Below are positions 1 to 64,000 of a stretch of DNA of 64,000 nt, in pieces. The stretch covers positions 248,001-312,000 of the forward strand of contig NZ_JABVWW010000002.1 in assembly GCF_013350005.1 (NCBI RefSeq), given 5' to 3'. Made by a program: the position numbers and the translations under genes. Position 1 is the stretch's first letter. Every line of letters begins with the position of its first letter. A model generated the notes under the pieces. That model was not told the origin of the DNA and did not search any database. It saw only the letters and a program-made list of their open reading frames with translations. This stretch comes from Methylocystis silviterrae (GTDB taxonomy: Bacteria > Pseudomonadota > Alphaproteobacteria > Rhizobiales > Beijerinckiaceae).

Positions 1-1190
1 TGAAGATCGAAAGGGACGATCGCAACCATCACGCCCGTCAGACCGCCGATGGCGAAGATGAAAAGAAATCCGAGGATGAACAGCGACGGCGTGGAGAGTC
101 TGAATCGATCGCGCGACGAGGCGATGGTCGCGATCCATGAGAAGACCTGAATGCCGGAGGGAACCGCGACCGCCATGCTCGCGGCCGAAAAGAAACCGAG
201 GCTCAGCGCCGGTATGCCGGTGCTGAACATGTGATGCACCCACAGGCCGAAGCTGAAGAAGCCTGTCGCGATCAGCGCGACGACGATCAGCCGGTATCCG
301 ATCAGCGGCCGTTGCGCCATCGTCGGCACGATCATCGAGACGAGACCGGCCGCCGGTAGGAAGATGATGTAGACCTCGGGATGCCCGAAAAACCAGAAGA
401 GGTGCTGCCACAGCAACGGATCGCCGCTCTGGGCCGCATTGAAGAAGGGCCAGCCGAAGGACCGCTCGATCTCGAGCATCATCGTCGCGAGGATCACGGC
501 GGGGAAGGCGAAGACGATCATCGCCGCAAAGACCAGCATCGACCAGCCAAAGAGCGGCATCTTGTCGAGCGTCATTCCCGGCGGCCGCGTGCGCAGCATC
601 CCGACGATGATTTCAATCGCGCCGGCGATCGCGGATATTTCGATGAAGCCGATGCCGAGCAGCCAGAAATCGGCGTTATCTCCAGGCGAAAATCTTGTCA
701 GCGTCAGCGGCGGATACATGAACCAGCCGCCGCTCGGCGAAAGGCCGTAGAAAATCGTCGAGAAGAACACGAGGCCGCCGATGACATAGGCCCAGACGGC
801 GAAGGCGCTGAGCCTTGGAAAGGGCAGGTCGCGTGCGGCCAGCATCTGCGGCAGCAGGATGACGCTCAGCGCCTCCATCACAGGCACGGCGAAAAGGAAC
901 ATCATCGTCGTGCCATGCACGGTAAAGATCTGGTTGTAGAGATCCTGTCCGATGAAACGATTGTCGCCGTGCGAAAGTTGGACGCGCATGATCAGCGCCA
1001 GCACGCCCGCGAGCAGAAAGAACAGAAAGGCCGCGCCGATATAGATGACGCCGACGAGACTGTTGTTGATCTCGCTGATTTTTCGCCACCCTGGCGGATA
1101 GGCCCAGACGCGCTCAAGCACTTCAAGTTCGCCTGGCGGCCGCGGCGTTTCGTTTGGAAGGCGCTTCGGGTCGCTTTGTCCTTCAGGCAT
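1..1190 (-). CDS. ctaD: Cytochrome c oxidase subunit I (partial, C-terminus off the left edge)
   Basis: Catalytic heme-copper subunit of an aa3/caa3-type terminal oxidase; reduces oxygen to water and pumps protons across the inner membrane. About 396 N-terminal residues are visible, all strongly hydrophobic after residue 40. Seen: HGTTMMF with a low-spin heme ligand, FFGHPEVY with the CuB His, the cross-linked Tyr and the D-channel Glu of A-type oxidases, and WVHHMFSTG with the CuB His pair. The start is the ATG at 1190, giving MPEGQSDPK. It lies 11 bases downstream of the ctaG stop on the same strand, so the two are probably co-transcribed. The rest of the gene lies outside the window. Confidence 0.95.
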   Translation of the reverse strand, partial: MPEGQSDPKRLPNETPRPPGELEVLERVWAYPPGWRKISEINNSLVGVIYIGAAFLFFLLAGVLALIMRVQLSHGDNRFIGQDLYNQIFTVHGTTMMFLFAVPVMEALSVILLPQMLAARDLPFPRLSAFAVWAYVIGGLVFFSTIFYGLSPSGGWFMYPPLTLTRFSPGDNADFWLLGIGFIEISAIAGAIEIIVGMLRTRPPGMTLDKMPLFGWSMLVFAAMIVFAFPAVILATMMLEIERSFGWPFFNAAQSGDPLLWQHLFWFFGHPEVYIIFLPAAGLVSMIVPTMAQRPLIGYRLIVVALIATGFFSFGLWVHHMFSTGIPALSLGFFSAASMAVAVPSGIQVFSWIATIASSRDRFRLSTPSLFILGFLFIFAIGGLTGVMVAIVPFDL

Positions 1191-1201
1191 GGGCGCGCGC
1201 T

Positions 1202-1909
1202 CTAGGCGCCGTCCGGGCGATAGGTCCGCGCGCGCGAGCGATTGTCCTCCATGTCAAGAAGCCACCGCGAGGCGATGGAGACCCCGGTGAGGACATAGCT
1301 TGCCGGGCAGGCCGCCAGCATCAGCAAACCGGCAAGGCGCTGATCCGCCAACATTGTCTCCGTGGTCGCTCCCCAACTCGCAGCGCTTGTGTCGAGAACG
1401 CGCGGCGCGAACACGAGAAGCACGCCAAGAAGGCAGGCAAGCTTGCCGGTGATCGCGAGCGCCGCGACTCCGCGCCAACGCGCGACGCCGGTATCGCCGA
1501 GAATCGCCAGCCAGAACAGCAGGGCGGCCGCCAGCAGCGACGCGTGCATCAGGAGATGCGCGGTCGGATGCCGCTCGACATAGGCCGACGCCCCCGGCGC
1601 ATGCCACGCATAGAGCAGGGCAAGCTGCGCCACGGTCACAATCGCCAAGGCGCGACCGGTCGCAAGGACCGGCGCCGATGTGAAATGCATCCACAGCACA
1701 GCCAGAAAAGGCGCGAGCGCGCTCATGAGCAAAATGTGCGTCGCCATGTGAGACGCGCGAGGCCCGAGGCCCGGACCCGCGGAAGCGGCAAGTCCGACGG
1801 CGCAGACGACAATCCCCGCGACGACGATCTTCGACCGCGAGTCCCAAGCGGCTTGGGCGGGGCGCGCGCCGTCCGCCGTCGATGCAATCGCCAATTTCGT
1901 TCTGCTCAT
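1202..1909 (-). CDS. ctaG: Cytochrome c oxidase assembly factor CtaG (caa3-type)
   Basis: Predicted inner-membrane protein of 235 residues with about six hydrophobic segments. It matches the caa3-type CtaG family, which is linked to CuB insertion or assembly of the oxidase. Seen: conserved His-rich membrane motifs including SHMATHILLM near the N-terminus and HLLMHASLL mid-protein. It is the first visible gene of an operon with the downstream oxidase subunit I. It differs from the periplasmic Cox11-type protein that shares the CtaG name. The family call rests on motif pattern and context. Confidence 0.82.
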   Translation of the reverse strand: MSRTKLAIASTADGARPAQAAWDSRSKIVVAGIVVCAVGLAASAGPGLGPRASHMATHILLMSALAPFLAVLWMHFTSAPVLATGRALAIVTVAQLALLYAWHAPGASAYVERHPTAHLLMHASLLAAALLFWLAILGDTGVARWRGVAALAITGKLACLLGVLLVFAPRVLDTSAASWGATTETMLADQRLAGLLMLAACPASYVLTGVSIASRWLLDMEDNRSRARTYRPDGA

Positions 1910-2041
1910 CGCTTCGTTGGTGCGAGTTATGAATAGGGACCATATTGGCCAGCGCGCCAGTCAATCCAGAGCTTGCGGCGGCTATTGAAACGTCTGCCCC
2001 GTCGCCTACTGTGTAAACTTGGGGCGGCAAGCGGCGTAGAC

Positions 2042-2518
2042 GTGGACAAATTTCAGATACTTCCCCATCTCGCGGCGCTTGCCGGCGCCTATGCGCTCGC
2101 ATTGCCGATCGGCTGGGATCGGGAGCGACAGGAGCGCAGCGCAGGGCTCCGTACCTTTCCGCTCGTCGCTCTTGCCTCCTGCGGATTTGTCCAGGCGGCT
2201 GAGCAATACATGCCGAATTCGCCTGACGGCATGGCGAGAATCATCCAAGGCGTGATCACCGGAATTGGTTTCATCGGCGGCGGCGCCATTCTCAAGCAGG
2301 GCGCCATGGTCAAGGGAACGGCGACAGCGGCGAGCCTGTGGGCCACAGGCGCTATGGGCGCCGCGGTCGGTCTCGGCAGCTACGACGTTGCGGTTGCGAT
2401 CGCGATTTTCACTTTTGTGACGCTCAGGGCGATCACGCCGCTCGAAAATAACGTGCCGGTCGACGACGATTCGCGCGCAAACAAAGATTCCCGCGTGAAC
2501 AAAGATCCGAGTTCATAG
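2042..2518 (+). CDS. MgtC/SapB-family membrane protein
   Basis: About 158 residues, almost entirely hydrophobic, with the family signature of an early GWDRERQERSAGLRTFPLV segment followed by GIGFIGGGAIL and GTATAASLWATGAMG. MgtC-like proteins are inner-membrane proteins tied to magnesium limitation and acid tolerance. This copy has only the membrane domain plus a short charged tail of DSRANKDSRVNKD type; the C-terminal cytoplasmic domain of classical MgtC is missing. I chose the GTG at 2042 because the longer ATG start at 1973 adds an Arg-rich stretch unlike the family. Confidence 0.8.
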   Translation: MDKFQILPHLAALAGAYALALPIGWDRERQERSAGLRTFPLVALASCGFVQAAEQYMPNSPDGMARIIQGVITGIGFIGGGAILKQGAMVKGTATAASLWATGAMGAAVGLGSYDVAVAIAIFTFVTLRAITPLENNVPVDDDSRANKDSRVNKDPSS

Positions 2519-2643
2519 AATTTACAGCTGCGTCGCGGTTTCGCTCACGCAGAAGCGCCGCGACGCTGGGGAACTGCGTGGGCAGCGCCGGGAACATCGA
2601 CGACGCCTCGGGGTTCTATCGCCTGACGAAACGGGACTGAATC

Positions 2644-3621
2644 ATGGAGTTTCAGTTGGACGCAGCCTGGGAGCGGCTTCAGAACATTTGGCAGGGGTTC
2701 GTCGCATTTCTGCCGAACCTTGCCTTCGGACTCTTGGTCTATTTCGTCGTTTACCTGTTCGCCCTGGGCGTCGGACGCGGCGTCGCAAGGGTCGCGACCC
2801 GTTCGGGACAGCCTCGACACATCGTCAAGATTTTTTCCAGGCTGGGGCGCGGCGCCGTTAACCTGATCGGCGCGATCATCGCCCTGTCCGTTATCCTTCC
2901 TTCGCTCGACGCCGCTTCCGTGTTCGGCGCCCTCGGCATTGGCAGCGTGGCCTTCGGCTTCGCGGCGAAGGACATATTCCAGAATATGCTCGCCGGCATA
3001 CTCTTGCTGGTCACGCGGCCATTCCATATCGGCGATCAGATCGTCAGCGGCCCGCATGAGGGAACCGTTGAGGACATTCAAATCCGCGCGACTCTGCTGC
3101 GCACCTATGACAGTCGCCGCGTCGTGATTCCGAACAGCGAGCTTTATACCAATCGAGTCGTGGTCAATACCGCCTATGAGGCGCGCCGAATCCATCTCAT
3201 GATCACGATCGGCGTGAGCGACGATGTCGACAAGGCGGGCGCAGTCATCCTTTCCAAGATCGCGAAAGTCGACCGCGTGCTGCACGAGCCGAAGCCTGTC
3301 GTGCTGTTCCAAGGCCTTGGCGATTTCGGCGTCAATCTGGAGGTCCGCTACTGGATCCAGCCGACGATCATGCGCGAGGTCGTCGAATCGACCGACGAAG
3401 TCTATCGCGCCATTGCGCCGGCTTTGACGGCGGCCGGCGTCGACATGCCGTTCCCGACCTATCAGATCCTCTTCCACGATCAGACTGAGGAAACAGACGG
3501 GGAGCGCGGGCGTCAGCGCGAAGGTTGGCCGCCGCCGAGCGGAACTGCGGCGCCGCGCAAGCAAAGGCGCGATCAGGCGGCGACGCCGACTCGAGCCGGC
3601 GAATTGTTTCACAGCGGCTAG
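2644..3621 (+). CDS. Small-conductance mechanosensitive channel, MscS family
   Basis: 325-residue MscS-type channel that would release solutes on hypo-osmotic shock. There are membrane helices at about residues 20-45 and 75-100, the pore-lining Gly/Ala-rich helix (GALGIGSVAFGFAAKDIFQNMLAG) around 97-120, then the beta domain starting at PFHIGDQI and the VVIPNSELYTN motif. The last 40 residues are Arg/Pro-rich and look disordered, which is unusual for a minimal MscS. It sits 50 bases before the PerM-type transporter gene on the same strand, so an envelope-stress operon is possible. Confidence 0.9.
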   Translation: MEFQLDAAWERLQNIWQGFVAFLPNLAFGLLVYFVVYLFALGVGRGVARVATRSGQPRHIVKIFSRLGRGAVNLIGAIIALSVILPSLDAASVFGALGIGSVAFGFAAKDIFQNMLAGILLLVTRPFHIGDQIVSGPHEGTVEDIQIRATLLRTYDSRRVVIPNSELYTNRVVVNTAYEARRIHLMITIGVSDDVDKAGAVILSKIAKVDRVLHEPKPVVLFQGLGDFGVNLEVRYWIQPTIMREVVESTDEVYRAIAPALTAAGVDMPFPTYQILFHDQTEETDGERGRQREGWPPPSGTAAPRKQRRDQAATPTRAGELFHSG

Positions 3622-3671
3622 GCGCGTCCTGCGCCGGCGGCTTTGTTTTCAATGAGCCTGTGGAGGGCGGA

Positions 3672-4748
3672 ATGGATCATTCGCAGCAAACGCAATCGGT
3701 CGCGCAGACGAGACTGCTAGCGATCATCGCCTTCTTGCTCGTCGCCTTTGCGTTGAGACAAACCTATCCCGTGACGATGCCGCTCGCGGCGGCCTTTGTT
3801 GTGATCGCCGCTGTCTGGCCGGTCAAACCATGGCTGCAGCGCTATGTGCCGGAGACGCTCAGCAACATCGGCACGATTCTGGCGCTGCTCGCGGTGCTGG
3901 CGGCATTCGCCGGCGCCATTTCCTTTTCCGTCGCTCAGATCGGGCAGGCTTTTGGCGAAAATTCTGAAAAGCTGCAGCAGCTCTACGAAAGGGTTTCCGC
4001 TTGGGTGCAGAGCTGGGGCGGCTCCCTCGGCGGATTCGGCGGCTACGGCCGGATGATCGACTTCGCACAACAGGCGCTCACGAGCGTCTACAACATCATT
4101 GCCTATATCGGCGTCATTGGCGTGCTTGTCGCCTTCGGCCTTCCCGAAGTCACGCTGCTGCGTAAGAAAATCGGACAGCAACTGGGCGGAAACGAAAGAC
4201 GCGAACTCGTCGACGCCGTTGATTCGACCGCGGTGAGAATTCGCCAGTATCTCTGGGTGACGACCCTCACAAGCGCAATCACCGCGGCGGCGACTCTCGT
4301 CTGGTCGCTCGTCCTTGGCCTCGATCTGGCGCTGGTCTGGGCGCTGCTCAATTTCCTGCTGAATTACATTCCGGTGATCGGCAATATCATCGGAATTCTG
4401 CCCCCGACCCTCTACGCAATCATGCAATTTGACGGTTGGGTGACCGCGGCGGTCGCGTTCATCGGTTTCGCAATCATCCAGATTGTAATCAGCAACTTCA
4501 TCGCGCCGACGCTTCAAGGCCAGCGCCTATCGCTCACGCCGATGGCGGTCATCGTGTCGCTCTCGGTCTGGACATGGATATGGGGCATCGCCGGCGCATT
4601 GATCGCCGTTCCGCTGACCTCGGCGCTGATCATCCTTTGTAAGCATTTTCCCAGCGTCCGTTGGATTGCGACGCTGCTCTCGGGCGATCAGGCGGAGAGC
4701 GCCGCCTCGCCGGAGGAATCCGAGATGGCCGCTCGCCGCTCCGCCTGA
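3672..4748 (+). CDS. AI-2E/PerM-family membrane transporter
   Basis: 358-residue polytopic protein of the AI-2E exporter/PerM family (UPF0118). Substrates differ between members, so none is assigned. Seen: paired N-terminal helices, an amphipathic extracytoplasmic region around residues 80-130, and a hydrophobic C-terminal half with the NYIPVIGNIIG motif and GIAGALIAVPLTSAL near the end. The start is the ATG at 3672, preceded by GGAGGGCGG; the same frame is open further upstream but overlaps mscS. The tail is short and charged. Confidence 0.85.
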   Translation: MDHSQQTQSVAQTRLLAIIAFLLVAFALRQTYPVTMPLAAAFVVIAAVWPVKPWLQRYVPETLSNIGTILALLAVLAAFAGAISFSVAQIGQAFGENSEKLQQLYERVSAWVQSWGGSLGGFGGYGRMIDFAQQALTSVYNIIAYIGVIGVLVAFGLPEVTLLRKKIGQQLGGNERRELVDAVDSTAVRIRQYLWVTTLTSAITAAATLVWSLVLGLDLALVWALLNFLLNYIPVIGNIIGILPPTLYAIMQFDGWVTAAVAFIGFAIIQIVISNFIAPTLQGQRLSLTPMAVIVSLSVWTWIWGIAGALIAVPLTSALIILCKHFPSVRWIATLLSGDQAESAASPEESEMAARRSA

Positions 4749-4796
4749 TGGCGCGGTCGAGTCGCGGCTGATCCGCCCTCGACCTTGGAGGCGTCC

Positions 4797-6388
4797 TCAG
4801 GCGACGAGGCAGGCGTTGCTCTGCAGGTGGCCAAGGACGCGATCGACGTGTTCGGCGGCGCAGACGGCGACATCGGCCGGTTCGACCACCGTCTGACCGG
4901 CGCGCTGGAAAGTCACGCGGCCTGCATCCGCCGCGGCGATCGTCGCGGCGATCAGGGCGTCGCGGTCGTTGCCGCCGTCGAGCAGCGGCGTCACCACTTG
5001 AGCGATGATGTCGAGCCGAATCGGCTCGTGGCGGAGATTGGCCGAGTGCAGAACGCCAGCGGCCGCGTCGGCCCGCAGCATGGGGCAGGCGATAGGCTTT
5101 GCCGAAAGCGCGCGGGCGATCCGCAGGGGTTCCGTTGAGCCCGTCAAGAGACCGACAAGCGTCATGCGCATCAGCGCGTCGGCGATTCTGGATCGCATCG
5201 CCTCGTCGACGGAGGCGCCGCGCAGCTCCATTGCCGCGACGAGCTCGTCGATTGAACTCGAATCCGGCAGGCGCGCGACAAGCGCTTCGATGGCCTTCCG
5301 CACGCCAGGATCCTGTGTGGAAAACCAGGCGCCGCCGCCGTCAGCGAAAAAGGCGTTGCCGTCCGCTTCGCACGAAAAACCAAAGTCCGGCCGCGCCAGA
5401 AAATGTAGATCTTGGAGCGCATCGGGCGTCACTGTGCGGACGCACTTGCCTTCCCGCTCTTTATGGATGAGCAGGGTCTGGTGGAACGTCCGGCCGGTGA
5501 AAATGTCCATATGCTGCTCAAGCGACACCTGATTGTCGCCCGCCAGCGCGCGCAGCAAGGGCGCCGCCGCCGGATTCATATTTTCGGGCATCATCGTCGA
5601 AAGCCCCGCCTCGCCGAGATAGGCCAGTCCGCGGCCACCGGCGCTCGCCATGAACTCGGAGAAACTGCACGGCTCGTTGCAGTCCTCGAGAAATTCGTGG
5701 CCGATGTAGGAGTCGTCCGCCATGCGCAAATTGGCGGCTTCGGCGCGGAAAATACTGCCCCAGGTGGTCTCCGCCGGCGTGTTCTGCTCGAGAAAGGACA
5801 GCATTTCGCGGGCGCGGGCGACGCGCTCGCGCAGCGAGCCATGCGGCCCGACGTGCAGCCCAGCGCGTCGCGTAAGGTCTGTCGGAGCCGCCATCCCGGC
5901 TGAACATTGTAGCTGATGAAGGCGACGCCGTTCGGCGCGAGGTTTTCGCGGGCGATCCGCAGAATCGCGTCGCGCACCTGCTCGGGCACCCAGCTGTAGA
6001 CGCCGTGACAGATAATATAGTCGAAGCCGCCGTCCTTGGACCGAAGGTCGGTCAGGCTCTGGCGGCGCAGATTGACGTTGGACAGTCCGAGCGCGGCGAT
6101 TCGGTGCTGGCCCTCCTCGATCTGCCGCTGCGACAGGTCGACGCCGAGAAAATAGGCGTCGGGGTGACGGGCCGCGAGCGGAATGAGATTGCCCCCGGCC
6201 GCGCATCCAAGCTCCAAAACGCGGGCGCGGGAGAGATCGGGGGCCGTCAGCTTGAAGATGCGGGCGACCGCGCCGAGCCGCGCCGGATGCGTCTGCGGAA
6301 AGGGATGCGAGACATAAGGAAGATCGTCGTAGGAGGCGGCGTTACGCGCAATCGCCGCCTGCACGGCCGTCCCGAAGTGAGTCGTCAT
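4797..6388 (-). pseudogene. Class I SAM methyltransferase with methyltransferase-regulatory domain, frameshifted
   Basis: Two overlapping minus-strand frames together encode one protein of about 530 residues. The first frame (start ATG 6388, preceded by GGAAA) carries the SAM-binding core: VLELGCAAGGN, FLGVDLS and YIICHGVYSWVP, ending with QPGWRLRQTLRDAL. The second frame picks up at LHVGPHGSLRERVARAREM and continues through the family's regulatory domain to LGHLQSNACLVA. The junction is at 5859-5860, where one missing base would restore a continuous reading frame. The intact family is bacterial and methylates unidentified substrates. Either a recent inactivating deletion or an assembly error fits; both halves otherwise look well preserved. 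Confidence 0.85.
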
Positions 6389-6680
6389 CAGCAAGTTTCC
6401 GAGCGTAAAGGAGTTTCATTCTCCCTTTCGGTCGGCGGATTTGCAATGACGCGCGGCGATTCCCGCAAAACGGGAGTAATAATCACGCCTTACTTCCCAT
6501 CGTGGTCGATACGGCGGTTTGAGGCGCGCCAAGCGCTCAATTGAGGCGCGCATAGCCAAAACGAAAATAGGTGAATTTCTTCAGGTATTTGACGTATTTT
6601 CAGTCACTTCCGCACTGTCTCCCAATTATCACAGCGGCCGGAAATGTGGCCAAACCGAGCGCCAAAGGTGTCGTTCGTCG

Positions 6681-6709
6681 TTGACTGTACATGCCCGTAT
6701 AAATTGTAA
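6681..6709 (+). promoter_or_regulatory. Candidate sigma-70-type promoter for the adhesin gene
   Basis: TTGACT at 6681-6686, a 17-base spacer and TTGTAA at 6704-6709, about 80 bases before the GTG start at 6789. The -35 is good and the -10 is weak. The rest of the 400-base gap 6389-6788 is AT-richer than its surroundings and shows no gene; I see only short direct copies of GAGGCGCG at about 6522 and 6544. Confidence 0.3.
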
Positions 6710-6788
6710 ACATCACGATCACTCTTCCCGCGGCTTGGCAGATTCGCGGCTCGGTGCTCATCGCAGTCTAGGAATTGGGGAACTGTTC

Positions 6789-9188
6789 GTGGCCAAACTT
6801 TCTCGGAAACTCAGCATGTCGAAAAATGGCGCCATCGCGCTTCGTCGCGCGCTCATGGGCGGCTCGGCCGCTGTTGCGATGGGCGCGGCGTTTGCGCCGA
6901 CTTCGGCGAGCGCCGCGGTCTGCGGCAATTCATTCGGCTCCGCCGCTGCGTTTACTTCCTTTGCCTGCGGATTTCTCGACAATGCGTCGGGAGCCGTGTC
7001 CGCGGCTTTCGGCATTGGCAATACTTCCTCTGGGGCAGGTTCGGCGGCGTTCGGCAACACCAACACCGCGTCTGGGAACCTTTCGTCGGCCTTTGGCATC
7101 GGCAATACCGCCTCTGGGCTCGGCGCCGCTGCATTTGGCAACAGCAACAACGCCATCGGAGCTGGCTCTGCGGCGTTTGGCGTTCTGAACACCTCGTCGG
7201 GCCTCGGTTCCTCGGCCGTTGGCGTCGGCAACCTTTCGAAGGGCGATCTGTCGACGGCGATCGGCAATCTCAATGAGTCGAATGGCGCTGGCTCCGCGGC
7301 GATCGGCATCAGCAATACGTCCAACGGCGTCGGCTCCTCGGCGGTTGGCGTCGGCAACACCTCGAACGGACTTGGCTCGTCGGCGGTTGGCACAAAAAAC
7401 ACCTCCAACGGAGCTGGGTCTGCGGCAATCGGCGTAGGCAACACCTCGGATGGAGTTGCCTCGGCGGCGATCGGCGTCGGCAACAAATCGACCGGATTGG
7501 GTTCTGTCGCGCAGGGCGTCGGCAACACCGCGTCGGGGCCGCTGTCTGTCGCGCAGGGCGTCGCCAACACTTCCGCGGGAACGGGCTCCACTGCGGTGGG
7601 CGTGGCGAATTTCGCCAATGCGGACGACTCCACCGCCGTCGGCAATCTGAATTTCATCACCGCCGCGTCGACCAAGGCGACCTCGGTCGGTTCCTTTAAC
7701 GCGATCGACGGCGAAAACTCGACCGCTGTCGGCACGCTCAACGGCATCCTCGGGAAGAACTCCACTTCTGTCGGCGCCAAGAACCTCGTGGTGGGAGACA
7801 GGTCCACCATCGTCGGCACGACCAACGCCGTCATCGGCGATAATTCCAGCGCCTTCGGCACGGTCAACGGCGTCATTGGCGACAACTCCGCAGCCATGGG
7901 CGCCTTCAACGGCGCGGTTGGGGACGGTTCGCACGCCGTTGGCACGCTTAACGGGGTGATCGGCGACGGCTCGAACGCGGTAGGCACGATCAACGGCGTG
8001 ATCGGCGACGGCTCGAATGCGGTCGGCACGGTCAATGGCGTGATCGGCGATGGCTCGAACGCTTATGGAACGATCAACGGCGTCATTGGCGACAAATCCA
8101 CCGCGGTCGGCAACACCAACCTCGTCGCCGCCGACACCGCGCAGGCCTTTGGCTCTGGCAATCTGGTCACCGGCGACAGCGGTACCGCCGTCGGCACGGG
8201 CAACGCTGCGTTGGGCGACAATTCCTTCGCCGCGGGCGTGGGTTCGAAGGCGATCGGCACGAACGCGATCGCCATCGGCAACAACGCGCAGGCGGGCGCC
8301 AATGGCGCCAACGCCATCGCGATCGGCACGAACGCGAAAGCCACCGACTCGGTCGCGATCGGTCTCAATTCGACCGCGTCGAATAACGGCACGGCCGTCG
8401 GCGACTTCTCGAAGGCGACGGGCAAGGCCTCGAACGCCTATGGGTTCGGCTCCACGTCGACCGGCTTGGGCTCCTCCGCGACCGGCGCGTTCTCGAACGC
8501 GAGCGCCGCTGGCGCCACGGCGTCTGGCGCGTTTTCAAACGCCAGCGGCATCGGCTCGACGGCGAACGGCGCGTTCTCAAACGCAAGCGGCGTGGCTTCC
8601 ACGGCTATGGGCGTCGGCGCCAACGCCTCTGGGGTGGCCTCGACGGCGCTCGGCGCCGGCTCCTCGGCTGCATTTGCCGGCTCGACGGCGATCGGCGCCG
8701 GCGCAGTCACCACCGCTCCGAACCAGATCGTGCTCGGCACGGCGGCCAACACCCTCCAGGCGCCCGGCATCACGTCTGCCGCGAGCCTGGCCTCGCAGAC
8801 CGCGGCTTTCGCGGATGGGACGACCTCGCATTTCACGACCACTGACGCTAACGGAAATCTCGCGACTTCCAACTTCGGTCCGCGGGACATCCAAGTTCTT
8901 CAGGCCGGCGTCCTTGGCCTGTCGCAGAGCGTGTATGACCTCGGAAGAGGGGTGCAACGCGGTTACGAGGGCACGGCGGTCGCCGTCGCGCTCGGCGGCG
9001 CCAGCTACCTGCCGGACAACAAGTTTTTCTCGGTCACCGGCAACTTCGGCACCTTCCGTGGTCAGTACGGCCTTGCCGCTCAGGCGCAACTGCGCGTGAA
9101 CGAATGGGCGGTGGTCAACGCCGGCATCGGCGCGGGCCTCAAATACGGCGGCGTCGCTGGCCGCGCCGGCGTGACGCTGGCTTGGTGA
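6789..9188 (+). CDS. YadA-like trimeric autotransporter adhesin
   Basis: About 799 residues. An extended signal peptide (residues 1-38, ending TSASA) leads to a passenger of roughly 600 residues made of about 14-residue repeats of the form GxGNTSxGxGSxAxG, the left-handed beta-roll head pattern of YadA-like proteins. A neck-like NQIVLGTAANT and APGITS segment follows, then a C-terminal four-strand anchor of about 75 residues ending in Trp. There is almost no coiled-coil stalk. It would trimerise in the outer membrane and mediate attachment or aggregation. The GTG at 6789 has GGGGAA upstream; the ATG at 6816 is the alternative. The next gene follows after 3 bases. Confidence 0.88.
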   Translation: MAKLSRKLSMSKNGAIALRRALMGGSAAVAMGAAFAPTSASAAVCGNSFGSAAAFTSFACGFLDNASGAVSAAFGIGNTSSGAGSAAFGNTNTASGNLSSAFGIGNTASGLGAAAFGNSNNAIGAGSAAFGVLNTSSGLGSSAVGVGNLSKGDLSTAIGNLNESNGAGSAAIGISNTSNGVGSSAVGVGNTSNGLGSSAVGTKNTSNGAGSAAIGVGNTSDGVASAAIGVGNKSTGLGSVAQGVGNTASGPLSVAQGVANTSAGTGSTAVGVANFANADDSTAVGNLNFITAASTKATSVGSFNAIDGENSTAVGTLNGILGKNSTSVGAKNLVVGDRSTIVGTTNAVIGDNSSAFGTVNGVIGDNSAAMGAFNGAVGDGSHAVGTLNGVIGDGSNAVGTINGVIGDGSNAVGTVNGVIGDGSNAYGTINGVIGDKSTAVGNTNLVAADTAQAFGSGNLVTGDSGTAVGTGNAALGDNSFAAGVGSKAIGTNAIAIGNNAQAGANGANAIAIGTNAKATDSVAIGLNSTASNNGTAVGDFSKATGKASNAYGFGSTSTGLGSSATGAFSNASAAGATASGAFSNASGIGSTANGAFSNASGVASTAMGVGANASGVASTALGAGSSAAFAGSTAIGAGAVTTAPNQIVLGTAANTLQAPGITSAASLASQTAAFADGTTSHFTTTDANGNLATSNFGPRDIQVLQAGVLGLSQSVYDLGRGVQRGYEGTAVAVALGGASYLPDNKFFSVTGNFGTFRGQYGLAAQAQLRVNEWAVVNAGIGAGLKYGGVAGRAGVTLAW
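7940..8100 (+). repeat. 42-bp tandem coding repeats in the adhesin head
   Basis: Consecutive 42-base units encode NGVIGDGSNAVGT-type 14-mers with very few base differences. They are much more alike at the DNA level than the repeats on either side, which suggests recent expansion by slippage or recombination. Confidence 0.8.
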
Positions 9189-9191
9189 TCC

Positions 9192-9782
9192 ATGATCGTA
9201 AGGATCACGCACATAATGCTCGCGGCCTTTATGGCCGCGAGTTTCTCTCCGACGATGGCTTCGGCGCAGTCGCCTAAGCCGGCGCCTAAGCCTGGGCCGT
9301 CGAGGCCGGCGCAGGCGCCAAGGCCCGCTGATATCGACAAGAACGGGGTTCTGATTCTCGTCCGCTCGACTCTGCTCGCGCTCGATCAGGCCAACAAAAC
9401 CGGCAATTATACGGTGCTGCGCGACCTTGGAGCCCCGGGCTTCCAGACGAACACGGCCGCGCGGCTAGCGGAAATTTTCGCCTATCAGCGCAACCAACAT
9501 CTCGACCTGTCAGGCGTCGCCGTCTTGGAGCCGCAGCTCAGCATGCTGCCGCAAATAGAGTCGACGGGCATGATGCACATGGCGGGATTTTTCCCCTCCG
9601 TGCCCACGCAGATCCGCTTCGAACTGCTCTATGCGCCGGTCCAAGGCCAGTGGAAGCTGTTCGGCCTCTCGGTTTCGCTGGGATCTTCGGCGCCGGTGGC
9701 GCCAAGCGACGCGCCAGCCCCGAGCGCCGCGGAACAGCCAAAAGGCGGGACGGGACTTCGCACCTCAAAGCCAAAGACCTGA
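9192..9782 (+). CDS. Exported protein of unknown function, adhesin operon partner
   Basis: 196 residues with a clear signal peptide (cleavage likely after MASA), a Pro/Ala/Lys-rich linker at residues 26-47, a compact domain at about 50-165 and a low-complexity tail. I recognise no named family. The core has the look of a small alpha+beta periplasmic domain (ILVRSTLLALDQANKTGNYTVLRDLG, later FELLYAPVQGQWKLFGLSV). It starts 3 bases after the adhesin stop, so the two are almost certainly co-transcribed, and a role in adhesin export, quality control or surface display is a reasonable inference from position only. Confidence 0.75.
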   Translation: MIVRITHIMLAAFMAASFSPTMASAQSPKPAPKPGPSRPAQAPRPADIDKNGVLILVRSTLLALDQANKTGNYTVLRDLGAPGFQTNTAARLAEIFAYQRNQHLDLSGVAVLEPQLSMLPQIESTGMMHMAGFFPSVPTQIRFELLYAPVQGQWKLFGLSVSLGSSAPVAPSDAPAPSAAEQPKGGTGLRTSKPKT

Positions 9783-9810
9783 CGGCGTTCGGGAGGGGCG
9801 CCGGCAAAGC

Positions 9811-9838
9811 GCCGGGACGGTTCGCCATCCCGGCTTTT
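9811..9838 (+). terminator. Rho-independent terminator after the adhesin operon
   Basis: GCCGGGA (9811-9817) pairs with TCCCGGC (9828-9834) across a 10-base loop, followed by TTTT. It lies 29 bases after the stop of the upstream gene and just before the end of a convergent gene. Confidence 0.6.
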
Positions 9839-9846
9839 CGCTGAGC

Positions 9847-10104
9847 TTAGTTTGGCCAGCAGCGGCGGCCGTAGGGGCCGAGATGGAAGCCGCGCGGGCA
9901 GGCGCGACCGACGCCGTATCCTCCCCATTGTCCGCCCCACCGACACCCGCCATAGGGACCGCGATGGCCGTAAGGCCCGCAACCGCCATAGACTTGCATG
10001 ATCGGCGCGCCCGCCGTCTCACTCGGCGCGACCGGCATGGCGGCGTGGGCCGGCGCGGCCAATGCGGCCGCGAAAACCAGCGCGAGACCCGTCCTCGATT
10101 TCAT
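9847..10104 (-). CDS. Small secreted Gly/Cys-rich protein (GCG_CRPN-like)
   Basis: 85 residues. The start is the ATG at 10104, preceded by a strong GGAGGAG; the same frame upstream to 10197 is not needed. A signal peptide ends at AHA (about residue 20). The mature part contains GGCGPYGHRGPYGGCR and CPRGFHLGPYGRRCWPN, matching small exported proteins of alphaproteobacteria annotated with a GCG_CRPN domain. Four Cys residues suggest disulfides. No function is known. Confidence 0.78.
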   Translation of the reverse strand: MKSRTGLALVFAAALAAPAHAAMPVAPSETAGAPIMQVYGGCGPYGHRGPYGGCRWGGQWGGYGVGRACPRGFHLGPYGRRCWPN

Positions 10105-10314
10105 CTCCAATCTCCTCCTTAAACCGGTCCAATCGCGCGGCTCTTCGCGCCGCGCCCGCAGAATATCTGCGCGCAAACCGAATCTTGGCAATTGCAATTT
10201 GCGATCGAGGTTAGCCGACGCTCAGCGATGTTCATATAATGTTCTTGCGCCAAGATCGCGCGCCCGTTAAGCTGTCGAAGATAATTGCGCAAAAGAAATT
10301 CTCGGGAGCGCGTG

Positions 10315-11853
10315 ATGGCGGTGAGGGTGGCGACGGTCGCGTTCGAAGGCGTCGAGGCCCGTCCCGTCGACGTTCAGGTGCAGATTTCGAGCGGCGCGGT
10401 CGTCTTCAATGTCGTCGGCCTGGCCGATAAGGCCGTCGCCGAGTCGCGCGAGCGGGTGCGCGCGGCGCTGATCGCTTCCGGTCTGGCGCTGCCGGCGAAA
10501 AGAATCACCGTCAATCTCGCCCCTGCCGACATGCCCAAAGAGGGAAGCCACTATGACGTGCCGATCGCGCTTGGCGTCATGGCGGCCATTGGAGCCATTC
10601 CCTCCGACGCGCTCGAAGGATTCGTCGTGCTTGGCGAACTTGCGCTCGACGGAACGCTGACGCCGACGGCGGGGGTCCTGCCGGCGGCGGTGGCCGCCAA
10701 CGCGCGGGGCTTGGGATTGATCTGTCCGAGCCAATGCGGGCCGGAAGCGGCCTGGGCGTCGAGCGATATGGAGGTGATCGCGCCGCGCTCGCTCATCCAA
10801 CTCGTCAATCACGTCAAGGGCGTGCAGGTTCTGGCCCGGCCTCAGCCGGCGGTGCGCAGGCTCGCTGCCGATCAGCCCGACCTTTCCGACATCAAGGGAC
10901 AGGAGAGCGCCAAGCGCGCGCTCGAGATCGCCGCCGCCGGCGGCCACAACCTTCTGATGAGCGGCCCTCCGGGGGCGGGAAAATCGATGCTCGCCGCGCG
11001 GCTGCCTTCGATCCTGCCGCCGCTGACCCCGAGGGAATTGCTCGAAGTCTCAATGGTTCATTCGGTGGCGGGGCAGATTGCCGGAGGCGAACTGACCGAC
11101 CGGCGGCCCTTTCGCGCGCCCCACCATTCCGCCTCGATGCCGGCGCTGGTCGGCGGCGGTTCCCATGCAAAGCCTGGCGAGATTTCGCTCGCCCACAACG
11201 GGGTGCTTTTTCTCGACGAATTGCCGGAGTTTCAACCGCAAGCGCTGGACAGCCTGCGTCAGCCGCTGGAGACGGGCGAGGTGGCGGTGTCGCGCGCCAA
11301 TCATCGCGCCGTCTACCCAGCCCGCTTTCAGCTTGTCGCGGCGATGAATCCTTGCCGTTGCGGTCACGCGATGGATCCGGGCTACGCCTGCAAGCGCCAA
11401 CCCAATGAACGCTGCGTCGCGCAATATCAGGCGCGGCTTTCGGGGCCGCTGCTCGACCGTTTCGATGTGCAGATCGAGGTGCCGGCGGTGACCGCCGCCG
11501 ATCTCGTGTTGCCGCCGCCGAGCGAGGGTTCGCGGCAGGTCGCGGCGCGCGTCGCGCGGGCCCGAGAGATTCAGCGCGCACGCTACGATGCTCTCTCCCT
11601 GCCAAGGGTCGCCGCCAACGCCGCCGCGCCGGCAGCGGTCATCGAGCGCGTGGCGCGTCTTGACGCCGCCGGCACGGCGCTGATTCGGGACGCGTCCGAG
11701 CGCTTCGGCCTCACCGCCAGAGGGTTTCACAGGGTCTTGAAGCTCGCGCGCACCATCGCCGATCTCGACGGCGCTGAATCGGTCGGCCGACCGCATCTTG
11801 CTGAAGCGCTTTCCTATCGCGCAGGACTTGCGTCGGGGCGCCTTGCTGCCTGA
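10315..11853 (+). CDS. comM: YifB/ComM-family Mg-chelatase-like ATPase
   Basis: 512-residue AAA+ ATPase. An N-terminal ChlI-like domain (residues 1-170) precedes the Mg-chelatase ATPase core with Walker A GPPGAGKS around 220 and Walker B VLFLDELPEF around 300, and a C-terminal domain. In Vibrio the ComM orthologue is a hexameric helicase that promotes branch migration during natural transformation; in most bacteria the role is unproven. The start is the ATG at 10315 with GGGAGCG upstream. A CRCGH motif with additional Cys residues (about 350-378) is typical of the family. It is followed after 9 bases by the hybrid kinase gene. Confidence 0.92.
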   Translation: MAVRVATVAFEGVEARPVDVQVQISSGAVVFNVVGLADKAVAESRERVRAALIASGLALPAKRITVNLAPADMPKEGSHYDVPIALGVMAAIGAIPSDALEGFVVLGELALDGTLTPTAGVLPAAVAANARGLGLICPSQCGPEAAWASSDMEVIAPRSLIQLVNHVKGVQVLARPQPAVRRLAADQPDLSDIKGQESAKRALEIAAAGGHNLLMSGPPGAGKSMLAARLPSILPPLTPRELLEVSMVHSVAGQIAGGELTDRRPFRAPHHSASMPALVGGGSHAKPGEISLAHNGVLFLDELPEFQPQALDSLRQPLETGEVAVSRANHRAVYPARFQLVAAMNPCRCGHAMDPGYACKRQPNERCVAQYQARLSGPLLDRFDVQIEVPAVTAADLVLPPPSEGSRQVAARVARAREIQRARYDALSLPRVAANAAAPAAVIERVARLDAAGTALIRDASERFGLTARGFHRVLKLARTIADLDGAESVGRPHLAEALSYRAGLASGRLAA

Positions 11854-11862
11854 TATGGGCGC

Positions 11863-13578
11863 ATGTCCTTAAACCATATTGTGATTCTGCTCGCGGCGCA
11901 GCTCGCCATTCTGCTGGCGGCGGCGTCCATTTTCGTTGCTCTGCGCAGGCGCGGCCGCGAACAGGTCGAGGCCGAGTTCGAATCGCTGCGCGACGAAATC
12001 TGGGAGCTGCGCGCCGCCGCCGCGGCTCGCGACAGAGCGGAAGCCGCCAGTCTTGCCAAGTCGCGCTTTCTCGCGGCGGTCAGCCACGAATTCCGCACGC
12101 CGCTCAACGGCGTCATGGGGCTGGCGCAGCTTCTCGCGATGACCAGGCTCACCGCCGAACAGGCGAGCTATGTCGAAGCGATCGGCGATTCCAGCCGTTC
12201 GCTCTCGCAGCTGATCGACGACATTCTGGATTTCTCCAAGATCGAAGCCGGCAAGTTCGAGCTGCGTCACGAAGCCTTTGCGCTCGCGCCGTTCGTCGAA
12301 AGCGTGGTCGAATTGCTGGCGCCGCGTGCGATGGCCAAAGGGCTGGAGCTTGCCAGCGTCATCTCGCCCGACACGCCGCGCGAAATCGTGAGCGATCCGG
12401 CGCGCCTTCGGCAGGTGCTCGTCAATCTCATCGGCAACGCGGTGAAATTCACCGAGCGCGGCGGCGTGGGCGTGCGCGTCGCGCGAGACGGCGCACGGCT
12501 GCGCTTCGAGGTGCGCGACTCCGGGCCGGGCGTTCCAGAGGCGGCGCGCGAGGCGATCTTCGAGGAATTCGAGCAGGCCGATCCTTCCGAGAACCACCCG
12601 CAGGAGGGCACAGGGCTCGGCCTCGCCATCTCTCGCCGTCTCGTCGCCAGGATGGGCGGCGCGCTGGCGCTCGTCAATTCATCGGACATGGGCGCCGTTT
12701 TCGCCTTCACGCTTCCTGCGCCGCCGTTCAGCGAAGACAGTGCGCCGGCGCCTCTTTCTGGGCTTAAGACGCTGATCGTTGCGCAGAGCATCTTTGAAGC
12801 GCCCTATCTCGCCAAGAGCTTGCGGTTCGCCGGAGCCGAAGCGGAGATCGTCGCGGCCGAGGATGCGCCGTCCGCACTGCAAAGGCGGCGCGAGAAACCC
12901 TTCGACGCCGTCATCGTCGACTGCGCGTTGGGCCCGCACATGACCGCGCAGTTGGCGAAAGTCGCTCGCGACGCGCAGGCGGGACGACTGTTTCTGCTCT
13001 TCTCGCCCATCGAACGGCGCGCCTTCGGCGAAGACGCTCTGTGCGACTTCGACGGCTGGCTGGTGAAGCCGGTGCGGATCGCCTCGCTGATCGCCCGTCT
13101 GTCGCCAGAGCGCGCCAAGGCGCCGGCGCCAGAGGACGACTCGCCGCCCCAGGCGCTCGCCGGGGTGAACGCGCTCATCGCCGAAGACAATGAGATCAAC
13201 GCGCTCATCCTCACGCGTCACCTCGCGAAGCTTGGCGCGACGGTGACTCGGGCGGAAAGCGGCGCGCTTGCGCTCGCGCGCGCCCGCGAAGCGATCGAGG
13301 GCGCGGGCGCGCCCTATGACGTGATCGTCATGGATCTTTTCATGCCGGATTTCGATGGACGCGAGGCGAGCCTCCGCATTCGTGAGGCGGAGGCGCGGGC
13401 AGGCGCGCCGCGCACGCCGATATTGGTGCTCACGGCCAGCGCGCGCGAAGAAGACGAACGCGCCGCCCGCGCCGCCGGAGTCGATGCTTTTCTCACCAAG
13501 CCGGTGGAGTTCGCTTCGCTCGCGGCGACGATCGAAGAGCTGAGGTTGGCGCCGCGTCGCAGCAGCGCTTCCACTTAG
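11863..13578 (+). CDS. Hybrid sensor histidine kinase with two receiver domains
   Basis: 571 residues. One N-terminal membrane helix (about 5-27), a short coiled coil (30-65), HisKA with the phospho-acceptor His75 in SHEFRTPLN, then HATPase_c with NLIGNAVKFT and GTGLGLAIS. Two receiver-like domains follow. The first (about 295-405) lacks the N-terminal acidic pair and looks degenerate. The second (about 425-560) is canonical, with AEDNEIN, the phospho-acceptor in VIVMDLFMPDFDG, and TKPVE. There is no obvious periplasmic sensor domain, so input may come through the membrane helix or a partner. No response regulator gene is adjacent. It may be co-transcribed with comM. Confidence 0.92.
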   Translation: MSLNHIVILLAAQLAILLAAASIFVALRRRGREQVEAEFESLRDEIWELRAAAAARDRAEAASLAKSRFLAAVSHEFRTPLNGVMGLAQLLAMTRLTAEQASYVEAIGDSSRSLSQLIDDILDFSKIEAGKFELRHEAFALAPFVESVVELLAPRAMAKGLELASVISPDTPREIVSDPARLRQVLVNLIGNAVKFTERGGVGVRVARDGARLRFEVRDSGPGVPEAAREAIFEEFEQADPSENHPQEGTGLGLAISRRLVARMGGALALVNSSDMGAVFAFTLPAPPFSEDSAPAPLSGLKTLIVAQSIFEAPYLAKSLRFAGAEAEIVAAEDAPSALQRRREKPFDAVIVDCALGPHMTAQLAKVARDAQAGRLFLLFSPIERRAFGEDALCDFDGWLVKPVRIASLIARLSPERAKAPAPEDDSPPQALAGVNALIAEDNEINALILTRHLAKLGATVTRAESGALALARAREAIEGAGAPYDVIVMDLFMPDFDGREASLRIREAEARAGAPRTPILVLTASAREEDERAARAAGVDAFLTKPVEFASLAATIEELRLAPRRSSAST

Positions 13579-13579
13579 G

Positions 13580-13683
13580 GCAGGTTCCGAAAAAGTTGAC
13601 AGACTTTTTCGATGAGAACCTGCTCCAACATTTTGATTTTGAGCGATTCCTTATCGATCACATGATTCCATGCGATCGGGAAG
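13580..13683 (+). repeat. Dispersed intergenic repeat, copy 1
   Basis: About 104 bases filling the gap between two convergent genes. The left part folds as a long hairpin: GCAGGTTC pairs with GAACCTGC and CGAAAAAGT with ACTTTTTCG. An AT-rich tail follows. A near-identical copy in opposite orientation is at 28896-29000. The hairpin may also stop transcription. Confidence 0.85.
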
Positions 13684-13685
13684 TT

Positions 13686-14564
13686 CTAGCCGCCCTGCGG
13701 CGCGATGACGCCGAACCGTCCCGATTGATAGTCGGCGAAGGCCTGCCGCAATTCATCCTGCGTATTCATCACGAATGGCCCGTGTTGCTCCACGGGCTCG
13801 TCAATCGGCTCGCCGCTCATGAGGATCAGCTTCACGTCATTGTTGGCTTCGAAGGCGATGTCGCCGCCTTCCTCGTCGAATACGACAACGTCCGTCGCGC
13901 GCGCGATCTTCTCGCCATTGACTTCGACCGTTCCTTCGAGAACAGCCGCAAGCGCCGTATGGCCTTCGGGAAGCGCGAATCGGGCGCGCTTTCCTGCGTC
14001 GATCCGCACGTCCCAAAGATCGATCGGCGTCGCCGTTTGCGCCGGTCCGCGATGGCCATCGAATGCGCCGGCGATGACGCGGACGATTCCGGCGTCATCC
14101 GGCAGATCGACGCGCGGAATGTCCTTGTCGAGGAGGGTCTGGTAGCGCGGCGGGCTCATCTTCTCGCGCGCCGGCAGATTGACCCAAAGCTGCACGACCT
14201 CGAAGCGCCCGCCCGACTTGCCGAAGCTTTCGGAATGATACTCCTCGTGGACGACGCCCGAGGCCGCGCGCATCCACTGCACGTCGCCGGGACCGATAAG
14301 TCCGCCGGCGCCGGTCGAGTCGCGATGCGCGAGTTCGCCGTCCAGGACGAGCGTCACCGTCTCGAAGCCGCGATGCGGATGGGCGCCGACGCCGCGCCGC
14401 TTGGCGGTCGGTGGAAAGTCAAACGGTCCCGCGTAGTCGAACAGTAAAAAGGGGCTCACCCGCGCGCCATGTTCGTGATGCGAAAACAGGGATCGCACCG
14501 GAAAGCCGTCGCCGACCCAGTGCATGGAGTCCGGGGCGGGGTAAACGTCGATAATTCTTCTCAT
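13686..14564 (-). CDS. Pirin family protein
   Basis: 292-residue bicupin. The N-terminal cupin has the metal-binding HPHRGFET motif (residues 62-69) and a later VVHEEYH; the C-terminal pirin domain follows from about residue 170. Some family members are quercetin 2,3-dioxygenases and others are redox or regulatory proteins, so the role is open. The start is the ATG at 14564 with GGAGC upstream. It lies alone, convergent with the histidine kinase gene and divergent from the SMR transporter. Confidence 0.92.
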   Translation of the reverse strand: MRRIIDVYPAPDSMHWVGDGFPVRSLFSHHEHGARVSPFLLFDYAGPFDFPPTAKRRGVGAHPHRGFETVTLVLDGELAHRDSTGAGGLIGPGDVQWMRAASGVVHEEYHSESFGKSGGRFEVVQLWVNLPAREKMSPPRYQTLLDKDIPRVDLPDDAGIVRVIAGAFDGHRGPAQTATPIDLWDVRIDAGKRARFALPEGHTALAAVLEGTVEVNGEKIARATDVVVFDEEGGDIAFEANNDVKLILMSGEPIDEPVEQHGPFVMNTQDELRQAFADYQSGRFGVIAPQGG

Positions 14565-14694
14565 GGGGAAGCTCCTTGCGGCCTATGTGGGCGGCATTGG
14601 GCGAAATGCAAATTGGCGGTTCTTGACGGATCGGACCGCAAAACCCACAAGTCGCCGGACGCGGCGACGACGTCGCATTGGCAAGGACGGTTAG

Positions 14695-15021
14695 ATGGAT
14701 TGGATCATCCTTTTTATCGGCAGCATCTGCGAAGTCGGCTGGCTCATCGGGATGAAATATGCGGAAGGATTCACGCGGCTCTGGCCTTCGCTCGTCATGG
14801 TGTTTTTCATGGCGGCGAGCGTCGGATGCCTGGGCATTGCGGTAAAGACGATTCCCGCCGGCACGGCTTACGCCGCATGGACGGGAACAAGCATCGCCGC
14901 GGCGACGCTTGTGGGCGTCTACCTCTTTAACGAACCGACGACCTTTCTGCGTTTAGGCTCGATCGGCCTTATTGTTCTGGGCATCATCGGCCTGCGGCTC
15001 GGCGGCGTCGACCTGAAATAG
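14695..15021 (+). CDS. SMR-family exporter, SugE/Gdx type
   Basis: 108 residues, four membrane helices. The subtype markers are SugE/Gdx-like: EVGWLIGMKYAEGFTRLWPS in helix 1, IPAGTAYAAWTGTS, and RLGSIGLIVLGIIGL near the end. The conserved Glu14 is the proton/substrate-coupling residue. Members of this branch export guanidinium; related ones export quaternary ammonium compounds. The ATG at 14695 is preceded by AGGACGG. It is convergent with the amidinotransferase gene 54 bases away. Confidence 0.88.
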   Translation: MDWIILFIGSICEVGWLIGMKYAEGFTRLWPSLVMVFFMAASVGCLGIAVKTIPAGTAYAAWTGTSIAAATLVGVYLFNEPTTFLRLGSIGLIVLGIIGLRLGGVDLK

Positions 15022-15074
15022 AGGTCGCCCGGCGCTCCTTGCCAGAAGCGTCGGGCGACAGAAGCGCTATTGAA

Positions 15075-16220
15075 TCAAAAATAGCTTTCGAGCGTTCCGC
15101 GTCGCCGCACGTCGAGCGTCGCGCAATGGAACGCGCCGCCGAACGCCGCATAGTGCAGGAACGAGCAGGGGATGGGCTCGTAGCCCCATTTCTCCATCTG
15201 CCGCATCATGTTGGTATGATGCGGATCGACGATGACGCGTTTCTCGTCAATCATCAGAATGTTCATGCTGAGCCATTTGCCGCACATCGAGGTGATCGCG
15301 AGAATGCGGTCGTTGATCGGATCGGGCTCCGGCGCGACGAGAATGTCCCATTTCTTCAAAATGTCGGGCAGTTCGTCGGGATTGATATATTCGGGATTGA
15401 TGAGCACGCGACCCGGCCCCAGCGGCAGGATCGTCGTGTCGATATGCATCGGGTTCGGGCAGCGGCTCTTGATCTCATGAATCCGATAGCCGTCGCCAAG
15501 ATGGCGGCGCAGCCAGTCGATGCCCATGGCGTTCGTCACATTGGAGCGCGTGACGAAAATATCGCGGCCGCAGCGGAAGAAATCGGCGGCGTCGAACACC
15601 GGCTCGAATTCGGTGAGAATGTAGCGGAGCGGCTCGCCCTTCTCGGGCAGCGTGAAATCGGGGTCGAAGAGTTCGTCGGTGAGTTGCGGCTTGGGCGCCG
15701 AGGTCCAACGCGCGCCGCGCTTAAAATAGTCCTTCAGGATCGGCCGATAGGAGTGCGTTTCGAAATAGCGACAGGGCCAGGCCATGGGCGTTTCGAGAAT
15801 TTCGTCGCCGAAGACGAGCATGGAATCGCGCGGGCAGGAATTGCAGAAGCCGCGCGACGACCAGTGCGGCGTCGAGAATTTCGCCTTGTGATTGAAGGGC
15901 TCCGGCCGCGTCACCGTGACGCCGAGCGATTCGAGCACCTTGATGAAATTGTCGAGCTCCTGCTGCGCCGGTTCGATCATGAATTTCGGAAAGCGGAAGC
16001 CTGCGGCGAGCGATTGGGCGCGCGCGGCCATGCCGGGGATGTTGCAGGTGACGACCGGATGGTCGGAAGGAATCGTCGAGCCCTCGAGGCGGCCGACGAT
16101 GATCTCCTCCAAAGGATCCCACTCATTGTGGGAATTGACTGGACAGTCCGCGGCAATCGCGGTCCCCATAGATGCATGTATATTCATAATGCGCCCCGGA
16201 TCGTTTCCAGCGAGTGACAT
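15075..16220 (-). CDS. AGAT-like amidinotransferase
   Basis: 381 residues. Closely follows eukaryotic glycine amidinotransferase in its conserved blocks: EPVFDAADFFRCGRDIF with the catalytic Asp (210 or 213), NPMHIDTT with His259, KWLSMNILMIDEKRV, and GGAFHCATLDVRRRGTLESY with nucleophile Cys366. Such enzymes move an amidino group from arginine to an amine, giving a guanidino compound and ornithine. Bacterial relatives act in cyanotoxin and antibiotic pathways, so the acceptor here is not known. The ATG at 16220 has GGAAAG upstream; the ATG at 16187 is the alternative. No biosynthetic cluster is adjacent. Confidence 0.88.
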   Translation of the reverse strand: MSLAGNDPGRIMNIHASMGTAIAADCPVNSHNEWDPLEEIIVGRLEGSTIPSDHPVVTCNIPGMAARAQSLAAGFRFPKFMIEPAQQELDNFIKVLESLGVTVTRPEPFNHKAKFSTPHWSSRGFCNSCPRDSMLVFGDEILETPMAWPCRYFETHSYRPILKDYFKRGARWTSAPKPQLTDELFDPDFTLPEKGEPLRYILTEFEPVFDAADFFRCGRDIFVTRSNVTNAMGIDWLRRHLGDGYRIHEIKSRCPNPMHIDTTILPLGPGRVLINPEYINPDELPDILKKWDILVAPEPDPINDRILAITSMCGKWLSMNILMIDEKRVIVDPHHTNMMRQMEKWGYEPIPCSFLHYAAFGGAFHCATLDVRRRGTLESYF

Positions 16221-16456
16221 CTAGCGCTTTCCGATTGTTGTTCAATTTTACGAAAAAACGGCGTTAATTCTTGGTTCAACGTCGCGCTGCTTGGTCTTCC
16301 TCGCTCTGTTGCCGACTCAAGCCTTCTTGGCGGTCGGACTATGTCGCCAAGAGGCGGGGCCGTCTACTCCAGCCGCTCCCAAGGCTTGTCCTGGCGCTCC
16401 CAAGGCTTGCGCGGACTTGCGTTTCCCCCGGCATTGGGCAATAAACCGCGCTCTAC

Positions 16457-16495
16457 AGAACCGCCCGGCCAGTGATGGGCTGCCGTGGCGGTTCT
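16457..16495 (+). promoter_or_regulatory. Hairpin in the rpmI leader
   Basis: AGAACCGCC (16457-16465) pairs perfectly with GGCGGTTCT (16487-16495), 79 bases before the rpmI start. It is not followed by a T run. A role as an L20-responsive or attenuation element is inference. The rest of the 350-base gap 16221-16573 holds only a 15-base direct repeat (16374-16388 and 16395-16409). Confidence 0.4.
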
Positions 16496-16573
16496 TTCGC
16501 TCGCGCGAACACGCGTCGTTCGGACCAATTTCCTGCGGCGCAAACAACAGGGCCCAGAGCCCGGGAGAGCAAA

Positions 16574-16774
16574 ATGCCCAAACTGAAGACGAAATCCGGC
16601 GCGAAAAAGCGCTTCAAGATCACCGGCACCGGGAAAGTGGTCTACGCCCAGCAAGGCAAGCGCCACGGGATGATCAAGCGGACGAACAAGCAGATCAGAA
16701 ATCTGCGCGGCACGGCCGTCTTGTTCAAGACTGACGGCGACAACGTCAAGAAATACTTCCTGCCGAACGGCTGA
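16574..16774 (+). CDS. rpmI: 50S ribosomal protein L35
   Basis: 66 residues, [17 protein letters not shown] through KKYFLPNG, full length for bL35. The start is fixed by the family N-terminus; AGAGCAAA lies upstream. rplT follows after 36 bases. The usual upstream partner infC is not adjacent here. Confidence 0.97.
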
Positions 16775-16810
16775 TCCGCAGAACCGCACTTTTTCGCAAA
16801 GGAGTTCGTC

Positions 16811-17176
16811 ATGGCTCGCGTCAAGCGTGGCGTCACATCGCACGCCAAACATAAGAAGACCCTCAAGGCGGCCAAAGGCTTCTATGGCCGCCGCAAGAAT
16901 ACGATTCGCGCCGCCAAGGCCGCCGTCGACCGCTCGATGCAATATGCGACGCGCGACCGCAAGGCGAAGAAGCGCGTGTTCCGCGCGCTGTGGATCCAGC
17001 GGCTCAACGCCGCCGTGCGCGAGCACGGGCTGACCTATTCGCGGTTCATCGACGGGCTCGCCAAGGGCGGGATCGAAGTCGACCGCAAGGTTTTGTCGGA
17101 CCTCGCCATCCACCAGCCGGAAGCCTTCGCGGCGATCGTGGCGCAGGCCAAATCGGCGTTGCCGCAGGCCGCCTAA
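16811..17176 (+). CDS. rplT: 50S ribosomal protein L20
   Basis: 121 residues, the expected length of bL20, with the family start [16 protein letters not shown] and a basic N-terminal extension followed by [16 protein letters not shown]. It binds 23S rRNA early in assembly and in some bacteria represses its own operon. AAAGGAG lies 10 bases upstream of the ATG. It ends the two-gene rpmI-rplT operon, followed by a strong terminator. Confidence 0.97.
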
Positions 17177-17199
17177 GACTTATATCGCGAACACATTCG

Positions 17200-17237
17200 A
17201 GCCTCCCGCAGCCGGCTGCGGGAGGCTTTTTGTTTTT
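17200..17237 (+). terminator. Rho-independent terminator of rpmI-rplT
   Basis: A 12-13-base-pair GC-rich stem (AGCCTCCCGCAGC with its complement) followed by TTTTTGTTTTT. Starts 24 bases after the rplT stop. Confidence 0.92.
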
Positions 17238-17278
17238 AAAATGTTTTCTATTCTTGGCCTGCCTATTGCCAGGCGGTT

Positions 17279-19753
17279 TCATCTCGCCCGCCCACGAATT
17301 TTGGGAGCGTCCGCCGCCGGCCGATTTGGCTCTGGAGGCATAGGCGCGCTCTGTAGTTCGGCTGGCGTTGACGGCACGGGCCAGCGTGTTGGCCGATCCA
17401 TGACGAATTGATTGATCGCGCAAATGAACGAACTGAACATGAAGCCGCCATGGCTCATGAGCACATCGTCATAGGCGCGCATGTTCCAGAACGGGTCGTT
17501 AGCGCGCGTGATCGGGAGCATTCCCGCAAGCCGGAAGCCGTGAGTCATCTCGACCGCTGGACGACCGCCGCTGCCGCGAGGATTCGCAGGATCTGGGTCG
17601 AGCGGCGGCGCCAATCGTGCGCTCTCCCACTGAGTGCCATTCATTTGCGCCTTTCGGGCGCGCGTTAGCCAGTCATGGCTGATCGGACAGTCCAATGACG
17701 GGTCGGCGGGGATCTGCTCGTAGGGCGCCTGGTTGGGCGGCGCCCAACCGATGCTGCGGATTTCATGCGTCGTGCCGAGCTGGCGCGCCGGCATGCGATA
17801 AGTGTCGACGAGACTTACCGACGACCGCGGCGGATCGAGATGGCCGATGGTGCGGGAAGATTCGATATCCGTATTCTGGAAGGGAAGATCGCTCACGAAT
17901 TCTCCGACCCTCTGCCAAAAGCTCAGCGCCCGCTGTTCTCGCCGGTTTGCCGGCAGCTCGAAGCTTTCGCAGGCGGCGCGCCAATCGCGCGCGGCGCCGG
18001 CGATCATCGCGCCAAGGGGACGGAGGTCGCCGCGAAAAAGCGGGAAAGCGAGATAGGTCGCGAGGTCAGACTTGATGCCGATTTTCTTTTTTCGATCGAT
18101 ATCCTCCACCGCTTGATCGAGCGCAAACGGCGTTCTTAGCGCCCCGCAGGCGCGCTCGTCGGGGTTCGACGTCTCGTCATGGAAGATGAATTCCCCGGGT
18201 TTTTTTGCCTCTAGGAACCGCTTGTATCGCGCGCACATTTCGCTCGGCGAATTCATATCCGGACCGAGCAAACTCAGTTTGTCGTGCATGGCGATGGCGC
18301 AGTCTGCCGGCCGAATCCCGCCGGGAGGCCAGGAAAAGGCCGAGGTGACTGAAATCACGACAGGATTTTGATGAGCCGGAAAAAAGCGGTGACCCGCAAT
18401 GAGGTCGCCTTCGCCCTCGAAGAAAGCGACTTTCTCCCAGACGGCGCGCTGAACATCAGTCCATTTGGACGCTTCAGCCGCTGGGTTAATGAGAACCACG
18501 AGATCGCCGAGCGGGGGATAAAAATAGGCGTTGGCGCCCGGATGATTACGCACAGCCTTGATCAAATGGTCTTTCAAAGCCGTGGCCAACATGTTGCCGC
18601 CGAGGCTATGACCGATCACGATCATCTTGTTTGGATTGTCTCGTTGCTTTGCCTTCGTCCCGAGCTGTTTGTTGAGAACCTGCTCGATTTTTCTCAGCGC
18701 CATGAGGGCGTGCGGCGCAATATATTCGCTGACGGGTTTGCGGTCGAAGAGGGTCAGCGTCGCGACGCCGGAAGCGAGCGAATCGCCCCAGGAATTGATC
18801 CAGTTCTTCCAGCACAAAGGCTTTTCGCTGGGTAAAACGCCGTTCGAACAATGTGAGGCGTCGCCATCTAAGAGCGCGCCCACGCTATTGCCCAGGGCGA
18901 TAAAGGGAAGATGCAGTCGCGTCTCGTTCAGGCGTGCGCCTCGCCAGCCGACGTACGCCGCCGTCACCTCGCGCCCGCAATGCTCGCGTTCGCCAGCGTT
19001 GCACCGGTCGCGAAGGTATCGCGCGACATGCGCCGCGTAAGCGCGAAGATCGGTGACATTGCCGTCTCCGATTGATGCATCATGCCGCCAGCCATGAACG
19101 AAGACGATTACATAATTGCTATGCCTGACGACATTCCCGAATTCGTCGCTGTGGGTGCGCTTTTCAACTGATCGAAGATGCGCGTTGAGCGCCTCAAGTT
19201 GTGTGATCGGCTTCCATTCGCTGCGCTCGATATAGCTCACGCGATCGGTCAATTCGTTCAGGGTAAACAGCTGATGAGGGTCCTTGATCAGCTCGAACGG
19301 CTCGCCCTCCTCCTTGAATTCGAGAAAGGCCAGCGTGTAGCCAAGCGGATTCGATCGATTGTTGGCATCAGCGCTGGGAACAGGAACTTCGTGACGCTGT
19401 ATCGCGCATTGAAATCTCGTGTCCCAATGACCTGCCTCGTCCTTGAGCGCCGCTTCGTTTTCGGCGTTGCCATAAGCAGCGAGAATATTCCATGCCGGCG
19501 ACGCGTAGTTTCCGTTTTCGCCGATCCGCATGTTGCAGTCGCGCGAGTCGGGATCAAGAACGCGATAGGGGTGGTCCTTCGGCGTGGAAATGGCCCAAGC
19601 GGTCACGAGAACCATCAGAAAGGCCAAAAGCAAAAGACGCACGACAGTTATTGCGGCGCGCCAGATGAAACGAGCTGCGCGACGCAGACCAGTGAGGATC
19701 TTGAAAGAAAGTGAACGCAGCGAGCCGGTCGTAGATGCAAGACGGGCGCTCAT
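17279..19753 (-). CDS. Large membrane-anchored alpha/beta-hydrolase-like protein
   Basis: 824 residues. A cytoplasmic Arg-rich head (1-30) and one membrane helix (about 34-55) precede a long soluble region. Seen: YVIVFVHGWRHDA (about 215), which fits the beta-strand and oxyanion region of a lipase fold, and IVIGHSLGGNML (about 375), a canonical GxSxG nucleophile elbow. Further conserved-looking Cys pairs occur. The last 250 residues have no motif I know. It is probably an esterase, lipase or thioesterase facing the periplasm. A strong AAGGGGG lies before the ATG at 19753. It stands alone between rplT and lpdA. Confidence 0.72.
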   Translation of the reverse strand: MSARLASTTGSLRSLSFKILTGLRRAARFIWRAAITVVRLLLLAFLMVLVTAWAISTPKDHPYRVLDPDSRDCNMRIGENGNYASPAWNILAAYGNAENEAALKDEAGHWDTRFQCAIQRHEVPVPSADANNRSNPLGYTLAFLEFKEEGEPFELIKDPHQLFTLNELTDRVSYIERSEWKPITQLEALNAHLRSVEKRTHSDEFGNVVRHSNYVIVFVHGWRHDASIGDGNVTDLRAYAAHVARYLRDRCNAGEREHCGREVTAAYVGWRGARLNETRLHLPFIALGNSVGALLDGDASHCSNGVLPSEKPLCWKNWINSWGDSLASGVATLTLFDRKPVSEYIAPHALMALRKIEQVLNKQLGTKAKQRDNPNKMIVIGHSLGGNMLATALKDHLIKAVRNHPGANAYFYPPLGDLVVLINPAAEASKWTDVQRAVWEKVAFFEGEGDLIAGHRFFPAHQNPVVISVTSAFSWPPGGIRPADCAIAMHDKLSLLGPDMNSPSEMCARYKRFLEAKKPGEFIFHDETSNPDERACGALRTPFALDQAVEDIDRKKKIGIKSDLATYLAFPLFRGDLRPLGAMIAGAARDWRAACESFELPANRREQRALSFWQRVGEFVSDLPFQNTDIESSRTIGHLDPPRSSVSLVDTYRMPARQLGTTHEIRSIGWAPPNQAPYEQIPADPSLDCPISHDWLTRARKAQMNGTQWESARLAPPLDPDPANPRGSGGRPAVEMTHGFRLAGMLPITRANDPFWNMRAYDDVLMSHGGFMFSSFICAINQFVMDRPTRWPVPSTPAELQSAPMPPEPNRPAADAPKIRGRAR

Positions 19754-19888
19754 TCAAAGCCCCCTTATGGTCACGTGACTGCAAACGCCTAAACAATATA
19801 TGCTTTTCTCCAAGCCGTAAATTTTCGTGAATTTTTTAGGTTTGCCGATAACGCTGAAGACTGGGTCACATCGAAGCTAGGACGAAGC

Positions 19889-21328
19889 ATGGCCGACACA
19901 TATGATCTCATCGTCATCGGCGGCGGACCCGGCGGCTATGTCGCCGCGATTCGCGCCGCGCAATTGGGGCTGAAGACCGCGGTCGTCGAGCGCGAACATC
20001 TTGGCGGCATTTGCCTGAACTGGGGCTGCATTCCGACCAAGGCGCTGTTGCGCTCGGCCGAGGTCTACCGTCTCGCCAAGGAGGGCGAGCGGTTCGGCGT
20101 TTCGCCTGGCGCTCTGAGCGCGGACGTTACGCGCATTGTCGCGCACTCGCGCGAGGCGGCGACGCGGCTCAATGGCGGCGTGGCGTTTCTGCTCAAGAAG
20201 AACAAGATCGACGTCATCTGGGGCGAGGCGACGATCGCGGCAAAGGGCGAGGTGCGCGTCGCCGCGCCGACCAAACCGCCCATGCCGCCGCAATTGCCCT
20301 CGCCGAAAACGAGGCTCGACCACGGCGTCTATCAGGCGAAACACGTCATCATCGCGACCGGCGCGCGCCCGCGCGTTCTGCCGGGCCTCGAGCCCGACGG
20401 ACGACTCGTCTGGACTTATTTCGAGGCGATGAAGCCGGAGCGCTTTCCGAAATCGCTGCTCATCGTCGGCGCCGGCGCCATCGGCGTCGAATTTGCGTCT
20501 TTCTATCGGACGTTCGGCGTCGAGGTCATTCTCGTCGAAGCGCTGCCGCATATTCTTCCGAGCGAAGACGAAGAGATCGCCGCTCTGGCGCATCGATCGT
20601 TCAAGAAACAGGGGATCGACATTCGCGCCGCGACGACGGTGACGGGGGTCGAGAAGAAGGCTGACAGCCTCGCCGTGACGCTGAAACCCGCAGACGGCGA
20701 GACGCAGACGCTCGAAGTCGAGCGCGCGCTGTCGGCGATCGGCGTCGTCGCCAATGTCGAAAATCTCGGGTTAGAGGCGCTCGGCGTGGCGCTCGAGCGG
20801 GGCGTCATCAAGACCGACGGCCTGGGGCGCACCAATGTCGAAGGCGTTTACGCGATCGGCGACGTCGCCGGCGGCCCGATGCTTGCGCATAAGGCGGAGC
20901 ATGAGGGCGTCACTTGCGTCGAGGCGATCGCCGGACTGGACGCCCATGCGCTCGATAAATCTCGCGTGCCGGGCTGCACCTATTGTCATCCGCAGGTCGC
21001 TTCCGTCGGCCTGACCGAGGCGAAGGCGAAAGAGCAGGGGTTTGACGTCAAAGTCGGCCGCTTCCCCTATCTCGCCAATGGCAAGGCGATCGCGCTCGGC
21101 GAACTCGAGGGCGTCGTGAAGACGATCTTCGACGCCAAGAGCGGGCGGCTGCTCGGCGCGCATATCTTCGGGGTGGAAGCCACGGAAATGATCCAGGGCT
21201 TCGTCATCGCCATGAATCTCGAGACGACCGAAGAAGAGCTGATCCGCACGATCTTTCCGCATCCGACGCTGTCGGAAACGATGCATGAGAGCGTGCTCGC
21301 GGCCTTCGGCCGCGCGATTCACGTTTGA
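19889..21328 (+). CDS. lpdA: Dihydrolipoyl dehydrogenase
   Basis: 479-residue FAD-dependent E3 component that reoxidises dihydrolipoamide in 2-oxoacid dehydrogenase complexes or glycine cleavage. Seen: FAD-binding GGGPGGYVAA at 11-20, the redox pair Cys42/Cys47 in GGICLNWGCIPTK, NAD-binding GAGAIGVEF, and the C-terminal catalytic FPHPTLSE. A Pro-rich insert of about 15 residues at 130-145 (PTKPPMPPQLPSPK) is longer than in the E. coli enzyme. No E1/E2 genes are adjacent, so the partner complex cannot be told. Confidence 0.95.
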   Translation: MADTYDLIVIGGGPGGYVAAIRAAQLGLKTAVVEREHLGGICLNWGCIPTKALLRSAEVYRLAKEGERFGVSPGALSADVTRIVAHSREAATRLNGGVAFLLKKNKIDVIWGEATIAAKGEVRVAAPTKPPMPPQLPSPKTRLDHGVYQAKHVIIATGARPRVLPGLEPDGRLVWTYFEAMKPERFPKSLLIVGAGAIGVEFASFYRTFGVEVILVEALPHILPSEDEEIAALAHRSFKKQGIDIRAATTVTGVEKKADSLAVTLKPADGETQTLEVERALSAIGVVANVENLGLEALGVALERGVIKTDGLGRTNVEGVYAIGDVAGGPMLAHKAEHEGVTCVEAIAGLDAHALDKSRVPGCTYCHPQVASVGLTEAKAKEQGFDVKVGRFPYLANGKAIALGELEGVVKTIFDAKSGRLLGAHIFGVEATEMIQGFVIAMNLETTEEELIRTIFPHPTLSETMHESVLAAFGRAIHV

Positions 21329-21360
21329 TTCGACGTCCGGTTGAGCAGTTCGTCTGGGCT

Positions 21361-21469
21361 GTCATTCCTGGCAGGCCGAAGGCCTGACCGGGAATCCAGA
21401 GCCGATCCAACAATGCTCGCTTTGCTCTGGATTCCCGATCGCGCGCAAAGCGCGCGTCGGGAATGACAT
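21361..21469. repeat. Palindromic intergenic repeat
   Basis: Ends GTCATTCC and GGAATGAC are inverted. Inside are two inverted half-units, one with AGGCCGAAGGCCT and one with GCGCGCAAAGCGCGC. It sits between the convergent lpdA and PHA synthase genes. I recall similar units across Hyphomicrobiales genomes. The rest of the 230-base gap holds no gene. Confidence 0.85.
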
Positions 21470-21559
21470 CCGGGGAATTCAACGGAATGTTGCGAGGCGT
21501 GGCGCGCGCCGAGGGCGCCAGGTGAGGGGCCTCCGCAACGAAAGGCGGTTCTCGTCGCG

Positions 21560-23443
21560 TCAGCTCTGCAGCACATAGGTTCCCGGCGCGTCGCAGAGCG
21601 CTTCGGCCATCAGCGGCGGCGCGACCGGCGGACCGGAACGAGCGGCGAGCCAGGCGCTCCATTCCGGCCACCAGGATCCTTCCCTGACAGCCGCGATCTT
21701 CACCCATTCTGCGGGGTCGGCGTAATGCTCGCCGTCCACACGGCTTGTGAAGCGGTACTCGCCGCGCTTCTTCTCGGGCGCCGAGACGATGCCGACGTTA
21801 TGGCCGCCGCTCGTCAACAGGAAGGTGATTTGGGCGTCGACGAGCAGGTGGATCTTATAAACCGAGCGCCAGGGCGCGACATGATCGCGCTCCGTGCCGA
21901 CGGCGAAAATCGGCGCGCCAATATCATTGAGCGCGACGGCGCCGCCGTTGGCGCGAAGCCGCCCTTCGGCGAGATCATTGTTGAGGAAAAGCCGGCGAAG
22001 ATATTCGGAGTGCATCTTGTAGGGCATGCGCGTGGCGTCGGCGTTCCAGGCCATCATGTCGGTCATCGGCTCGCGCTCGCCCATGAGATAGGATTTGAGC
22101 GCATAGGACCAGACAAGATCATTGGAGCGCAGGAGTTGGAACGCGCCGGCCATCTCTTTGGAATCGAGAAAGCCGTGCTCCCACATCAGATCTTCAAGGA
22201 AGTCGAGCTGACTCTCATTGACGAAGAGCGTGAGTTCTCCGGCTTCGGTGAAATCGGTTTGCGCCGCGAGGAGCGTCAGGCTCTTGAGGCGCTCGTCATT
22301 GTCGCGCGCCATGGCGGCGGCGGCGATCGCGAGCAGCGTTCCGCCAAGACAATAGCCGGCCGCATGGATCTTTCGGTCCGGCATGAGCCGCGAGATGACG
22401 TCGAGCGCGGCCATCACACCGAGCCTGCGATAGGCCTCCATATCGAGATCGCGATCTTCGGCGCTCGGATTGCGCCAGGAGATCATGAACACCGTGAAGC
22501 CTTGCTCGGTCAAAAACCGAACCAGCGAATTATGCGGCGATAGATCGAGGATGTAATATTTCATGATCCAGGCCGGCGTGATGAGCACGGGCTCGGGCCG
22601 CACCGTTTCCGTCGCCGCCGCATATTGGATGAGTTCGATCAGCCGGTTGCGATAGATCACCTTGCCCGGCGTGATCGCGACATTCTGTCCAGGGACGAAG
22701 GCTTCGGCGCCGACAGGCCGCTTGCCGCCGGCGCGCCGCTCCAAGTCTTCAAGAAAATTCTGCAGGCCATAAACGAGATTGACGCCGCCGGTCTCGAACG
22801 TGCGTTGCAGCGCCTCGGGATTCGTCAGCAGAAAATTCGACGGCGAGAACATGTCGAGCAATTGCCGCGAGGCGAATTCGACGACGTTTTCATGCTGCTT
22901 GGTGACGCCGCCGATTCCCGTCGTGGCGTTGTGCCACCACTGCTGATTGAGCAGAAAACCCTGGTAGAGCAGCGCAAAGGGCCAGCGCCGCCACGCTTCG
23001 CCGGCAAATCTCTTGTCCTGCGGCAGCGGCTCGATGCAGGGCGCGGCGTTCGGCTGCAGCGCGCAGCGTGAGGCGTAATTGGCGAAACGCCAGCTCTTGC
23101 GCATCGCCTTTTCGGCGAGCTGCATCTGCTTTCCTGGCGCTGTCGCGAGATGGGCCGCCCAATCCCAATAGGCGCCGGCCATCGATGCGGGCGAAAGGCC
23201 GCCGGTCAGATGGGCGACGCTCGCATGAAGCGAGCGGTCGATGACATTGCTCAGCGCAGCGTAGCCGTAAGGGTCTCTGTCGGCGGCGCGCTCCGCCGCC
23301 AGAAAGGCGCTTGGCCACGCTTCGACGAAGGCTTTCGACGCGAGCCGCGGAAAGTCATGGGCAGGGGAGGGGTGGCGATGGCTGGAAGATGCTTGCTCTG
23401 CGCGCGCAGGGTTCGTCTGCTCGGCATTGGGGTGCTTTGTCAT
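21560..23443 (-). CDS. phaC: Poly(3-hydroxyalkanoate) synthase (class I-like)
   Basis: 627 residues, within the range of class I PhaC. It polymerises (R)-3-hydroxyacyl-CoA at the surface of storage granules. Seen: lipase-like box GYCLGG with nucleophile Cys365, catalytic Asp520 in GTERDHVAPW and His548 in SGGHN, plus the family N-terminal domain (PGQNVAITPGKVIYRN at about 251). A long Ala/Pro-rich N-terminus of about 30 residues is variable. The ATG at 23443 has AAAGGA upstream. phaA, phaB and phasin genes are not adjacent. Confidence 0.93.
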   Translation of the reverse strand: MTKHPNAEQTNPARAEQASSSHRHPSPAHDFPRLASKAFVEAWPSAFLAAERAADRDPYGYAALSNVIDRSLHASVAHLTGGLSPASMAGAYWDWAAHLATAPGKQMQLAEKAMRKSWRFANYASRCALQPNAAPCIEPLPQDKRFAGEAWRRWPFALLYQGFLLNQQWWHNATTGIGGVTKQHENVVEFASRQLLDMFSPSNFLLTNPEALQRTFETGGVNLVYGLQNFLEDLERRAGGKRPVGAEAFVPGQNVAITPGKVIYRNRLIELIQYAAATETVRPEPVLITPAWIMKYYILDLSPHNSLVRFLTEQGFTVFMISWRNPSAEDRDLDMEAYRRLGVMAALDVISRLMPDRKIHAAGYCLGGTLLAIAAAAMARDNDERLKSLTLLAAQTDFTEAGELTLFVNESQLDFLEDLMWEHGFLDSKEMAGAFQLLRSNDLVWSYALKSYLMGEREPMTDMMAWNADATRMPYKMHSEYLRRLFLNNDLAEGRLRANGGAVALNDIGAPIFAVGTERDHVAPWRSVYKIHLLVDAQITFLLTSGGHNVGIVSAPEKKRGEYRFTSRVDGEHYADPAEWVKIAAVREGSWWPEWSAWLAARSGPPVAPPLMAEALCDAPGTYVLQS

Positions 23444-23589
23444 CAACGTCCTTTAAGCGGAGGCGCTCGACTGGATTCTGATCCTATTTCGGGCGATGCT
23501 GCGCCGCAACATTGTGTTTCGCGGGCTTGGCCGGGAGGCGAGCGCTACCATGTCCCTGTGAAGGAATGCCGACCGCTTAGGAGACCCCT

Positions 23590-24135
23590 ATGAGAGCCAT
23601 CGCCGCAGCCGCCTTATTGACTCTCGTCTCGAGCGCCGCGCTCGCCGCTCTCAAGCCTGGAGACGCCGCGCCCGACTTCAGTCTGGAGGCCGCGCAGGGC
23701 GGCAAGGAGTTCTCCTTCTCGCTGCGTCAGGCGCTCGAGAAGGGTCCGGTCGTGCTGTATTTCTATCCGAAGTCGTTCACGAGCGTCTGCACGCTCGAGG
23801 CGCATGAATTCGCCGAAGCCATGGAGCAGTTCTCCGCCATGGGCGCGAGCGTCATTGGCGTATCGAGCGACAAGATCGCCACGCAGCGCGAATTCTCGAC
23901 GAAAGAGTGCCGGGATAAATTTCCCGTCGGCGCCGATCCCGACTTCAAGGTGATCAACGCCTATGACGCCGCCTTCAAGGTTCCGGTCGCGGGAGCGATG
24001 TTCGCGAACCGCATCTCATATGTCATCGCGCCGGACGGGAAGATTCTCTCGGCGCTCGAGGATTCTGGCGCAACGAAGCATATTGAGAATGCGCTTGCCG
24101 TCGTGCGGCAGTGGCGCGATTCGCACGGGAATTGA
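23590..24135 (+). CDS. Exported peroxiredoxin (AhpC/TSA, BCP-like)
   Basis: 181 residues. A signal peptide (about 1-19, ending ALA) is followed by a thioredoxin-fold peroxiredoxin with FYPKSFTSVCTLEA; Cys67 is the peroxidatic residue. The active site reads SVCT rather than the usual TxxC, still a variant known in BCP/PrxQ-like proteins. Cys107 is a candidate resolving Cys. It would detoxify peroxides in the periplasm. GGAGACC precedes the ATG. It is transcribed divergently from phaC. Confidence 0.86.
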   Translation: MRAIAAAALLTLVSSAALAALKPGDAAPDFSLEAAQGGKEFSFSLRQALEKGPVVLYFYPKSFTSVCTLEAHEFAEAMEQFSAMGASVIGVSSDKIATQREFSTKECRDKFPVGADPDFKVINAYDAAFKVPVAGAMFANRISYVIAPDGKILSALEDSGATKHIENALAVVRQWRDSHGN

Positions 24136-24185
24136 GCCACCCGATGCGCAAAGACGCCATCGCGCATCCTGCGGTGGCCCGTCGT

Positions 24186-24668
24186 TCACCCCCTCTTCGG
24201 GCGAATGCGGATGATCACGTCGCAGCCGACGATTTCCATCCCTTCCGGCGGCGCCGGCAACCGCGTAAATTCGACAGAGCCATCGGCGGCGTCGAACATG
24301 CGGCCCGTCGCTTCATCCATGAAATGGTGGTGCGGCGAGGTGCGCGTATGGAAGTAGGTACGAGGTCCCTGCACGGCGATTTCGCGCAACAGCCCTGCTC
24401 CGGCGAACTGGTTGAGCGTGTTGTAGACCGTGGAGAGAGACATCGTCAGACCGGCTTCGCGCGCTTCGGCGTGCAAAGCCTCGGCGCTCACATGTCGATC
24501 GCCGTTGCCGAACAGCAGCCGGCTCAGAGCGAGCCGCTGAACGGTTGGGCGCAGACCTGCGCCGCGCAGCCGCGCTTTGATATCCGACACCTTCGTTGCG
24601 CTCTCGGGGGATTGATCGCGCAGTTTGATCGAACGGTCGAAACTCGTAGTCGAAGGTTGATGAGTCAT
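24186..24668 (-). CDS. irr: Fur-family regulator, Irr-like
   Basis: 160 residues. The winged-helix DNA-binding part (LRPTVQRLALSRLLF, LSTVYNTLNQF) and HHH motif at 113-115 (SPHHHFMDEATG) match Irr, the heme/iron-responsive repressor-activator of Rhizobiales. The N-terminal heme regulatory Cys-Pro motif of Bradyrhizobium Irr is absent, as in most other rhizobial Irr proteins. It would control heme synthesis and iron metabolism genes when iron is scarce. Located between an exported peroxiredoxin and a lytic transglycosylase; PerR is the main alternative call. Confidence 0.85.
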   Translation of the reverse strand: MTHQPSTTSFDRSIKLRDQSPESATKVSDIKARLRGAGLRPTVQRLALSRLLFGNGDRHVSAEALHAEAREAGLTMSLSTVYNTLNQFAGAGLLREIAVQGPRTYFHTRTSPHHHFMDEATGRMFDAADGSVEFTRLPAPPEGMEIVGCDVIIRIRPKRG

Positions 24669-24803
24669 TCTTCGCGACAGGCGAGCATCACTCGCTCCCT
24701 ATTCATACATTAAGCTTTTTTCAGTAGAGGGCAGCGCCCGCCCCCTGTCAAACGAAATGGCGGAAGGTGTAATATTTCCAAAGAAGCAGCAAAGGACTGG
24801 CTA

Positions 24804-26024
24804 ATGATGCGGCGCCTTGAGCCAATACTCTGTGCAGGGATTGATCGACGTCAGATGCTCGGCGCGTCGGTTCGTGCGGTCGCCGCTCTCTGGCTTGCCG
24901 AAGGCAGCGCCAAAGCCGACACGTTCGAGGCGTTTTTGCAGGGCCTGTGGCCGTCAGCGCAGGCCGCCGGCGTCTCGCGCGAAACCTTTGACGCGGCGAT
25001 CGCCGGACTTGCGCCGGACCCCTCGGTCTCGGCGAAGCCGCGCGCGCAGTCCGAGTTCACCATCTCGATTCCCGCCTATCTCGCTGGCGCTGTGACGAAT
25101 GGTCGCGTGGCGCGCGGCCGGGCGGTCGCCGCCGAACTCGCGGGGCCGCTCGGTCGGGCCCAGTCCCGTCACGGCGTTCCAAGCGAGATCGTCGTCGCCA
25201 TTCTGGGAGTCGAGAGCAATTTCGGAACGGCGGCCGGCGGCTCTGACGCGCTGCGCGTCCTGGCGTCGCTGGCGTGGAAGGGGCATCGCGCCGAAACCTT
25301 CATTGAGGAATTTGTCGCCGCGCTCGTGATGCTGGAGAGGGGCTATGCGACGCGGGCGCAATTGCGCGGCTCTTGGGCTGGCGCCATGGGCCAACCGCAG
25401 TTCATGCCCTCCGCCTATCTCAAATATGCCGAAAGCGACGAGGGCGGCGGCGCGCCGGACATCTGGCGCTCGCGCGGCGACGCCGTGGCCTCCATCGCCA
25501 ATTTCCTGGCGAAATCCGGATGGGTCGCCGGATTGCCCGCCGTCGTCGAAGTGCGACTGCCCGAGGGGTTTGACTACGGCGCCTTCGATCTCGATTTCGC
25601 GCGCTGGCGGCAACTTGGCGTGACGCGCGCCGACGGCGGCGCGCTGCCAAGCAGCGGCGCTGCAAGCCTATATCTGCCGGCCGGCGCGAACGGCCCGGCC
25701 TTTCTGATTACCGACAATTTTGAAGTCATCCGCCAATACAATACGTCCGACGCCTATGCGATGTCGGTCGCGCTGCTCGCCGAGCGCATCGCCGGGCGCA
25801 ATATCCCGATCGCGCCCTGGCCGAAGGTCGCGCCGCTGTCGACCGCCGACGTCAAGGCGATGCAGAAGCTCTTGACGGAGCGCGGCTTTTATCGCGGCAC
25901 GTTCGACGGCAAGCTCGGCCGCGCGAGCCGCAACGCGATCCATGCCTTTCAATTGAGCGAGCGCATCCAGCCGGCCGACGGGTTTGCGACGAAAGACGTT
26001 CTGGCGCGGCTGCGCGGCCGATAG
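24804..26024 (+). CDS. Lytic murein transglycosylase with peptidoglycan-binding domain
   Basis: 406 residues. A signal-like N-terminus (hydrophobic 17-36) is followed by an MltB-type SLT_2 catalytic domain with the catalytic Glu137 in ILGVESNFG, and GSWAGAMGQPQFMPSAY. A C-terminal peptidoglycan-binding domain (about 345-405) contains LLTERGFYRGTFDGKLG. It cleaves glycan strands to 1,6-anhydro products in the periplasm. AAAGGA precedes the first ATG. Confidence 0.93.
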   Translation: MMRRLEPILCAGIDRRQMLGASVRAVAALWLAEGSAKADTFEAFLQGLWPSAQAAGVSRETFDAAIAGLAPDPSVSAKPRAQSEFTISIPAYLAGAVTNGRVARGRAVAAELAGPLGRAQSRHGVPSEIVVAILGVESNFGTAAGGSDALRVLASLAWKGHRAETFIEEFVAALVMLERGYATRAQLRGSWAGAMGQPQFMPSAYLKYAESDEGGGAPDIWRSRGDAVASIANFLAKSGWVAGLPAVVEVRLPEGFDYGAFDLDFARWRQLGVTRADGGALPSSGAASLYLPAGANGPAFLITDNFEVIRQYNTSDAYAMSVALLAERIAGRNIPIAPWPKVAPLSTADVKAMQKLLTERGFYRGTFDGKLGRASRNAIHAFQLSERIQPADGFATKDVLARLRGR

Positions 26025-26048
26025 AGCGCGCTCTAAGCTATTGGAATC

Positions 26049-26092
26049 GATCACGCTGCATTTTGGCGATTCCGCCAAAATGCAGCGTGATC
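26049..26092. repeat. 20-bp perfect inverted repeat hairpin
   Basis: A 20-base arm beginning GATCACGCTGCATTTTGG (26049-26068) is perfectly complementary to 26073-26092 across the loop ATTC. It lies between two convergent genes. The perfect stem suggests selection or recent insertion; it could act as a bidirectional transcription stop, although no T run follows. Confidence 0.85.
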
Positions 26093-26107
26093 TAGAGTCG
26101 CTGCGGT

Positions 26108-26890
26108 TCAGACGTCGAGATCGCGGTAGACGGAGACTTCCCTTTCGCGCGCGATCCGCGCCGCATCGCCGGCGCGAAAGCCGCGCCAGACGTCGAAGGC
26201 CATGACCAGCGTCGTGAACAGTCCGGAAATTTTCCCGACGATGAAGCTGAAGGGAAAAAAGAGACGGTCCGGCGGAAGGATGAATTGCGCGCCAAGAAAG
26301 ATGAGCGCTGCGTTGACGAAATAGGCCGGCCGAAACAGTGATTTTTCTTCCCAGGCGCTTTGCGCATAGCTGCGCGAATTCTTCTTCACCGCGCGATTGT
26401 AAGCTGGATTTGGAAACATGCCCCAGAAGCGCCGTTTGGGCGGAAGCGCGTTCGGCCCCGCGAGCAGCGCGCGATAGCTTTGACGCACCGAGGAATGCGC
26501 AAGCAGCGCGAGGATGATGTTGGCGATCACGAAAGCGAATTTGAGCTGGAGGAACGAGAACGACAGTTGCGCGGCGAGGTCGACGAAAAACAAATGCGTG
26601 AATGCGTTCAGCACAAAGGCGGAGCGATGAAAGCTCGCGCGGTTGATGTCTTGAGTCTTCTCGTCGATGAAAGTCGCGCCCGCCTTGGTCTCGGCGAGTT
26701 CCTTGAGAGTCAGCCGATCATAGTCGTCGGTCTTGAACCGCTTCGCGATCTCGCCAATCGTTTCGAGCGGCGGCCCGCGCTTGATCTTGAAGGTCGCCTT
26801 GTTGAGGAAAGTTGAGATACGCGCGAAAATGTCGCGCGCCATTGCATAACGTGACGTGACCGAACTGAGAAAATCGGGCTCTCCCGCCAT
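26108..26890 (-). CDS. Membrane protein of unknown function
   Basis: 260 residues. A soluble N-terminal region (about 1-90) with KRFKTDDYDRLTLKEL precedes four predicted membrane helices (about 95-140 and 190-235), with a charged PPKRRFWGMFPNPAY loop between the pairs. I recognise no family. The start is the ATG at 26890; a GTG at 26899 is in frame. Convergent with the transglycosylase and divergent from oligoendopeptidase F. Confidence 0.75.
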   Translation of the reverse strand: MAGEPDFLSSVTSRYAMARDIFARISTFLNKATFKIKRGPPLETIGEIAKRFKTDDYDRLTLKELAETKAGATFIDEKTQDINRASFHRSAFVLNAFTHLFFVDLAAQLSFSFLQLKFAFVIANIILALLAHSSVRQSYRALLAGPNALPPKRRFWGMFPNPAYNRAVKKNSRSYAQSAWEEKSLFRPAYFVNAALIFLGAQFILPPDRLFFPFSFIVGKISGLFTTLVMAFDVWRGFRAGDAARIAREREVSVYRDLDV

Positions 26891-27055
26891 TGCGCGCACC
26901 TAAGCTGATTCTTTCGCTCCCATACTGTTATAGACGCAACAGGCGCCGGCGCCGACCCTGACCGCAGGTTGATCCCGTCCGGCCTCTTGCCATATTTAAG
27001 CTTGCCCCGCTCCTCGCGTCTTCGCTTGTCGGAGCCGCCCATTTTGGTCCCCGCC

Positions 27056-28894
27056 ATGTTCAGCGCCCGTTCTTTCTTCCATTCGATCGCCGAAGCTCCC
27101 GCCGCGAAGACCGCGGAACGACTGCCGGAATGGAATCTCGCCGATCTTTATCCGGGGGTCGATTCTCCCCAGGTCGCGTCCGATCTCGCCAAGGCCGCGC
27201 AGGAGGTTGCGCAATTCGGCAAGGATTATCGCGGCCAGCTAGAGTCGCTGGCGAAAGCCCCGGACGCCAGCGTCAAGCTTGGCGAGGCGCTGGCGCGCTA
27301 CGAGGCGCTGCAGGACTTGCTCGGGCGACTGATGTCCTTCGCCGGCCTGCTCTATAGCGGCGACACCACCGATCCGGCGCGCGCGAAATTCTATGGCGAC
27401 GTGCAGGAGAAGGTCACCAACGCTTCGGCGCAGCTCCTGTTTTTTCAGCTTGAGCTCAATCGGATGGACGACGCCACGCTGATGGCCGCGGCCAGCAAGG
27501 AGCCGCTTTCGCGCTGGAAGCCGTGGCTCGAAGACATCCGCAAGGAGAAGCCCTACGAACTCGAGGACAAGCTGGAAGAGCTGTTCCACGAGAAATATAT
27601 CTCCGGCGCGGCCGCCTGGAATCGTCTTTTCGACGAGACCATCGCCGGGCTGCGCTTCAAGGTCGCGGGCGAGGAGCTCGCGATCGAGCCCGTGCTCAAT
27701 CTGATGCAGGATTCGCGCGAAGAGACGCGCCGCGAAGCGGCGCAGGCGATCGGCGTGACGCTCAAAAACAATCTGCGCACCTTCTCGCTCATCACCAATA
27801 CTTTGGCGAAGGACAAGGAAATCTCGGATCGCTGGCGCGGCTTCCAGGACGTCGCCGATTCGCGCCATCTCTCCAACCGCGTCGAACGTGAGGTCGTCGA
27901 GGCGCTCGCGCAAGCGGTGGAGACTGCGCATCCCCGCTTGTCGCATCGCTATTACAAGCTCAAGGCGAAATGGTTCGGCAAGGACGCGCTCGACTATTGG
28001 GATCGCAGCGCGCCGCTGCCGTCGACGCCGGCCAAACGCTATTCCTGGCCCGAGGCGCGCGAAATCGTGCTCAACGCTTACGACGGATTTGCGCCGCGCA
28101 TGGCGGAGATCGCCGGGCGCTTCTTTGAGAAGAACTGGATCGACGCGCCGGTGCGGCCGGGCAAGGCGCCGGGCGCCTTCTCACATCCGACCGTGCCCTC
28201 CGCGCATCCCTATGTGCTGCTGAATTTTCAAGGAAAGACGCGGGACGTGATGACGCTCGCGCATGAACTCGGCCATGGCGTGCATCAGGTGCTTGCGGCG
28301 CGACAGGGCGCCTTGATGGCGCCGACCCCGCTGACGCTCGCGGAGACGGCGTCCGTCTTCGGCGAAATGCTCACCTTCCGCGCGCTCATCGCGCAAGCGT
28401 CGGATAAGGCGCAAAAGCGGGCGCTGCTCGCCTCCAAGGTGGAGGACATGCTCAACACCGTGGTGCGGCAGATGGCGTTCTACGCCTTCGAACGAAAGGT
28501 GCATAACGCGCGACGCGAAGGCGAGCTGACCGCAGATCAGATCTGCGAATTATGGATGAGCGTGCAGGCCGAAAGCTTTGGTCCTTCGATCCGCCTGGGC
28601 CCCGGCTATGAAACCTTCTGGGCCTATATCCCGCATTTCATCCATTCGCCGTTCTATGTCTACGCCTATGCGTTCGGCGATTGCTTGGTGAATTCGCTCT
28701 ACGGCGTTTATCAAAAGGCGCATGAAGGATTCGCCGAGCGCTATTTCGCTTTGCTCGAGGCAGGCGGCGCCAAGCCTTACAATGAGCTTCTCAAGCCCTT
28801 CGGATTGGACGCGCGGGATCCGGCGTTCTGGAACATCGGCCTTGAAATGATCGAGGGCCTGATTGCGGAACTCGAGGCGATGGAGGACGCTTAG
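27056..28894 (+). CDS. pepF: Oligoendopeptidase F, M3 family
   Basis: 612-residue cytoplasmic zinc metallopeptidase that cuts short peptides. The zinc motif HELGH (His403, Glu404, His407) sits in LAHELGHGVHQ, with the downstream third ligand in the TLAETASVFGE segment. The length fits the PepF/M3B group. I chose the ATG at 27056 because the upstream extension to 26969 is Arg/Ser-rich and unlike the family. A dispersed repeat begins immediately after its stop. Confidence 0.92.
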   Translation: MFSARSFFHSIAEAPAAKTAERLPEWNLADLYPGVDSPQVASDLAKAAQEVAQFGKDYRGQLESLAKAPDASVKLGEALARYEALQDLLGRLMSFAGLLYSGDTTDPARAKFYGDVQEKVTNASAQLLFFQLELNRMDDATLMAAASKEPLSRWKPWLEDIRKEKPYELEDKLEELFHEKYISGAAAWNRLFDETIAGLRFKVAGEELAIEPVLNLMQDSREETRREAAQAIGVTLKNNLRTFSLITNTLAKDKEISDRWRGFQDVADSRHLSNRVEREVVEALAQAVETAHPRLSHRYYKLKAKWFGKDALDYWDRSAPLPSTPAKRYSWPEAREIVLNAYDGFAPRMAEIAGRFFEKNWIDAPVRPGKAPGAFSHPTVPSAHPYVLLNFQGKTRDVMTLAHELGHGVHQVLAARQGALMAPTPLTLAETASVFGEMLTFRALIAQASDKAQKRALLASKVEDMLNTVVRQMAFYAFERKVHNARREGELTADQICELWMSVQAESFGPSIRLGPGYETFWAYIPHFIHSPFYVYAYAFGDCLVNSLYGVYQKAHEGFAERYFALLEAGGAKPYNELLKPFGLDARDPAFWNIGLEMIEGLIAELEAMEDA

Positions 28895-28895
28895 A

Positions 28896-29000
28896 GCGCT
28901 TCCCGGTCACATGGAATCATGTGATGAATTGCTCAAAATCAAAATGTTGGAGCAGGTTCTCATCGAAAAGGACTGTCAACTTTTTCGGAACCGGCTCTAA
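28896..29000 (-). repeat. Dispersed intergenic repeat, copy 2
   Basis: Same element as 13580-13683 in opposite orientation, with the same long hairpin and AT-rich tail. Differences are a few bases in the stem and about six near the end. It begins within two bases of the pepF stop codon, as copy 1 does for the kinase gene. Confidence 0.85.
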
Positions 29001-29030
29001 TCGGCGCGATACGGCACGCGCGCCAAACAA

Positions 29031-29055
29031 AAAACGCCGGCGTTGAGCCGGCGTT
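29031..29055 (-). terminator. Rho-independent terminator of the 29087 gene
   Basis: AACGCCGGC (29033-29041) pairs with GCCGGCGTT (29047-29055) across a 5-base loop. Read on the minus strand it is followed by TTTTTTGTTT. Confidence 0.82.
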
Positions 29056-29086
29056 TGTTGCTTGAGAAGCTGTTGTCAGGCGTCGC

Positions 29087-29458
29087 TTAATTCTGGCCGC
29101 CCCTGATCACGATTTTTTCGCCGTCGCAGACGGCTTCGCCCATGTACACGTTATGGGCGCCCTCGACGGGCTTGCCGGTCCATACGCAATTCTTCTTGGA
29201 ATCGGTGCGGTCCAAGAGTTTGAGCGTGTAAACGCCGCCGGTGAGTTCGCCTTCAAGCTTGTAGGTCAGCACGGAGCCGTTATCGAGCTGCATTTCGCTC
29301 TTGCCCGTAACCTTGTCGCCTTCCGTCGCGACAGTCCAGGTGCCCTGCGCGCGCTTGATGCCCGCCTTATTTGCTTCGGTCACATTCCACTGCGCGGCAT
29401 AGGCCGATGCGCTAAAGGCGGCGGCGGCAAGGGCCGTCGTCAAAGCAAGCTTGATCAT
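29087..29458 (-). CDS. Small exported protein of unknown function
   Basis: 123 residues. A signal peptide ends AYA (about residue 22), then a compact beta-rich domain. There are two Cys residues (KKNCVWTG and EAVCDGEK) that could form a disulfide. I know no named family. The ATG at 29458 has GGGAGC nine bases upstream, which decides against the in-frame ATG at 29473. It has its own terminator, so it is likely monocistronic. Confidence 0.8.
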   Translation of the reverse strand: MIKLALTTALAAAAFSASAYAAQWNVTEANKAGIKRAQGTWTVATEGDKVTGKSEMQLDNGSVLTYKLEGELTGGVYTLKLLDRTDSKKNCVWTGKPVEGAHNVYMGEAVCDGEKIVIRGGQN

Positions 29459-29659
29459 TTGTTGTGCTCCCATAAAGTGTTGTGATGAGCAGCATATCGG
29501 CCGCAGTCCAACTGGGGCTCGTGAAATGCGGCTATCAAGCCTTTTTGCGTCCGTGCGCTTTGGCGCGCGAACGACGGCGGAACATCGCGTGATATCGCGC
29601 GAGATGTCAATTTATTTTCGCCTTAGCTAACGTTAAGCGTTCGATGTAAGGGACGTCAA

Positions 29660-30328
29660 ATGTTCGAAGAAAAAGCCTGGCGTCGCGTGGACGACTATAT
29701 CGGCGCGGCGCTGATTTCCAAAGAAGAAGCGCAGGAGGAAACGCTTGCGGCAAATGCGCGCGCTGGCCTGCCCGCGATCGATGTTTCGCCGCCGCAAGGC
29801 AAATTGCTGCATCTGCTCGCCTGCGCGATCGGCGCAAGACGCGTTCTCGAAGTCGGGACGCTTGGAGGCTACTCGACGACCTGGCTGGCGCGGGCGGTGG
29901 GCGAGGGCGGCAAGGTCGTCACCTTCGAAGTCGATGCGCGACACGCCGAGGTCGCTCGCGCCAATATCGCCCGCGAAGGCATGAGCGCGCGCGTCGATCT
30001 GCGCGTCGGCCCCGCGCTCGAAATGTTGCCGCGGCTTGAATCAGAGCGGGCGCAGCCTTTCGATCTTGCCTTCATCGACGCCGACAAGCCCAACAACGCC
30101 GCCTATTTCGATTATGCGCTGAAGCTGTCGCGTCCCGGAGCGCTGATCATCGTCGACAATGTCGTGCGCGAGGGCGCCGTCGCCGACCCTTCGAAGACCG
30201 ATGGCGGCGCGCTCGGGGCGCGCGCGCTGTTTGACGCCGTCGCCGCGGAAGGGCGGGTCGAAGCGACGGCGGTGCAAACCGTCGGCGCTAAGGGTTGGGA
30301 TGGATTTCTGATCGCGCGCGTCAAATAG
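29660..30328 (+). CDS. Class I SAM-dependent O-methyltransferase
   Basis: 222 residues, the size and motif order of the CCoAMT/COMT-like family 3 methyltransferases: VLEVGTLGGYSTTWLA (SAM motif I), VTFEVDARH, FDLAFIDADKPNN with the metal-binding Asp pair, and IIVDNVVREG. These enzymes methylate catechol-like hydroxyls with a divalent metal. Substrate unknown. There is no strong ribosome binding site before the ATG. It is convergent with the next gene. Confidence 0.9.
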   Translation: MFEEKAWRRVDDYIGAALISKEEAQEETLAANARAGLPAIDVSPPQGKLLHLLACAIGARRVLEVGTLGGYSTTWLARAVGEGGKVVTFEVDARHAEVARANIAREGMSARVDLRVGPALEMLPRLESERAQPFDLAFIDADKPNNAAYFDYALKLSRPGALIIVDNVVREGAVADPSKTDGGALGARALFDAVAAEGRVEATAVQTVGAKGWDGFLIARVK

Positions 30329-30337
30329 GACGCCTCG

Positions 30338-30799
30338 TCAGCCCCCTTCAGACGCTCTGTCGAACGCCCGCTTGCCGCGCCGCTTGCGGGGCAAGGGCGC
30401 GCCGTCGGCTCCGAAGAAGGCTGCTTCGACCTGGTTGCCGCTGTCGTCATAGCGCCAGGAGATACGCGCCGCGCCAAGATCCTTGCGGATCGTCGGCTTA
30501 CCTTCGGCGTTGAAATAGGCCTCCTCGACCTGATTGCCCTTGGCGTCATAGAAGCGCGCCACCCTGGCTGCGCCCAGGCTTTTGCGCTTCATTGGCCGCC
30601 CGTCGGGGTCGAAATAGGTCTCGACGACCTCCACCCGTCCGCGCGTCGGCGCCGGGGCCGCGATGGCTTCAGGCGCGACGCGGATGTCGCCGTCGCTCGC
30701 GGCGGTCAGCTTCCCGCTCTGAGAGCAGCGCCGTTCTCCCGAGGCGGCGCTGCGCGCCCGCTTAACGAGGCGCGGCGCCAAATGAGTTTTCTGTTCCAT
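30338..30799 (-). CDS. Protein with three YFDxxGxPxxRKxLGAAR-type repeats
   Basis: 153 residues from the ATG at 30799; an in-frame start at 30889 would add an unlikely basic leader. After a basic N-terminus there are three units of about 33 residues, each of the form E(T/A)YF(D/N)xxGxPxxRKxLGAARxxxxYDxxGNQVE, the last one degenerate. The repeat resembles YD/MORN-like beta-hairpin repeats only loosely. It ends with a very basic RKRRGKRAFDR tail. No function assigned. Confidence 0.65.
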   Translation of the reverse strand: MEQKTHLAPRLVKRARSAASGERRCSQSGKLTAASDGDIRVAPEAIAAPAPTRGRVEVVETYFDPDGRPMKRKSLGAARVARFYDAKGNQVEEAYFNAEGKPTIRKDLGAARISWRYDDSGNQVEAAFFGADGAPLPRKRRGKRAFDRASEGG

Positions 30800-30971
30800 G
30801 ATCCCAAATCGCTGCGCGGTCCGATGGCTTGTCGCAACCGCCAGTCTGAGAACTGAGCGGCGCGTGCTCTCTGCGATGCACGCTGACAAACGACGGATAC
30901 GCTGGTCTGACTCTCCCCCGCCGGCGGCATGCCGACATGTCGGGCGTGACGCCGCAATGCTGCGGCAAGCG

Positions 30972-31367
30972 TCAGATCAGGACGGGAGGAGCGCGGGAGC
31001 CGAGCGGCGGGGTCGACGCCTCTGGAAGACGAGATGTCTCGTCAAAGGCCAGTCCGATCGTCGAATAGGACGCGGCCGGAGGCGTCTCGCCGATGAATGG
31101 CGAGGCGGCGGTCGCGCCTCCGAGCGATGCGCAATGCACGACGCAACAGACGTCGCCGTGCCGCGCCGGACGTGCGGGCGTCGCGGGATCTCCGGAAAGC
31201 GGTCCGGAAGCCTTGCTAAAGCAGATCGTGTTGGCGAAGAGGCCCGAACCGCGTCCGCTGAACGAAACGCCGACGGCGAGGCCCTGCAAAACAAACAGAT
31301 AGGCGACGAGCAGCGTGACTGCCGTCGAACCGTACTGCGATGTTTTGACTTCGCTGCGCGCGCTCAT
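30972..31367 (-). CDS. Small membrane-linked hypothetical protein with a CC..C motif
   Basis: 131 residues. One hydrophobic segment (about 16-35) is followed by a soluble region with VCCVVHCASLGG. The pattern of a helix and a CCxxxC near a His is reminiscent of DUF2946-like proteins, but the similarity is weak. The C-terminus is Pro/Ser-rich. The ATG is at 31367. Convergent with nothing nearby; the gap to the repeat protein gene (30800-30971) holds no gene. Confidence 0.5.
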   Translation of the reverse strand: MSARSEVKTSQYGSTAVTLLVAYLFVLQGLAVGVSFSGRGSGLFANTICFSKASGPLSGDPATPARPARHGDVCCVVHCASLGGATAASPFIGETPPAASYSTIGLAFDETSRLPEASTPPLGSRAPPVLI

Positions 31368-31451
31368 AGCCCGTCGAAGCTATTCACTGATCTTGTTAAG
31401 GTCAATGGCGCCGCCGCGCGCCGGCGGCGATTAAAGGTTTCGCGTCCGAAG

Positions 31452-32516
31452 TCAGGGGGTCCAGGGCCCCTCGGCTTCCGACGCGCGCTCGTACGCCTTT
31501 TGCGCTTCGATGGCGTCGAACAGAGCGCGGAGCGCTTCCCTGACGCCGGCGCCGCTCGCCGACGAAAGGAGCAAGGGCGCCGGATGGCGCTCGTGCGTCT
31601 CGGGCCCGGCGGCGGCGATCGCCCGCTTCAGCCGCTCCCGCTGCTTCTTGAGATGATCCGCGTCGACCGCATCGATCTTTGAAAGCGCGACGATTTCCGG
31701 TTTCTCGGCGAGACCGGCGCCATAGGCGGCGAGTTCGCCGCGGACGATCTTGTAATCCTTGCCGGCATGTTCTCCGGTCGCGTCGATAAGATGCAGGAGC
31801 GCCCGGCATCGCTCGACATGGCCCAGAAAGCGGTCGCCGAGGCCGTGGCCTTCATGTGCGCCCTCAATCAGACCCGGGATGTCCGCCAGAACGAGCTCCC
31901 TTTCGTCGCTGCGCACGACGCCAAGTCCGGGATGAAGCGTCGTAAAGGGATAGTCGGCGATCTTGGGCTTCGCCGCCGTCACCGTCGCCAGGAATGTCGA
32001 CTTGCCGGCGTTGGGCAGGCCAATCAGCCCCGCGTCGGCGATGAGTTTCAGCCGCAGGATGATGGTGCGCTCCTGGCCCTCGAGTCCCGGATTGGCGCGC
32101 CGCGGCGCCCGATTGGTCGAGGTGGTGAAATGCGCGTTGCCGAAGCCGCCATTGCCGCCTTTGCAGATGACGACGCGCTGCCCGACCTCCGTCATGTCGG
32201 CGATGAGGGTTTCCCCATCCTCCTCGAAGATTTGCGTCCCGACGGGCACTTTCAGCACGGCGTCGGCGCCGCGCCCGCCGGCGCGGTTCTTGCCCATGCC
32301 GTGGCCGCCGGTCTTGGCTTTGAAGTGCTGCTGGTAGCGGTAATCGATCAGCGTATTCAGCCCGGCGACGCATTCGGCGACGACGTCGCCGCCGCGTCCG
32401 CCATCGCCGCCGTCCGGCCCGCCGAATTCGATGAACTTCTCGCGCCGAAAAGAGACGGATCCGGCGCCGCCGTCGCCGGAGCGGACAAAAACGCGGGCCT
32501 GGTCGAGGAATTTCAT
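31452..32516 (-). CDS. obgE: GTPase ObgE/CgtA
   Basis: 354-residue essential GTPase acting in 50S maturation, stringent response and growth control. An N-terminal Gly-rich Obg fold (1-158, [20 protein letters not shown]) precedes the G domain with G1 [10 protein letters not shown]3 [12 protein letters not shown] and G4 SKIDAVD. It ends the rplU-rpmA-GNAT-obgE operon, starting 7 bases after the GNAT stop. Confidence 0.97.
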
Positions 32517-32523
32517 CTGCCGC

Positions 32524-33126
32524 TCACGGTGAAAAGAATCGCGGCCGGCGCGCGCCGAACAGCGTATGCGCTTCGCCGCGCTTTAATTCGAAAAGCTCGA
32601 CTTCCATTTCGCCGCCGCGCGCGGGCGCCGGCCGCATGCCGCGGCCCGTGCGGTGGAACCCGAGCTTCTCATGCACGTGCAACGAGGAGCGATTGTCCGG
32701 CCGCGCCGAGGAGACGATCCGATCCAGCGAGGTGATTCCGAAGGCGAGGTCGATGAGGGCCCTGGCCGCCTCGGTCGTATAGCCTTGTCCCCAATAGGGC
32801 TTGCCGAGCCAGAATCCGAACGTCGCCGAGCCGCGGCGGTCCGCGCCATGAAGGCTCACAAGCCCGATCGGCTCATTCGGCCTATGCTTGGGGGTGACGA
32901 CGAGATGGAGGCCGCCGCCGGCGCCGTTCTCCTCGCGCACCGATGCGATGAACGCGTCAGCGTCGTGCGGCGCGTAAGGATGCGGGATGCTGGCCGTCAT
33001 CAGCGCGACGTCGGGATCGCCGACGTGCTGGCGAATCTCGTCGGCGTCGGCGGCGCGCGGCCAACGCAGCCACAGTCGCTCAGTCTCGAGCCGGAAAACG
33101 TCGTCGCGGGTAATTTCGGGAAACAT
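32524..33126 (-). CDS. GNAT N-acetyltransferase (RimJ/RimL type)
   Basis: 200 residues. It has the family start [19 protein letters not shown], a central [22 protein letters not shown] acetyl-CoA region, and [25 protein letters not shown] near the end. Members acetylate protein N-termini or small molecules; the ribosomal operon context makes a ribosomal target plausible but unproven. The ATG at 33126 has GGAGC upstream; the in-frame start at 33162 is less likely. This gene between rpmA and obgE is a recurrent order in Hyphomicrobiales. Confidence 0.88.
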
Positions 33127-33305
33127 TGATTGCTCCAAGCGACATCGGAAATATTGGCCCAAGAGCCTGAAAGGAGAGCGCTCCCCACTGGCCCTTCACG
33201 GCGCTTCCGGACATCTCGCCTGAAACGTTCCCGCCTGAATTCGCGAGAGAGGTAGTCGAGACGACTGTCCGCCGGAAGGCCGGCGGCGGGTCGTCCCCTA
33301 CCGCC

Positions 33306-33575
33306 TTACTCGGCTGCTGCGGCGGGCGCCGGCGCCACCGATACGCTGGCGCGTCCGCCGCTGGACTTGAATTCGACGACTCCTTCGACGAGCGCAAAAA
33401 GCGTGTGGTCCTTGCCCATGCCGACATTGCGGCCCGGGCGCCACTTCGTGCCGCGTTGGCGCACGATAATATTGCCGCCGATGACGGCTTCCCCGCCGAA
33501 TTTCTTGACGCCGAGGCGCCGGCCGTCCGAATCGCGGCCGTTGCGCGACGAGCCGCCTGCCTTTTTGTGAGCCAT
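33306..33575 (-). CDS. rpmA: 50S ribosomal protein L27
   Basis: 89 residues, start [20 protein letters not shown] as in bL27, with the core [22 protein letters not shown]. No N-terminal cleavage extension of the Firmicute type. A poly-Ala C-terminal tail is variable. It follows rplU by 64 bases. Confidence 0.97.
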
Positions 33576-33639
33576 GGTCTTGCTCCGACTATCCTGCGCG
33601 GCGACTGGGCCGCTCGATTTCTATTACGCGAGAGGGCGA

Positions 33640-33948
33640 TCAGCTCTCGATCGCGGTGATTCTCACAAGCGTCAGGTCCTGACGATGGCCGCGCTTGCGC
33701 TTTGAATTCTGCCGACGACGCTTTTTGAAGGCGATCGACTTGGGGCTGCGGGTCTGCTCGGCGATCTCGCCGGAGACTTTCGCGCCGGCGATCGTCGGGG
33801 CGCCGACCTTCGGGCTGTCGCCGCCCAGCATGAGCACTTCGTCGAAAGTGACGGCGTCGCCCGGCGCGCCGTCGAGCGCCATGACGGTGATCACGTCCCC
33901 CGCGGCGACGCTATATTGCTTGCCGCCGGTTTTGATGACTGCGAACAT
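33640..33948 (-). CDS. rplU: 50S ribosomal protein L21
   Basis: 102 residues, full-length bL21 starting MFAVIKTGGKQYSV, with SIAFKKRRRQNSKRKRGHRQ, the family rRNA-binding segment. First gene of the rplU-rpmA-GNAT-obgE operon. The gap upstream (33949-34390) holds GC-rich leader hairpins near the gene, a CACGC microrepeat at about 34212-34227, and no gene I can support. Confidence 0.96.
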   Translation of the reverse strand: MFAVIKTGGKQYSVAAGDVITVMALDGAPGDAVTFDEVLMLGGDSPKVGAPTIAGAKVSGEIAEQTRSPKSIAFKKRRRQNSKRKRGHRQDLTLVRITAIES

Positions 33949-34390
33949 CTTTTTTTCCTGTGTTCGTCCCGACGCTGGCGTCTCCGCCGGCCGGCTTCTT
34001 GGCAGTTAGTGGCTTCGCCTCGAACTTGCGCCAGGCGCAAACGAAAAGCGCGGCGAAACCGCCGCGCCGAAGCGACGTTCATCTACCCTTCAAAGCCGGC
34101 GACTGTCAATATGTGGGGCGGAGGGGCGATGGATCAGTTTGAATTTCAGATTTGGGTAAAAACAGAACTTTTGCTGGCAGGGGGGCCGCTTCGCGCCAGA
34201 AGCAGACGCCACGCCACGCCACGCCGATCGGCGAGGGTGAGTGAAATATGGAATAGGATCCGTCAAGAGCGGTGGCGCGCGCGATGGGCACAGCCGGTAC
34301 GGGAGCGGAATCGCAGCTGGGTTGGCCTCGTATGTTGACCATGAGCTGGCCTGCCCATCAAAAAAGAGGCCGGGGCGCTGTAGATTTCAA

Positions 34391-35086
34391 TTAAGATTGG
34401 CCTTCTGTCGAATCGAGACTCGTCGCGATCCAGATGACGTGCCGGGCGCCACCACGTTGGCCGTTGGCGCGCACCTTGACTTCATCCACGTGGAACCCGG
34501 CTTTGCGGAGGCGCGACGCGAAATTCCGATCCGGCCCCGATGACCAGACGGCCAACACCCCATCATGGCGCAGCGCCTTGCGGGCCGCCCTCAATCCCTC
34601 GATATCGTAAAGTCCGTCATTGGCTTCGCGAGTCAGGCCCTCGGGTCCATTATCGACATCGAGAAGGATTGCGTCATACGTCGAGCGGCCAGACCGGATC
34701 AGGCGTCCAACATCCGCTTCCTCGATGCTGACGCGCGGATCCGTCAGGCTGGCGCCGAAGACTTCCGCCATCGGACCGCGCGCCCAGTCCACGACCGCCG
34801 GAATGAGTTCGGCGACAACGATCCGCGCTTTCGCGCCAAGGACGGTGAGCGCGGCGCGCAGAGTGAAGCCCATCCCCAGCCCGCCAATCAGAACACGCGG
34901 CTGTGGGCGCGCCTGAATTCGCTCGCAAGAGAGCGTGGCGAGCGCCTCCTCCGAGCCACTGAGGCGACTGTTCATCAGTTCGATATTGCCCAGCGTGATC
35001 GAGAATTCTGCTCCGCGACGCTTGAGGCGGAGTTCGCCCTCGCCGCCCGGTATCGGCGTTGTGTCGAGCAGGGTCCAGGGAATCAC
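34391..35086 (-). CDS. Spermidine-synthase-like methyltransferase-fold protein
   Basis: 231 residues. The Rossmann core has VLIGGLGMGFTLRAAL, VVAELIPAVVDWARG and AILLDVDNGPEGLT, as in the spermidine synthase superfamily. The full N-terminal tetramerisation domain of SpeE is reduced, so true polyamine synthesis is not certain. The start chosen is GTG 35086, which sits 7-8 bases after GGAG; the upstream in-frame GTG at 35095 overlaps that site. It stands alone. Confidence 0.8.
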   Translation of the reverse strand: MIPWTLLDTTPIPGGEGELRLKRRGAEFSITLGNIELMNSRLSGSEEALATLSCERIQARPQPRVLIGGLGMGFTLRAALTVLGAKARIVVAELIPAVVDWARGPMAEVFGASLTDPRVSIEEADVGRLIRSGRSTYDAILLDVDNGPEGLTREANDGLYDIEGLRAARKALRHDGVLAVWSSGPDRNFASRLRKAGFHVDEVKVRANGQRGGARHVIWIATSLDSTEGQS

Positions 35087-35251
35087 TGATAACACTCCGT
35101 TTCATTGGGAAGCGCTTCATGCGACTTGGCTTCCAGGTCGAAGCGCACGACTAAAAATCGGCTAAAAGCCGCCCGTCGAGAATGGTCCCTAAGGGTCAAA
35201 TCAAGCCATTCATCCGCCACTCGGTGGGGGAGAGGCTGGAGTTCGAACCCT

Positions 35252-35626
35252 TCACGAAAAATGGCGCAGCAGCGACAGGCCGGCGAGGAGGCCGGCGACC
35301 GCAAGTCCGACCGACGCCACGACATAGAGCGTCGCCATCGCCAGTTCGCCGCGTTCGTAAAGCAAAACCGTCTCGAGCGAGAACGCCGAAAAGGTGGTGA
35401 AGCCTCCAAGGATCCCGGTCGTGAGGAACAGACGCCAGTTCTGCGACGCCTCGCCCTGGAAGGCGAAATAACCGACGATCACGCCCATCAGGAACGAGCC
35501 GAGCACGTTCACGGCCAGCGTCCCGAATGGAAAACCGACGCCGATCAGTCGGGCAAGAAGAAGGTTGACCCCGTGGCGCGCGGCCGCGGCCAGTCCCCCG
35601 CCAGCAAATACGATGAAGAAGCCCAT
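35252..35626 (-). CDS. crcB: Fluoride exporter CrcB/Fluc
   Basis: 124 residues, four membrane helices, full length for the dual-topology Fluc channel family. Seen: GGGLAAAARHGVN, the fluoride-path GTLAVNVLGSFLMG segment with its conserved Asn, and TTGILGGFTTFSAFSLE with the pore Phe pair. It expels fluoride from the cytoplasm. AAAGGA lies upstream of the ATG, and a fluoride riboswitch occupies the leader. Confidence 0.95.
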   Translation of the reverse strand: MGFFIVFAGGGLAAAARHGVNLLLARLIGVGFPFGTLAVNVLGSFLMGVIVGYFAFQGEASQNWRLFLTTGILGGFTTFSAFSLETVLLYERGELAMATLYVVASVGLAVAGLLAGLSLLRHFS

Positions 35627-35713
35627 GACGTCGTCCTTTCCAACAAGCGGACGACAAACATGCTGCGGCAGGCGGCGTTTTAGGCGCGCTCCTCCCGCAG
35701 GACGCGCGTCCTT

Positions 35714-35770
35714 GCGGCAGGAGCCATCAGCCTCATCAGGCGGTTATCGGGAGCCCCATCCCGGGAGCCA
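35714..35770 (-). promoter_or_regulatory. Fluoride riboswitch (crcB motif)
   Basis: On the minus strand the leader reads GGCTCCCGGGATGGGGCTCC, then ATAACCGCC and GGCTGATGGCTCCTGCC. These are the conserved aptamer blocks of the crcB motif (GAUGG, UAACCGC and CUGAUGGCUCCU). A strong hairpin (about 35698-35720) overlaps the 3' end and could be the expression platform. It lies about 90 bases before crcB, so fluoride should turn crcB on. Confidence 0.88.
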
Positions 35771-35855
35771 GCTTAGTCGAGCCGGCGCAAACGATCAACC
35801 GGCCGCCGCCGCCGTCAGGGCTTCGAACTCTGGTTAATTTCAGCTCACTCTCAGC

Positions 35856-35993
35856 CGTCATGCCCGGCCTTGTGCCGGGCATCCACGCCGGTCAACCGCG
35901 AAACGCATCGCGCGGAGACGGTAGGTTCGGCTCATATCCTCACATTTGCCTCGCGTCATCGCGTGGATGGCCGCGACAAGCGCGGCCATGACG
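35856..35993. repeat. Palindromic repeat pair
   Basis: GTCATGCCCGGCCTTGTGCC at the left and CGTGGATGGCCGCG...GCGGCCATGACG at the right form two hairpins in inverted arrangement with a 60-base spacer. Similar units are common in related genomes. A short related hairpin is at 43562-43583. Confidence 0.75.
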
Positions 35994-36114
35994 CGGCGAG
36001 ATGACCCCTCGTTAACCTGGATTCGGGGCCCTGCAGTCGCCGTCGCCCGAGGGGGAACGCTCGCCGGCTGTAGGCGTTATCCCACCGTTACGAAAGCATT
36101 TTTGGTGAATTGCT

Positions 36115-36450
36115 ATGCATTTGCGCCTTGGCTTGCGCCTCCGCGCGCTCAGCGCTTCGACGCTCTTCGTATTCTTTGCTCCCGCGCCCGTCTCTGCCGC
36201 CAAGGTCGGCGAGATGTGCGCAGGCATCGCCGGCATTCAATGCGACACAGGCTTGTGGTGCGACCCCGAGCCGGGCCAATGCCACGGAGCTGACATCGCT
36301 GGCAAGTGTGTGGAGGTTCCAAAGATCTGCACCAAAGACTATCGTCCCGTTTGCGGCTGTGACGATAAAACCTATGGCAACGACTGCACGCGTCGCGCCG
36401 CCAAGGTCGCGAAAAAGTCCGACGGCGAGTGCCCGAAACCTTACAGGTGA
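36115..36450 (+). CDS. Secreted Kazal-type protease inhibitor domain protein
   Basis: 111 residues. A signal peptide ends VSA (about residue 28). An N-terminal Cys-rich part (CAGIAGIQCDTGLWC) is followed by a Kazal domain at about 65-108 with the diagnostic spacing CTKDYRPVCGCDDKTYGNDC and final Cys. Ten or so Cys residues would all be disulfide-bonded. Kazal domains inhibit serine proteases. There is no strong ribosome binding site before the ATG. It is convergent with the Gly-rich protein gene. Confidence 0.85.
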   Translation: MHLRLGLRLRALSASTLFVFFAPAPVSAAKVGEMCAGIAGIQCDTGLWCDPEPGQCHGADIAGKCVEVPKICTKDYRPVCGCDDKTYGNDCTRRAAKVAKKSDGECPKPYR

Positions 36451-36509
36451 GATCTGGTGGCTGAGATCTGGCGGCGGCGCGGCGCAATCGAGCCGCGCCA
36501 TTGCTTCGG

Positions 36510-36890
36510 CTAGTTGAAGCAGCCGCTGGCCTGCATCTGAGCGATCCAGATCGCGCAGGCCGCCTTAGAGCGCTCGTGACGGTGGTGACGGCGGGAGCCG
36601 CCGCCATAGCCGTCGTCCCCGCCAAATCCGCCGTAGCCATCATAGTCGCCGCGATCGCCGCCGAAGCCGTCGCCGGGATAGCCACGGCGATAGCCTTGGT
36701 CGTAGCCTTGCCCGTAAACCGGACCATAACCGCCATGCCCGCCGCGCCCGTGCTGATGCTGGCGCATGCATTTGTTGTAGTTTTCGGCGATCGCGAAGCA
36801 CAGCGGCGCATTGGCCGCCTGGGCGATCGGCGCGAAGAGGATGCCGAGCGCGCAAGCCGCGCCGACGATAGAGTAGGTCACGAGCCGCAT
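36510..36890 (-). CDS. Small exported Gly/Tyr-rich protein
   Basis: 126 residues from the ATG at 36890, AAGGA upstream. A signal peptide ends AQA (about 26), followed by a short Cys-containing helix (LCFAIAENYNKCMRQ), a long GY/GD-rich low-complexity stretch (about 50-100), a His/Arg patch, and a C-terminal helix with two Cys (CAIWIAQMQASGC). The four flanking Cys residues could bridge the two helices. No family recognised. Confidence 0.68.
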   Translation of the reverse strand: MRLVTYSIVGAACALGILFAPIAQAANAPLCFAIAENYNKCMRQHQHGRGGHGGYGPVYGQGYDQGYRRGYPGDGFGGDRGDYDGYGGFGGDDGYGGGSRRHHRHERSKAACAIWIAQMQASGCFN

Positions 36891-36989
36891 GCGGGCGTTT
36901 TCCTTGTTTGCGCTCCCCAGCGCTTTTGCCGAGGCATCCTCGCGCGTTCCGGCTGAAACCAAGCTGAACAGCGCCTCAGCGGGCCGCGA

Positions 36990-38270
36990 TCACCAGCCGG
37001 CGATGCGTCGGCAGGACGAATCGCCCGCGCCAAAGGCGTAATGATCGCCGCAGGCGAAGGCCACCGGCGGTTCGCCGGTCTGCTCGAAGATGTCGTAGCC
37101 TTCCTTCAGATTATGCCAAAATGCGGTCCAGTGCTGGTAATTGCCGCCTGCGCCGACGAAGGCGAGCCAGCTGCCGCCGGTTTCCCGAGCGATCGCATGC
37201 TCCGTTAAGCGGAAGGGAAAAATGTGCACTTGCACTTCGCGCTGGCCGGCGCGCATCGCCGCTTCGACAAAGGCGTAGATTTCCTCGATGCCGCGGTCGG
37301 TCATGGCGAAGCAGCCGACCGACTTGCACGCGCCATGCACCATGACGAGGCCGCCGGTCCGGCCGTTCTGGCGATCAAAGGCGTTCGGATAACCGACGTT
37401 GAACGCGCGGTGATAGTTCGAATGCGGATGCAGCTGCTTCGCCGAGACGCTGTAGAAGCCTTCCGGCGACTGGTAATCGGCTTCCTTGAGCTTGGGTCCA
37501 AGCTTGCCGGACCATTTGCAGATTGGATAGGTCTTGTAGAGCGAGAAGCGGCTGTTGCTCTTTCGAAGCCAGAGCTCGAGCTGCCCTTCCTGCTTGAAAA
37601 TGCGCACGAAGACCTGATCCCCCATGCCGTAACGGATCGGGGCCTCCTGCTGAAACGCGTCCTCGGGCGCAGCCCGCAAGGTCGGCTCGACGGCGCGCGC
37701 CACCTGGGTCGGCGGCGCCGACTCCTGCGCCGTGGACGTCGCCTCAACAGCGGCTCGCGCCGACGGCTCCTGCGGCCGGGGCGGCGGCGGCGCATTGGCG
37801 AGCGCCGGCGGCGTTGCGGGGACCTCTGTGGCCTGCGGCTGCGCGGCAGGGGCTGTCGCCGCCGTCTCGGCGAATTTGTCCGCAAGCTCGGCGAGATTGG
37901 CCGGTCGCGACGGGGGCAGCGGCGTGGGCTTTTCGACAATTTCCGGCCGCGCGGGCGGCGGCGCGGGCGGGAACGACACCGACCCTTCGACGTCGTCTTG
38001 CGGGAGAGTCGCCACCTCGACGCTCGGCTCTTGCGGCGCCGGCGCCTCAAGAGCGGGCGGCGGAGCAGGGGGGAACGCGCCGGGCTTCACCCGCAGGGCC
38101 ATGCTGCGCAGGCCGGTCGGCAGCGCGCCGCTCCAGGCGCTGCGCGCGGCGTCGCTCCGAACAGGAGAGTTGCTCTCAAGGCTGGGCAAGTAGCGGAGCG
38201 CCGCGACTCCGCCGACGAGCGCGGCGAGAGCGAACGCCGCCAGCGCCAAATGGGTCTGTCGCGGCGTCAT
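36990..38270 (-). CDS. L,D-transpeptidase (YkuD-type) with long Pro-rich linker
   Basis: 426 residues. One N-terminal membrane helix (about 8-27) acts as an anchor, then a Pro/Ala-rich linker of about 170 residues suited to span the periplasm, and a catalytic domain at about 215-380. The active site is MVHGACKSVGCFAM with the nucleophile Cys and catalytic His. Such proteins cross-link peptidoglycan or attach lipoproteins. After the domain, about 50 further residues contain two Cys that may pair. The ATG at 38270 is chosen; a TTG at 38282 is possible. Confidence 0.85.
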   Translation of the reverse strand: MTPRQTHLALAAFALAALVGGVAALRYLPSLESNSPVRSDAARSAWSGALPTGLRSMALRVKPGAFPPAPPPALEAPAPQEPSVEVATLPQDDVEGSVSFPPAPPPARPEIVEKPTPLPPSRPANLAELADKFAETAATAPAAQPQATEVPATPPALANAPPPPRPQEPSARAAVEATSTAQESAPPTQVARAVEPTLRAAPEDAFQQEAPIRYGMGDQVFVRIFKQEGQLELWLRKSNSRFSLYKTYPICKWSGKLGPKLKEADYQSPEGFYSVSAKQLHPHSNYHRAFNVGYPNAFDRQNGRTGGLVMVHGACKSVGCFAMTDRGIEEIYAFVEAAMRAGQREVQVHIFPFRLTEHAIARETGGSWLAFVGAGGNYQHWTAFWHNLKEGYDIFEQTGEPPVAFACGDHYAFGAGDSSCRRIAGW

Positions 38271-38345
38271 GCGCCTATGCAAGCCTCTCCTGGAAGATTC
38301 TGAAACTCGAGCCTGGGCTGAGCAAGACCATTCGAAAAAGGCGGT

Positions 38346-38873
38346 TTAGTGGCCTTGGAAGGCGACCAGCGTGCGCACCGGGACGCCGAGCGCCTGGAGC
38401 CTTTTCACGCCGGCGAGGTCGGGCAGGTCGATGACGAAACAGGCGGCGACGACGTCGGCGCCGGCCTGGCGCAGGAGTTTCACCGCGCCCTCGGCGGTGC
38501 CGCCGGTGGCGATCAGATCGTCTACGAGAATGACGCGCTCGCCGGGGAGGACCGCGTCCTCATGCATCTCCATTTCGTCGACGCCATATTCGAGCTCATA
38601 GGCGATCGAGACGACGCGATGCGGCAGCTTGCCCTTCTTGCGAATCGGGATGAAGCCGGCGGAAAGCTGATGCGCCACCGCGCCTCCCAGGATGAAGCCG
38701 CGCGCCTCCATCCCAGCGACCTTGTCGATCTTGCCGCCGCACCAGGGCTGCACGAGTTCGTCGACCGCCTTGCGGAACGCCTTGGCGTCGCCGAGCAGGG
38801 TGGTGATGTCGCGAAAGAGGATTCCCTTCTTGGGATAATCGGGAATGGTGCGAATGGCGGCGGCAAGCGGCAT
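38346..38873 (-). CDS. apt: Adenine phosphoribosyltransferase
   Basis: 175-residue purine salvage enzyme, typical length. It has the PRPP-binding motif [17 protein letters not shown] and the family start [21 protein letters not shown]. Makes AMP from adenine and PRPP. Divergent from recA with about 320 bases between, in which I see promoter-like AT-rich tracts and a direct AAAAAGAAC repeat but no gene. Confidence 0.95.
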
Positions 38874-39196
38874 GAAACGGCCTTGCGATCAGCGGCGAAT
38901 TTGGCCGCGTGGATGGAATGGCGAACCGCCACGCTCAAAGAGATACACGGATGGCGGGGGAGGGCGCAAATGCGGCGGGCGTGGCTGGGGACGGGCATCG
39001 CGCACAGATCACTACCTGTTGTCGCCCCTTAATTTCCGGACATGGTCTCCAAAAAGAACTTGGCAAAAAAGAACAAAGCGTGCACACTGGAGTTCAGGGT
39101 CGAGCGCGCGCTTTCGCCCAGCGCCCTTGCCTCGCGACCGCCCTCGCAGCCGCATTGCCTGCGCCTAGCTAACCGTGTCAGAAGGAATTTTCAGCC

Positions 39197-40261
39197 GTGA
39201 GCCAAGCCAATCTCCGCCTCGTGGAAGGGACGTCCGTGGACAAGACCAAGGCGCTCGACGCCGCTCTGTCGCAGATCGAGCGCGCATTCGGCAAAGGTTC
39301 GATCATGCGGCTCGGCAAGAACCAGAAGGCTGTCGAGATCGAGACGATCTCGACGGGCTCGCTGGGACTCGACATCGCGCTGGGCGTCGGCGGCCTGCCG
39401 CGCGGCCGCGTCGTTGAAATTTACGGGCCGGAATCCTCAGGCAAGACCACCCTCACCCTGCATGTCATCGCCGAGGCGCAGAAATTGGGCGGCGTCTGCG
39501 CCTTCGTCGATGCGGAACATGCGCTGGATCCGATCTACGCCCGCAAGCTTGGCGTCAATCTCGAAGATCTCTTAATTTCTCAGCCCGACACCGGCGAGCA
39601 GGCGCTCGAAATCACCGACACGCTGGTGCGCTCTGGCGCCGTCGACGTGCTCGTCGTCGATTCGGTGGCGGCGCTGACGCCCCGCGCCGAAATCGAGGGC
39701 GAGATGGGCGACGTGCAGCCGGGCCTGCAGGCGCGGCTGATGAGTCAGGCGCTGCGCAAGCTTACCGCCTCGATCGCCCGCTCCAACACGCTCGTCATCT
39801 TCATCAATCAGATCCGCATGAAGATCGGCGTGATGTACGGTTCGCCGGAGACGACGACCGGCGGCAATGCGCTGAAATTCTACGCCTCGGTGCGGCTCGA
39901 CATCCGCCGCATCGGCGCGATCAAGGACCGCGACGAGACGACCGGCAACCAGACCCGCGTCAAAGTGGTCAAGAACAAGGTGGCGCCGCCGTTCAAACAG
40001 GTCGAATTCGACATCATGTATGGCGAGGGCGTCTCCAAATTCGGCGAATTGATCGATCTTGGCGTCAAGGCCGGCGTCGTCGAGAAGTCGGGCGCCTGGT
40101 TCTCCTACGACAGCCAGAGGCTTGGCCAGGGCCGCGAGAACGCCAAGAGCTTCTTGAAGCAAAACCCCGAGGCCGCGCAGCGCATCGAACAGGCGATCCG
40201 CGAGAACGCCGGGCTGATCGCCGAGCGCATTCTGGACGCGCCGGATGAAAACGAGGCCTAG
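39197..40261 (+). CDS. recA: Recombinase A
   Basis: 354 residues. Walker [10 protein letters not shown] at about 77-85, Walker B region [21 protein letters not shown], and loop L2 with [28 protein letters not shown]. Catalyses strand exchange and LexA cleavage. The start is GTG 39197 with AAGGA nine bases upstream. I could not find a GAAC-N7-GAAC alphaproteobacterial SOS box. A decayed transposase follows downstream. Confidence 0.97.
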
Positions 40262-40339
40262 GCCGTGTGGACTCTAAGAATTCCCGCAAATCAGATTCAA
40301 GGCGGCCTTTGGGGAGGCGGCCTTGGATGTGGTGGACCG

Positions 40340-40640
40340 ACTGGTTTGACCGACGTGGCTTGGGAGCGGATGGCGCCGTGGATCGTGCGTACGGGCTCTC
40401 CCTGGCGTGATCTTCCGGAAGCGTTTTGGGGGTTGGAACAGCGTGTTCCGGCGTTTCAGGCGAGCCTCAAGGGGGCTGGCGGCGAATTTTTATCGAGGCG
40501 ATGTCTGGTGATCCGGACTTCGAATATCTGATCGTCGACTCCACCACGCCGATCACTTGCGTCACGTCATCGCCGCCAAGGGCCGCTCGCCGTCATCCCC
40601 AACAACCCTCATCATAAGACGAGCGGCCGTGGCTTGTGAC
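40340..40640 (+). pseudogene. Decayed IS5-family transposase remnant
   Basis: Pieces of one transposase survive in different frames: LTDVAWERM, WIVRTGSPWRDLPEAF, GWNSVFRRF, SGDPDFEYLIVDST, LRHVIAAKG and AVIPNNP. In an intact copy these are spread over about 250 residues; here at least two internal deletions and two frameshifts compress them into 300 bases. No flanking inverted repeats were found. It is inactive. Confidence 0.82.
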
Positions 40641-40685
40641 CGCGAAGGCGAAGACGCCACGCGCGCGGACAATCGAGAAATTTGC

Positions 40686-41981
40686 ATGGATATGCGCCAA
40701 AATATGCGCCAGGTGAGAGCGCCAGCGCCCACACAGATCGCGGCCGCCGTGATTGGGAATGCGCTCGAATGGTACGATTTCGTCGTCTACGGCTTTTTTG
40801 CTTCCGTTCTGGCGCAGGCGTTCTTTCCAAGCCGAGACGAGACGGCCTCTCTCTTGCTGGCGCTCGCGACCTTTGGCGCGGGCTTCTGCACGCGCCCGCT
40901 CGGCGGCCTCTTCTTCGGATTTTACGCGGATCGCAAAGGGCGAAAGGCTGCGCTGCAACTCATCATGTTCGTTATGACCGCGGCGATCGCCATCATCGCC
41001 TTCGCCCCGACCTATGCGACGATCGGCCTCTTCGCCCCCATGCTCATCGTGATCGGCCGATTGCTGCAGGGCTTTGCGACCGGCGGAGAATTCGCGAGTT
41101 CGACGGCATTTCTGATCGAAGTCGCGCCCGCCGGTCGGCGTGGAGTCTATGGCTCTCTGCAAATGGTCGGGCAGGGCCTGTCAATCCTGCTCGGGACGCT
41201 CGCCGGCATGGTCGTCGCGGGCGTCTTTTCGGTCGAAGCGTTGCACGACTGGGCCTGGCGACTGCCCTTTTTCGCTGGCCTGCTGATCGGCCCGATAGGG
41301 CTCTATGTCAGACGTCATCTCGACGAAACGCCAGCCTTCAAGGCGTCGCCGCAGGAAGAAGGCGTCGCGCGCGCGTTTCTCGACCTCGTTCGGCGGCGGG
41401 GCGATCGACTTCTCGCCTGTTTCGCCGCCACCATCGGCGCGACAATCTCCTTTTACGTGATCCTCATCTACATGCCGACCTATGGAAAGACGGAGATGGG
41501 ACTGAGCCTCGCACAGTCCTTCGTCGCCCAGGCGCCAGGTCTTCTGTTGCTGATCGTGCTGACGCCATTGATCGGCGCTCTCTCCGACGCAATCGGCAGG
41601 CGTCCCTTGCTCCTCGCGTCTTATGGGACGCTTCTCCTTTGCGTCTATCCGCTGTTCGTCTGGCTGCAGGTCGAGCGCACGCTGTTGGCGCTTACAGCGG
41701 CGCAGACCGCGTTCTGCGTCATTCTCTCGGGCCTCTTTGGCGCGCTCTCGACGGCGCTCGCGGAGCAGTTTCCGACGCATGTCCGCACCGTGGGACTCGC
41801 GATCGCCTATAATGTCGCGGTGATGATCTTCGGCGGCTTCGCACCCTTCATCGTCGCTTGGCTGATCGACGATCTCGCCACGCCGATCGCGCCGGCCTTC
41901 TATCTGATCTTCGGGGCGACTGTCGGGCTGCTCGGCGTCGCAGGTCTGCACGAGCGGCGACATGAGCCGGGACTCGAATAG
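40686..41981 (+). CDS. MFS transporter, metabolite:H+ symporter-like
   Basis: 431 residues, twelve predicted helices. The N-terminal block IGNALEWYDFVVYGFFA and RPLGGLFFGFYADRKGRK are signature motifs of the MHS subgroup (ProP, KgtP, citrate carriers). The second half has GALSDAIGRRPLL. Substrate not predictable. The ATG at 40686 is chosen; a second Met follows three residues later. The gene lies directly after the IS5 remnant, which may have placed a new promoter region upstream. Confidence 0.88.
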   Translation: MDMRQNMRQVRAPAPTQIAAAVIGNALEWYDFVVYGFFASVLAQAFFPSRDETASLLLALATFGAGFCTRPLGGLFFGFYADRKGRKAALQLIMFVMTAAIAIIAFAPTYATIGLFAPMLIVIGRLLQGFATGGEFASSTAFLIEVAPAGRRGVYGSLQMVGQGLSILLGTLAGMVVAGVFSVEALHDWAWRLPFFAGLLIGPIGLYVRRHLDETPAFKASPQEEGVARAFLDLVRRRGDRLLACFAATIGATISFYVILIYMPTYGKTEMGLSLAQSFVAQAPGLLLLIVLTPLIGALSDAIGRRPLLLASYGTLLLCVYPLFVWLQVERTLLALTAAQTAFCVILSGLFGALSTALAEQFPTHVRTVGLAIAYNVAVMIFGGFAPFIVAWLIDDLATPIAPAFYLIFGATVGLLGVAGLHERRHEPGLE

Positions 41982-42015
41982 GCCCGGACCCTGGGTCTTG
42001 CGACGGGAGGATTTG

Positions 42016-42366
42016 ATGAAGAGAATTGCTGTTTTGATCGCGTCTTTCATCATGACGCAGCAACTCCTGATCGGAGAGGCGATCGCCAGACCCGCGAGAT
42101 GCGTCGTCAATGGCGCCGGCGCGGCGCCCTATCAGGGGAAATGCGAGTTTTCGCCTGAAACTGGCGGCAGCTTTTCGATCACGCCAGTTGGAAAAAGCGC
42201 TTTCGACGGCGCGACGGTGATCAGCGTCTCTGTCACTTTGCCAGGAGTGGCGGAAGTGCGAGGACTGACCCGCGACGGGATCAATTCCCGGTGGGGAGAG
42301 GCGCAGCGCTCCAAGGAGGACCCCGCCTGCTGGATCGGAAGCGACTTCAAGATCTGCGTCTACTGA
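42016..42366 (+). CDS. Small exported protein of unknown function
   Basis: 116 residues. GGAGG sits seven bases before the ATG at 42016. A signal peptide (about 1-23, IARPARC region) is followed by a beta-rich domain with Cys27, Cys41, Cys106 and Cys114, likely two disulfides. No family recognised. It lies 34 bases after the MFS gene on the same strand, so co-transcription is possible, and ends at a bidirectional terminator. Confidence 0.75.
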   Translation: MKRIAVLIASFIMTQQLLIGEAIARPARCVVNGAGAAPYQGKCEFSPETGGSFSITPVGKSAFDGATVISVSVTLPGVAEVRGLTRDGINSRWGEAQRSKEDPACWIGSDFKICVY

Positions 42367-42374
42367 CCAAAATA

Positions 42375-42398
42375 AAAGCGGCGCCGAAGCGCCGCTTT
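42375..42398. terminator. Bidirectional terminator
   Basis: AAAGCGGCGC (42375-42384) pairs perfectly with GCGCCGCTTT (42389-42398) around CGAA. A and T tracts on the two sides let it serve both the exported-protein gene and rplM-rpsI. Confidence 0.72.
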
Positions 42399-42427
42399 GC
42401 AAATGCTTGCCTTGAAGATCGCGAAGC

Positions 42428-42907
42428 TTAGCGCTTCGAGAACTGGAAGCTGCGGCGCGCTTTCCGCTTGCCGTATTTCTTGCGCTCGACGACGCGGGAA
42501 TCTCGCGTCAGGAAGCCTTCCTTCTTGAGCGCGGGACGCAGGTCCGGCTCGTAAGCGGTCAGCGCCTTGGCGAGGCCGTGGCGCACCGCGCCGGCCTGAC
42601 CCGAAAGTCCCCCGCCGGCGACCGTAACGACGATGTCGTATTGACCCGCGCGCTTGGTGACGCCGAAGGGCTGGGCCAGAATCATGCGCAGCACCGGACG
42701 GGCGAAATAGACTTCGACGTCGCGGCCGTTGACGGTGATCTTGCCGGGGCCCGGCTTGATCCAGACGCGCGCGACGGCGTTTTTGCGCTTGCCGGTCGCA
42801 TAGGCGCGGCCCTGCTTGTCGAGCTTTTGCACATAGCGCGGCGACTCGGGCGCCGTGGCGACGCTTCCCTGAAGGTCGGAAAGCGAGGAAAGAGTGGTCT
42901 CGGCCAT
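42428..42907 (-). CDS. rpsI: 30S ribosomal protein S9
   Basis: 159 residues; the core [14 protein letters not shown] and [14 protein letters not shown] and the C-terminal [12 protein letters not shown] are diagnostic for uS9. A 30-residue N-terminal extension is typical of alphaproteobacteria. It follows rplM by 2 bases. Confidence 0.97.
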
Positions 42908-42909
42908 GA

Positions 42910-43380
42910 TCAGGCGCTCCGGCTATTCTTGACGTTCAGGGCGGCGACGTCGAGCGTCTGTGGGCTCTGCGCCTCATGCGGATGTTCCGCGCCCTTATAG
43001 ACGCGCAGATTGCCGAACTGCTTGCGGCCCAAGGGGCCTCGCGGCAGCATGCGCTGCACGGCCTTCTCCAGGACGCGCTCCGGGAAGCGCCCGTCGAGAA
43101 GGAACTTCGCCGAGCGTTCCTTGATGCCGCCGGGGAAACCCGTGTGGTGGTGATAGACCTTCTGGTCGCGCTTGCGGCCGGTCAGGACCACCTTTTCGGC
43201 GTTGATGACGATGATGTTGTCGCCGTCATCCATATGCGGCGTGAACGTCGCCTTGTGCTTGCCGCGCAGACGCAGCGCGATGATGGTGGCGAGGCGGCCG
43301 ACGATGAGCCCGGAGGCGTCGATCAGCACCCACTTCTTTTCGATGTCGGCGGGTTTCGCCGAATAGGTGTTGCCAAACAT
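42910..43380 (-). CDS. rplM: 50S ribosomal protein L13
   Basis: 156 residues from the ATG at 43380 (family start [21 protein letters not shown]). Core [22 protein letters not shown] and [18 protein letters not shown] are diagnostic for uL13. Upstream in-frame ATG 43467 adds an unlikely leader. First gene of rplM-rpsI. Confidence 0.96.
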
Positions 43381-43561
43381 GGGATGAGAATTCCGTGTGA
43401 ACGGTGTGTTCGGATGGGCGTGGATAGGCGATGCGGCAGGAGGGGTCAAGTAATTTTTGCGCGGCAAAGTCTCTACAACGCCAAGAAAACTGGGCGCTGG
43501 GGTTTGTTGGTATTATGATACCTTACACTCCGCCCCGATCTGGAGTGAGATTGCGACGCGA

Positions 43562-43583
43562 TTTGGCCGGGACAAGCCCGGCC
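43562..43583. repeat. Short palindrome, related to the 35856 repeats
   Basis: GGCCGGG and CCCGGCC flank ACAAG, followed by ATGAC. It looks like a single half-unit of the pair at 35856-35993. It is the only structure I see in the 237-base gap between rplM and amtB. Confidence 0.6.
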
Positions 43584-43617
43584 ATGACGCATAGGAGACC
43601 TGCGTTCCAGCGGCTCG

Positions 43618-45098
43618 CTACTGATGCAGCGCTTCGCCATGCAGCGCGATGTCGAGACCCTCGCGTTCATCGTCGTAATTCACGCGAAGCGGCGTGATCA
43701 TCGAGACAATTTTCAGCGTCGCCAAGGTGCCGATCACGCCCCAGACGATCGTGACGAGGACGCCGATCGCCTGCACGTAAAGCTGATGCGGATCGCCTTC
43801 CAACAGACCCGCGACGCCCGGATCGCCTTCCGAAGCCGTGATCGCGCGGGTGGCGAAGACTCCGGCGAGCAGCGTGCCCATAATGCCGCCGACGCCATGC
43901 ACGCCGAAGACGTCGAGCGTGTCGTCGTAGCGGAATTTATATTTCGCGACGGTGCAGAACCAATAGCAGACGCCGCCGGCGATGATCCCGATGACGACGC
44001 CGTGCCAAGGCAGGACATAGCCCGAGGCCGGCGTGATCGTGCCCAGACCGGCGACGGCTCCCGAGATGACGCCGAGCACCGACGGCTTGCCGCGCTGGAG
44101 CCACTCCAGGCCGCTCCACACCAGCGCGCCGGCGCAGGCGGCAAGATGCGTCGCCACAATGGCGAAGACCGCGCGGGAATTGGCGGCGAGCGCCGAGCCG
44201 CCATTGAAGCCGAACCAGCCGACCCAGAGCAGTCCGGTCCCGACGACGGCGAGCGAGAGATCGAAGGGCGAGAGGTTTTCGCGCCCGAACCCGACGCGGT
44301 TTCCGAGAACGAGCGCGCAGACGAGGCCGGCGATCCCGGCATTGATGTGCACGACCGTCCCGCCGGCGAAATCGAGGAGGCCCAGCTTCTGCAGAAATCC
44401 GCCGCCCCAGACCCAATGCGCGGAAGGCACATAGACGATGAACAGCCACAGCGCGCAAAACAGCATGAAGGCGGAGAACTTCATGCGTTCGGCGACGGAG
44501 CCGGCGACCAGCGCGCAGGTGATCACCGCGAAGGTCATCTGATAGAGCATGAACAGGATTTCGGGGATCGTCTTGGCGAATGGGCTCACCGTGTCGAGGC
44601 CGATCCCTGCAAGCAGCGACCGCGACGCGTCGCCGATATAGGCGCCCTCGCCGCTGAAGGCGAGGCTGTAGGCGACGCCGATCCACAGTAGCGAGACGAG
44701 CGCGGTGGCGATGAGGCTCTGCGCCATGGTGGCGAGCACATTCTTCTTGCGCACCATGCCGCTGTAAAAGAGCGCGAGCCCCGGCAGCGTCATCATCAGC
44801 ACCAGCGCGGTGGCGGCGATCATGAAGGCGGTGTCGGCGGCGTCGATCTTGCTCCCGCCGTCCTGCGCGAGGGCGGGTTGCGAGACCAGGAAAGCCGCCA
44901 GCGCGGCCGCCGCTGCTGAAATCGAGCGGCGCAATGTGTCGCCCTCATGCTGAGGAGCGCCTGAAAGGCGCGTCTCGACGCGCGAGGGCGAGAGATGCTG
45001 CAGGAGCGGATTTCCCCGTCCTTCGAGACGCCCGCGTTGCGGGCTCCTCAGGATGAGGAAATCCTTACTCAAGCTGCGCGCAAACGAGCTCTGCATCG
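43618..45098 (-). CDS. amtB: Ammonium transporter Amt, copy 1 (N-terminus altered by a repeat)
   Basis: About 493 residues from the ATG at 45098. Eleven to twelve helices of the Amt/Rh fold, with FAGGTVVHINAGIAGL and FGVHGVGGIMGTL carrying the two pore His residues. A signal peptide ends QPALAQDG. The ATG has AGGA seven bases upstream and lies 30 bases after the glnK stop. Between this start and the signal peptide, about 38 residues are encoded by a palindromic repeat (44943-45059), in frame. A TTG at 44934 with GAGGG upstream would avoid it. Partner of the adjacent PII protein. Confidence 0.9.
44943..45059. repeat. REP-like palindromic element inside the amtB leader
   Basis: Begins CCTCATGCTGAGGAGCGCC and ends GCGGGCTCCTCAGGATGAGG, with inverted ends and an internal CGTCCTTCGAGACGC segment. 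I recall this unit from many alphaproteobacterial genomes as an intergenic element. Here it keeps the amtB frame open. Confidence 0.85.
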
Positions 45099-45127
45099 TG
45101 GATCCTGATTGATGATTGGGAAGGCGC

Positions 45128-45466
45128 TTAGAGCGCGTCGGTGTCGGTTTCGCCGGTGCGGATGCGCATGGCGCGGTCCAGCGGCGAGACGAAAATTTTG
45201 CCGTCGCCGATATGGCCGGTGTAGGCGGCGAGTCTGATCGCCTCGATGGCGCGATCGACGAGCGCTTCAGGGAGCGCGATGTCGATTTTAACCTTGGGCA
45301 GGAATGCGACGATATATTCGGCCCCGCGATAGATTTCGGCATGGCCCTTCTGTCGGCCATAGCCTTTCACTTCGGTCGCGGTCATTCCGTGCACGCCGAT
45401 TTCCGTCAGCGCCTCGCGCACCTCGTCGAGCTTGAAAGGTTTAATAATCGCCGTGATGATCTTCAT
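45128..45466 (-). CDS. glnK: PII nitrogen regulatory protein GlnK/GlnB, copy 1
   Basis: 112 residues, family start [16 protein letters not shown]. Tyr51 of the T loop ([15 protein letters not shown]) is the uridylylation site. Binds ATP/ADP and 2-oxoglutarate and closes the Amt channel when nitrogen is plentiful. In-frame ATG at 45478 would add four residues. First gene of a glnK-amtB operon with a sigma-54 promoter upstream. Confidence 0.95.
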
Positions 45467-45510
45467 TTGCGCAGACATGCCCTCATGGTTGGCGAATTGA
45501 ACATTGTCTC

Positions 45511-45526
45511 AGCAATTGGCATGCCA
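45511..45526 (-). promoter_or_regulatory. Sigma-54 (-24/-12) promoter of glnK-amtB copy 1
   Basis: Minus strand reads TGGCATGCCAATTGCT, matching TGGCAC-N5-TTGCW at all but one base. It lies 45-60 bases before the glnK start, so the leader is short. I saw no clear NtrC dyad upstream. Confidence 0.8.
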
Positions 45527-45764
45527 TTATGCGCAGAAAATAATCGTTTTCTATCTTGGCGTCGAGTTTAAGCCTGGCCAGTCGTGAGGCGCCAGGCGGC
45601 TAAGTTTTATACACTATGCGTACATTGTTGGCTGACATGGGCGCGGCTCGCCACCCTTCACCCGCCACGCCGCTTGAGATGAGCGATCTTTCCCTTTTGT
45701 GTGATGCGGGCGCCCGGTAGAGATAGAAGCCGATCGTCGGGAGCGCATAAAGCGGCGGAAGCGG

Positions 45765-47153
45765 ATGAAGCTTGAAGACTGGTCGCCCGAGGCGACCGCC
45801 ATCGATTTCGTGAACAAGGAAGACTGGTTCGAACGCCGCGCAAAGCTTCCTGAGCCTACAGCGCGTCTCGCGGAGCTTGCGGGATTTGAGGCGAAGCCCG
45901 GCTCGCTTCTGATCGCGCCTGACGCCGCGGGCGCGCCGCGGGTCTTTTTCGGCGCGGAGGGCAGGGCGCCAAAGGCGCGCGATCCGTTCTTTGCCGGAAA
46001 GCTCGCGACTGCGCTGCCCAAGGGGCTCTACCGGTTTGGCGATGGCGTCGACGCGCCGGCGCTGGCGGCGCTGGCGTTCCTTCTGTCGACCTATTCCTTC
46101 TCGCGCTACAAGGCTCCAAAGAGCGAAGTCCCGCGTCTGTGCGCGCCGCAGGGCGTCGACCGCACGCGCATCGAGCGCATCGCCGGAGCCGTCGCCCTCG
46201 GGCGCGATCTGGTCAATACGCCCACGAACGACATGGGGCCGGAGGCGCTCGCCGAAGCGGCGCTCGCTCTCGGCGCGAAACATGGCGCCAAGACTCGCGT
46301 CATTGTCGGCGATGCGTTGCTTGCGGAAAACTTCCCCTTGATTCACGCCGTCGGGCGCGCGGCTGCGGAGGCGCCGAGGCTCGTCGAATTTGAGCACGGC
46401 CCGGAGGACGGTCTGCGCGTCACGCTCGTCGGCAAGGGGGTCTGCTTCGATACGGGCGGGCTCGACATCAAGCCTTCGAGCGCGATGGCGCTGATGAAGA
46501 AGGACATGGGCGGCGCCGCGACGACTCTGTCGCTTGCGGCGATGCTGCTTGACGGGAATACGCCGGTCCGTTTGCGCGTGCTGCTTCCGATCGTCGAGAA
46601 TTCGATCTCGGCGTCGGCGTTTCGAACGAGCGACATTTACCGCAGCCGCAAAGGGCTGAGCGTCGAAATCGGCAACACCGACGCCGAGGGCAGGCTCATC
46701 CTTGCCGATGCGCTCGCCTATGCGAGCGAAACGCCATCCGATCTGCTGTTCGATTTCGCGACGCTGACGGGCGCCGCGCGCGTCGCGCTCGGTCCGGAAA
46801 TTCCGCCCTTCTATACCGGCGATGACGCACTTGCCCAAGAGATCGCCGGGCAGGCTGGCGCCGTGAATGATCCGGTGTGGCGGATGCCTCTATGGGACAA
46901 TTACGACAGCGGTCTCGATGGCAAGATCTCCGATCTGGTCAACGTCACGAGCGGCCCCTTTGCGGGATCGATCACCGCCGCGCTGTTTCTGAGGCGCTTC
47001 GTGGCGGATCCCAGGCGCTGGGCGCATTTCGACGTTTATTGCTGGAACCCCTCGACGAAGCCCGGCCGCCCAGAAGGCGGCGAGGTGCAGGCGGCGCGCC
47101 TGCTTTATGAATTGATCGAGGCCCGCGCCGAGCAGAGGAACGCGAAGCCGTGA
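45765..47153 (+). CDS. Leucyl aminopeptidase, M17 family
   Basis: 462 residues. The two-metal active site is seen in GKGVCFDTGGLDIKP with the catalytic Lys region, MKKDMGGAA, and NTDAEGRLILADAL (Asn304-Leu311). It removes N-terminal residues from peptides in the cytoplasm. First of three overlapping genes; the next starts at GTG within its stop codon. Confidence 0.93.
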   Translation: MKLEDWSPEATAIDFVNKEDWFERRAKLPEPTARLAELAGFEAKPGSLLIAPDAAGAPRVFFGAEGRAPKARDPFFAGKLATALPKGLYRFGDGVDAPALAALAFLLSTYSFSRYKAPKSEVPRLCAPQGVDRTRIERIAGAVALGRDLVNTPTNDMGPEALAEAALALGAKHGAKTRVIVGDALLAENFPLIHAVGRAAAEAPRLVEFEHGPEDGLRVTLVGKGVCFDTGGLDIKPSSAMALMKKDMGGAATTLSLAAMLLDGNTPVRLRVLLPIVENSISASAFRTSDIYRSRKGLSVEIGNTDAEGRLILADALAYASETPSDLLFDFATLTGAARVALGPEIPPFYTGDDALAQEIAGQAGAVNDPVWRMPLWDNYDSGLDGKISDLVNVTSGPFAGSITAALFLRRFVADPRRWAHFDVYCWNPSTKPGRPEGGEVQAARLLYELIEARAEQRNAKP

Positions 47154-48013
47154 GCGAAGAGTTCGATCGCCGGCTGACGCCCGCGCGCCCAGAAGTCGCC
47201 GCCGCCTATCTCAAGGGACGCGTGACCGCCGACCGCTATGTGGAAGGCGTCGCGATGGAAGTCAGAGACTGCGTCGTCGACCTACGGCGTGAACCACGTC
47301 CCGACGCCGCCGTCGACACTCAGGCGATCTACGGCGAGCGCGTCACCGTTTACGATGAGGAGGAAGGCTGGGCGTGGGCGCAACTTGCGCGCGACAATTA
47401 TGTCGGCTGGATCGCGACGAATACGCTGTGGCGCGAATTGAGCGCGCCGACGCATCGCGTCCGTGTTCCACGGACCTTCATTTATCCCGGTCCGAACATC
47501 AAATTGCCGCCGCTCAACGCGCTGCCGCTCGGCGCCGAAGTCGCGATCGCCGAGGAGCGCGGCGGCTTTGGCGTGACGCCGGAGCTCGGATTCATCTATC
47601 GCAAACATCTCGCGCCGCGCGAGGCGCAGGCGCCCGACTTTGTCGCCGTGGCCGAGACGCTTCTAGGCGCGCCCTATCTCTGGGGCGGCAAGTCTTGGAT
47701 GGGCGTTGATTGCTCCGGACTGTTGCAAGTTTCCTTGCTGATGGCGGGGATGAAAGCGCCGCGCGACACCGATATGCAGGAAGCGGCGCTCGGCGCCGCA
47801 CTTGATCCTGGCGCCCCGCTCCTGCGCGGCGACATCGTCTTTTGGAAGGGGCATGTCGGCGTCATGCGCGACCCCGTGACGCTGCTTCATGCAAACGCCA
47901 CGCATATGCAAGTCACCAGCGAGCCGCTCGACGTCGTGCGCGCGCGTAACGAGGCGGCGGGGGCTGGACCGGTCACGAGCTTGAAGCGGTTGCCGAGAGA
48001 CATTTCGGCATGA
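47150..48013 (+). CDS. NlpC/P60 family peptidase with SH3-like domains
   Basis: 287 residues from GTG 47150, overlapping the upstream stop by 4 bases. SH3-like N-terminal segments at about 35-150 precede an NlpC/P60 domain with Cys188 in VDCSGL and His235 in KGHVGVM. No signal peptide, so it is probably a cytoplasmic peptidase of muropeptide recycling. The pairing with an M17 aminopeptidase supports peptide turnover. Confidence 0.92.
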   Translation: MSEEFDRRLTPARPEVAAAYLKGRVTADRYVEGVAMEVRDCVVDLRREPRPDAAVDTQAIYGERVTVYDEEEGWAWAQLARDNYVGWIATNTLWRELSAPTHRVRVPRTFIYPGPNIKLPPLNALPLGAEVAIAEERGGFGVTPELGFIYRKHLAPREAQAPDFVAVAETLLGAPYLWGGKSWMGVDCSGLLQVSLLMAGMKAPRDTDMQEAALGAALDPGAPLLRGDIVFWKGHVGVMRDPVTLLHANATHMQVTSEPLDVVRARNEAAGAGPVTSLKRLPRDISA

Positions 48014-48519
48014 CGAAAAGGCTTTATCTGGAAGATCTTCGCGTTGGGCAGCGGTTACGCTCAGCGAGCGTCACGATCACTGCGCAGGACATCATCCGCT
48101 TCGCGCGCGACAGCGATCCGCAGTATTTTCATCTCGACGAAGAGGCGGCCAAAGACAGCATGTTCGGCGGGCTCGTCGCCAGCGGTTGGCAAACCGGCGC
48201 CCTGAGCGTGAAGCTTCTCATCGACTCAGCCGACCCGCCTTTTGCAGGCGGGCTCGTCGGCGTTGAGGCGCATATCGCCTGGAAACTCCCGGTGCGGCCC
48301 GATGATTCCTTGAGGGTGGAAGCCGAAGTCACGCGGATTGTTCATCCGCGCCGCTATGCCGATCGCGGCTTCGTTTCGATGGACATGGCGACCTATAACC
48401 AGCGCGGCGAAGTCGTGCTGACGCAGAGCGTCACGGTCGTCGCCTTCCGCGACCCGGCGCGGGCAGGCGAAAGTTCAAACGACGCTACGGCGATTCCGGG
48501 ATCATTTTCCGGCGACTGA
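48010..48519 (+). CDS. MaoC-like dehydratase domain protein
   Basis: 169 residues. A hot-dog fold with RFARDSDPQYFHLDEEAA (the catalytic Asp/His hydratase motif) and FGGLVASGWQT. Members hydrate enoyl-CoA thioesters. It overlaps the NlpC/P60 gene by 4 bases (ATGA). Its tail overlaps the 3' end of the convergent yejF by 18 bases. Confidence 0.9.
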   Translation: MTKRLYLEDLRVGQRLRSASVTITAQDIIRFARDSDPQYFHLDEEAAKDSMFGGLVASGWQTGALSVKLLIDSADPPFAGGLVGVEAHIAWKLPVRPDDSLRVEAEVTRIVHPRRYADRGFVSMDMATYNQRGEVVLTQSVTVVAFRDPARAGESSNDATAIPGSFSGD

Positions 48520-50151
48520 GTTGCCCGGAATGGGCTCCGCCTCGTTGCGAAACGCCGCTGCGAAGAGCGCGCGCGTATACTCGCTCTTGGGCTGCGAAAA
48601 CACCTGGCTCGCCGGCCCTTCCTCGACCACCTTGCCATAGCGCATGACGATGAGATGGGCGGCGAGCGCCTTCACGACGCGCAGATCGTGACTGATGAAG
48701 AGATAGGCGAGCGCGCGGCGACGCTGCAGGTCGCGTAAGAGATCGATGATCTGCGCCTGCACGGACATGTCGAGCGCCGAGGTCGGCTCGTCGAGCACGA
48801 CAAATTTCGGTTCGAGCACGATGGCGCGGGCGATGGCGATCCGCTGCCGCTGGCCGCCGGAAAATTCATGCGGGTAGCGGTCCATCGTCGATGGATCGAG
48901 CCCGGTTTCCTGCAGCGCGCGCGCAACGATTTCGCGGCGCTGATTGAGCGTAAGTTCGGGCCGCTGAACGGTCAGTCCTTCGGCGACGATTTCCGCGACC
49001 GACATGCGCGGAGAAAGAGAGCCGTATGGGTCTTGGAAGACGATTTGCATGTCGCGGCGAAGCGGACGCATGGCGTCGACGCTTTTGCCGTCGATGCGCT
49101 CTCCGAGAAAGACGATCGGACCTTCCGAGCGGATGAGCCGCAGCATCGCCAGCGCCAGCGTCGTCTTGCCGGAGCCCGACTCGCCGACGACGCCGACGGT
49201 CGCGCCCTCGCGCACTGAAAGAGTGACGCCGTCCACCGCCTTCACATGGCCGACGATCCGACGCATGAAGCCGCGGCGGATCGGAAACCAGACGCGCAGT
49301 TGCTCGGCCGATACGACGACTGGCGCTTGCGTATTTTCGATAATGGGCGCGCCCTTGGGCTCCGCCGTGAGCAGCGCCTTGGTGTAGGGATGTTGCGGCG
49401 ATGTGAAGACCTCTCCCACCTCGCCCTGCTCGACGATGCGGCCCTGCTGCATCACGCAGACCGTGTCCGCGAAACGGCGCACGAGCCTAAGGTCGTGGGT
49501 GATGAACAGCATCGCCATGCCGTAGGTTTTTTGTAGCCGCTCGAGCAGCGCGAGAATCTGCGCCTGAACCGTGACGTCGAGCGCAGTGGTCGGCTCGTCG
49601 GCGATCAGCAGATCTGGCTTGTTGGCGAGCGCCATGGCGATCATGACACGCTGACGCTGGCCGCCCGAGAGCTGATGCGGATAGGCGCTCAGCCGCGCCT
49701 GAGGATCAGGAATGCCGACTTCACCCAGAAGCTCAATGACTCGGTTCCGAACGGCTTCCTCGCCGCGCATGCCATGCAGTTCGAGAATCTCCGCAATCTG
49801 CCGCTCGATCATGTGCAGCGGATTGAGCGAGGTCATCGGCTCCTGGAACACCATTGTGATGCCCGCGCCACGAATGGCGCGCAGACGATTGTCGTCGACG
49901 GTGAGCATATTCTCGCCGTCGAACAGCGCCTCGCCGGACGCGATCGCGCCAGGGGGGAGCAGGCGTACGATCGACAGAGCGCTGATCGACTTGCCGGAGC
50001 CGGATTCGCCGACGAGCGCCAGCGTCTTTCCCCGCTCAAGGGAGAAGGAGACGCGATCGACGGCCTTGGTCTCGTGCCCGCCTTGCCGAAAGGTGACCGA
50101 GAGATCGCGAATGTTGAGGAGGGGAGACGCTGCGGCGCCGTGAGGTGTCAC
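48502..50151 (-). CDS. yejF: Oligopeptide/microcin C ABC transporter, dual ATPase
   Basis: 549 residues with two full ABC domains: Walker A GESGSGKS twice, signatures LSGGQRQR and FSGGQRQR, and both Walker B motifs. The GTG at 50151 overlaps the yejE stop (GTGA), which sets the start; the same frame is open further upstream. Powers uptake by YejB and YejE. Confidence 0.93.
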
Positions 50152-51323
50152 CGGAAATTCTTCCTCGGGTCGAAAGCGTCGCGCACCGCCTCGCCGACAA
50201 AGACCAGAAGCGACAGCATCAGCGCGATGATCGCAAAGCCGGTCAGTCCCAGCCATGGGGCCTGGAGATTGGATTTTGCCTGCAGCAACAGTTCGCCGAG
50301 CGAGGGCGAGCCCGGCGGCAGGCCAAACCCCAGAAAGTCCAGCGCCGTGAGCGTGGTGATCGACGAGTTGAGAATGAAGGGCAGGAAGGTCAGCGTCGCC
50401 ACGGTGGCGTTCGGCAGCAGGTGCTTGACGATAATCTTGAAATTGCTCAGCCCAAGCGCACGCGCCGCGTTGACATATTCGAAGTTGCGCGCGCGCAGGA
50501 ACTCGGCGCGAACGACATGCACCAGCGACACCCAGGAGAAGAGCAGCAGGATGCCGAGCAGCACGAAAAAGCCGGGCGTCAGGAAGGACGAAATGATGAT
50601 GAGCAGATAGAGCTGCGGTAGCGACGACCAGACTTCGATGAAGCGTTGGAACACGAGATCGACGCGCCCGCCGAAGTAGCCCTGTATCGCCCCCGCGGCG
50701 ACGCCGACGATCGAGGAGATCGTCGCCAGGATCAGTCCGAACAGCACCGAGATACGAAATCCATAAAGCAGGCGCGCGACGACGTCGCGGCCCTGATCGT
50801 CGGTGCCGAGCCAATTATATTCGAGCGCGGCGCAGCCGCGGTTGGTCTCGCCCGGCCGCAGACCTTTCGCCGCGGCGACCTCGCATTGCTGCTGCGTCAG
50901 CATCCAGGTCGGCGGCGAGGGCGCGGGCGTCGGCAACTCCAGATTATGCGTGTCATAGGAAAAGCGAATCGGCGGCCAAAGCATCCAGCCATGCGCTTTG
51001 ATTTCGTCGGCGATGACAGGATCGCGATAATCGGTGCGGGCCAGGAAGCCGCCGAATTTTTCTTCCGGATAGGACACGAAGGCGGGGAACAGCAATTGGC
51101 CCTTATACCAGGCCAGAATCGGCCGGTCGTTCGCCAGAAAGTTCGAGCCGAGCGCCATGATGAACAGCGTCATGAAGACCCAGAACGACCAATAGCCGCG
51201 CTTGTTCGCCTTAAAACTGTCGAGACGTCGCCGGTCGAGCGGCGTGAGCCGCAGCCAGCCTTCGCGATGAAGAGGCGGGGCGAGGTGCGTTTCGGCGTCG
51301 GCTGCTGCTGCGCTCACCGTCAT
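50148..51323 (-). CDS. yejE: ABC transporter permease YejE
   Basis: 391 residues. An N-terminal cytoplasmic part and helix, an extracytoplasmic region (about 75-180), then five helices with the EAA-like loop [23 protein letters not shown]. Start ATG overlaps the yejB stop by 4 bases. Confidence 0.92.
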
Positions 51324-52432
51324 ACCTCGCGCGTTTCGAAATCGATGCGCGGATCGATCCAGGTATAGGTGAGATCGGAAAGGAGATTCACCACAAGTCC
51401 GAGCAGCGCAAAGATGTAGAGGTTGGCGAAGACGACCGGATAGTCGCGATTGACGATGCTCTCGAAGGAAAGATAGCCCAGTCCATCAAGCGAAAAGATC
51501 GTTTCGATCAGCACCGAGCCGGTGAGAAAGGCGTGTACGAAGGCGCCGGGAAAGCCGGCGATGACGATCAGCATGGCGTTGCGAAACACATGTCCATAGA
51601 GCACGCGCCGCTCGGTCAGGCCCTTCATGCGCGCCGTCTGCACATATTGCTTGCGGATCTCGTCGAGGAAAGAGTTCTTTGTCAGAAACGTCTGCGTTGC
51701 GAAGGCGCCAAGCGTCATCGCGGAAACGGGCAGAATGATGTGCCAGAGATAGTCCTTCACCTTGTCGAACAGCGACAGCTGCCAGAAGTCGTCCGAGGTC
51801 AGGCCACGCAGCGGAAAAATCTGCCAGAAGGAGCCGCCGGCGAAGAGCACGATCAGCAGCATCGCAAAAAGAAAACTCGGAATGGCGTAGCCGACGATGA
51901 TGGCGTTGGACGTCCACATGTCGAATTTCGTTCCATCGCGCACCGCTTTGGCGATGCCGAGCGGAATTGAAATCGAATAGGAGAGAAGCGTCATCCAGAG
52001 CCCGAGCGAAATCGAGACGGGAAGCTTTTCTCCGATCAGCTTGAGGACGCTCTCGTCGCGAAAGTAGCTGCGCCCGAAATCGAACATCGCATAATTCTTC
52101 ACCATCAGCAGGAATCGCTCCCACGCCGGCTTGTCGAAGCCGAACTGCTTTTCGAGTTCCGCGATGAATTTCGGGTCGAGCCCCTGCGCTCCGCGATATT
52201 TTGAGGCGGTTTCGGCGGCCATCGTTCCGGTCTGGCTCGCGCCGCCCTGTCCGACGTCGCCGCCCCCGCCGGAAAAGCGTCCGGTCGCGCCGACGTCGAA
52301 GCCTTGCAGTTGCGCGATGATGCGCTCCACAGGACCGCCCGGCGCGAACTGCACGATGACGAAGGAGATGAGCATGATGCCGAGGATCGTCGGGATCATC
52401 AGCAGCACGCGGCGGGCGATATAGGCTCCCAT
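51320..52432 (-). CDS. yejB: ABC transporter permease YejB
   Basis: 370 residues. Six helices; N-terminal MGAYIARRVLLMIPTILGIMLI, and a conserved loop YVQTARMKGLTERRVLYGHVFRNA. The extracytoplasmic loop (about 45-140) is Gly/Gln-rich, as in other YejB. Starts 66 bases after yejA. Confidence 0.92.
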   Translation of the reverse strand: MGAYIARRVLLMIPTILGIMLISFVIVQFAPGGPVERIIAQLQGFDVGATGRFSGGGGDVGQGGASQTGTMAAETASKYRGAQGLDPKFIAELEKQFGFDKPAWERFLLMVKNYAMFDFGRSYFRDESVLKLIGEKLPVSISLGLWMTLLSYSISIPLGIAKAVRDGTKFDMWTSNAIIVGYAIPSFLFAMLLIVLFAGGSFWQIFPLRGLTSDDFWQLSLFDKVKDYLWHIILPVSAMTLGAFATQTFLTKNSFLDEIRKQYVQTARMKGLTERRVLYGHVFRNAMLIVIAGFPGAFVHAFLTGSVLIETIFSLDGLGYLSFESIVNRDYPVVFANLYIFALLGLVVNLLSDLTYTWIDPRIDFETREV

Positions 52433-52498
52433 TAACGTCTCGCGTTCTTTTGCATCGGCCGCATTTCGGCTCCCGACGGACTGCGCCGGGAAATCCCC

Positions 52499-54409
52499 TT
52501 AGCGTCCCGTGAAGTTGATCTTTTTCGCCTTATCGTCGTCCCACCACCAGGTCCACAGCACGCCGGTGTCGAACTTCGGCGGGCGCTCGGGCTGGCCGAA
52601 GAGATCCCAATAGGCGAAGCGATGCACCGGATTATACCAGTGCGGAACCCAATAGCGCTGCGCGCGCAAAGCGCGGTCGAGCGCACGGCTGCAGGTGACG
52701 AGCTCTTCGCGCGTTTGCGCCTGGAGCGCCTTTTCGACGAGCGAATCGATCGCCGGATTGGAGACGCCCGGCAGGTTGCGCGAGCCGGGCAGATTGGCGG
52801 TCTTCGAGCTGAAATAAGCGCGAAGCTCCTCTCCGGGGTTCCAGCTCATCATCAGCACGTCATGAACGACGTCGAAGTCAAAGTTTTCAAGTCGCTGCTT
52901 GTATTGCGCGGCGTCGACGACGCGGATGTGGGCGTTGACTCCGAGAAGCTTCAAATTCTTGATGTAGGGCTGGGTGTGCCGCTCGAAGACGTTGGAATTG
53001 TCGAGAAACTCGAATTCCAGCGGCGTTCCGTCGGGCAAGCATAGAACGCCATCCTTGCGCGTGCAGCCGGCCGCGACGAACAGATCATTCGCCTTTTTGA
53101 GCAGGACGCGATCCTGACCCGTGCCGTCAGAAACCGGCGCGACGAAGGGTTCGCCAAAAACTTCCGCGGGTAGATCAACGCGATAGGGCTCCAGCAAAGC
53201 CTTTTCCTGTTCGCTCGGCAAGCCTTTCGCTTCAAGCTCGGAGTTCTCGAAATAGGACGAGATGCGCTTATAGGCGTCATACATCAGGTTGCGGCTTGTC
53301 CATTCGTAATCGAAGGCGTAGCCGATCGCTTCGCGCACCCGCGGATCTTTAAAAATCTTGCGGCGCGTGTTGAAGAACCATCCCTGGATCTGCGGAATAT
53401 TGTTGTTGGGCGTCGTCGTTCGCTTGACGCGCCCGTCCTTGAACGCCGGAAAATCATAGCCCGTCGCCCAAACGCGCGCGATGTTTTCCTCTCGCTCGGT
53501 GAATGCGCCGGCCTTGAAGGCTTCAAAGGCGACCTGGCTGTCGCCGAAATATTCGAAGCGCACGACGTCGAAATTTGCCTGGCCTGTCGTGATCGGCAGG
53601 CCCTTCGCCCAATAGTCAGGATTGCGATGATAGGCGATGTAACGACCCTGCTCGAAGGCGCCGACTTTGTAGGGCCCGGAGCCAAGCGGCGGCTCCATCG
53701 TCGTCGCTGCGAAGTCGCGGTCCTTGTAATAGGCGCGCGAAAAGATCGGCTGACCCACGACGCTGAGCGGCAGATCGCGCGTGCGATCGGGCGCGAAGCG
53801 CAGCACGAGAACGTCGTCCGCCTCCGCCTCGGCGCTTTCGAGGTCACGCAGCATCTGGCTGATGACAGGATGGCCCTTGCTCTTGAGAATGTTGAGCGAA
53901 AAGGCCGCGTCATGCGCCGTGAGCGGCGAGCCGTCGTGGAACCGCGCCTCTTTACGCAACAGGAAGGCGTAAGTGAGTTTGTCAGGCGAGATGCGCACCT
54001 TCTTGGCGACGAGGCCGTAGTAGGCGTCGCGCTCGTCGAGGCTCTGATTCATCAGACTGTCGAAGACGAGCGTCATGCCCGTCGCGGGATTGCCCCGCAG
54101 CACATAGGCGTTGAAACTGTCGTAGGTCGAGCTTGCCGGCGACAGCGCCAAAGTCCCTCCCTTGGGGGCTTTTGGATTCACGTAGCCGAAATATTTGAAG
54201 TCGGCTGGCTCGCCAAGGTCGCCGAAGGTCGAAAGGCCGTGGCTCTCGACTTCGCCCTGGGCGAGAGGACCGAAGCGGTTGGGGGCGCCGGTCGGCGCGC
54301 CGGGCTTGGCCAGAACGCGCGGCGCGATCAAGGCGGCGGCGCCGGCGCCGATAACAGAGCGACGGGACAGGCGAATGCGCGTCAGATCGACGATTGTGGA
54401 ATGAGCCAA
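52499..54409 (-). CDS. yejA: ABC transporter substrate-binding protein YejA (Tat-exported)
   Basis: 636 residues from the TTG at 54409, which has GAGGT upstream; the in-frame ATG at 54502 adds a basic leader and overlaps the promoter region. Twin-arginine signal LSRRSVIGAGAAALIAPRVLA, then a type 2 periplasmic binding fold (SBP_bac_5) with GGTLALSP and YDFPAFKDG. In E. coli YejABEF takes up microcin C and peptides. Divergent from gabD. Confidence 0.9.
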   Translation of the reverse strand: MAHSTIVDLTRIRLSRRSVIGAGAAALIAPRVLAKPGAPTGAPNRFGPLAQGEVESHGLSTFGDLGEPADFKYFGYVNPKAPKGGTLALSPASSTYDSFNAYVLRGNPATGMTLVFDSLMNQSLDERDAYYGLVAKKVRISPDKLTYAFLLRKEARFHDGSPLTAHDAAFSLNILKSKGHPVISQMLRDLESAEAEADDVLVLRFAPDRTRDLPLSVVGQPIFSRAYYKDRDFAATTMEPPLGSGPYKVGAFEQGRYIAYHRNPDYWAKGLPITTGQANFDVVRFEYFGDSQVAFEAFKAGAFTEREENIARVWATGYDFPAFKDGRVKRTTTPNNNIPQIQGWFFNTRRKIFKDPRVREAIGYAFDYEWTSRNLMYDAYKRISSYFENSELEAKGLPSEQEKALLEPYRVDLPAEVFGEPFVAPVSDGTGQDRVLLKKANDLFVAAGCTRKDGVLCLPDGTPLEFEFLDNSNVFERHTQPYIKNLKLLGVNAHIRVVDAAQYKQRLENFDFDVVHDVLMMSWNPGEELRAYFSSKTANLPGSRNLPGVSNPAIDSLVEKALQAQTREELVTCSRALDRALRAQRYWVPHWYNPVHRFAYWDLFGQPERPPKFDTGVLWTWWWDDDKAKKINFTGR

Positions 54410-54558
54410 ATGTGACCTCAGGCGGCGGCGGGCGCTTGCCCATGAGCCGCGATTATGTCGGTTTTTTTGCGGGTTCGCGAGCGGCCCGTTAAGGACCGTC
54501 ACGCCGCTTTGGCCCTTTGTAGCAAAAATGCGCGACGCGCGCCCAGGGGGAAGTCGAA

Positions 54559-56007
54559 ATGAACTCTGTCAGCCTAGGCCTTCGCGAGCAAGCATTCGTC
54601 GGCGGGCTTTGGGTCGGCGCCGACAGCGGCGCAACCTTCGCCGTCAACAACCCAGCCACCGGGGCGGTCCTCGGCCAAGTTCCCGACATGGGCGTAGCCG
54701 AGACGCGCCGGGCGATCGAGTCTTGCGCGCGGGCGCTGCCGGACTGGCGCGATCGCGCCGCCAAGGAGCGCGCGCATATCATGCGCCGCTGGTTCGAGCT
54801 GATCTTGGCCGATCAGGAGCGGCTGGCGCGCATCATCACCGCGGAAATGGGCAAGCCGCTCGCCGAGGCCCGCGGAGAAATCGCTTACGCCGCCAGCTTT
54901 ATCGAGTGGTTCGCGGAGGAGGGCCGGCGCATCTATGGCGACGTCATACCGGGTCCGACCGACCGTCGGCTGCTCGTCTTCAAACAGGCGATTGGCGTCA
55001 CCGCGGCGATCACGCCATGGAATTTCCCGTCCGCTATGTTCGCGCGCAAGGTCGGCGCGGCGCTTGGCGCCGGCTGCACGATGGTGGTGAAGCCTGCCGA
55101 GCTGACGCCCTTCTCCGCGCTGGCGCTGGCGGAGCTTGCCGAACGCGCCGGCGTGCCTTCCGGCGTGATCAATGTGGTCACGGCGAAAGACCCCGCGCCG
55201 GTCGGGCGCGAATTCACGCAAAATCCGCTCGTGCGCAAACTGACCTTCACCGGTTCGACCGAAGTGGGCAGAATTCTCCTGCGGCAAGCGTCCGAGAATA
55301 TTCAGAAATGCTCGATGGAGCTTGGCGGAAACGCGCCGCTGATCATCTTTGAAGACGCCGATCTCGATCGCGCCGTCGAGGGCGCCGTCGCGACCAAATA
55401 CCGCAACAGCGGCCAGACCTGCGTTTCGGCGAACCGCATCCTCGTGCATGCGTCGATCGTCGACGTCTTCGCCGAAAAACTCGCGGCGGCGGCCGGCGCG
55501 TTAAAGGTCGGCGAAGGGACGGAGGAGGGCGTCGCCATCGGTCCGCTGATTGAAGAAGCGGCGGTCGAAAAGGTCGAGCGTCACGTCGCCGACGCCGTCG
55601 CCCGCGGCGCAAAGGTGCTCACCGGGGGCGCCCGCCACGCGCTCGGCGGTTCTTTCTTTCAACCCACGGTGCTTGCCAATGTGCCGGCCGACGCGCTCAT
55701 CTTCAACGAGGAGACCTTCGGTCCGGTCGCGCCGCTCATTTCCTTTAAAAGCGAGGCGGAAGCGGTGCGTCTCGCCAACGCCACGCCTTACGGTCTCGCC
55801 GCTTACTTCTACAGTCGCGACGTCGCCCGCGTCATCCGCGTCGCCGAGCAGTTGGAATTCGGCATGGTGGGCGTCAACGAGACGCTGATCTCGACCGAAA
55901 CGGCGCCATTTGGCGGAGTGAAACATTCGGGCCTGGGACGCGAAGGATCGCGTTACGGCGTCGATGATTACATCGAGATCAAATATGTCTGCCTCGGTGG
56001 AATATGA
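54559..56007 (+). CDS. gabD: Succinate-semialdehyde dehydrogenase (NADP+-type)
   Basis: 482 residues. ALDH superfamily with catalytic Cys in SGQTCVSANR and general base Glu in MELGGNAP; AITPWNFP is the NAD(P)-binding loop. GabD-type length and motifs. Oxidises succinate semialdehyde to succinate. No gabT is adjacent, so the source of substrate is unknown. GGGGGAAG precedes the ATG. Confidence 0.88.
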   Translation: MNSVSLGLREQAFVGGLWVGADSGATFAVNNPATGAVLGQVPDMGVAETRRAIESCARALPDWRDRAAKERAHIMRRWFELILADQERLARIITAEMGKPLAEARGEIAYAASFIEWFAEEGRRIYGDVIPGPTDRRLLVFKQAIGVTAAITPWNFPSAMFARKVGAALGAGCTMVVKPAELTPFSALALAELAERAGVPSGVINVVTAKDPAPVGREFTQNPLVRKLTFTGSTEVGRILLRQASENIQKCSMELGGNAPLIIFEDADLDRAVEGAVATKYRNSGQTCVSANRILVHASIVDVFAEKLAAAAGALKVGEGTEEGVAIGPLIEEAAVEKVERHVADAVARGAKVLTGGARHALGGSFFQPTVLANVPADALIFNEETFGPVAPLISFKSEAEAVRLANATPYGLAAYFYSRDVARVIRVAEQLEFGMVGVNETLISTETAPFGGVKHSGLGREGSRYGVDDYIEIKYVCLGGI

Positions 56008-57507
56008 TCATTCGATCCTGATGCGGCCGTCGACGACAGGCGCAATCGCGCCGGCTTTTTCGATGGCGCCGATGATGATGTTCGTCAGCAGCGGACCCTC
56101 GAGGTCGCTGACCAGCGGTTTCCCCCGCGCAAGCGCGACATAGCCGTCCTTGCCACGCGCCAGGAAGTCGATCGTCGCAACCTTGTAGAGCTTCATGTCG
56201 TCGAGCGGCTTGCCGCCGACCTCGATTGAAACAAGCCGCGCGCCAGGAACCGCGTCGCGCCGCACGACGATGCGGACCCCGGAAATCTGGGCGAAGCGGC
56301 CGGCGTCCTTGCCGATCAGCCAGACGGCGTTTTCCAGGGCGGCGCGCAGATCGGCGCCTGAAAGCTCCAGAGTCACAAGCTGATTGTTGAACGGCAGCTC
56401 CTTGGCGATGTCCTTGCGCGTCAGCGTTGTCCCGGGAGCGTAGCTGCGGTTGCCGCGAATGCCGCCGCCGTTGATGATCGCAACGTCGGCGCCGGCGGCG
56501 GCGCGCATCGCGTCGGCGAAAAAGTCGCCGATCGCGGTCTCTTCACCGCGCACGCTCGCCTTTCGGCTGTCGAGCGGCGTCTTTGTGCGCCCGATGTCGA
56601 CGTCGAGCGCCTTGTCGACTTCGGCTTCATATTGCGCGACGCGTTCTGCGATCGCGGCGTCCGGCGTCACGTCGGCCGTGTCGATGATGCGGAACCTGGG
56701 CGTCCAGCGCTTTACGCCGTCGTCGGCGATCCGCATCTCGACATCGATCGCAACGAGATTGACGCCGTCGGCCTGTGTCTCGCCGACCGCGGCGCGGCCG
56801 TCATAAGCGACAAGAAGATTGTGATCGTGCCCCGACAGAACGATGTCGATCGATCCAAGCTTCGCCAGACGCAGATCGTCCTGCCATTCGGAATGCGTGA
56901 CGACGACGACAAGATCGGCGCCGGCGTCGCGAAGCGCCTTGGCCTGGCGTTTGGCGGTCTCGATCGCGGGCAGAAGTTTCAGGCTTCCGGGACTGGACCG
57001 TCTCGCGGCCTCGTCGTCGGTCAGACCGAAGATTCCGACCTTCACCCCGTCGATATCGATGATCTTGCTGTCGGCGAAGCCCGGCACAGTATGGCCGGAG
57101 GCGTCGCGCAAATTTGCGGCGAGCAGAGGGAACTTCGCTTCGCCCATGCGCTGGCGAAAAACCGCTTCGCCAAAATCGAACTCGTGATTGCCGGGCGTGA
57201 ACACGTCGAGGCCGACTCGGTTGAGGAGTTCGATGATATGCGCGCCCTTGTCGACGCTCGAGGTGAGCGAAGGCGACAGCGTGTCGCCGGCGTGCGCGAC
57301 GATGACGTTCTTCTTTTTCGCGCGCTCGGCTTTCAGCGCGCCGGCGATCCGCGCGAAGCCGCCGCGTCCGTCTCTCTCAGCCATTTCGTAGATGTCGCTG
57401 AAGACGACGAAGGAGAGATTGACGACGCGCTCGGCTGCGCGCGCGGGGAAGGCGAAAGCCGCGAGGAGAAAGAGAATTACGCCGGAGCGATGAAGCGTTC
57501 GAAACAT
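56008..57507 (-). CDS. Exported bifunctional metallophosphatase/5'-nucleotidase
   Basis: 499 residues from the ATG at 57507 (a GTG at 57528 is in frame). A signal peptide ends ARA, then a metallophosphatase domain with AHAGDTLSPS, GNHEFDFG, VTHSEW and SGHDHN, and a 5'-nucleotidase C-terminal domain (NGGGIRGNRSYAPG). The first motif reads VFSDIYEM where UshA has a DxH metal ligand. It hydrolyses nucleotides or phosphoesters in the periplasm. Convergent with gabD. Confidence 0.87.
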   Translation of the reverse strand: MFRTLHRSGVILFLLAAFAFPARAAERVVNLSFVVFSDIYEMAERDGRGGFARIAGALKAERAKKKNVIVAHAGDTLSPSLTSSVDKGAHIIELLNRVGLDVFTPGNHEFDFGEAVFRQRMGEAKFPLLAANLRDASGHTVPGFADSKIIDIDGVKVGIFGLTDDEAARRSSPGSLKLLPAIETAKRQAKALRDAGADLVVVVTHSEWQDDLRLAKLGSIDIVLSGHDHNLLVAYDGRAAVGETQADGVNLVAIDVEMRIADDGVKRWTPRFRIIDTADVTPDAAIAERVAQYEAEVDKALDVDIGRTKTPLDSRKASVRGEETAIGDFFADAMRAAAGADVAIINGGGIRGNRSYAPGTTLTRKDIAKELPFNNQLVTLELSGADLRAALENAVWLIGKDAGRFAQISGVRIVVRRDAVPGARLVSIEVGGKPLDDMKLYKVATIDFLARGKDGYVALARGKPLVSDLEGPLLTNIIIGAIEKAGAIAPVVDGRIRIE

Positions 57508-57589
57508 TTTGCTCACTTCGAATGACACATGGGATCACGGTTTTGGTAAGCGGCGATGTTCGCTCATCGAGCGAGGCGCCTGCCGCTTC

Positions 57590-57627
57590 CTCTCCCCGCT
57601 TGCGGGGAGAGGTGAGGTGAGGGGCGT
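57590..57627 (+). repeat. Palindromic repeat, left flank of the DUF559 gene
   Basis: CCTCTCCCCGC TTGC GGGGAGAGG, then TGAGGTGAGGGGC. The right flank has the same unit on the other strand. Confidence 0.8.
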
Positions 57628-57643
57628 GGTGAGTGCCGGAAAT

Positions 57644-58003
57644 CTATCCGCTTCCATGGAGGTCCGCCAAGATGACCTCCATGACAGCCGCGATATTTTC
57701 ATAGAGCTGCGCATTGTCGAAACGGATGACGCGGTAGCCGCAGGATTCAAGAAATGTAGTCCGCATAGCGTCGTGCGCGATGTCAGCGGCGCTCGAATGG
57801 GTTTCGCGATCGATTTCCACGATCAGGCTGCGCTGACGACATAGGAAATCTGCAATGTAGGGACCGACCGGCGCCTGTCGCACGAATTTGAATCCTCCGA
57901 GCGCCCTGTTCTGCAGGCCCTTCCATAGGAGGCGGTCGGCGCTTGCGGCGTCGCGCCGCAGGGCGCGCGCGCGGCGCGTTTCCAGTATGCGGAGGCCTCT
58001 CAT
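57644..58003 (-). CDS. DUF559 (Vsr-like endonuclease fold) protein
   Basis: 119 residues, whole-length match to the DUF559 family, which has a very-short-patch-repair endonuclease-like fold. Seen: SADRLLWKGLQNRALGGFKFVRQAPVGPYIADF and IVEIDRETHS, then YRVIRFDNAQL. The usual EVDGxTH catalytic region reads EIDRETH. It stands between inverted palindromic repeats (57590-57627 and 58024-58073). The real function of the family is unknown. Confidence 0.85.
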   Translation of the reverse strand: MRGLRILETRRARALRRDAASADRLLWKGLQNRALGGFKFVRQAPVGPYIADFLCRQRSLIVEIDRETHSSAADIAHDAMRTTFLESCGYRVIRFDNAQLYENIAAVMEVILADLHGSG

Positions 58004-58023
58004 CCGTCATTCGCTTCGCTAAA

Positions 58024-58073
58024 TCACCTGGCCCCTCACCTTACCTCTCCCCGCTCTCCGCGGGGAGAGGGGC
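58024..58073 (-). repeat. Palindromic repeat, right flank of the DUF559 gene
   Basis: On the minus strand: CCTCTCCCCGCGGAGAGCGG then GGAGAGGTAAGGTGAGGGGCC. Same unit as 57590-57627, inverted, with one changed stem-loop. Confidence 0.8.
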
Positions 58074-58110
58074 GGCAAGCGTTGCGCCGTAACAATTTGC
58101 GTCCGCTATA

Positions 58111-58137
58111 AAAAAGAAACGGCGCCCGTGGGCGCCG
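58111..58137 (-). terminator. Rho-independent terminator of glnK-amtB copy 2
   Basis: On the minus strand CGGCGCC pairs across GGGCGCCG with a short loop and is followed by TTTCTTTTTT. It lies 27-50 bases after the amtB stop. Confidence 0.85.
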
Positions 58138-58163
58138 CTTCGCATCGTGTCAGGAGACTAAAC

Positions 58164-59639
58164 TTAGTAGTTGTAAGCGCGCTCACCGTGATCGGTGATG
58201 TCGAGGCCTTCGCGCTCTTGATCGGGCGTCGGCCGCAGACCGACGATGACATCGACGAGTTTGTAGAGGATCGCCGAACCGATGCCAGACCACAGAAGAG
58301 TCGCGACGACGGCGATCGCCTGCGCCTTCATCTGCGCCATCATGTCATAGGTTCCGGCGAAGGTTTCCAGATTGGTGTAGTCGGTGATGCCGACGCCGCC
58401 GAGGTCGGGACTGACCAGAATTCCAGTCGCCAAGGCGCCGGTGATGCCGCCGATGCAGTGCACGCCGAAGACGTCGAGCGCGTCGTCATAGCCCGCCATC
58501 TTCTTCACGAAATCGACGAAGAAGAGGCAGATCGGCGAAACGGCGAGGCCAAGGACGATGGCGCCGACCGGACCGGCATAGCCCGACGCAGGCGTCACTG
58601 CGACGAGGCCGGCGACCGCGCCGGTGATGAGGCCGAGCATGGACGGTTTGCCCTTCACCAACCACTCGACGATCATCCAGGAGAGCGCCGCAGCCGCCGT
58701 CGCCACCATCGTGTTGACGAATGCGAGGGCGGTCGCGCCGTTCGCCTCGAGATTGGAGCCGGCGTTGAAGCCGAACCAGCCGACCCACAGTAATGAGGCG
58801 CCGACCATCGACAGGGTCAGCGAATGCGGCGGCAAGGCCTCTTTGCCGTAGCCGATGCGCTTGCCGACGATGATCGCGCCCACGAGGCCCGCGATGCCGG
58901 CGTTGATGTGCACCACCGTGCCGCCCGCGAAGTCCAGCGCGCCCTTGCCGGCGAGCCAGCCCACGGCGGCGTTGATCTCATCGATCTTCGTCTGCGCGGC
59001 CGCTTTCGCCGCCTCATCGCCGGCCGCGGCGAGTTGGGTCGCGGCATCAACGAGCGCGTTCGGATCGGCGACGCCCCACACCCAATGCGCGATGGGGAAG
59101 TAGATGACCGTCACCCAGAAGGCGACGAACAGCAGAACGGCCGAAAATTTCATGCGCTCGGCGAAGGCGCCGATGATCAGCGCCGGGGTGATCATCGCGA
59201 AGGTCATCTGGAAGACGAAATAGGCATATTCCGGAATGACGGTGCCGGGAGTGAAGGTCGCCACATTGGAAGCGGCCGTCACGCCCTTGAGAAACAGCTT
59301 GTCGAGGCCGCCGATATAGTTGCTGAGCGAACCGCCGTCGCCGAAGGCGAGCGAATAGCCATAAACCGTGTAGATCACGCCGACGAGCGCGACGATCGCG
59401 AAAGTTTGCGACAGGATTGACAGCATGTTCTTGGCGCGCACCAGGCCGCCGTAGAACAGCGCGAGGCCCGGAATCGACATCATCAGCACCAAAAGCGACG
59501 ACGTCAGCATCCAGGCGGTGTCGCCGGGATTGGGAGTCGGGTCGTTCGCGGCGAAGGCCGGAAACGCCAACGATGCCGAAATCGCCGCTCCCGCGATGAC
59601 CGAAGCGACAGAAGCGCTTCGAGGCGAAGGAAGTTTCAT
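58164..59639 (-). CDS. amtB: Ammonium transporter Amt, copy 2
   Basis: 490-491 residues from the ATG at 59639, AGGAG nine bases upstream. A normal signal peptide ends AFAAND. The Amt fold is complete, with the pore-His motifs FAGGTVVHINAGIAGL and FGVHCIGGITGAL. An Ala-rich insert (VDAATQLAAAGDEAAKAAAQTK, here split: VDAATQLAAAG and DEAAKAAAQTK) around 205-230 is absent from copy 1. It lacks the repeat-derived leader of copy 1. Follows glnK copy 2. Confidence 0.95.
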   Translation of the reverse strand: MKLPSPRSASVASVIAGAAISASLAFPAFAANDPTPNPGDTAWMLTSSLLVLMMSIPGLALFYGGLVRAKNMLSILSQTFAIVALVGVIYTVYGYSLAFGDGGSLSNYIGGLDKLFLKGVTAASNVATFTPGTVIPEYAYFVFQMTFAMITPALIIGAFAERMKFSAVLLFVAFWVTVIYFPIAHWVWGVADPNALVDAATQLAAAGDEAAKAAAQTKIDEINAAVGWLAGKGALDFAGGTVVHINAGIAGLVGAIIVGKRIGYGKEALPPHSLTLSMVGASLLWVGWFGFNAGSNLEANGATALAFVNTMVATAAAALSWMIVEWLVKGKPSMLGLITGAVAGLVAVTPASGYAGPVGAIVLGLAVSPICLFFVDFVKKMAGYDDALDVFGVHCIGGITGALATGILVSPDLGGVGITDYTNLETFAGTYDMMAQMKAQAIAVVATLLWSGIGSAILYKLVDVIVGLRPTPDQEREGLDITDHGERAYNY

Positions 59640-59671
59640 GTGTGAGAGCTCCTGATGTTGCGGGGAGGCGA

Positions 59672-60121
<450 letters not shown>

Positions 60122-60136
60122 TCAAATGCCGTGCCA
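60122..60136 (-). promoter_or_regulatory. Sigma-54 promoter of glnK-amtB copy 2
   Basis: Minus strand reads TGGCACGGCATTTGA, with a perfect -24 and one mismatch in the -12 (TTGA for TTGC). It lies 112-126 bases before the glnK start. The remainder of the 60137-60363 gap has a short hairpin at 60341-60359 (CTGCCTAC with GTAGGCAG) and no gene. Confidence 0.72.
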
Positions 60137-60363
60137 GCCGCGCTAACGACAGAAATCTACTGACCGGAAGCGTATCTGCTGTGACACAGGCTGTGCCGCA
60201 GCTTGCTGCGGGGCTGGCTATCGCCTTTGCGGGCCTCGGCTATGCGCTCGAATCAGGGGCGGCCCTGCTTCGCCCGCGCGCTTTCGCTTAGGGGGCCGCC
60301 GCCCGGCTATGTGCCTAGCTATTACGCAGGCTTTCTTTATCTGCCTACAGTGTAGGCAGTCGC

Positions 60364-61239
60364 TCAGGATCGCGTCGAGTCGCGCTGGCGCACCAGGCCT
60401 TCCTGGCTCACCGAGGCGACGAGGCGTCCCTCGCGGGTGAAGATCTGGCCGCGCGTCAAGGCGCGCGCGCCGCCGGCCCACGGGCTTTGCTGCGCATAGA
60501 GCAGCCATTCGTCGACTCGCATCGGCCCATGTATCCACAGGGCATGATCGAGGCTCGCCACCTGGATCTTCGGATCGAAGATCGTAAGGCCGTGAACGAG
60601 CAGCGCCGTATTGAGCAGCGTCATATCGGAAAGATAGGCGAGCAGCGCCGTATGAACGGCGGGGTCGTCTGGCGCCGCGCCGCGCACGCGAAACCAGATC
60701 ATCTGGCCGGCCGCCCGGCGTTCGGGAAAAAACACGTCGTCGGGCGCGACGACGCGCATGTCGAGCGCGCTTCGTCGCTGCAGCCAGCTCTCGGCCTGTT
60801 CCGGAAGGAAGGCGCGAAAGCGCTCGACGAGCGCATGCACGTCGTCGAGACTCTCCGGGTCCGGGGCGTCCGGCATGTGGGCGGCGTGCGTAAGACCTTC
60901 TTCGCGCCGCTGGAACGACGCCTCCATTGAAAAGATCGTGTGTCCGCGCTGAGTGGCGTTGCAGCGCCGCGTCGTGAAGCTCTTGCCGTCGCGCACGCGT
61001 TCGACGGCGAAGTCGATTGGGATCACCGGATCGCCGGCGAGGACGAAATAGCCGTGCAGGGAATGAACCGGACGGTCTTCGGGCGCCGTCCGCGTCGCGG
61101 CGACGAGCGCCTGAGCCACGGCCTGACCGCCATAGACCTGACGGCCGGAAGAGGCCGGGCTATGGCCGCGGAAGAGGTCTGGTCCGACCTCCTCGAGATC
61201 GAGAAGCGCCAGAAGCTTGGATGGCGCGGTTTCGTCCAT
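60364..61239 (-). CDS. tesB: Acyl-CoA thioesterase II
   Basis: 291 residues from the ATG at 61239; a TTG at 61257 overlapping the Trm112 stop is in frame. Double hot-dog TesB fold: GHSPASSGRQVYGGQAVAQAL, FYVLAGDP-like GYFVLAGDP, and LDHALWIHGP with the catalytic Asp. Hydrolyses acyl-CoA to free acid. Confidence 0.9.
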   Translation of the reverse strand: MDETAPSKLLALLDLEEVGPDLFRGHSPASSGRQVYGGQAVAQALVAATRTAPEDRPVHSLHGYFVLAGDPVIPIDFAVERVRDGKSFTTRRCNATQRGHTIFSMEASFQRREEGLTHAAHMPDAPDPESLDDVHALVERFRAFLPEQAESWLQRRSALDMRVVAPDDVFFPERRAAGQMIWFRVRGAAPDDPAVHTALLAYLSDMTLLNTALLVHGLTIFDPKIQVASLDHALWIHGPMRVDEWLLYAQQSPWAGGARALTRGQIFTREGRLVASVSQEGLVRQRDSTRS

Positions 61240-61253
61240 AGCGGACGAGCCGG

Positions 61254-61478
61254 TCAATCGATCTGGCGCGCCTCTTCGGGCAGCATGATCGGAATGCCGT
61301 CGCGGATCGGATAGGCAAGCCGCGCCGAGCGCGAAATGAGCTCCTGGCGCGCGCTGTCATATTCGAGCGTCGTCTTCGTCAACGGGCAGACGAGGATTTC
61401 GAGCAGGCGCGGATCAATCCGCGTCGGCTCCGCTGGGGATTCAAATCTCTCGGCGCCGGAATCGCGTTCGTCAGTCAT
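61254..61478 (-). CDS. Trm112-family protein
   Basis: 74 residues. Core [21 protein letters not shown] and [16 protein letters not shown] match the Trm112/YcaR family, which activates methyltransferases in some species. Only one of the usual zinc Cys residues is present (VCP). Overlaps or abuts tesB. Confidence 0.9.
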
Positions 61479-61493
61479 GGTCGTCAATTTCCC

Positions 61494-62162
61494 TTAATGC
61501 CACTGCGGCCGGTCGCCGGCGCGTTGCGCGAGATCGAGCTTCGCGAGCGCGATAAGCGTTTCCGCGCGGGTTTTCAGATCGATGGCTTCGATCAGCGCCT
61601 GCTTGTCGTTGGCGCCGAACGGACACATCATCGCGAGCGCGTTGACGAGCGTCTCCGTCGGCGCCGCGTCTATGCTCGCCCAGTCGACTTCAAGTTTCGA
61701 ACATTCGGCGAAGTTGCGCAACATTGACACCATGCTTTCGCGGTCGACCGCGTCGGCGCCGGCGCCCGTCGTCAAATCCTCCAAAAATTCGTCATATCCG
61801 ACCTGACACTGCCGATACTGCGTCCGAACCCTAAGCTCCTCGAGAACGCGAAACCGCACCACGCCGGTGAGGGTGATGAGATAGCGGCCGTCTCCGGTCT
61901 CGGCGAGGCGCGTGATCCGTCCGGCGCAGCCGACATTATAGAGCTGCGTCGCGTCGGCGACCGTCTCGTCGCCCGGCAGCGGCTGGATCATGCCGATCAG
62001 CCGCGCGCCGGCGATCGCGTCGTCGACCATTGCGAGATAGCGCGGCTCAAAAACATTGAGCGGCAGTTCGCCGCGCGGCAGCAATATGGCGCCCGAAAGC
62101 GGGAAAAGCGGCAGAACCTTCGGCAATTCGTCGATGTCGGCATAGGGATGGTTCAGGCTCAT
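61494..62162 (-). CDS. Lon-protease N-terminal-domain protein
   Basis: 222 residues, only the substrate-binding LON domain: LPKVLPLFPLSGAILLPRGELPLNVFEPRYLAMV. No ATPase or peptidase. GGAGG precedes the ATG. Probably in an operon with cnoX-like trxA, Trm112 and tesB. Confidence 0.92.
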   Translation of the reverse strand: MSLNHPYADIDELPKVLPLFPLSGAILLPRGELPLNVFEPRYLAMVDDAIAGARLIGMIQPLPGDETVADATQLYNVGCAGRITRLAETGDGRYLITLTGVVRFRVLEELRVRTQYRQCQVGYDEFLEDLTTGAGADAVDRESMVSMLRNFAECSKLEVDWASIDAAPTETLVNALAMMCPFGANDKQALIEAIDLKTRAETLIALAKLDLAQRAGDRPQWH

Positions 62163-62178
62163 ATCGGCGAACGCCTCC

Positions 62179-63072
62179 CTAGGAGTAGAGCAGCGTGGAC
62201 AGTCGTCGCCGTGCGTTCACGGCCGCCTTGTCCATCGGTCCCCACGCCTCAAAAAACTGAATGAGCTGCCTTCTTGCGCCATCGTCATTCCAACTACGGT
62301 CGCGGCGGATGATTTCAAGCAGCGCATCCGTCGCTTCCTCGCGCAGTCCCTTGGCGTTGAGCGCGAGCGCGAGATCGAAATAGGCCTGCAGGTCGTTGGG
62401 ATCGAAATTGACGCGATTTCTCAGCTCGTCGATCTCGCCGAGATCCTGGGCCTGCTGGGCGTTCTGAAGCGCCGCCCCAGCCGCCGCGACGCTGCTGTCG
62501 CGGCGAATGGCGTCAGGAAGGGCCTCAAAGAGCGCCCCGGCCTCATCGAAGCGTCCCGAATCGATGTAAAGACGCAGCAAGGCGGCTGCGGCTTTGGAGT
62601 TGGGCGGTTCGTCGCCGGCGAGCTCGCTCAGCAGCGACTCCGCGCCGGCGAGATCGCCGTCCGCGATCATCGCCTGCGCCGCTTCGAGCGCATCGCCCTC
62701 GTCCTCGATCGGGCCGATCAGCCGCTCCAGAAAGCCCTTGATTTGACTTTCGGGCAGCGCGCCGACGAAACCATCGATCGGGCGTGCGCGCTGAAACGCC
62801 ACGACGGCGGGAATCGACTTGACGCCGAGCTGATCGGCGATCAGCGGATCGGCGTCGATATTCATTTTGACGAGCGCGATCTTGCCGCCCGAGGCGGCCA
62901 CCAGACGCTCGATGACGGGCGTGAGCTGGCGACAAGGGCCGCACCATGGCGCCCAAAAATCGACGAGCACGATCTGCCGCATCGAAGCGTCGAGAACGTC
63001 GGCGCGGAAACGATCCGTGGTCGTTTCGACCGGCGTCGTCGGCGCGTTAGCCATTCCCGCCGTCTCAACCAT
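62179..63072 (-). CDS. CnoX/YbbN-like thioredoxin with TPR domain
   Basis: 297 residues. A thioredoxin domain (1-125) with the active WCGPC (Cys44, Cys47) is fused to a TPR-like helical domain (about 130-297). In E. coli CnoX protects chaperonin substrates under oxidation and has an SxxC site; this one keeps a full thioredoxin pair, as in other alphaproteobacteria. The ATG at 63072 has GAGGGA upstream. Heads an operon with the Lon-domain gene. Confidence 0.9.
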   Translation of the reverse strand: MVETAGMANAPTTPVETTTDRFRADVLDASMRQIVLVDFWAPWCGPCRQLTPVIERLVAASGGKIALVKMNIDADPLIADQLGVKSIPAVVAFQRARPIDGFVGALPESQIKGFLERLIGPIEDEGDALEAAQAMIADGDLAGAESLLSELAGDEPPNSKAAAALLRLYIDSGRFDEAGALFEALPDAIRRDSSVAAAGAALQNAQQAQDLGEIDELRNRVNFDPNDLQAYFDLALALNAKGLREEATDALLEIIRRDRSWNDDGARRQLIQFFEAWGPMDKAAVNARRRLSTLLYS

Positions 63073-63138
63073 GCGATTCTCCCTCTGTCGTCATCGTCGG
63101 CCGTGTGATTTTTGAAGGCTTTGCAGCTTGGAGGCGGC

Positions 63139-63822
63139 TCAGCGCAGCGCCCGGACGAAGGTCAGATAGACCGGATCGCGGCCTTCGGCCATGGCTTTGG
63201 CTTCATATTTGGTTCGGGTCCAGCCTGACCATGGCGTTCGCCAATCCTCGGCGCGCTGCGCGCGCCAGCGGAAGGCTGGGTGCGCGCGCAGCCGCGCCAA
63301 GGTCCAGGCGGCGTAATCGTCGATATCCGTCGCAAAACGCAGCTCTGCGCCCGCATGCATCGCCCGCGCCAGCCGGTCGAGATTGTCACGCGCAACGAAC
63401 CGCCTCTTGCGCTGGCGCCTCTTTGGCCATGGATCAGGGTAGAACAGATACACGCGCGACAGGCTGTCGTCTGGCAGCCAGTCGAGCACATCTGCGGCGT
63501 CGCCTTGATGCAGGCGGATATTCGTCAGGCCACGCTCGTCGATTCGGGCGAGGAGCTTCGCCACGCCGTTGAGGAAAGGTTCGCAGCCGATGAATTCGAC
63601 CTCGGGGCTGTCGCTCGCCGCCGCAATCAGATGCTCGCCGCCGCCAAAGCCGATCTCGAGGCGCCTTTCTCGGGCGGTAGGCGCCGGCGGCTGCGCAAGG
63701 TCGAGCGACAGACGCGGCAAGAGGTCGTCGATCAGCGCCGCCTGACGCTTTCGGAGCGCCTTGCCTTTCGAGCGGCCATAGAGACGGGCGTGAGCGCCGC
63801 GTTGCTGAGAGGTCTCGCTCAT
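63139..63822 (-). CDS. trmB: tRNA (guanine-N7)-methyltransferase
   Basis: 227 residues. It has EIGFGGGEHL (SAM motif I), the VYLFYPDPWPKRRQRKRR motif of TrmB with the catalytic Asp, and ATDIDDYAAWTLARL. Forms m7G46 in tRNA. Full length. It is the last complete gene before the right edge. Confidence 0.95.
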   Translation of the reverse strand: MSETSQQRGAHARLYGRSKGKALRKRQAALIDDLLPRLSLDLAQPPAPTARERRLEIGFGGGEHLIAAASDSPEVEFIGCEPFLNGVAKLLARIDERGLTNIRLHQGDAADVLDWLPDDSLSRVYLFYPDPWPKRRQRKRRFVARDNLDRLARAMHAGAELRFATDIDDYAAWTLARLRAHPAFRWRAQRAEDWRTPWSGWTRTKYEAKAMAEGRDPVYLTFVRALR

Positions 63823-63879
63823 AAGCGCTAATTGGCTGCGATCATTTGGAGCGTCGTCCAGTTTGTGGCGCTGGCTTGC

Positions 63880-64000
63880 ATGCCCGCGTCACAAACAGAG
63901 CCATCGCGCGCCGGACAGAGCATTTCCCCGCTGCGGCGTTCGCCTTTCGAGCCGTTCGTCGATCCGGCCGAACTTATGCGAAATGCGACTTCAGCTGGTC
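63880..64000 (+). other. Possible 5' end of a gene at the right edge
   Basis: An open frame from the ATG at 63880 runs 40 codons to the edge (MPASQTEPSRAG..., ending FVDPAELMRNATSAG). No ribosome binding site or family is recognised, and a minus-strand gene could equally end at 63974 (DQLKSHFA then stop). Treat as unassigned sequence. Confidence 0.2.

Follow-up and report, generated by a model that had tools for sequence, protein, structure and literature searches.

The glnK–amtB locus and its palindromic insert

A palindromic repeat lies between the ATG and the signal peptide of the first amtB gene of Methylocystis silviterrae (genome G000), and the question that it raises is whether it is read as part of an unusually long leader or has supplied the gene with a replacement start. 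An earlier note on this DNA had framed these as alternatives. In the window (the whole 64,000-nt stretch that was analysed), glnK and then amtB follow one another on the minus strand (Table 1). The 117-nt repeat reported there proved real, being a REP dimer whose inverted arms (44943–44987 and 45014–45058) are 71% complementary and which folds as RNA into two hairpins of about 50 nt each (−62.8 kcal/mol, z = −4.2, with 0 of 200 shuffles as stable), the stem of hairpin 1 being bulged (8+4+4+6 bp) and its loop 3 nt long. The reading frame is open throughout from the ATG across the repeat to the end of amtB, the 117 nt amounting to 39 codons ahead of the signal peptide where about 38 residues had been described, and both the GAGGG and the TTG that follows it are present. 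The AGGA upstream of the ATG was likewise found, but the A of this ATG is at 45096, 31 nt past the glnK stop, rather than at 45098. As for the second amtB of the window (ATG 59639), put forward as an internal control, it indeed has no insert and a plain leader of about 30 residues, but it makes a weak control because it is a distant paralogue, 47–51% identical to the first in matched pieces; orthologues serve better.

Table 1. Features of the glnK–amtB region, with positions in the window.
Feature	Position	Strand	Basis or remark
glnK (PII protein; gene upstream of amtB)	45128..45478	-	ORF; tree with 29 orthologue rows
AGGA Shine-Dalgarno of the ATG	45103..45106	-	CAGGA or CAGGG in 17/17 full loci listed, own included
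ATG, probable true amtB start	45094..45096	-	ATG-to-core distance a multiple of 3 in 18/18
REP dimer, two inverted REP units	44943..45059	-	within codons 13–52; probably translated in frame
Hairpin 1 of REP dimer	45010..45062	-	RNA fold; pairs kept in G036
Hairpin 2 of REP dimer	44940..44990	-	RNA fold; pairs kept in G036; GAGGG in its 3' strand
In-frame TTG, candidate replacement start (unsupported as main start)	44932..44934	-	GAGGG at 44942–44946
Signal peptide hydrophobic region, ends ALA|Q	44866..44925	-	motif assigned by inspection
amtB from this probable ATG, 492 codons plus stop	43618..45096	-	ORF; Pfam PF00909 at residues 90–488

Two further elements were seen in the window. A different short palindromic stretch, GTCATGGCCGGGCTTGTCCCGGCC, lies just 3' of amtB (about 43555–43590, minus strand) and looks by eye like the second of the repeat-like peptides described below for the MmeI-like gene; and a fluoride riboswitch (RF01734, 47.1 bits; 35711–35772, minus strand) is the sole Rfam match in the window at the gathering threshold. 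An Rfam search of 44800–45600 at E ≤ 1 returned no match.

The leader keeps its phase after the ATG in orthologues

We compared the leaders of 34 full amtB orthologues of the genus, our own included, and a partial one from G029 (one MAG, L010, lay outside this set and was not counted). Within the genus, full orthologues of the first amtB are 79–98% identical. Seventeen of them, together with G029, have a common start ATG with CAGGA or CAGGG upstream, followed by M-x-S-S-F-A-R in 16 of the 18 (the exceptions being MHNSFAR in G036 and MHSSLMR in G021). The distance from this ATG to residue 63 is 186 nt in G000 and G036, 138 in G029, 90 in G001, 87 in G017, G026, G032, G011 and G035, 75 in eight species and 66 in G004. 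All six lengths are multiples of three (18 of 18 loci, comprising the 17 full ones and partial G029), whereas the spacer from the glnK stop to the ATG, 29–33 nt in the 17 full loci, occurs in all three phases. That phase is kept after the ATG and not before it makes this ATG the likely start, from which the REP would be translated, since a dead ATG would not be expected to have its downstream phase so protected. As a rough figure, for events that are not fully independent, five length changes from one form would all fall in phase by chance with a probability of about (1/3)^5 = 0.004.

Other in-frame starts occur in some leaders (TTG at −42 in G004, ATG at −27 in G018 and at −51 in G035), but ATG 45096 is the only start codon common to all 18. 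Among the remaining 17 species, 16 have an ATG at most 33 nt from the aligned core residue, that is, an ordinary short leader, the exception being G010, whose best-placed ATG is at −72. In predicted folds, the AGGA of the ATG in G000 is partly paired (unpaired probabilities of 0.96, 0.24, 0.11 and 0.24), and the mean unpaired probability over −14 to −5 in four contexts is 0.52–0.64 for the ATG versus 0.11–0.12 for the TTG. Translation probably proceeds from ATG 45096 through the REP. Of the two alternatives raised at the outset, the comparison supports the long leader, whose frame holds in all 18 loci, and does not support a replacement start, the TTG being missing in 10 of 18, a CTG in one more, and its Shine-Dalgarno paired.

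Leader forms in relatives and their history

Comparison of the leaders fixes the site of the insertion and yields a graded set of forms. The full insert is found at the same site in G036 (L101), 91% identical to that of G000 over 136 nt; the best-scoring other REP copy in G000 is 82% identical over a similar length. Shortened forms, all in phase, occur in seven species: G029 lacks 48 nt from the middle of the REP, G004 has only its 5' edge left, and G017, G026, G032, G011 and G001 retain letters of the outer stem, these reading CCTCATCC joined to AGCATG in G017 and being more diverged in the other four. Nine relatives, G035 among them, have a REP-free leader with the same ATG. Separately, in the fragmented assembly of G029, amtB lies near a contig end (L124, C114:13016–14001) and, immediately behind its signal peptide, is missing most residues as far as about 206, perhaps through misassembly.

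In the amtB tree the species with the outer-stem form are monophyletic (96/95); in the glnK tree they are not, and in the rplM–rpsI tree they group weakly (77/74, three rows). On the amtB tree, REP-free G035 is sister to REP-carrying G036 (100/99), and REP-carrying G000 nests with REP-free G013 and G023 (100/96). Because leaders with and without the REP alternate in this manner, recombination of leader segments or their repeated replacement must, on these trees, have been involved, and the losses need not all be independent. In principle, the outer-stem form could be the state that preceded the insertion. Across loci L089–L105, we also observed that REP-derived and REP-free leaders alternate on both the glnK and the amtB trees, which suggests recombination of a short leader segment.

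The REP as a probable passenger of the AmtB signal peptide

When G000 is compared with G036, the REP codons show eight nonsynonymous and two synonymous differences (dN/dS 1.6), against a dN/dS of 0.083 for mature AmtB; purifying selection on the REP peptide was not seen in this comparison, and the peptide is not conserved. Downstream of the REP segment, ALA-Q or AIA-Q, a motif assigned by inspection, is found in 17 of 17 full leaders. Unconserved and lying ahead of a kept cleavage motif, the REP-coded peptide is probably discarded. In an AlphaFold model (24 rows), residues 1–53 and 65–81 have pLDDT <50, residues 51–70 form a helix, and most of the transporter is well folded.

The simplest mechanism, and in our view a likely one, is that the REP is a translated passenger in the disposable signal peptide of AmtB, shortened in frame in sister species. 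A two-unit REP would have entered the n-region of the signal peptide in the ancestry of a Methylocystis clade, a site presumably tolerant of added residues since cleavage takes the signal peptide away. Ribosomes would start at the conserved ATG 45096 and translate the REP as part of a leader of about 77 residues, and the predicted disordered REP-coded segment would be lost together with the signal peptide, so that mature AmtB stays as it was. Shortening at different breakpoints would have followed in sister species, with in-frame forms alone being seen. The comparisons show where the element went in, the phase of the leader, its shortened forms and the lack of constraint on the peptide; we infer translation, cleavage and an origin of the short forms by deletion, the mutational mechanism probably being slippage between short repeat sequences within the arms of the hairpins.

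Copies of the REP in the genome and the genus

The element is a short palindrome with many dispersed copies, as REP-like elements generically are. In G000 it has at least 50 matches at E ≤ 1e-3 (40 of 86 candidates were scored, and some sites matched on both strands). At genus level 32 of 39 genomes have a match, as do 20 of a sample of 121 genomes from the order, with G000 counted in. We classified the 29 best-scoring places of the 50 matches in G000 with a home-made codon score plus reading of translations (L181, the other strand of L180, was excluded, and lower-scoring matches without loci stayed unclassified). The element is mostly extragenic, with 26 of these 29 places intergenic or just upstream of a start, and lies in frame inside genes at three, namely amtB, dgt and an MmeI-like gene, the codon score being one that detects intact frames only and would miss genes broken by a REP. 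At five of the 29 places the overlap with a called gene exceeded one base, and at L174 it was a single base. L172 and L173, scored as partly in genes, were set aside when their translations placed the REP upstream of the real start, as were nine further loci from G000 and other genomes that turned out to be upstream, downstream, antisense or non-coding. The matched spans of 34 REP-dimer copies (of 37, selected by length and with the MmeI-like copy among them) fall into phase classes of 14, 11 and 9, that is, they show no phase.

In-frame REPs in dgt and an MmeI-like gene

In dgt, which encodes an HD-domain dGTPase (L177/L182, G000 C62:36894–38297), a REP dimer follows the HD domain in frame. 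Across the genus, 18 of 30 loci (L182–L211) have dgt linkers with a REP or a REP scar, all multiples of three in length: 195–204 nt for full forms, 105–147 for partial ones, 201 for a tandem form in G020 and 30–39 for scars, which read PHPEEP or similar and whose letters are consistent with a deletion joining the TGAGG repeats in the two outer stems. The other 12 loci have no insert or a few unrelated residues; at 10 of them the linker is given as 0 since the anchors overlap, which denotes absence of the insert and not a measured length.

In the gene for an MmeI-like DNA methyltransferase (L165/L212, G000 C22:76117–78876), the REP lies in frame just past the methyltransferase domain; it is full in G000, G029 and G001 and contracted in G022, with all frames open (L212–L215). 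The gene also encodes a second repeat-like peptide in frame, HARACRGHPRKAAAQDGVDGRDKPGHDG.

The hairpins are kept, and may do something

All 42 pairs of the G000 fold in amtB survive in G036 despite 12 differences in the 126 bases compared, an outcome seen in 0.14% of random draws that matched the number of transitions (20,000 draws). The first draws for amtB, dgt and the MmeI-like gene ignored transition bias, and amtB alone was redone with it, so that the fractions for the other two genes are those of the simpler draws. Between the same two genomes, the REP differs less than the leader on either side of it (10 of 117 positions versus 26 of 117; Fisher p = 0.006). In dgt, hairpin pairs beat the random draws in six of six comparisons among four species, which are not independent (fractions 0.000–0.042), with 65–70 of 76 or 69 of 77 pairs kept and 6 to 11 lost per comparison; overall, the dgt linker did not change more slowly than its flanks (G000 versus G023, 18 of 195 against 23 of 480). 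For the MmeI-like gene, the draws were beaten in two of six comparisons (0.000 each), one with too few changes gave 0.10, and the three with the contracted G022 copy gave 0.57–0.66. Four of the 12 comparisons in these two genes are thus not beyond chance at 0.05 (the three with G022, and G000 with G029, which differ by 2 substitutions).

Some force keeps the REP hairpins, which are better conserved than the peptide, and this is something that a purely passive insert would not predict. Selection at the RNA level, selection on the element itself and repair-driven copying are possible causes. Selection on the hairpin peculiar to amtB is not supported, dgt and in part the MmeI-like gene behaving alike.

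Tuning of amtB by the hairpins is possible, and in its fuller form, which we regard as rather unlikely, the insert would have a dual role, with the ATG as the main start, the TTG as at most a weak second one, and hairpins that slow ribosomes and so lower AmtB relative to GlnK. The complete retention of pairs amid substitutions and the slower change of REP positions speak for such a role, but pairs are likewise kept in dgt and in part of the MmeI-like comparisons, nine relatives without a REP show that it is dispensable, and the Shine-Dalgarno of the TTG is paired. We think it quite unlikely that, more broadly, Methylocystis REP dimers are tolerated, removable in-frame coding cassettes in which the hairpins are selected and the peptide is free, the amtB copy being a speed bump that sets AmtB against GlnK, with recurrent in-frame contraction, and exchange among species, tuning the ratio.

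The TTG as a proposed replacement start

Placing the REP in the 5' untranslated region, with the old ATG dead and amtB starting at TTG 44934 behind a Shine-Dalgarno from the REP edge, has some attractions: GAGGG stands 7 nt before the TTG, its anti-Shine-Dalgarno duplex in G000 is stronger than that at the ATG (−6.1 versus −4.1 kcal/mol), a start there would yield a normal-looking, textbook signal peptide, and the TTG is present in seven of nine REP-derived leaders (G000, G036, G017, G026, G011, G001 and G029). The frame from a dead ATG, however, could drift, yet is kept in 18 of 18. The TTG position holds no start codon in G004, G035 and eight other REP-free leaders, and CTG in G032; in G004 the sole candidate close to the core, a GTG at −3, would give a signal peptide with no charged n-region, although the TTG at −42 also exists. 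In G000, moreover, the GAGGG is paired in hairpin 2, with an unpaired probability of 0.00. We rejected TTG 44934 as the main start for its absence in these ten leaders, the CTG in another and the Shine-Dalgarno within a hairpin, and a wholly untranslated REP is very unlikely, but the stronger duplex may leave room for a minor second start there.

Barely credible is the idea that a GC-rich repeat simply dropped between the genes and is open by luck with its frame unselected, for although 74 of 204 frames are open in the 34 REP-dimer copies, making one open copy unremarkable, six different leader lengths are all in phase and so is every one of the 18 dgt linkers that hold a REP or its scar.

Relation to known palindromic elements

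In REP/BIME elements, inverted REP pairs are associated with a RAYT transposase. The Methylocystis element is like them in consisting of inverted REP pairs scattered in the genome, and unlike them in that G000 has no match to Y1_Tnp (PF01797), on which ground we rejected RAYT as the mobilising enzyme; across the genus, nine of 39 genomes have a PF01797 match at E ≤ 1e-3, eight of them above the cut-off. Palindromic elements of Rickettsia (RPEs) were reportedly described by Ogata in 2000 and 2002. Excerpts of two papers (PMC10969869; PMC3733652) place RPEs in frame in protein-coding genes, and by that description the REP resembles them in being a palindromic element inserted in frame, with the gene staying intact, in amtB, dgt and the MmeI-like gene; it differs in its methanotroph host, its place in a signal peptide and its graded in-frame series in orthologues.

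According to the main text of Di Nocera et al. (2013; PMC3733652), GTAG/CGTC REPs are short palindromes, mostly intergenic, with a minority inside genes in several species; inverted dimers predominate in the CGTC families, which have no dedicated transposase; and many of the genes carrying REPs serve DNA synthesis or repair, a class that dgt would fit. The Methylocystis elements share with the intragenic REPs of that account the short palindromes, the inverted dimer and the minority position in genes, and G000, without a PF01797 match, likewise shows no associated tyrosine transposase. The same text gives CGTC REPs an unpaired CGTC tag, a stem of 8–9 bp, a loop of 4–5 nt and a CCA tail; judged by eye against it, the Methylocystis element does not match in stem and loop, hairpin 1 having instead the longer bulged stem and shorter loop given above. 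That text also holds that many N-terminal REPs may be extragenic, as translation may start downstream, whereas for the amtB REP the orthologues argue for translation. Its main text, apart from the supplementary gene list, has no word starting with 'methyl'. The Br-REP1 and Br-REP2 consensus sequences, as given in an excerpt of PMC5082802, differ by eye from the Methylocystis REP. Literature searches with REP core words found no related paper by title, and a search for in-frame palindromes found none. Intragenic REPs and RPEs are already known, and the amtB REP is another case, with an unusually clear series of forms.

Implications

The present case adds a phase test, a series of graded forms in related species, and like behaviour in three genes. 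The comparative test can be used elsewhere, an N-terminal repeat being coding if phase is kept after the true start and not before it. For annotation, the result argues against shifting the amtB start into the repeat, and the three genes in one genome extend the published list of REP-carrying genes. It also suggests that a palindromic element can be accommodated in the n-region of a signal peptide, and that inserts of this kind become shorter in steps that preserve the frame.
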